Below are positions 1-23,204 of a stretch of DNA of 23,204 nt, piece after piece. Both the position numbers and the translations under genes were made by a program. How positions within the stretch are numbered: position 1 is the stretch's first letter; the number at the start of each line of letters is the position of its first letter. This stretch comes from a virus: positions 1 through 23,204 of IMG/VR virus record IMGVR_UViG_3300030419_001828; one strand, given 5' to 3'. The notes under the pieces were generated by a model. It did no database searches. It was not told where the DNA came from and saw only the letters and a program-made list of their open reading frames with translations.

Positions 1-27
1 TTGTACATATATTTTGTTTTTAAGATT

Positions 28-50
28 GACACCCCCCTCCCCATAGGTAT
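28..50. other. Candidate cos (packaging) region
   Basis: A strikingly G-rich minus-strand run, GGGGAGGGGGGTGTCA (about 42-27), sits in otherwise AT-rich DNA directly downstream of an HNH endonuclease gene and next to the window edge. In many HK97-type phages an HNH gene, the cohesive-end site and the terminase small subunit are adjacent, and cos is a GC-rich block in that gap. Position and composition fit; the cut positions and overhang cannot be seen from sequence alone. It could instead be an unrelated G-tract. Confidence 0.45.
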
Positions 51-58
51 AAAAAAAA

Positions 59-406
59 TTATTTACTAGCATCATCCCTCTTACGTTGTTTAATTCTATT
101 ATTAACTTCTCTGGCCGTTTTTTTAGCATGACATTGGGTGCAAAGGGTTTGTAAATTTTTCCACTCATAAAACAATCCTCCCTCACTTACTGGCTTAATG
201 TGGTCCACTACTTTCCCCTCCTTTATTGTATTGTTTCTCTTACACATAACACACAATGGATTGTACTTATAATACATATTACGCAGTCCTCTCCATCTCC
301 TGCTGTTGTATAACTTAGCATGCTCTGGCTTAGAATAAGATTTGTTATTCTTAGTCTTGAACTTCCTTGTATGTTTATAATCTGTTTTGTATGGTATGCT
401 AGGCAT
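59..406 (-). CDS. Phage HNH endonuclease (packaging-associated type)
   Basis: A 115-residue HNH endonuclease. A basic N-terminal arm (residues 1-45, rich in Lys, Arg and Tyr) precedes a treble-clef zinc site with C52-x2-C55 and C89-x2-C92, and the HNH triad D68-H69, N84 and H93. This size and layout are those of the stand-alone HNH proteins beside cos and terminase in HK97-like phages, where HNH nicking works with the large terminase during cos cleavage. The start ATG overlaps the upstream gene's stop by one base (TAATG), which indicates translational coupling. The gene ends about 20 bases before the G-rich cos candidate. The family is clear from the motif; the packaging role is inferred from position. 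Confidence 0.9.
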   Translation of the reverse strand: MPSIPYKTDYKHTRKFKTKNNKSYSKPEHAKLYNSRRWRGLRNMYYKYNPLCVMCKRNNTIKEGKVVDHIKPVSEGGLFYEWKNLQTLCTQCHAKKTAREVNNRIKQRKRDDASK

Positions 407-639
407 TACTTATAACTCTCTGGATTAATACTATTATATAACTCTACTACCATTATCTCAAATGCTTTGGCATTATTTATCTTAACTCCTAATTGTTTAG
501 TTAGATTAGATTTTAATTCTTTAAATAGTTGATGTGTTGATGTTCTACACGATATGGATAACTTCATTGCATATTCCGTATCATACACATTATATCCAGC
601 TAATCTAAATAAGTCCTTATCTTTTATCTCTTTACTCAT
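406..639 (-). CDS. Hypothetical small protein, possible DNA-binding
   Basis: A 77-residue protein I do not recognise. Residues 35-72 read as two amphipathic helices (TSTHQLFKELKSN, then AKAFEIMVVELYNS) around a short turn, which loosely resembles a ribbon-helix-helix or similar small DNA-binding fold; this is only a shape argument. It is coupled by one base to the HNH gene downstream and lies next to the packaging end, so a packaging or late-regulatory role is possible. Its start is unusual in lying 17 bases after a terminator-like hairpin (651-697) and in overlapping, as ATGA, a possible 13-codon leader ORF that starts at 677. It may therefore be expressed conditionally. Confidence 0.7.
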   Translation of the reverse strand: MSKEIKDKDLFRLAGYNVYDTEYAMKLSISCRTSTHQLFKELKSNLTKQLGVKINNAKAFEIMVVELYNSINPESYK

Positions 640-650
640 ATATATATATT

Positions 651-697
651 AAAAAGTAAAGGCCTACACACTACCATGAAAATGCGTAAGCCCTTAC
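651..697 (-). terminator. Terminator-like hairpin or attenuator in the 5' leader
   Basis: Read on the minus strand, the arm GUAAGGGCUUACGCA pairs with UGUGUAGGCCUUUAC across a 12-base loop. The stem is about 14 pairs with two bulges; two or more of the pairs are G-U wobbles that form only in minus-strand RNA. Five U residues follow immediately. This is the form of an intrinsic terminator, but it sits inside the spacer ahead of the gene at 639 rather than right at a gene end. The loop contains an AUG (677-675) that opens a 13-codon ORF ending ATGA into the next gene, so it may be an attenuator or the 3' end of a small RNA. Confidence 0.55.
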
Positions 698-738
698 AAA
701 ACACAAACAATTTGAAAACTCCCTATAAAAGGGATTCA

Positions 739-746
739 CAAATATA
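739..746 (-). promoter_or_regulatory. Candidate Bacteroidetes -7 box (TATATTTG)
   Basis: The minus strand reads TATATTTG, an exact match to the Bacteroidetes -7 consensus TAnnTTTG, about 10 bases after the stop codon of the preceding gene and inside one of the few true spacers. No clear -33 TTG is visible. Transcription would begin near 734 and run through a small 5-bp hairpin (TCCCT and AGGGA, about 722-736) and the terminator-like hairpin at 697-651. In DNA this AT-rich the motif alone occurs by chance about once per 1-2 kb per strand, so location is the main support. Confidence 0.4.
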
Positions 747-755
747 ACATTTAAT

Positions 756-947
756 TTATGATTTAACATTATCTATCTCCTTAATTAATTTTAAAAATAT
801 CTTTTTAAGCATTTTCTTTTCTGACTTAGTAAGTCCACTAAATAAATCTATCTCTCTATCTATCTTATTATTATATATGATAGCACGTTCTCCTATTGAT
901 GTAACATACTTATAATACTTATTATTCTCAAAATCTTTAATACTCAT
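756..947 (-). CDS. Hypothetical protein, 63 residues
   Basis: A short, strongly charged protein that I do not recognise. The C-terminal half (about residues 35-60) is a Lys-rich amphipathic helix, LTKSEKKMLKKIFLKLIKE; the N-terminus is Tyr- and Asn-rich. There is no membrane segment or zinc motif. Its start overlaps the end of the upstream HNH gene by 11 bases, so it is the last gene of the replication series before the spacer at 640-755. Overlap and direction support a real gene; function is unknown. Confidence 0.65.
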   Translation of the reverse strand: MSIKDFENNKYYKYVTSIGERAIIYNNKIDREIDLFSGLTKSEKKMLKKIFLKLIKEIDNVKS

Positions 948-1239
948 TTTCTAATTTTTTAATTATATTCTTTAAATGTATTATTCTAAATTTTTTATTT
1001 ACATCTACACTATTCTCTGCTGCTATATGGTGCTCTCTACATAGTGCTATTAAATTAGGTATCTCATTTAGATTACAACACTTACTATGACCTCTAGGAG
1101 TTAAATGATGGATGTCTACAGCGTCTCTTATTAATCCAGTTAAATTAGTATTAAAATACTCTCTACAAACCTCACACTCTATCTTATCTCCTACATCATA
1201 ACCAAAAAAGGTACAATATACTTTTTTATATTTAATCAT
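937..1239 (-). CDS. HNH nuclease-like protein
   Basis: A 100-residue protein with a compact HNH core: C22-x2-C25, the catalytic region D43-I-H44-H45, N62 in PNLIALC, and C67-x2-H70-H71. It differs from the HNH gene at 59-406 in sequence, in its zinc-ligand pattern (C67 and H70/H71 instead of a second CxxC) and in lying inside the replication block. That suggests a recombination or replication nuclease, or a selfish HNH insert, more than a packaging enzyme. The start ATG at 1239 overlaps the upstream gene by 8 bases. The family is clear from motif spacing; the substrate is unknown. Confidence 0.82.
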   Translation of the reverse strand: MIKYKKVYCTFFGYDVGDKIECEVCREYFNTNLTGLIRDAVDIHHLTPRGHSKCCNLNEIPNLIALCREHHIAAENSVDVNKKFRIIHLKNIIKKLENEY

Positions 1240-1450
1240 TTTCGTATGGATATATGTTATTATAAAAGATAGGACATAAATTCTTAATCTTTTCTTTTAT
1301 TTGTTTTATTCTATTACTCTTATTATCTCTCTCATCATATTTACTATTAGTACCTAGATTAGCATAGACTCTAGCCATTAAAAATAATTGTCTATCTATC
1401 TGCTTTCTAATAGTCTTATTACTTTTATATTTACTTAGTAGCTTACTCAT
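1232..1450 (-). CDS. Hypothetical basic protein, 72 residues
   Basis: A small Lys/Arg-rich protein with an N-terminal basic helix (residues 3-30) and a second basic segment (about 42-57). It has no recognisable domain and no membrane helix. The 8-base overlaps with both neighbours put it firmly in the replication operon. Its strong positive charge is compatible with nucleic-acid contact, but that is only compositional. I do not recognise the family. Confidence 0.65.
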   Translation of the reverse strand: MSKLLSKYKSNKTIRKQIDRQLFLMARVYANLGTNSKYDERDNKSNRIKQIKEKIKNLCPIFYNNIYPYEND

Positions 1451-1898
1451 GTTTTTTACTTATTGATATTATTTCTTTACCATGTTTAAATACAGCCGGT
1501 TTTATAACTTCTCCTCCCTCTCCTACTGATGTAGTATTATTCTCTATTTGATGATAAGCCAATTTATATTTTTCTTTTAATTGTTTCAAATTATTTTCAG
1601 CTTCTACTATCTCCTCTATATGTTTAAAATCCCATCTACCTGCTGATTTCTTTAGGGATATATTATGCCCATTAATTTCTGCTTTTCCATTATAATTAGA
1701 TAGTTCCTCTATAGCCAAATCCTCTATTTTCTTTTTATATTCTTTAGACTTGTTCTCTATATCCTTTAAAATCATAAAAGCTTTTAGAGGCTCTATTTCT
1801 CCATTTAATACAAGCTCTGCAATATCCTTAACATAATTGGTCACTTGATTATCATTATTTACATATAATTTTGTCATACACTTTGTTTTTTTCGCCAT
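1443..1898 (-). CDS. Hypothetical helical early protein
   Basis: A protein of 151 residues (or 144, see below), mostly alpha-helical with likely coiled coil at about residues 40-65 and 92-118, where Lys and Glu dominate. The central stretch AGRWDFKHIEE and the C-terminal VFKHGKEIISI look like conserved short motifs of small early proteins found beside replication genes in Bacteroidetes phages; I cannot name a family with confidence. Two starts are possible. The upstream ATG at 1898 gives MAKKTK and overlaps the previous gene by 25 bases. The ATG at 1877 gives MTKLYV and a classic 4-base ATGA overlap with that gene's stop. Overlap geometry favours 1877. Confidence 0.7.
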   Translation of the reverse strand: MAKKTKCMTKLYVNNDNQVTNYVKDIAELVLNGEIEPLKAFMILKDIENKSKEYKKKIEDLAIEELSNYNGKAEINGHNISLKKSAGRWDFKHIEEIVEAENNLKQLKEKYKLAYHQIENNTTSVGEGGEVIKPAVFKHGKEIISISKKHE

Positions 1899-2500
1899 TT
1901 CATTTGGCCGTCAAAATTCCTTATTTTTTCATATCCTAGACTTATTAAATGATTGTGATATTTTTTGGTCATCTCATCATCCTGCTCTATCCTCTTAGCA
2001 TAATGAATATCATAATAATTAGGAAAACTTATATTATTATAATAATCAACACCATCACTTTTCTTATTATTATTCTTATTATTATTATTATTATTATTCT
2101 TATTATTACCACCATACTCTGTATACACACTGCCAGCACCCTGTATACACTTTATTAAATCTTTGTTTTTAACGGACTTTAGGTCCTTTTCTATACATTT
2201 CCTTATTGATGGAGATTTGGAGTCATTAAACTTGAGAAAATTGATTAATAGGACCTCATTTGTTTCTTTGCTATATACAATCCTTTTTAAATCCTCAAAT
2301 AACTCTAATAAATTTTTTACTGAATCAACATTATATCCAGTATGATAGGACATCTGTTTTATACTAATCTCATATATTCCGCATTGAGTTACATTGGGAT
2401 TTGTAAGTAGATAGATATAAAAGTATTTTTGTTCTGGAGTTAAATCTAGTATTAAACTATCATTCCAAAATGTCGTATGTAATTGTCTGTATTTTGCCAT
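1874..2500 (-). CDS. Phage replisome-organizer-like replication protein
   Basis: A 208-residue protein whose first about 95 residues (opening MAKYRQLHTTFWNDS, then TPEQKYFYIYLLTNPN and CGIYEIS) match the pattern of phage replication initiator or replisome-organizer N-termini: a winged-helix DNA-binding domain like those in DnaD-related phage proteins. Residues 132-148 are almost pure Asn/Lys and form a low-complexity linker. The C-terminal 58 residues, rich in Tyr, Trp and Lys, may recruit a helicase or loader. Expected role: bind the phage origin and load host replication machinery. No phage helicase, primase or polymerase lies in this window, so dependence on the host replisome is plausible. 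The family call is from N-terminal resemblance only. Confidence 0.65.
   Translation of the reverse strand: MAKYRQLHTTFWNDSLILDLTPEQKYFYIYLLTNPNVTQCGIYEISIKQMSYHTGYNVDSVKNLLELFEDLKRIVYSKETNEVLLINFLKFNDSKSPSIRKCIEKDLKSVKNKDLIKCIQGAGSVYTEYGGNNKNNNNNNNKNNNKKSDGVDYYNNISFPNYYDIHYAKRIEQDDEMTKKYHNHLISLGYEKIRNFDGQMKWRKKQSV
2057..2107. repeat. Trinucleotide repeat encoding an Asn-rich linker
   Basis: About 17 consecutive TTA, TTC or CTT-type triplets on the plus strand (AAT or AAG/AAC in the coding sense), inside the replisome-organizer-like gene. Unit changes stay in frame, so copy number would change only linker length, not open or close the gene. The low-complexity composition also produces a spurious plus-strand ORF opposite it. 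Confidence 0.8.
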
Positions 2501-2520
2501 AGTATTTGTGTTTTAAATTA

Positions 2521-2832
2521 TTAGTCTGCAAATGGTATATTATCCATTGTATGATTACTGTCCTCCATTAAAGATTTTACCATTAATGTATTATAATATC
2601 TCCCATTGTATTCTCTAGCCTTGATATAAAAATGTACAGTTACTAATTTATCAATTTCTATTTTATCCTCATGCAAAGCTATTGCTTCTGCTCCAAATAT
2701 CTCAAATTGATAATCATGCTCAAATCCTGTATCTTTTTCCTCAATAATGAATGTCATTTTTTTAAATTGACCTTTTGCTGTTTCTATATCCTCAGTATTA
2801 TGGTCCTTTATTTTTCCCCTTAATTTATACAT
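2521..2832 (-). CDS. DUF3127-family single-stranded-DNA-binding-like protein
   Basis: A 103-residue OB-fold protein of the DUF3127 type. The signs are the opening MYKLRGKI, a central basic/aromatic strand pattern, and the family's hallmark motif REYNGRYYN at residues 73-81. DUF3127 proteins occur mainly in Bacteroidetes and their phages and are taken to be single-stranded-DNA-binding, SSB-like proteins. Here it would coat ssDNA during phage replication or annealing. It lies between the DnaA-like gene (8-base overlap) and the replisome-organizer-like gene, which supports this role. It is shorter than bacterial SSB and lacks the long acidic C-terminal tail, though it ends in DNIPFAD, which resembles the DDDIPF partner-binding tip of SSB. 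Confidence 0.8.
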   Translation of the reverse strand: MYKLRGKIKDHNTEDIETAKGQFKKMTFIIEEKDTGFEHDYQFEIFGAEAIALHEDKIEIDKLVTVHFYIKAREYNGRYYNTLMVKSLMEDSNHTMDNIPFAD

Positions 2833-3259
2833 AGTGTTTTTTATTAATTTTTAATTTTTCTAATTCATATTTTAAACTACAATTCTCATTTAAAATCTGC
2901 TCGTATCTTTTCTCATTATCGTAGTCGTATTTTGTTTTGACAATACAATACTGCAAATCTAATTCGCTATCTTTCCATTTAGTGTATTGTGTCTCTATAT
3001 TTTGATAGATTTGAGTATAGTGATTTATCACATTATACTCCTTTTTATGATGGTCCAATAATTCCAATATATAATCATCTGTTTTATTAAATTTATCAGC
3101 GACCTCAAAAATAGTGTAATTTAATATATTTAGAGCAAGATGATAGACCATAGCTCTAGCATCTATTATCCTTTTATTATCGTAGTTTCTCCAAAACTCA
3201 ATATGCTTGATTCTATTATAATAGGATGCTAATTTTACTAATCTATCTATTTTACTCAT
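2825..3259 (-). CDS. DnaA domain-IV-like DNA-binding protein
   Basis: A 144-residue protein. Residues 29-72 (NKRIIDARAMVYHLAL, then TIFEVADKFNKTDDYILELLDHH) have the spacing of the DnaA C-terminal helix-turn-helix: a basic lead, the DAR..V..LA helix and the E-x2-x-F-x-K/R turn that in DnaA precedes the DNA-recognition helix. The ATPase domain of DnaA is absent, so this would be a stand-alone binding module, as seen in some phages. It may mark the origin or copy host DnaA sites. Residues 85-140 form a long charged helix. It overlaps the downstream gene by 8 bases and the upstream gene by 4 (ATGA). The resemblance is moderate. Confidence 0.5.
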   Translation of the reverse strand: MSKIDRLVKLASYYNRIKHIEFWRNYDNKRIIDARAMVYHLALNILNYTIFEVADKFNKTDDYILELLDHHKKEYNVINHYTQIYQNIETQYTKWKDSELDLQYCIVKTKYDYDNEKRYEQILNENCSLKYELEKLKINKKHYV

Positions 3260-3669
3260 TTTTTAAAATCTTCTGCCTCATCCTCTCCATAGACACCTAA
3301 TTGAGCTAGGCCTGCTAGCTTTAAAACAACACGTGATAAAGCTCTCTTTTCGCAGAGAGAAATTGGATAAGGATTTTTGTTATTATACGGAGAAACCTCC
3401 CCAAATGACTGACATCCCATTATAGGACGTGGCTGTCCTTTATCATCAGTTCCCATTATAACACCAGTCCCCAGTATTATACAGCTCTTTAAATCTTCTG
3501 ATACTTTTTGTATCTCAAATTTTACTTCTATTTTTAATAAATGTTGTATTCGCTCTATCCCACTCCTAGTGATTATAGGTTTATCTTTGCCTCCAAATTT
3601 TAGTATAAAAATATCGTCCTCCTCCAGTTTGTATTTTTTATATATTTCTTTTAATTTTTCTCTATTCAT
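3256..3669 (-). CDS. Possible single-strand annealing/recombination protein
   Basis: A 137-residue protein. Its strongest block is QSFGEVSPYNNKNPYPISL followed by EKRALSRVVLKLAG and VYGEDEAEDF (residues 87-134). The order, a Gly-Glu turn, Asn-rich loop, KRAL/KRA helix and acidic tail, resembles phage proteins of the Rad52/Sak/Erf-like annealing group and related archaeal or phage ssDNA-interacting proteins. The N-terminal half (about 30-75) looks like mixed alpha/beta, with ITRSGIERIQ as a helix start. Its place in the replication block, two genes from the SSB-like protein, fits an annealing role. I cannot be sure of the family; a plain conserved hypothetical is the alternative. Confidence 0.45.
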   Translation of the reverse strand: MNREKLKEIYKKYKLEEDDIFILKFGGKDKPIITRSGIERIQHLLKIEVKFEIQKVSEDLKSCIILGTGVIMGTDDKGQPRPIMGCQSFGEVSPYNNKNPYPISLCEKRALSRVVLKLAGLAQLGVYGEDEAEDFKK

Positions 3670-4003
3670 AATCTTGCATTAATTTCCATTGTATTAGATT
3701 CTCTATGTGTTCCCATTTTTGTTCATAATGAAAAAACAAAATTGTATAAACGAAATCACACTCATATAAATAGCATTCATTTCTTTTAAACATTTTTTTA
3801 ACTCCATCAATGCCATATCTAACATACATGGTTATTATTTCCGTTTCTTCAACTATCTTTTTTTCAAAGTTTTTAGCCTTCCTCCTTTTTAGTTCTAATA
3901 GTATTTTTATTGCATTTTGTCTATTAGCTCTATCATCCTCGTAAGAGATTCCTTTCTCATCCAATAAATTAAATAATTGATTATAAAATACGTCCTCATC
4001 CAT
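3662..4003 (-). CDS. Hypothetical early protein, 113 residues
   Basis: I do not recognise this protein. It is helical and charged, with an Arg/Lys segment (residues 53-68: LKRRKAKNFEKK) and an aromatic C-terminal half that contains several Tyr, Phe and Trp residues and three Cys (about C77, C81 and others nearby) without a clear zinc pattern. It overlaps the next gene by 8 bases. The start codon at 4003 lies inside the 3' arm of an 8-base-pair inverted repeat (3998-4021), which could affect its translation or serve as an operator. Confidence 0.65.
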   Translation of the reverse strand: MDEDVFYNQLFNLLDEKGISYEDDRANRQNAIKILLELKRRKAKNFEKKIVEETEIITMYVRYGIDGVKKMFKRNECYLYECDFVYTILFFHYEQKWEHIENLIQWKLMQDYE

Positions 4004-4021
4004 TACACAAAAATAATGGAT
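3998..4021 (-). promoter_or_regulatory. Inverted repeat over a start codon
   Basis: ATCCATTA (3998-4005) and TAATGGAT (4014-4021) are perfect inverted copies around 8 bases. In minus-strand RNA the second arm contains the AUG of the gene starting at 4003, so the hairpin would hide that start codon. It could act in translational control or be a protein-binding site. A weaker version of the same arms, CCATTA and TAATGG, occurs at 14051-14073. Functional meaning is not shown. Confidence 0.35.
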
Positions 4022-4036
4022 ATTTTTTTTATTTTA

Positions 4037-4198
4037 CTATCTACTATTTAATATGATATCTCCCAGCTCTGGAGTTGTTAATGTATATAAATACATTTTA
4101 AAATCTCCTTTAAATTCTTTGTATACTATAGTAGGTACATCTTTTGCTTCTGTTCTATCTAAGATGTGTTTTACTAAGACCTTTTTAAAATTTCTCAT
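4037..4198 (-). CDS. Small hypothetical early protein, 53 residues
   Basis: A short gene with ATG at 4198-4196 and TAG at 4039-4037. The product begins MRNFKKVLVKHILDR and ends PELGDIILNSR. It is a basic N-terminal helix followed by an aromatic beta-like segment (FKMYLYTLTTPELG). It fills the only otherwise empty stretch between the early promoter region and the gene at 4003, on the same strand and with codon use like its neighbours. As the first gene of the early block it might be regulatory, but no family is recognised. The plus-strand ORF opposite it (4053-4247) is its shadow. Confidence 0.6.
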   Translation of the reverse strand: MRNFKKVLVKHILDRTEAKDVPTIVYKEFKGDFKMYLYTLTTPELGDIILNSR

Positions 4199-4259
4199 AA
4201 TAATTGTTTTGTTTGGGACAAAGATGAGAATTGATTTAATACGATAGACAATAACTCTC

Positions 4260-4267
4260 CAAAGTTA
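4260..4267 (-). promoter_or_regulatory. Candidate early promoter, -7 box TAACTTTG
   Basis: The minus strand reads TAACTTTG, an exact TAnnTTTG match, in the 87-base spacer (4199-4285) between the late gene series and the early block. Transcription would start near 4254 and enter the 53-residue gene after about 55 bases. No convincing -33 TTG lies at normal spacing; a TTG occurs 26 bases upstream. The box lies in a 6-bp inverted repeat (ATAACT 4251-4256 with AGTTAT 4263-4268). Location at the module boundary is the best support. Confidence 0.5.
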
Positions 4268-4279
4268 TTAACCTCTCTG

Positions 4280-4295
4280 TGTTAATTAATTAACA
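4280..4295. promoter_or_regulatory. 16-base perfect palindrome, possible operator
   Basis: TGTTAATTAATTAACA is a perfect palindrome that overlaps the stop codon of the metallophosphoesterase gene and lies over the expected -33 region of the candidate early promoter. It has no T-tract, so it does not look like a terminator. An imperfect direct repeat beginning CTCTC (4255-4271 and 4273-4289, 18 bases apart) runs through the same region. These are the usual shapes of a dimeric repressor site, but AT-rich palindromes also arise by chance. Confidence 0.35.
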
Positions 4296-5008
4296 ATACC
4301 ATTCCAGCGACCGCCCTTTTTTAAGACCATTGGCAATAGTTTTGGTTGCCCATTTATAATGATTCCACAACCCAAAATTACTCTAGCACTATTTATCTTA
4401 TTGTATGCAAATGCTAGACTATCATCATTAATTAAGCAGCCTACCATCATGGACCAATGTAGAGACATGGGATTGGATGTATAAGTGATATTAAATTCCG
4501 TATGATAATGACCTTGAATCACACTCATCCCCATTTCCTTTGCCAATGTTAATCCATTTTTTTTCATACCATGAGTCATAAATAAACATTGACCATTGTT
4601 CATTTTATGTTTATAATCTGGGTACCATTTCCAGCCATCTCCAACTCCTAAAACTTCATTATAATCTCTCAGCATATAATTTGGAATGCCGTGTTTTTTT
4701 CCTCTCCTATATAACATGCTTCCATGATTGGAATGGACTAGAGTCATTTTTGGAAATAACGTCTCTAATTTCTTAAATACTTTACGGGCTTTTAATGTCT
4801 CATCGTGTTGAGTAGGTAGTGAGGTCTCAGAGTCGTGCATTGAGATTCCGTGAAAATCTGCCTCATCTCCAACATTGAAAATATGATGATTTGGATTGTT
4901 GTTTTTAATCTTATATTTTTTCTTAATTGCTTTTAAGAATTTTAGAGCATCCTCATGATGATAGGGTATATGTAAATCGGATATAATTAATATAATTTCC
5001 TCTTTCAT
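4286..5008 (-). CDS. Calcineurin-like metallophosphoesterase
   Basis: A 240-residue protein with the full two-metal phosphoesterase signature in order: D11-x-H13 (SDLH), G-D48 (GDEADF), N94-H95 (SNHGS), H146 (MTHG) and G-H167-x-H169 (GHYH). Such phage enzymes hydrolyse phosphodiester or phosphomonoester bonds and are often distant relatives of SbcD/Mre11-type nucleases or small phosphatases; the substrate is not readable from sequence. All metal ligands are present, so activity is expected. Its start overlaps the holin-like gene by ATGA, which makes it the last gene of the late series, directly before the early promoter region. Sitting with lysis genes rather than replication genes is a little odd. 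Confidence 0.85.
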   Translation of the reverse strand: MKEEIILIISDLHIPYHHEDALKFLKAIKKKYKIKNNNPNHHIFNVGDEADFHGISMHDSETSLPTQHDETLKARKVFKKLETLFPKMTLVHSNHGSMLYRRGKKHGIPNYMLRDYNEVLGVGDGWKWYPDYKHKMNNGQCLFMTHGMKKNGLTLAKEMGMSVIQGHYHTEFNITYTSNPMSLHWSMMVGCLINDDSLAFAYNKINSARVILGCGIIINGQPKLLPMVLKKGGRWNGIVN

Positions 5009-5403
5009 TTATCTTTTTTATTTGAACTTCCTCCGAAAAAAAAATCCACAATCGTGTTGACCTTAGCGGACATGGCTCCAAAGATTGTAGATATAAAACT
5101 GATTTCAAACTCTCCTAAATTAATTTCTCCTAATACAAAATGATTAAACATTATGTATGATAGTACAAAATAAGCAACTGTAAACGTAGTGGCTAAAACC
5201 TTTTGTATCATGTTATCATCTTGATACATAGTCCTAGCAGATTTGCGGTCCTCTACTTCTAGTCCAAACATTTCTTTTTCATGATTTTTAAATAGTTCCT
5301 CTAGTTTTCTTTTGGCCTCCATAGCCTCCTCCTTAGTAGTGACCACCTCATCTAAAATCTCAGAGGCATTTCCTACTAAATTTTTTATTATATTTTTTAT
5401 CAT
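5005..5403 (-). CDS. Holin-like membrane protein (3TM-holin type)
   Basis: A 132-residue protein with an amphipathic N-terminus, the short motif EVEDRKSAR (residues 49-57) that marks the 3TM-holin-type family, and hydrophobic membrane segments at about 68-90 and 100-122, then a short Lys-rich tail. Holins collect in the inner membrane and open it late in infection to release the endolysin. It is joined by ATGA overlaps to the endolysin gene before it and the phosphoesterase after it, the normal holin-endolysin pairing. Orientation and exact number of membrane spans are uncertain. Confidence 0.72.
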   Translation of the reverse strand: MIKNIIKNLVGNASEILDEVVTTKEEAMEAKRKLEELFKNHEKEMFGLEVEDRKSARTMYQDDNMIQKVLATTFTVAYFVLSYIMFNHFVLGEINLGEFEISFISTIFGAMSAKVNTIVDFFFGGSSNKKDK

Positions 5404-5867
5404 AATGATTTGTAATTATGGTACTCTCTATACTTTGTTTTATTATCATCATCCTTGTATGCTTCTAGTACCTGTTTTCTATTATTATCTAATTTATATG
5501 CAATATGAATCCACTTTCCACCAAACTCCCATATCATTTGGTCAAATTCTAAATCCAATTCCAATACAGCCTCAAAGATTAATTTATTATCCATTTTCCC
5601 ATCTCTAATTATAACTATGTCCGCAGCATTTCCTGTTTTGTGAGCGGAATTTCTAGCGCCACCAATTGCACGATTTAGAGCAGGAGACCTATAGCCGGAT
5701 GTAATTCTAATAGGACCCAATTTGTCCCTTACTTTTTGTAGTATGTTTTCTGTTAATAGTTTTAGATTATTTATAATATCTGGATTGGGACTATTATTTA
5801 TATTTTTTCTCAATGCCGTTTGCGAGAAACACATCTCATTGAGTGTAAAATTTTTACTGAGTCTCAT
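5400..5867 (-). CDS. Peptidase M15 endolysin (D-Ala carboxypeptidase-like)
   Basis: A 155-residue peptidase of the M15_3 type. The zinc site and fold markers are visible: ITSGYRSP (55-62), SAHKTGNAADI with H76 and D83, E114 in the QMIWEF strand, and H121 in WIHIAY. These enzymes cut peptidoglycan peptide bonds. The protein has no secretion signal or cell-wall-binding domain, so it would leave the cytoplasm through a holin, here encoded directly downstream with an ATGA overlap. Length is normal for the single-domain family. The role as phage endolysin is well supported by context. Confidence 0.9.
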   Translation of the reverse strand: MRLSKNFTLNEMCFSQTALRKNINNSPNPDIINNLKLLTENILQKVRDKLGPIRITSGYRSPALNRAIGGARNSAHKTGNAADIVIIRDGKMDNKLIFEAVLELDLEFDQMIWEFGGKWIHIAYKLDNNRKQVLEAYKDDDNKTKYREYHNYKSL

Positions 5868-5869
5868 AG

Positions 5870-6250
5870 TTAATTGAATTTAGTGAGTAACATACTATCC
5901 ACATCCAACTGCAGGTCTTTGTAGTTTACGTCAAAAGTAAATAATATATTTGCCTTATATCTTTTTATTTCGTTTCCATTACTATATATAATTATAGTAG
6001 GTAATTTAATGTCATACTTATCCATATAACTAGGATTGTCACAAAGACTAATGTTATAAGTATTGCAATTCTTTAATTTATCTAATCCCTTTAAATGGTT
6101 TTTATGATTCCAATTACTATTAAATTCTACTATAGCTAACTCATTTTTTGTAAATGATTGAGCGGATAATTTACTCCCTAATAAAAAAACTAATACTATT
6201 AGTAGTAAATATACCAATGGGCTTATTTCTTTTTTATTTTGATATTTCAT
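5870..6250 (-). CDS. Secreted thioredoxin-like protein lacking CXXC
   Basis: A 126-residue protein. Residues 11-25 are a hydrophobic helix, followed by LSAQS (28-32), a plausible signal peptidase site; it may be cleaved or stay as an anchor. Residues 35-110 follow the thioredoxin order: strand IVEFNSNWN where thioredoxins have the F-x-A-x-W-C-x-x-C active site, then ISLCDNPSYMDKYDIKLPTIIIYSNGNEI with the cis-proline-like P84. The catalytic cysteines are absent (NWNHKN instead of WCxxC); the remaining C62 and C70 are not in CXXC. It is therefore probably not a normal oxidoreductase and may be structural or a binding module in the periplasm. It lies in the lysis block. Confidence 0.55.
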   Translation of the reverse strand: MKYQNKKEISPLVYLLLIVLVFLLGSKLSAQSFTKNELAIVEFNSNWNHKNHLKGLDKLKNCNTYNISLCDNPSYMDKYDIKLPTIIIYSNGNEIKRYKANILFTFDVNYKDLQLDVDSMLLTKFN

Positions 6251-6518
6251 TAAATAATAATTTATCTAGTTTATCACTATTATCCTGTACCTGCTTCTGG
6301 ATATTGTATATAGCGTCTCTTATATTAGTGTCCTTTAAATCGTATTCCACGCGACTTATTTCTGGCTCAGGTTGCTCCATAGCTATTTTAATATCTGCTT
6401 GTAATTTTGCATACATAGAGACCATACTAACAACAAAACATATTATTAAAATTAATGTCCTTATGTCTAGCGTTAAATTTGTACTTTCTCCGATTTTAAA
6501 ACTTTTTTCTTTTGTCAT
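6234..6518 (-). CDS. Single-pass membrane protein, possible holin or spanin
   Basis: A 94-residue protein with one clear membrane segment (about 20-37, LILIICFVVSMVSMYA) and a charged C-terminal domain (45-94) predicted as a helix or coiled coil (DIRDAIYNIQKQVQDNSDKL). Its place between the outer-membrane-like gene and the thioredoxin-like gene, in the lysis block, allows an inner-membrane spanin or accessory holin role. No lipoprotein box partner (o-spanin) is seen nearby. It overlaps both neighbours, 17 bases downstream and ATGA upstream, so expression is coupled. Confidence 0.6.
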   Translation of the reverse strand: MTKEKSFKIGESTNLTLDIRTLILIICFVVSMVSMYAKLQADIKIAMEQPEPEISRVEYDLKDTNIRDAIYNIQKQVQDNSDKLDKLLFNEISK

Positions 6519-7570
6519 TTTATTATATAATTTAAACCTGTTTTTATTGTATAATTTTGTCTATCAAAGTAACTTAAATAAACGGCCTCCAAATAAAAAG
6601 CCATGTTATCAGTTATATCCTTTTGTATAAGAGCTCCCATTTCATAATCTACTCCCTCATCATATCCATAATCTGTAATAGGTTTATTAAATGGGATTAC
6701 ATTACACCAGAATAACGTATGATAGGTGTCGTTGTATTTATACCAGTTAAGTCCTAAAATTGCGGATAGTGTTTGCTGTATTCCTAATAATTCTATTTGC
6801 TCTCTATTATAGGAGTTTATAATTCCAGAGTATTGATATTTAAAAAATTCGCTGGTTGTTTCAGCAATTACATTTCCATTATAAAACCATCTATAAAAAG
6901 ACTGCTCCTCTCTATCTAAATGCTCATTATTATTTGCATCTATAAAATAATACTCTGAGTAATAACCTAATTCCTCAGCAATAGATATATAATTATCTGC
7001 TGTACTGAAATCTCTAGAGAATGGGTCTATCCCATAAGCTTTATGGAATCTATAAACACTCCCAAAAGTAAATCTAAATCCTTTAAATTCTACTTTTAAT
7101 CTTAAATCTATCAAATCATATTTTAAATCTATCCCCGCTAAATTTGTAGATTGTAATTTGAGCTGGTAAAAATTACCTAAATATCTTACCCAATAATCTG
7201 AATTTTTAAAGGTCAATCCCCTATCCCTTAACCTTTCATAATTAAAATTATATTCTAATCCATTGAGTAAACTTGACCTAAACATCCCCCATTTTGTCTC
7301 TAGTCCATCTACATAATTTTTACCTCGGTGCTCAAAATTTAGTCTAGCAAGCCTCCTAAAGCCATAGCTAATCCTATAATTATATTTATTGTCTATGCTG
7401 GTCTCAGTTAATATATTATTTTGTATAGTATAAGTATTAGCCTCATTTAAGGAATTATTTAAACCTATCCCAGCATAAAATGTTCCATACTTAAATAAAC
7501 CTAATTGGGCCATAGATTTACTGCTAATTAATAGCAATACAAATACTATAAATATCTTTAATTTTTTCAT
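6515..7570 (-). CDS. Secreted beta-rich, outer-membrane-like protein
   Basis: A 351-residue protein with a clear signal peptide (residues 1-21; Lys-rich start, hydrophobic core, SMA then Q). The mature part is rich in Tyr, Phe and alternating beta-strand patterns, typical of a Bacteroidetes outer-membrane beta-barrel or other beta-rich exported protein. Residues 211-222 (DANNNEHLDREE) have the ligand spacing of an EF-hand-like calcium loop. It is coupled to the membrane gene downstream (ATGA) and sits between the tail-fibre and lysis genes. It may remodel the host outer membrane, block superinfection, or aid lysis; none is shown. The C-terminus lacks the usual final aromatic residue of barrel proteins. 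Confidence 0.6.
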   Translation of the reverse strand: MKKLKIFIVFVLLLISSKSMAQLGLFKYGTFYAGIGLNNSLNEANTYTIQNNILTETSIDNKYNYRISYGFRRLARLNFEHRGKNYVDGLETKWGMFRSSLLNGLEYNFNYERLRDRGLTFKNSDYWVRYLGNFYQLKLQSTNLAGIDLKYDLIDLRLKVEFKGFRFTFGSVYRFHKAYGIDPFSRDFSTADNYISIAEELGYYSEYYFIDANNNEHLDREEQSFYRWFYNGNVIAETTSEFFKYQYSGIINSYNREQIELLGIQQTLSAILGLNWYKYNDTYHTLFWCNVIPFNKPITDYGYDEGVDYEMGALIQKDITDNMAFYLEAVYLSYFDRQNYTIKTGLNYIIK

Positions 7571-7572
7571 AA

Positions 7573-7875
7573 TTAACTTACTTTCACAGTGCCTCTACTA
7601 TTCCATAATTTTCCAGCGCTCCTAGGGTCTGCTGTTGGTAAACTACCTCCTCCAGCATCTACTAATAACTCACTGCTAACTATGTATCTTCTCAATTCAT
7701 CAATATCGTCCTGCATTAATTTTATTTGATATACTAATGCAGCTATATGAGGATTATCCTCTGGGACTTCACTAATGAAATCTATCCCTCCATCATCAAA
7801 AGTATTTTTTAAATTAGACAAATCTGTCCCTGTTTTATTATGTATTGTTGTTGATTTTTTACTATCTAATGCCAT
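7573..7875 (-). CDS. Small tail-tip/fibre-associated protein
   Basis: A 100-residue protein. The middle (residues 42-68) is helical with an acidic, coiled-coil-like character. The end, LPTADPRSAGKLWNSRGTVKVS, follows a short motif often seen at C-termini of phage structural proteins (P-x-DP-x2-AG-x-LWN-x-x-GT-x-K/V-S). It likely belongs to the tail tip or fibre module, as it directly follows the 332-residue fibre-like gene with two bases between them. No enzymatic motif is present. The motif resemblance is from memory of the family, not a search. Confidence 0.55.
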   Translation of the reverse strand: MALDSKKSTTIHNKTGTDLSNLKNTFDDGGIDFISEVPEDNPHIAALVYQIKLMQDDIDELRRYIVSSELLVDAGGGSLPTADPRSAGKLWNSRGTVKVS

Positions 7876-7877
7876 AT

Positions 7878-8876
7878 TTATACTATTTTTATATATCCTC
7901 TACCATACAACCTCACGGCCGCATCTGTTGTACTTCTACACAAAACTGCAACTCCCTGTCCTGCAGTTAAATTATTAGTCCCAGTAATATCAAAAGTTTT
8001 AACATAATTTGTATTTAGTGTGTAAGTACCATCATTATCTGTATGAGTCATTTGTGATAAAGTTACATTTGAGGTTGAATTATTTAATAATGGGACTTTA
8101 CATATTTGAAACTCTAAGTCCGCTGTTTTATTAGAATAAAATGCAATTGTAATACTTGTAACAACACAATTTTGCGTCGCTATATATTCACAGGACCTCA
8201 ATGCAGTGCTATCAGTTTCAGAGCCAACGGATGTCCCTAAACTCAAATTATATGCAGAGCTAGAATACCAATTATTTAAACTCGCTAAATACCAGATATA
8301 GGCCGTACTCCCAGACCCTATAGGAGCCGTTGCTGTATGTTTGGTCTGGATATCTTGTTTTTTTACAATAAAGCTACCAGATGGAAAATTATCCTCTCCC
8401 TTTTGAAAATTAGTGGATGGGATTCTAATAGCTGTAGTGGTCGCAGTCACGTCTCTATCACATATTAATAATTTTGATTTAAACGTAATTGGATGATATA
8501 TATAAAAATAATCTCCAGCAATTAGTTTATAACTTGGAATCCCTGTCACGTGGATATCTATTCCAGTTACTGCTCCTGTTGTATTAATAGGCTCTGTTGT
8601 TCTGGCTATTGAGTTACTAAGTAAAAAGATATAAAAGGGATTTGATTGCCCCGCTCCCTGTGCTACATCATTTTGTACTGGGAAAGCTGTAGGAGTTGTA
8701 CCAGTTCCGGCCGGTGGCATGGCCGTCATTGGATTCATATACCTTTGTTTTTTATATGTAACAGAGTTTATCCTACCAACATCACTAATACTTTTAGATG
8801 GCATCCCAGATGATTGAGTAGATGGATGCTTTTTAAACTTTTTTTGTATGTTTATTTTTTTACTATACTTAACCAT
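7878..8876 (-). CDS. Putative tail fibre/receptor-binding protein
   Basis: A 332-residue protein rich in Ser, Thr, Asn and Gly, with a basic, low-complexity N-terminus (residues 1-70) and a beta-rich rest, the usual make-up of small phage fibre or receptor-binding proteins. Residues 235-330 form one Thr/Asn-rich beta-rich block ending in VRLYGRGYIKIV, a likely folded tip. No enzyme motif is seen. It overlaps the 875-residue tail-tip gene by 8 bases. Assignment rests on composition and on its place between the large tail-tip protein and the lysis block; the receptor is unknown. Confidence 0.5.
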   Translation of the reverse strand: MVKYSKKINIQKKFKKHPSTQSSGMPSKSISDVGRINSVTYKKQRYMNPMTAMPPAGTGTTPTAFPVQNDVAQGAGQSNPFYIFLLSNSIARTTEPINTTGAVTGIDIHVTGIPSYKLIAGDYFYIYHPITFKSKLLICDRDVTATTTAIRIPSTNFQKGEDNFPSGSFIVKKQDIQTKHTATAPIGSGSTAYIWYLASLNNWYSSSAYNLSLGTSVGSETDSTALRSCEYIATQNCVVTSITIAFYSNKTADLEFQICKVPLLNNSTSNVTLSQMTHTDNDGTYTLNTNYVKTFDITGTNNLTAGQGVAVLCRSTTDAAVRLYGRGYIKIV

Positions 8877-11496
8877 TGCTGCTATACGATTTATCGGTTA
8901 AAGCATTTTTGCTATAAGTGACACAATCCTCTACTACTATTTTCCATGCTCCAGTACCAGCTGTAAAAGTCCCTCCTGTAGGAATAAATGCTAAATTAGC
9001 GGATGCAGAGTTTTGATACCATTCGCCAGAGTTCCAATACAATAGATTAGCAAATCCAAATCTAGATAAATTAAAATTAGTATTTCTATCTACTATATTT
9101 AACTCTAGTTTTTGTTTTAATAAGTATCTATGTGCTAGACCCTGCTTAGCTCTTTTAATATGTAGTTTCATATCCTCATCTGCAGCCTGATGTATGGTCC
9201 TCCAGTCTTGAGTAGTTGGACCAGTAACAGCGCTCCCAGTATCATCTGCAGCTGTATGGATTCTAAATTGTGCCAAATAATCTCCTCCAAAACCCTCAGC
9301 TGTATCTACTTCTGGATATGGATTAAATTGTGGCTCATCTCCTATAATTATCTCTGGAGATTGTACGTCCTCATCACTGCATGTCCCATTTCCATTCTCC
9401 CACCATGCTATAGTATGATTAAAACTATCCGCTCCAGCCCATGCTCCCATTATATATACTCTTACATCTGAATAACTATACATAAAATGCACTCCTCTAT
9501 CATGACAATCTAACTCTCTATTTATAGTCCAGTCCTTACAACATACATAATGCTTATTGCCTCCATTCTCTACTACTCTATCCCTCTCTAGCGCAGTATA
9601 TAGATTTACTTCTGCTATTCTATTCCATCCATAATCTGCAGTATTAGATTCTCTATTCATTGGAATTTTGCCAGATACTATTTGAAATGTAGTAGTATTT
9701 TGTAATAAACCATTTGCGTAATAAGCGTCCCATAGTATTCCATCCCATGTATTAGATACATTAGTAACAGCTACAGAGTGCTCATTATAAACAGGAGCAA
9801 ACCATGTATATGGATTGTCGTCTGGGTCTGTATCAGAGGTGTCAGTTACATACCACATCATTTGACTCGCAGCATCTTGTCCCCATAATGCTATATCATT
9901 ATTATCTACAAATACAGTGCTAGGCCATGTAGCACCATAATTATACTTTAATCCTGCTCCTCCCGCTGTAGTCTCCATATCATATCCAGCATGATTATTA
10001 GAGTATGCGTTGGTCTCAGCACCTCCCAGCCATGAAACACTACCAAACAAAAATGCAAATCTAGCATCTCCCATCCAAAAATTTTGAGTTAAGGAGGCTC
10101 CTCCTCCAGTATCTACAGCCTCTGCTAGTGTTCTAATCATTAGACCCATTCTCGGAAAATGCCATCCCACGTCAACAGCTGTATACCAGTTTGTTGTACC
10201 AAATTGAAAATTATTTGCTGTCCAATACTCATGGCCACTATCATATCCTAATCCATTAGCAGTAACAGAATCTATTACGTCTGTTGTAACATTCCCTGTT
10301 ATCATGACCCTTTGCTGTGATACTTTATTGGCATTTAAAGTATATCCTATTGGAGACGCATCCTCTGTGCCGCTTAAATCTATAGATACGCTCTCGGTTG
10401 TTATTTGATTAGTTGTTCCATTTTCTACAGATGTACTACTAAAGGACACAGGTCCTAATACTAGATTGCTGAAAATACTATGTTCGTATATAGATTTATA
10501 CGATAATAAAGGAGGCATAAACATCTCTAAACTTCCAGAGGCTCTAGCTGATACATTTAATATAGATTGATTAAATGCATTATCATAAGCTAAAGCTACA
10601 TCGGTAGTAGTAACTTTACTATGATAAAAAATTAATTGAGTTGCATCGTAATTATCATTATTATTATTTCCATGATTTACTAAAGGAGATTGGATAAACC
10701 ACATTGGATTGGTGTCAATTCCAGAGACTTGATAATCCATCTGAGTAAAAAATATCCTTAATTGAAAAGCTGCCAGCACCTGCTCTAATACCTTATAATA
10801 GGACCACCATTCTCCATCATCATCCTTAAAACAGATTGCATTAACCTTAGTCAAAGCCAGAGGGTCCCGATTTACATTCTCTCTCCATGTAGCATCCCAT
10901 GAACTGCCTCCCAGCATTCCCTCATTATAATAAAATGGAGTATGACCTATATATGCAGTAGTATCATTATAATATGAAGCAATCAAAGTCAATGGAGATA
11001 AACATAATTTTATCAAATTCATCATACTCCTACTACCTCCATAAGCGTCATGGTCATAAGGTATATATTTTAATCTAGTAAGTCCATCTGTAGCCTTTAT
11101 ATTAATAATTCTATTTGGTGATGTGTCTTGTAAGCTCACTAAATCTCCTAATAAATAACCTACCCACCATAGACGATAAGCCCCACTATAATAATTATAA
11201 ATAGCCACAGAGAAATCATTTTCATTTCCAGTCGCCACAGCTTGTAAATCCGCAATAATTCCCTCTAGCGCTACACTCTCCAAAACCATATTAAAATCTA
11301 CGGAGGTTGTTTTTATAGGAGCTAGCATATCATCATCTCCTCCATCCATGTTCAATGTAAATCCATTGCCGGTACATTTAAACTCCGTAGCAGCCCCTCC
11401 ATAACTAGCAGAATCTATATTGATTTTCCATTTCTGTTCATTTCCAGAAGCGTCTACATTTTCACTATAAAACTCGCATGTATATTTGGTCGCCAT
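8869..11496 (-). CDS. Large tail-tip/baseplate protein
   Basis: An 875-residue protein that directly follows the tape measure gene (three bases between), where siphoviruses encode distal tail and tail-associated baseplate proteins. The N-terminal about 130 residues (beta-rich; ATEFKCTGNGFTLNMDGG, DFNMVLESVALEGI) resemble a tail-ring type domain; residues 230-290 contain a Trp/Tyr-rich block (DGEWWSYYKVLEQVLAAF) common to Bacteroidetes tail-tip proteins. The long remainder is Trp, Asn and Gly rich, probably beta-structured and surface exposed. It may combine distal-tail and adhesion roles in one chain. No peptidase motif was recognised. Confidence 0.6.
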   Translation of the reverse strand: MATKYTCEFYSENVDASGNEQKWKINIDSASYGGAATEFKCTGNGFTLNMDGGDDDMLAPIKTTSVDFNMVLESVALEGIIADLQAVATGNENDFSVAIYNYYSGAYRLWWVGYLLGDLVSLQDTSPNRIINIKATDGLTRLKYIPYDHDAYGGSRSMMNLIKLCLSPLTLIASYYNDTTAYIGHTPFYYNEGMLGGSSWDATWRENVNRDPLALTKVNAICFKDDDGEWWSYYKVLEQVLAAFQLRIFFTQMDYQVSGIDTNPMWFIQSPLVNHGNNNNDNYDATQLIFYHSKVTTTDVALAYDNAFNQSILNVSARASGSLEMFMPPLLSYKSIYEHSIFSNLVLGPVSFSSTSVENGTTNQITTESVSIDLSGTEDASPIGYTLNANKVSQQRVMITGNVTTDVIDSVTANGLGYDSGHEYWTANNFQFGTTNWYTAVDVGWHFPRMGLMIRTLAEAVDTGGGASLTQNFWMGDARFAFLFGSVSWLGGAETNAYSNNHAGYDMETTAGGAGLKYNYGATWPSTVFVDNNDIALWGQDAASQMMWYVTDTSDTDPDDNPYTWFAPVYNEHSVAVTNVSNTWDGILWDAYYANGLLQNTTTFQIVSGKIPMNRESNTADYGWNRIAEVNLYTALERDRVVENGGNKHYVCCKDWTINRELDCHDRGVHFMYSYSDVRVYIMGAWAGADSFNHTIAWWENGNGTCSDEDVQSPEIIIGDEPQFNPYPEVDTAEGFGGDYLAQFRIHTAADDTGSAVTGPTTQDWRTIHQAADEDMKLHIKRAKQGLAHRYLLKQKLELNIVDRNTNFNLSRFGFANLLYWNSGEWYQNSASANLAFIPTGGTFTAGTGAWKIVVEDCVTYSKNALTDKSYSSNG

Positions 11497-11499
11497 ATT

Positions 11500-13956
11500 T
11501 TAAAAATTAGTAATAGAGCCTCCTACTCTATCCTGTGATATTAGACTACGTTGGTTACTTAGTAATATATTAGAGCCAGAGATAGCTCCATGTAAACGGC
11601 CTCCTCCCATACCTCCTATCATGTTTTGTAATTTGTCTAATGGTGCTATTACTTCTGGATTTGATATAGAGGTCCCCCTGCCCTCTCCTACCATTACAGG
11701 AGTTGGACCTGTTGCCAGGCCTCCATCTTTCATACCAAATAAAGCTCCAAACAATCCTCCTCCTCCTCCTCCTCCCATAGGTACAGCTCCTAAACCTAAA
11801 GCGCTCATTAAAGCCTTAAATACTACCATTTTAATAAGTAATTGCGCTAATTGCTTTACCATGTCTACGACAAAGTTTTTAAAGTTCTCAGCTAAATTTC
11901 CTCCCTCGGTAATTGTAGTTGCTACCATATCCGCAAAAGAATTTGCATAGTCTAAAGTAAAATTTTTCAAACTTTCCCGCATAGATTCAAAAGTGCTTGC
12001 AAACTTTTCTTTTACCTCATCACTCCATTGAAATATAGGCTCTTTTGTTTTTTCTCCAAATGTTTCCTGTATGTCTCCTGTTATATCTATAGTCTCTATT
12101 TCTGATGGGTCTAAAGGTTGGTAATCATCATCCTCCTCTGGGTCTGGTAAAACCCCTCCTCCAGAAAATAAAGCATTTGATAAGGCATCCTGTAATTTAC
12201 CCGCCCCACTTTTAACTCCATCAATTATACTATTAACCCATTCTTTTCCTTTCTCCACTCCCTTATCTATATCCTCCTTTGTAATTGGCTCTAATTTTCT
12301 CTGTTGTACATTCTCTACGGCCTTATCCCATTTTTTTTGCACTCCATCACTAAACTCATCAAAATTTCCAGAGATGTCATTTAACAGCTCATCTATGGCC
12401 AAATTCCGTGCATCCTTATCAAATAAATTTAATAATACTTTTCCTACACCCTTAAATCCAGCTACTAAATTAGTAAATAATAATTTTCCCCTTTCCCAAA
12501 TATATCCAAATGCAAATCCAATCCCCTCAACAGCAATTCTTACAAAAGTCATTTCATTATACCATTTTATAACTGAGTTTACAACCTTTACAATTGGCTC
12601 CTTTAAATTATCAAAATGTTTAATCATCCCCGCCAATATCACTCCCAGTCCTAAAAACACATAAGTAAAGGGATTAAATAAAGCCATAAATAAAGCAGAT
12701 GCTTTTGATACTATACCTAGAGTCCTTACAAATCCTATTAAGGTTGCAAAGGCTGTAGATAATGCTCCTATAATAGAAAGGGCTGGACCTAGTAAAGCTA
12801 TTGCAGCTGCCGTTTTTATAAATCCCTTTTGAGCGTCTGTACTCATATTAGAGAATTTAGTCGCTAGCTCAGATATTTTTCCTGCAATTTTTGTAGCTAT
12901 TGGCATGATAGCAGTTCCTAATTCAACTCCTGCAGTTTTTAAATCCGATAGAGCTTGTTGAAATTTGAAGGCAGATGTTTGGGAGGTTACTTCAAATGAA
13001 TCATTTACAAATCCCTGCGACTTATGCATCTCATCCAGTATATTAGTATAGGATTCTGTTTGCGTTCCTAATACTCCTAATACTCCCTTTAAAGCCTGTG
13101 ACTTACTAAAAAACTCAGATAAATCTATATTATTCTCCTTAAATCTATCATTAAGCATAAACAAAGTTTTTTGCAGTCCTTGTTCGCCTAATGATTTTCT
13201 AACTTGTTCAGTAGTTAATCCAACATCCTCCAGAGCTTTCGTTTGTTTTGGAGTTATTTTAGCAAATGCCATCATTACTCCAGATAGACCAGTAGTCGCA
13301 GCGTTCGCATCTCCTGTTGTTCTAGTATATGTGGAAATCATAGCACCCAGCTCCTCCATAGATATTCCTAGATTTGATGCTAGTCCTAATTGAGTCCCTA
13401 ATACATTTGCTAACTCTCCAGCCTCAAACATACCTGTACGGACCATTTGCCCAAATATATCCAATGCATCTGATGATGATAAAACATCCTCGCCGTAGGC
13501 ATTTTGTGCTGCTGCTGCCACTTTTGCTAAGTCTGTTTGTTCCCCTAATCCAATAGCAACACCCTTAGACACAGACTCTAATGCTCTCATAGCACTTTCT
13601 GAATCTAAGCCCGCAGATGTTAAAAAGTATAAGCCGTCTGCTAAGTCCTTTGGACTCTGTGCTGTTTGGCCGGATAATTCTTTTACTGATTCTTTTAGTT
13701 TTTCAACTTCACCAACTGGCAATCCTACAAGCGTCTGGATTTTTGTCATTGACGACTCAAAATCGGATGCTAATTTTATTGCACCACCACCAACAGCAAT
13801 CATTGGCATGGTGATTGATGATGTCATTTTGGAGCCAATGTTTGACATGGTTTTTCCAAATCTATTGAGCTTGGTCTGCATTTTTCGCAGGCCAGTTTCA
13901 AAGGCTTTTGAGTTGAGTTTTATATATACGGATAATGTTTTTACCGACTTTGCCAT
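11500..13956 (-). CDS. Tail tape measure protein (TP901 core type)
   Basis: An 818-residue tape measure. The opening follows the TP901 core pattern (SVYIKLNSKAFETGLRKMQ, then ASDFESSMTKIQTLVGL at 63-79), followed by a long helical region, hydrophobic segments at about 385-450, a second helical part, and a Gly-rich C-terminus (GGGGGGGLFGALFG near 735) that ends with the usual EVIAPLDKL motif. Tape measures set tail length and may insert in the host membrane during DNA entry. At roughly 0.15 nm per residue the tail would be about 120 nm; that is an inference. It follows the G/GT chaperones as expected. Confidence 0.92.
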   Translation of the reverse strand: MAKSVKTLSVYIKLNSKAFETGLRKMQTKLNRFGKTMSNIGSKMTSSITMPMIAVGGGAIKLASDFESSMTKIQTLVGLPVGEVEKLKESVKELSGQTAQSPKDLADGLYFLTSAGLDSESAMRALESVSKGVAIGLGEQTDLAKVAAAAQNAYGEDVLSSSDALDIFGQMVRTGMFEAGELANVLGTQLGLASNLGISMEELGAMISTYTRTTGDANAATTGLSGVMMAFAKITPKQTKALEDVGLTTEQVRKSLGEQGLQKTLFMLNDRFKENNIDLSEFFSKSQALKGVLGVLGTQTESYTNILDEMHKSQGFVNDSFEVTSQTSAFKFQQALSDLKTAGVELGTAIMPIATKIAGKISELATKFSNMSTDAQKGFIKTAAAIALLGPALSIIGALSTAFATLIGFVRTLGIVSKASALFMALFNPFTYVFLGLGVILAGMIKHFDNLKEPIVKVVNSVIKWYNEMTFVRIAVEGIGFAFGYIWERGKLLFTNLVAGFKGVGKVLLNLFDKDARNLAIDELLNDISGNFDEFSDGVQKKWDKAVENVQQRKLEPITKEDIDKGVEKGKEWVNSIIDGVKSGAGKLQDALSNALFSGGGVLPDPEEDDDYQPLDPSEIETIDITGDIQETFGEKTKEPIFQWSDEVKEKFASTFESMRESLKNFTLDYANSFADMVATTITEGGNLAENFKNFVVDMVKQLAQLLIKMVVFKALMSALGLGAVPMGGGGGGGLFGALFGMKDGGLATGPTPVMVGEGRGTSISNPEVIAPLDKLQNMIGGMGGGRLHGAISGSNILLSNQRSLISQDRVGGSITNF

Positions 13957-14120
13957 AAGTTATTTTTTGATATTTAGTGTTATTTGTAAAATCTCATTTA
14001 AGGTACCAAATTTCCCTTTTAAGACGTTTTTAGGTCTTTTAGGTATATTACCATTAAATTAAAAAGATAATGGATTTACCTCTGTTACGAATCACGCTTT
14101 TACAAACATCATACCAAACA
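13957..14120 (-). other. Spacer before the tape measure gene
   Basis: A 164-base stretch with no convincing gene. The frame of the tape measure continues upstream of its ATG: after stops at 14094 and 14061, codons 14058-13965 encode 31 residues including PKRPKNVLKGKFGTLNEIL, ending in TAA three bases before the tape measure ATG. No start codon opens this frame, so it may be a gene remnant or chance. A 6-bp inverted repeat CCATTA/TAATGG lies at 14051-14073. No -7 box was found here. Confidence 0.4.
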
Positions 14121-14477
14121 TTAATTTTTTAAATTTTTGTTCGCTTTTGCAATTAAATACTCAGTTTTTTTCTTGTCCGATTTCAGTTTTTTCACGTTGA
14201 TTTTTTTCTCCCAATCAAACTCAATTAAGTCCTTTAATTTTATTTGGTCCTGCCTTTTTCTATCCTTATTAATCAACGCAGTTGTTTGAAATCTCACTCG
14301 CTCCCACTCTGCTTTTTGTAACTCAAAATCATGCTCTCGCCGGCCTTGCAATTTCATTTGAAATAGTCTAGGAGTATAATCCCAAAACTCATCTGGACTC
14401 ATATTTAAATAACCTAAACCCAGCTCCAAAAGAATTTCAAAAGTTATAGGCTTCTCTATTTCTTCGCTTTCGCCGTC
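14121..14477 (-). CDS. Tail chaperone T-extension, made by -1 frameshift
   Basis: This frame has no proper start of its own. It opens in the -1 frame at the slippery site (14477-14483) and would be made only as the C-terminal part of a 227-residue G-T fusion: 109 residues of G, then 118 of T. The T part contains MSPDEFWDYTPRLFQMKL (T-domain opening), a long charged helix and FDWEKK near the end, matching gpGT-type chaperones that recruit tail tube subunits to the tape measure. The internal ATG at 14429 would drop the first 16 T residues, and is unlikely to be the main start. Confidence 0.75.
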   Translation of the reverse strand, partial: DGESEEIEKPITFEILLELGLGYLNMSPDEFWDYTPRLFQMKLQGRREHDFELQKAEWERVRFQTTALINKDRKRQDQIKLKDLIEFDWEKKINVKKLKSDKKKTEYLIAKANKNLKN

Positions 14478-14803
14478 TTTTTTTTTTCTTCCTCTGGATT
14501 CATTTTAGCCATTTGCTCCGAAAAAATCTCCATTGCTTCATTAAATATATCCATCCCCTCATCATCAATCCAATCCGCAATATCATCAGACGTATAATTA
14601 AAATCATCTTTGGATTTTCTCGCTCCATGCTTTAATCCTACATAAATAAGATTAATCGCATTTATAAGAGATAAGTTTTCTCCTACTCTTGCTAGGTCCT
14701 GTAATCCTAGTCCAGACATTTCGCACCATTGAGAGAGAGCTGCGAATCCAAAATGTAATGGTCGCATTTCTCCCCCTATAGCAATTTTTTTAAGTTCACT
14801 CAT
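14456..14803 (-). CDS. Tail assembly chaperone G
   Basis: A 115-residue helical protein (ATG at 14803; a TTG at 14821 would add six residues and is less likely). It begins MSELKKIAIGGEMRPLHFGF and ends in a Lys-rich tail. Tail assembly chaperones of the gpG type sit between tail tube and tape measure genes and, with a frameshifted GT form, keep the tape measure soluble during tail assembly. The frame ends in AAG ACG GCG AAA GCG AAG AAA TAG shortly after the slippery A-run, so most translation yields G alone. Confidence comes mainly from the frameshift layout. Confidence 0.8.
   Translation of the reverse strand: MSELKKIAIGGEMRPLHFGFAALSQWCEMSGLGLQDLARVGENLSLINAINLIYVGLKHGARKSKDDFNYTSDDIADWIDDEGMDIFNEAMEIFSEQMAKMNPEEEKKKTAKAKK
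14477..14483 (-). promoter_or_regulatory. -1 frameshift slippery site A AAA AAG
   Basis: The minus strand has a ten-A run followed by G (14487-14477), read in the G frame as GAA AAA AAA AAG. The heptamer A AAA AAG is the classic bacterial -1 slippery sequence. A -1 slip gives an open frame from here to 14121, while the -1 frame is closed by TAA a few codons upstream. G stops eight codons after the site. No strong downstream pseudoknot is obvious by eye, though a stem could exist. Confidence 0.75.
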
Positions 14804-14848
14804 AATATAAATTTTTCTCAAATGTAATAAGAAAAAAACTAATTATTG

Positions 14849-15280
14849 TTATGCACTCGCTGCAGTTAGCGCTCCTGTCCCAGCTATGGATAGACTGTAC
14901 GTGGAAAATTCGCCCACGTTGGCATTTACACCAATTGATGTTATATAACCATATCCAGTATACTTTTTAGCTGAAGCTTGACCAGAGCCATCTCTAAACT
15001 GCACATAGATTTTTGTTCCCGCTTCTAGTGCAGCGATGCTAGTATCTCCACTAACAGTCTCGCCAGATGATGTAGTAAAAGCCTCACAGTCTAACGTCCA
15101 TGATTTTACTCCGTTTATAAATTCTTTTCTCCCAGAGGAGTCTTTATTTGTTACGTCTATAGTTTCTTGATTTACAGATAGAGTTCCTGTTGTTGCACCC
15201 GCTACTGCTGTAGGAGATGTACTACCAGATAAATCTATACTCAAAACTATAGCACTTCCTGTAATTGTATTAACAGCCAT
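14849..15280 (-). CDS. Tail tube protein, copy 2
   Basis: A 143-residue protein of the phage tail tube type: Thr/Ser/Gly-rich beta structure, the ETIDVTNKDSSGRKEFINGVKSW block (residues 38-60) typical of TP901-1-like major tail proteins, and a C-terminal YGYITSIGVNA and YSLSIAGTGALT. It is clearly related to the adjacent gene (15312-15791): VTNKDSSGRKEF aligns with VTDKSSLDKKEY, SWTLDCEAF with TWSVDAEVF, GYGYITS with GYGYITS, and SIAGTGAL with SITGTGAL. It is likely a structural tube subunit placed just before the chaperones. Which copy is more abundant is unknown. Confidence 0.85.
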   Translation of the reverse strand: MAVNTITGSAIVLSIDLSGSTSPTAVAGATTGTLSVNQETIDVTNKDSSGRKEFINGVKSWTLDCEAFTTSSGETVSGDTSIAALEAGTKIYVQFRDGSGQASAKKYTGYGYITSIGVNANVGEFSTYSLSIAGTGALTAASA

Positions 15281-15311
15281 TTTTATATATTTTTTTTAAA
15301 TTAAACCTTAT

Positions 15312-15791
15312 TTATGATGCAGCGTAGCTAAGCGCTCCTGTTCCAGTAATACTTACCGAATACGTCGCGCCATCTTCCGTCCCCCCAGTTGCTGAGAGAC
15401 TCGTTATATATCCATATCCGCTATAATTATTACCCCCTGTAGTTCCTGTAAATTTTACGAATACTCTACGAGGATAATCTGCTATAATAGGAGATACTGT
15501 TCCTGCTGCAACACTAATCCCCATTGCTGGAAGTGCCATACTAGCAAAGTCTACAGCTCCATCCTCATTATAAAATACCTCGGCATCTACGCTCCACGTT
15601 CTACTCAATCCACAATACTCCTTTTTATCTAGAGATGATTTGTCGGTCACTTCTGGAGCATCTACTGTAAGAGTAAGAGTACATGATGTAGCCGCAGCAA
15701 TTGCTGTAAGTACTGGAGTAGTACCATCAGCTGTATTAGTAGTATCATCTATACTTAGTACCATATTAGTACCATTAACCATTGTCGCCAT
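15312..15791 (-). CDS. Tail tube protein, copy 1
   Basis: A 159-residue tail tube paralogue of the gene at 14849-15280 (shared blocks VTDKSS, W-x-V-D-A-E, GYGYITS, GTGAL). It carries an insert around residues 82-105 (SMALPAMGISVAAGTVSPII) missing in the other copy. Both end in very similar GTGAL tails. Many siphoviruses encode one tube protein; two tandem copies may form a mixed tube, one may be a minor or tip subunit, or one may be decaying. Both are intact and share similar codon use, so both look functional. Confidence 0.85.
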   Translation of the reverse strand: MATMVNGTNMVLSIDDTTNTADGTTPVLTAIAAATSCTLTLTVDAPEVTDKSSLDKKEYCGLSRTWSVDAEVFYNEDGAVDFASMALPAMGISVAAGTVSPIIADYPRRVFVKFTGTTGGNNYSGYGYITSLSATGGTEDGATYSVSITGTGALSYAAS

Positions 15792-15809
15792 TTTTTATTA
15801 TTTTAAAAA

Positions 15810-15980
15810 TTAATCACTTTTTTTTTTACTTTCTTTTTTTGTTGTTTTTTTAATGAGGTTAAATTCATCCTCTATTACTCCCTCATTTAAGAGATTCATA
15901 TAACCATCTCTATCTACTGGTCCATAAAAATCTCCCTCCTTATGAGGGAATCTATCTTTTATCAATTTTACTTTATACAT
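15810..15980 (-). CDS. Small hypothetical protein, 56 residues
   Basis: ATG at 15980-15978, TAA at 15812-15810. The product starts MYKVKLIKDRFPHKEG and ends in a Lys-rich tail (IKKTTKKESKKKSD). It lies between the tail-terminator-lectin genes and the tube genes, with 4 and 18 bases to its neighbours, on the same strand. The segment GPVDRDGYMNLLNEGVIEDE looks like a short folded part with a positively charged tail. Small genes at this position in siphoviruses are common, often of unknown function. I do not recognise the family. Confidence 0.6.
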   Translation of the reverse strand: MYKVKLIKDRFPHKEGDFYGPVDRDGYMNLLNEGVIEDEFNLIKKTTKKESKKKSD

Positions 15981-15984
15981 ATCT

Positions 15985-17412
15985 TTAATTTAATGATTCG
16001 TATTTATTATATATATAATCTTTTATTTTCTTATATATTATATCTGTAGGCTGAAAGGGTGCTGTATCATCTCCTGTACTAGACTCTGGTACAAATAACA
16101 GCATCTCATAAACCAAAAATCCACTGCTAGAATCTTGGTCACTTCCTATACTTGCAAAGGTAAGAGAATTAGAATAAGTATCACTATTACCCGCAAAAGA
16201 ATTATCCTTAATTATTTGCCCTGTTGTTAGTTTTGGATTGTAATTACTATTAAAATACTCAAACCATCCAGAGTTATTTTTAGTACCTCCTGTTTGCGCT
16301 TTATTTCCTCCTACTGATAATGCTAAAAAATGGATAGAAGCATCCCAGTAATTAGTGGAGTCTGTTGTAGCTTTTAGTGTAATAGTTCTACTGGAGTAAG
16401 TAGTCAAATCTCCGCAAGGATTAAATTGTATTTTAATATCTAGTCCCTGCTTTTCGTGATTAATAGACATATTTCCCTCCTCAGATGCAGAGACACTATT
16501 TCCAGATATATAATTTTGGCCCCCTGTTTTGTCTGGTTTATATACAAAAATTATTAAACCTCCATAGGCTAGAGATATTGGCTCATAGGCTGTGCCTGTA
16601 AATGTCCTAAAATTTTTAGTAGTACTAAACTCACAATATGCCGGAGTTCCACTATTCCATGTAGGTTTATCCGCATCCTCACATCTTAAATATGGATGAT
16701 ACTCTATTATATTATCAGTAGGAGTTCTTTGAGCATAATAATTTCCTATTTTATTATACAAAAATTGTACTAGAGATGAGTCTGCAATTGAGGTCCTTTG
16801 CACACTAGATATACCAGAAAAAAGTAGAGCAGAGGTGCCTACACTTTTAACCTGTGTAAAGTCTAATGATAAAATTAAAGGATTTGTAATGCTGCTAATA
16901 GTAGTCGCTGTATCAGCTTTGCCCTTACTATAAGAAAACTGGTCTAAATTCCAATAAAAATACACGTCATAATCTATGGCCTTTGTATATAAAAATAGCT
17001 CATCGTAATACTCATCTTTCTCATCAGAAAAAAATATATTTGATATGTCTATATTTTCTATTAAACTATGATTATTCCCATATTCGTCTTGATAACCTTG
17101 CACAACGTCTAATCCTATAGACGTAAAATCTCTATAATTATCTAATACATTTTTTATCTCATCAGATATTTTAGAGGTGGTTTTATAACTCTTAGAAACA
17201 ACTTGAATGCTAAGCTCACATTTAATAAGATTAGGTGTCTTATCTTTTGAGATTTGTAAATCTATCATTTGATGATACAATACAGCTGGATATGATGATG
17301 CATCCGATAGAGAATACTTTGCATTTTGAGGCAATATAATTGGATATATCCCCCCTGTTGCTAAATCAGATATTTGACTTTTTAAGATTGTATGTATAGC
17401 TTTCCCAATCAT
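15985..17412 (-). CDS. Tail-terminator-like protein fused to LamG/ConA-like domain, copy 2
   Basis: A 475-residue protein of two parts. Residues 1-150 follow a tail completion/terminator fold (MIGKAIHTILKSQISD, then IYPIILPQNAKYS and long alternating beta/helix up to ~150), at the genome position of tail terminators (after gp10-like, before tube). Residues ~185-475 are beta-rich, with a C-terminal helix-like VYEMLLFVPES...IIYKKIKDYIYNKY pattern typical of LamG or concanavalin-A-like domains. The paralogue at 17413-18933 shares both halves. The fusion places a possible carbohydrate-binding domain at the head-tail neck. Domain calls are by pattern, not by search. Confidence 0.55.
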   Translation of the reverse strand: MIGKAIHTILKSQISDLATGGIYPIILPQNAKYSLSDASSYPAVLYHQMIDLQISKDKTPNLIKCELSIQVVSKSYKTTSKISDEIKNVLDNYRDFTSIGLDVVQGYQDEYGNNHSLIENIDISNIFFSDEKDEYYDELFLYTKAIDYDVYFYWNLDQFSYSKGKADTATTISSITNPLILSLDFTQVKSVGTSALLFSGISSVQRTSIADSSLVQFLYNKIGNYYAQRTPTDNIIEYHPYLRCEDADKPTWNSGTPAYCEFSTTKNFRTFTGTAYEPISLAYGGLIIFVYKPDKTGGQNYISGNSVSASEEGNMSINHEKQGLDIKIQFNPCGDLTTYSSRTITLKATTDSTNYWDASIHFLALSVGGNKAQTGGTKNNSGWFEYFNSNYNPKLTTGQIIKDNSFAGNSDTYSNSLTFASIGSDQDSSSGFLVYEMLLFVPESSTGDDTAPFQPTDIIYKKIKDYIYNKYESLN

Positions 17413-18933
17413 TTAATGCGGCTTATATGTATTTGATAATTTATGTTTCTCTAAAATGTTATTTTTTATCTCATTATATTCTGCACTACCAAAAGGAATT
17501 TTTTTAGGTACTAATACTAAATCATAAATATGCAATTCATCATTTAAATTTATAGTCCCCGCTCCATTAGTGTCATAACTTGTTCTATTACTATGTATAG
17601 TCCCAAAATTCATAAAATACTCGTTCCATGTAGTTGAGGCTGTAGCTTGAAATGTGTTAAATCGCTGACCATCTGAAGCCCAATTTTTAGTCCTGTATGA
17701 TGATGTGACTAAATCAGTATACCCCTCTAATTTTGTTGTAGATGTTCTGCTGATACTAAATGCAAAAAAAACAGGCTCCGCAAATCTTAAATCTGGATTA
17801 GTACCAGTTGAGGATTGTACTGTAAGTAAGGTCCCAGACTTTTCGCTCTCCCCTCCAGCTCCATCATCCTCCTTTGCTGTAAAGAAAAAAGTATAAAATA
17901 TATCACTTCCTACAATAGCACTTTTTACTCCTATCCCTCCAGCCGGCAAAGATGTTGCCGAATCTTTAAATAAAATAGATGCCCCTTTATCAGCAACATG
18001 AGAGTCTGGCAATGTGATTACACAAAAAAAAGTAAGTTCCTTATATGTTCTATTAAATCCTAGAGATGAATTTACTGGAGTTAAAAACTTACTAGACCCA
18101 AACTCTAAATAGTTTAATTTATTGAATTTAGGTGGATTTAAAGAGCTTTCTTTTAAAATAGGTCTATTTGTATTACTTGTGCCTGTAGCGTCATTAAAAA
18201 CGGCGTATTCATTATTTAAACTCAATGTGGCCGTTGAATACTCTACATTGTCACTATCACTATAAACACAGGGACTCCAGATATAATTGACTCCATCATT
18301 TATTGATATTGGTTGGTCATACAATGGATTGCCCCCAGAGCTAGTAGTAGCCATTAAATTTAAATCATCTAATTTTAAATAAAAATCTGCTCCCCAATTT
18401 GCAATATCATTGATGTAAGTTAATTTAAAATTAATAGTGTTTCTATAGTTTTCTAATACATCATCAAAACTCTCAAAAGAATTTTGAAAAAATAAATCTA
18501 CAATTTGAAGGCCTGCAACGTATTGGATAGGACCAGTACAAGCGGGAGCGTAATTACCATAGCGCCCATGTGCTGGCGGTGTTCCTGTATACAATGGATT
18601 GCCATAACCTATAGAAGCTGAATCATTGCTATTATAAGAGTTTATATATCTATGTAAATTATTTATGATTAAATTAGATATTTTAGCCATTTGAGCATAA
18701 CTATCCGCAATCACATCAACCTCTATATCAATACTATTTCCTAAAGCTCTAAGAGATTTTATATTTGATGGAGTTATATTTGTAATAGTATATACGATAG
18801 CTGGCAGTCCATAATTTTGAGGCAATACGTTTGGAAAAACATTATCTCCTACTATATCATAAACCTCCCTTTGTGGATTATTAGACTGGTCGCCATATCC
18901 TACCAATAAATATCGTATTGCTTGTCCTACCAT
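17413..18933 (-). CDS. Tail-terminator-like protein fused to LamG/ConA-like domain, copy 1
   Basis: A 506-residue paralogue of the following gene (no bases between them). Residues 1-170 are tail-terminator-like: MVGQAIRYLL, DNVFPNVLPQNYGLPAIVYTI (aligned with IYPIILPQ and SSYPAVLYHQ in the other copy), IEVDVIADSYAQMAKIS. The second part begins near 195 and has the ConA-like opening KLNYLEFGSSKFLTPV (~275-290), strand-rich centre, and ending LNDELHIYDLVLVPKK and helix. Compared with the other copy it has an insert around 106-130 (YTGTPPAHGRYGNYAP). The gene overlaps the gp10-like gene by 7 bases. Terminators are usually under 200 residues, so the fused part is unusual. Confidence 0.55.
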   Translation of the reverse strand: MVGQAIRYLLVGYGDQSNNPQREVYDIVGDNVFPNVLPQNYGLPAIVYTITNITPSNIKSLRALGNSIDIEVDVIADSYAQMAKISNLIINNLHRYINSYNSNDSASIGYGNPLYTGTPPAHGRYGNYAPACTGPIQYVAGLQIVDLFFQNSFESFDDVLENYRNTINFKLTYINDIANWGADFYLKLDDLNLMATTSSGGNPLYDQPISINDGVNYIWSPCVYSDSDNVEYSTATLSLNNEYAVFNDATGTSNTNRPILKESSLNPPKFNKLNYLEFGSSKFLTPVNSSLGFNRTYKELTFFCVITLPDSHVADKGASILFKDSATSLPAGGIGVKSAIVGSDIFYTFFFTAKEDDGAGGESEKSGTLLTVQSSTGTNPDLRFAEPVFFAFSISRTSTTKLEGYTDLVTSSYRTKNWASDGQRFNTFQATASTTWNEYFMNFGTIHSNRTSYDTNGAGTINLNDELHIYDLVLVPKKIPFGSAEYNEIKNNILEKHKLSNTYKPH

Positions 18934-19415
18934 TTTATCAACTTATTAGCTTCATTTAATATATTGTCTAGTACTTCTCTTCGCTTATTAAGTCTGGCCC
19001 TTTCTATAAAATGTAAAGATTGATGATTTCGCGTGGATTTTCCTCCCCTCACTTTATGAGGTTGTAATGCTAGATGAGCGTACCATCCATCATTTTTGGA
19101 GCTCGTTGCTCGCTTCCCATATCTCGGACCTACAAAAATCCCTTTTTTACCAGCAAAAATACCTACAGACCTTTTTAAATTTCCAGACTTATAACTCTCT
19201 CTCTCCTTACCATAATAATACCAGTTTTTTTTGCGCTTATTAGCATTATTTTTATATAGTGGAGTCAAATTTCGCATCTCCTTGCGTAATGGTTTGGCCG
19301 CTTTTCTTGCTATTTTTTTTGTGACCCTATCTCCAAATCTAGCACGGATAGTATCTAACGACCTTTTTATCTGCGTTAGTTGAGTTTTGTCTATAAGAAA
19401 TATATTTCTGGTCAT
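18927..19415 (-). CDS. HK97 gp10-like neck/tail protein
   Basis: A 162-residue, strongly basic protein of the HK97 gp10 type: helical start (residues 8-50, with KKIARKAAKPLRKEMRNLTP, the family's A-x2-L...TP pattern), a central Tyr/Lys-rich part (SGNLKRSVGIF, IFVGPRYG at 80-100), YAHLALQPHK, and a C-terminal helix. Members are found between the stopper and tail terminator genes and are thought to help tail completion. It overlaps its upstream neighbour by one base. The family call is good; the exact role in the virion is less defined. Confidence 0.85.
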   Translation of the reverse strand: MTRNIFLIDKTQLTQIKRSLDTIRARFGDRVTKKIARKAAKPLRKEMRNLTPLYKNNANKRKKNWYYYGKERESYKSGNLKRSVGIFAGKKGIFVGPRYGKRATSSKNDGWYAHLALQPHKVRGGKSTRNHQSLHFIERARLNKRREVLDNILNEANKLIKW

Positions 19416-19777
19416 TAATCATTGTCTGTAAAATAACATCTTATTAAAATTCCCATTCCCCTCCCATTATATTCCATACTAGATATATTCCAATACTTAT
19501 TAAGATATTTGATTGTAAAATGTTCCTCTGGAGATATGGTTGCACTATTGACCTCCAAATCATTATCCCACCTCACTAAAAAAGCAACCTTAGATTTTGC
19601 CACTATGGTATCATCCATTACTTTTTCATTTCCAGTCGCTGGGACTATCTGTGCCCAAATTGTTTTCAACAATGTCCTACTCTGTGATATTTCTCCATAG
19701 GCATTCTGTGTATTAGTATAAGAATAAACCTCAATAGGAGTATCTAATCTCCCAGCTTTTAGAAATTCTTTTTTCAT
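19415..19777 (-). CDS. Head-tail adaptor/stopper (SPP1 gp16-like)
   Basis: A 120-residue beta-rich protein with the family's order: AGRLDTPIEVYSYT near the start, the YGEISQSRTLLKTIWAQIVP strand block (27-46), VRWDNDLEV (68-76) and IKYLNKYWNISSMEY (89-103), all typical of the phage head-tail joining family. It closes the capsid after DNA packaging, below the connector ring. One-base overlap with both the gp6-like gene and the gp10-like gene. Length is normal for the family. Confidence 0.87.
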   Translation of the reverse strand: MKKEFLKAGRLDTPIEVYSYTNTQNAYGEISQSRTLLKTIWAQIVPATGNEKVMDDTIVAKSKVAFLVRWDNDLEVNSATISPEEHFTIKYLNKYWNISSMEYNGRGMGILIRCYFTDND

Positions 19778-20442
19778 TAGTACGTCTTTACTCTATATGG
19801 GTCTAAAATATACTCTGATGCTTTTGGTAGTCTGCTTATGGAATCCTCTCTAAGTTCATACATACGTCCCACAATCAATAAGATAGCTTGTTTAATAGCC
19901 TCTGGGACATCACTACCAGAAGAGCCGAAACCACATTTAAATTTTATCTCTATTGCATCTGCTCTATTATATAAATCTGGAGTATTAATTCCATTTTTTA
20001 TTTCTATAAATCCCTTTTGATTTATAAATGTTCCAACTGAATAATTTGAGCTGGACCATGTTTGTTGCACATTATCACTATCGTAATACTTTAAATGTGT
20101 AATTTCTATCAATGGTGGATATGGTAATACTATCTGTGATAGTCCAGTATATTTAGAATAATAACCGCCGTAGGTACTTAAATTAGTAACTACATCTCTA
20201 TACAAATAACCATCAAAAGAATTAGAGACGTACACATCGTCCCAGCTCTCCATTGTTAAAGTATATTGATGCTCTAGAAATTTTATATTTGTATAGTTTT
20301 GAGCGACCTCCATTCCAGCAGTAACAAGCGAAGCTATTAAAGTATCATCCGCTGAATGCGTCACTCTAAGAAATTCCTTTGCTGTTGATGTTGGAATCAA
20401 TGTTGATGCTGTTGGAGCTGTTATTAAATTTAGTTTTACCAT
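19777..20442 (-). CDS. Head-tail connector (HK97 gp6-like)
   Basis: A 221-residue connector subunit. Helix TSTAKEFLRVTHSADDTLIASLVTAG (18-43) is the typical gp6/gp15 opening with the D-x-L-I-x-x-L-I/V-x-A pattern; the centre contains beta strands (IEITHLKYYDSDN), and the C-terminal VPEAIKQAILLIVGRMYELRED (about 178-199) is the hallmark helical end. It forms the ring between portal and stopper. Its gene starts just after the strong terminator at 20488-20455, so it is probably expressed at lower level than the capsid gene. Confidence 0.88.
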   Translation of the reverse strand: MVKLNLITAPTASTLIPTSTAKEFLRVTHSADDTLIASLVTAGMEVAQNYTNIKFLEHQYTLTMESWDDVYVSNSFDGYLYRDVVTNLSTYGGYYSKYTGLSQIVLPYPPLIEITHLKYYDSDNVQQTWSSSNYSVGTFINQKGFIEIKNGINTPDLYNRADAIEIKFKCGFGSSGSDVPEAIKQAILLIVGRMYELREDSISRLPKASEYILDPYRVKTY

Positions 20443-20454
20443 TGTTTTTTATAT

Positions 20455-20488
20455 AAAAAAAAAGGGAGGGAAAAACCCCTCCCCTTTT
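20455..20488 (-). terminator. Strong intrinsic terminator after the capsid gene
   Basis: In minus-strand RNA GGGAGGG pairs with CCCUCCC across a short U-rich loop, extended by A-U pairs, and followed by nine U residues (plus-strand A run 20463-20455). This is a classic Rho-independent terminator, 21 bases after the capsid stop codon. A complementary U/A run on the other side means it could work in both directions. It would make capsid transcripts the most abundant and let only some transcripts reach the neck and tail genes. Confidence 0.88.
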
Positions 20489-20509
20489 ATTAACTAATTA
20501 AATAAATAA

Positions 20510-21736
20510 TTAAGCATTAGCAATCTTAACAAATGCTGTTGCATTGTCTACTGCATCTCCATCTACTAGAGACGTACAAACTAATGAGCCAACACCTTGT
20601 CTAGACTTAGTGTATGGGTCAAAAAGCACATCTAAGCCACCGAATTGGCAGATGTGTACTTTTGAAAAATCTCCTAGTAAATAATTAGTCCCAGTACCAG
20701 CGTCATATTGGCCACAATTAGAAGTAACAAATGCAAAATATCCTGCTAAAGTTCTATCCGCATTGTCCCAGATTGGAGAGACACTAGACACCTGCGCTAA
20801 AGTTTTTACCTCAGCTAAAGCACCACCATCTAAAATCCATGCCATTCTTGCTCCTAATAAATTCACGTTGTTATCAATTAAAGTTGCCTCCATGTTTAAA
20901 ATCTCAGCAGCTGTAGGAGTAGCAGCACCTACAGATTGAGTAGTAGCATCTAAGAAAATTGAAGCTGGCGCGTTACTTACGTCCGCGTTTCCTTTCAATA
21001 AAGCAGCCTCTAATGTAGCAGCAATACTAGCAGCCATGTTTCTACGAATAGCAGCCTCTAGTCCAGCATTTTGAGTCAGTGCCTCAGCTGACATATCTAC
21101 AACAGAAATTAATTTCTTTGGAGTTAATGTCAATGATGATGTACTACCAGATGCATCTGTATCAGCACCAGGGTCCTCAGTAGTCCAGCTGGATGTGATT
21201 CCACTTACAATCGGAAATTTTTGGTCATTAACACCAGAGTAAAAATTAGCTCCAGCAGATGCTAATACTAAATTAGCCTCTAGTTGGTCGGTAAATGACT
21301 GGACATCAGTACCAGCAGATGCAGCTGTAGTAACAGCAGCTCTATGTTCTAGTACAGATGATGGAATAGCTATCCCTCTAAACATTTGATTGGGATGCAT
21401 CATTCGTGCCTCTTGGTCCATTTCCTTAACTAATCCTGTTAAATTTCCAGATACTGATTGTTTCATAGCGTCTTGAAATGAATAGTCTCTAAGTTCTTTA
21501 ACTTGTTTGGTTGGTTTAGATGCTGAAATGTTAGCGGCAATAGACTTATTCAATTCCTCTTGTCTTTCAGCAATTGTTATTTTTTTGTCTATAGATTCAA
21601 TTTCAGTATTAAAACCATCCCACTCTTTTTGCTCATCCTCTGTGATATCTCTATCCTCAGATTTAGCAAGATTGATGATAGCCTCCATATTTTCAACAAT
21701 AGAAGCTCTTTCGTCTTTTAATTTAAATGAGTTCAT
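20510..21736 (-). CDS. HK97-fold major capsid protein
   Basis: A 408-residue major capsid protein. Residues 1-105 are a charged helical delta domain (scaffold-like, removed by the protease); the rest matches the HK97 gp5 family: VSGITSSWTTEDPGADTDAS (N-arm/E-loop region), LTPKKLISVVDMSAEAL, the helix EAAIRRNMAASIAATLEAALLKG (228-250) and the P- and A-domain order ending VCTSLVDGDAVDNATAFVKI. It builds the head shell, directly downstream of the protease gene (one base between) and followed by a terminator. The exact cleavage site is not marked by a clear motif. Confidence 0.93.
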   Translation of the reverse strand: MNSFKLKDERASIVENMEAIINLAKSEDRDITEDEQKEWDGFNTEIESIDKKITIAERQEELNKSIAANISASKPTKQVKELRDYSFQDAMKQSVSGNLTGLVKEMDQEARMMHPNQMFRGIAIPSSVLEHRAAVTTAASAGTDVQSFTDQLEANLVLASAGANFYSGVNDQKFPIVSGITSSWTTEDPGADTDASGSTSSLTLTPKKLISVVDMSAEALTQNAGLEAAIRRNMAASIAATLEAALLKGNADVSNAPASIFLDATTQSVGAATPTAAEILNMEATLIDNNVNLLGARMAWILDGGALAEVKTLAQVSSVSPIWDNADRTLAGYFAFVTSNCGQYDAGTGTNYLLGDFSKVHICQFGGLDVLFDPYTKSRQGVGSLVCTSLVDGDAVDNATAFVKIANA

Positions 21737-21737
21737 T

Positions 21738-22361
21738 TTAATCTTGATTTTTTAATTTTAATAATTCTATTTTTTTTTCTAATAAATTCCTTTTTATTAG
21801 GTCCTTTTCCTCTTGTTTGTTTTGTTCTTTTTCTAGTTCTGTTTTATATTTTAAAAAACTACGTTCTGCAATGGTCGCCTCTGGATAAGCCGGATAGGTT
21901 ACTAAACTCACGTCTAATAATCTAGATACTTTTTTAATTGTTCTAATAGTATTGCCCTCCTCATCTTGCGTCCAATCATCCTCCTCTACTATAAATCCAA
22001 AACTATTCTGCGTTATATCTCCCCTATCTAGAGATACCATTAAATCATTTCCATAGGATGTATTAGGGATATTTACAGAGTACCTTAATCCCTTTTCATC
22101 TACAGATAGAGATAGTGTTCCTGCTGTAGTTCGCCCCAAAATATAATTTGAGTCATGATTAAATAAACAGCGAGTATCATTTTCTAATACATCATCAAAA
22201 GCTCTCTCATCTATTCTCTCTCTGAATCCGCCCAGATTTTCAGATAGTGAATTAAATACACTACCATAACCTACTACCTCTCTAGATTCAGCATTCTCTA
22301 TTCTTAACTCTGAGGCTTCAAAATTTCTAACCTCTATATTTTCTGGTTTATTCTTTTTCAT
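21738..22361 (-). CDS. Prohead protease (HK97 gp4 family)
   Basis: A 207-residue serine protease of the phage prohead family. VGYGSVFNSLS (30-40), H69 in LFNHD, GRTTAGTLSLSVDEKGLRYSVNIP (76-99) and the catalytic S120 in ITQNSFGF mark the fold; VSRLLDVSLVTYPAYPEA (about 148-165) is the usual C-terminal motif of the core. After about residue 170 there is a Lys/Glu-rich coiled tail, perhaps a scaffold-binding part removed on maturation. It cuts delta domains from the capsid protein. The start at 22361 overlaps the portal gene by 14 bases. Confidence 0.93.
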   Translation of the reverse strand: MKKNKPENIEVRNFEASELRIENAESREVVGYGSVFNSLSENLGGFRERIDERAFDDVLENDTRCLFNHDSNYILGRTTAGTLSLSVDEKGLRYSVNIPNTSYGNDLMVSLDRGDITQNSFGFIVEEDDWTQDEEGNTIRTIKKVSRLLDVSLVTYPAYPEATIAERSFLKYKTELEKEQNKQEEKDLIKRNLLEKKIELLKLKNQD

Positions 22362-23204
22362 TGTTATTATTATTTTCGCCTAATTGGCCTAGGTTAAGTG
22401 GGACAAAAAATTCGTCCCCATTTTCTATTTTATTTAAATCCTCCATAGTTCTTATTTCGTTTGGAGATAGTGCCCCTATTTCAAATAATTTCCTATAGTA
22501 ATCTGCTCTACTATCAGCGTCCCCTCTCAATAGTTCTTTTGTTTGGAATTTAAAAAAGTGAGTAGATAATTCTCTATCCGCTAATAATTTCCTGTTCAAT
22601 TCCTGCTCCCAGTTTACTAAATATGGAGTAAGAGAATACTTTGCAAATTCTAGAGACTGCTGTTCTATATTATTAAATGATGATTTTGATAAATCATTTA
22701 TGAGATGATTTGGGACACGGAAAATTCTAGCAATTTCCTCCACACTAAATCTCCTAGTCTCAATGAACTGAGCGTCTGCTAATGGCATTCCTATTGGTTT
22801 GAATTTCACACCCTCCTCCAAAATTGCCGTTTGGTGGCTATTGTGAATCCCAGAAAACCGATTATTCCATGAATCTCGCAGTCTGTTTGCAGCATCATCT
22901 GAGAGTCTAGATGGGTGCTCTAATATCCCAGATAGATTTGCACCACGTCCAAAAAAATTAGCTCCAAATTCCTGCGACGCGCTTGCAATTCCTAATGCCT
23001 CAGAAGCTACTCTAATTGGAGACTTACCTACTATTCCATCATAACTAAATCCTACAATATGTAGGACCTCCTTATCCGATAACACGCCCGAATCCTTAAC
23101 AGTATAGTAAATCAATCCATCCTCATCCGATTTAAACGGCTGTACATTTTCTGGATTTAATATCTCTAATTCAAAAGGTCGTGCGGCTCCATTTCTTTTG
23201 ATTC
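22348..23204 (-). CDS. Portal protein, HK97 family (5' end outside window)
   Basis: The frame is open to the window edge, so the N-terminal part of the gene is missing; 285 codons are seen. The first visible residues, IKRNGAARPFELEILNPENV, are the usual R-N-G-x-x-R-P-x-E-L-x-x-L-x-P-x-x-V block; next LHIVGFSYDGIVGKSPI, NFFGRGANLSGIL, ILEEGVKFKPIGM, EEIARIFRVPNHLIND and GALSPNEIRTMEDL follow the HK97 portal order. The TTG at 23115 is internal, not a start. The portal is the dodecameric ring through which DNA is packed, and is next to terminase in most such phages. Confidence 0.95.
   Translation of the reverse strand, partial: IKRNGAARPFELEILNPENVQPFKSDEDGLIYYTVKDSGVLSDKEVLHIVGFSYDGIVGKSPIRVASEALGIASASQEFGANFFGRGANLSGILEHPSRLSDDAANRLRDSWNNRFSGIHNSHQTAILEEGVKFKPIGMPLADAQFIETRRFSVEEIARIFRVPNHLINDLSKSSFNNIEQQSLEFAKYSLTPYLVNWEQELNRKLLADRELSTHFFKFQTKELLRGDADSRADYYRKLFEIGALSPNEIRTMEDLNKIENGDEFFVPLNLGQLGENNNNNEKE

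Follow-up and report, generated by a model that had tools for sequence, protein, structure and literature searches.

What fills the tail terminator slot in a phage structural module when two long genes stand where one short gene is usual? A terminator is the ring that stops growth of the tail tube and joins the tail to the stopper of the head. The window, by which we mean the whole virus record of 23,204 bases analysed here, has its structural module on the minus strand, and the initial annotation read two neighbouring ORFs of 475 and 506 aa in that module as paralogous terminators, each fused to a LamG/ConA-like domain; coordinates and lengths are exactly as it gave them. We call the two genes TerA and TerB, and list them here with the genes around them.

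22348-23202, minus strand: portal
19415-19777, minus strand: head closure protein (Hc1, stopper-like); PF05521, E=1.5e-13; phrog_25
18927-19415, minus strand: HK97-gp10-like neck/tail completion protein; PF04883, E=1.2e-4; phrog_5
17413-18933, minus strand: TerB, 506 aa; terminator domain (residues ~1-178) and predicted jelly-roll (ConA/LamG-like) domain (~186-500)
15985-17412, minus strand: TerA, 475 aa; terminator domain (~1-156) and predicted jelly-roll domain (~157-475)
15312-15791, minus strand: MTP1, tail tube paralogue 1; PF06199, E=5.9e-6; phrog_1407
14849-15280, minus strand: MTP2, tail tube paralogue 2; PF06199, E=1.9e-17; phrog_1407

The order of genes on the minus strand is portal, prohead protease, capsid, Ad1, head closure Hc1, HK97-gp10-like, TerB, TerA, MTP1, MTP2, the tail assembly chaperone ORFs and the tape measure; this looks like the structural module of a siphophage, and we recognised no sheath gene in it. 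TerB and TerA directly adjoin each other in the slot between the HK97-gp10-like gene and the two Phage_tail_2 tube genes, and the start of TerB overlaps the upstream HK97-gp10-like gene by 7 bp. Starts that abut or overlap by a few bases are also found at the Ter genes of most relatives, an arrangement consistent with coupled expression. A small Lys-rich ORF of 52-77 aa (MYKVKLIKDR...YGPVD..., ~15800-15984, minus strand) that is kept in nearly all relatives, including those with a single fused terminator, lies between the terminator and the first tube gene. At ~14456-14490 (minus strand) a run of ten A residues precedes the end of TAC1, and the TAC2 frame is open through the run at -1, making this a candidate programmed frameshift of the lambda G/GT type. 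The major capsid protein (20510-21736, minus strand) is only 79% identical to that of L001, most other genes being 96-100% identical, which suggests exchange of the capsid gene or fast change in it. An 875-aa tail protein that has no family match follows the tape measure (8869-11496, minus strand), and metallophosphoesterase-like and endolysin-like genes (4286-5008 and 5400-5867, minus strand) lie beside the structural module.

Sequence profile, predicted fold and gene position identify TerB and TerA as diverged copies of one siphophage protein, the tail terminator. Their proposed paralogy is borne out by BLASTP over the N-terminal ~200 residues (E=1e-6) and by hhalign of the two N-domains (98.8%, E=5.6e-17), which align from end to end with no segment lost. 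TerB matches the "tail terminator" family phrog_347 (E=4.4e-7), as do 20 of 22 TerB homologues; TerA itself has no direct PHROG match, and the same family is matched by one of its 26 family members (E=4.2e-6), so that by profile TerA is placed among the terminators only through its homology to TerB and through that one member. The phrog_347 profile has a length of 394, which might have meant that long members are already known; we discounted it, since other PHROG profiles too greatly exceed their proteins in length and gapped columns are the likely cause. A PDB sequence search with the TerA and TerB family profiles gave nothing usable. AlphaFold2 models were built from alignments of 22 (TerB) and 26 (TerA) sequences, with pLDDT 79.7 and pTM 0.83 for TerB and pLDDT 80.9 and pTM 0.83 for TerA. 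In Foldseek searches of the PDB with both models, solved terminators lead, foremost that of phiXa (9lbn_K; TMt 0.72 and 0.71), with T5 p142, lambda gpU, GTA and Bxb1 among the further terminator matches (E=1e-5 for TerB, E=6e-5 to 5e-4 for TerA; prob 1.00 for 9lbn_K, T5 p142, gpU and GTA); query ranges are not given for these matches, and their assignment to the N-domains comes from the target length (117-170), the alignments of ~150-190 columns and the sequence evidence. Wherever a contig of the clade spans the slot, the position between neck completion and tube genes is the same, and the claim of terminator-like N-domains at the correct genome position is thus backed by profile, fold and synteny together. 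Two copies, of 475 and 506 aa, depart from the short, single-copy state that is usual for terminators and that does not define them.

What follows the N-domain in each protein is a segment of ~320 aa which in the DSSP assignments of the models is mostly beta and ends in a strand and then a helix, just the extra domain with closing strand and helix that had been described from the sequence. Foldseek matches the TerB model to a BFVD "Concanavalin A-like lectin/glucanases superfamily" protein (E=9e-7), and PDB fold matches of the C-domains include CBM40, a PL7 lyase and the tailspike of cyanopodophage Pan3 (9vyh_p, to TerA, E=1.6e-4, TMt 0.51). The predicted models thus have a jelly-roll beta sandwich of the ConA type, matched less strongly than the terminator fold, since its similarity to structures that have been solved is modest (TMt at most 0.51, with large rmsd). 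The ConA/LamG-like assignment stands at the level of fold, but not as a sequence family: PF13385 Laminin_G_3 gave no match at a genome-level E of up to 10 in the window or in L139, L166, L168, L010, L011 and L034, nor did a Pfam scan of the TerA and TerB homologues find LamG. We therefore use the term ConA-like for the fold and leave the domain outside the LamG family. A direct comparison of the two C-domains gives only weak similarity (26%, E=7e-4). The C-domain of the single-copy fused terminators found in some relatives (see below) aligns with that of TerB at 98.3% (E=1.6e-14) and with that of TerA at 93.0% (E=3.3e-7), against a maximum of 4.4% in 60 column shuffles and less than 1% in reversed controls; in these alignments both C-domains are clearly homologous to it.

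Counting the window, 23 contigs carry the TerB-TerA pair (~19 of them distinct at <90% identity, with 19 distinct sequences each for TerB and TerA). TerB comes before TerA in all of them, and no contig of the clade with coverage of this slot lacks the pair. A wider search through the tube and portal genes found relatives of the same synteny in simpler states. Most of L136-L165, and also L038, combine one tube gene with a short, unfused, single terminator (133-140 aa; examples are L136, L141, L145, L148, L163, L038 and gut phage MT835917); the clade of L139 and L166-L170 has one fused terminator of 397-412 aa, with a C-terminal domain, and one tube gene; and the clade of the window has two fused terminators and two tube genes. 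In L154 and L049 a single terminator (short in L154) goes with two tube genes. Among 50,697 phage records tblastn found no fused relative, the only match being a weak one to the unfused MT835917. A scan of genome contigs with TerA gave no match, and one with the tube protein gave a single Cloacimonadota contig.

In trees, TerA, TerB, the single-fused and the short terminators each form one group ("Short_L016" and "Short_L017" of the first tree are TerA fragments from contig ends and were removed). The homology of the C-domains of TerA, TerB and the single-fused proteins traces all three to one fusion event, and the series of short, single-fused and paired forms indicates that the terminator gained its domain once and that the fused gene was then duplicated. 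The lineage would thus have begun with a short terminator that acquired a jelly-roll domain, followed by duplication of the fused gene and, in the same lineage, of the tube gene. The tree prefers to group TerB with the single-fused proteins (99/86); a TerA+TerB clade is not rejected (p-AU 0.107), long branches are present, and the terminator may have been duplicated either ahead of the divergence from the single-fused clade or later. MTP1 and MTP2 are sister clades (95/93) that lie outside the tube genes of the single-fused clade. The tandem MTP1/MTP2 genes (14849-15791, minus strand), a duplication that the initial annotation of the terminators left unmentioned, are each a conserved clade in all relatives. 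L154 and L049 seem to have had separate tube duplications, and their two tube genes beside one terminator show that tube and terminator duplications are not obligatorily linked.

Divergence was compared among ten contigs, the genes being linked. Mean pairwise identity is 0.55 for the N- and 0.47 for the C-domain of TerB, and 0.52 and 0.48 for those of TerA, values comparable to those of MCP (0.52), Ne1 (0.47) and TMP (0.49) and above that of the 875-aa tail protein (0.41). Among these ten contigs and linked genes, the four Ter segments are correlated in their distances, at r 0.68-0.83 with one another and 0.62-0.76 with Hc1, as against 0.33-0.50 with MTP1 and about -0.1 with the 875-aa tail protein; TerA and TerB co-diverge more with each other than with the tube or portal genes. 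This pattern suggests evolution of the lectin-fold domains together with the neck, and not the swapping that a receptor-binding module of the tail tip undergoes. Within TerA, identity is highest at residues 351-400 (0.66-0.80) and 451-475 (0.75) and lowest at 201-275 (0.20-0.25), in the first half of the C-domain.

How the two proteins are arranged in the virion can be approached from their terminator identity, which would put both at the neck. In the reading that we prefer overall, and to which we give about an even chance, TerA and TerB would make one mixed six-membered ring capping a tube of MTP1 and MTP2, and their C-terminal jelly rolls would sit outside the ring as a collar at the head-tail junction, where they would act as accessory glycan binders in reversible attachment to host or environmental polysaccharide. 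Two points weakly favour a mixed ring: the clade has a duplicated tube gene as well, and in T5 a terminator hexamer works on a pseudo-hexameric tube (PMC11784142). That tube and terminator are both alternating two-gene (A/B) pseudo-hexamers, the terminator ring being an adhesin collar with two lectin specificities, we think doubtful. Two stacked homohexamers, TerA capping the tube and TerB sitting on TerA and docking to the stopper, with two tiers of jelly rolls, are somewhat unlikely: TerA and TerB are distinct, ancient, non-homogenised paralogues with different conservation profiles, and their fixed gene order, TerB on the head side and TerA on the tube side, would match the order of such rings, but the tube duplication in the same clade fits an alternating ring equally well or better and the N-domains have kept their full length relative to each other. 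The disparity in phrog_347 matches between the two families would agree with only one of the proteins being the working terminator, the N-domain of the other having been recruited as a tail-completion protein or neck-fibre anchor; this too we consider unlikely, since TerA is still terminator-folded by Foldseek (T5 p142, gpU, GTA) and a gp10/Z-like tail completion gene is present separately.

ConA-like folds most often bind carbohydrate, and the neck collar of C-domains, on a mixed or a stacked ring, would probably be an accessory glycan-binding device; the lectin activity and reversible attachment that the initial annotation proposed, like the outward orientation of the jelly rolls and the composition of the ring, we infer from the models and the locus. 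The C-domains might instead be structural decorations that brace capsid against tail, form a collar or add stability, the jelly roll serving as a protein-protein module and not as a glycan binder. We lean against this role and still regard it as a real possibility, since the two most conserved stretches of TerA exceed its terminator domain in conservation, the C-domains co-diverge with neck proteins and, unlike the 875-aa tail protein, give no sign of swapping, and the LamG profile finds no match in them. The usual carbohydrate binding of such folds speaks against it, however, as do the poorly conserved residues 201-275 of TerA, which are as expected of an exposed variable face, and the short unfused relatives, which manage with no C-domain at all. 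Since the PDB matches include PL7 alginate lyases for TerB (E=2e-3) and an arabinofuranosidase for TerA, the C-domain might also be an enzyme, such as a polysaccharide lyase of PL7 type that cuts capsule at the neck, but CBM40 and tailspike folds match equally. The catalytic motifs of PL7 enzymes are Q[IV]H, RxE[LV]R and YxKxGxYxQ; all are absent from TerA and TerB, which disfavours an enzyme further and makes it highly improbable.

The terminator ring at the head-tail joint, small and rule-bound, is here loaded with domains of predicted lectin fold, and the preserved stages (short, fused, fused and duplicated) form an ordered series in which adhesive functions would be moving onto core parts of the virion. 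Phages with TerA and TerB also allow a test of heteromeric terminator and tube rings. A literature search found no terminator-lectin fusion in siphophages, an absence that is not proof, and what appears new is the arrangement of known parts, namely a lectin-fold domain on each copy of a duplicated terminator in an uncultured phage lineage. TerA and TerB share N-domain fold, profile and gene position with the siphophage terminators lambda gpU, SPP1 gp17 and T5 p142 (phrog_347, PF11367), but the well-studied members are short and single copy, whereas here there are two, each with a C-terminal domain of ~320 aa. Larger terminators with extra domains do occur, as in contractile systems; T4 gp15 and PVC16 carry an extra C-terminal domain (PMC11784142); that domain either makes contact with the sheath or repeats the terminator fold, whereas the one of TerA and TerB is a predicted jelly roll. 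The duplicated tube domain of T5 pb6, which forms a C3/pseudo-C6 ring under the terminator hexamer (PMC11784142, PMC9022992), resembles the tube duplication found here, but it lies within one protein, whereas here the tube genes are separate and the terminator is duplicated too. Carbohydrate-binding modules are known from the neck passage proteins, tube extensions and Dit of the lactococcal 936 and P335 phages (PMC6669499, PMC10747895), and two of those of 936 phages, one from the tail and one from the neck, have been shown to bind (PMC6669499). These phages thus carry sugar-binding modules on neck or tube and not only at the tip, as, by predicted fold, would the phages described here; their modules, however, are on separate neck fibres, the TpeX tube extension or an evolved Dit, whereas in TerA and TerB the terminator itself bears the domain.
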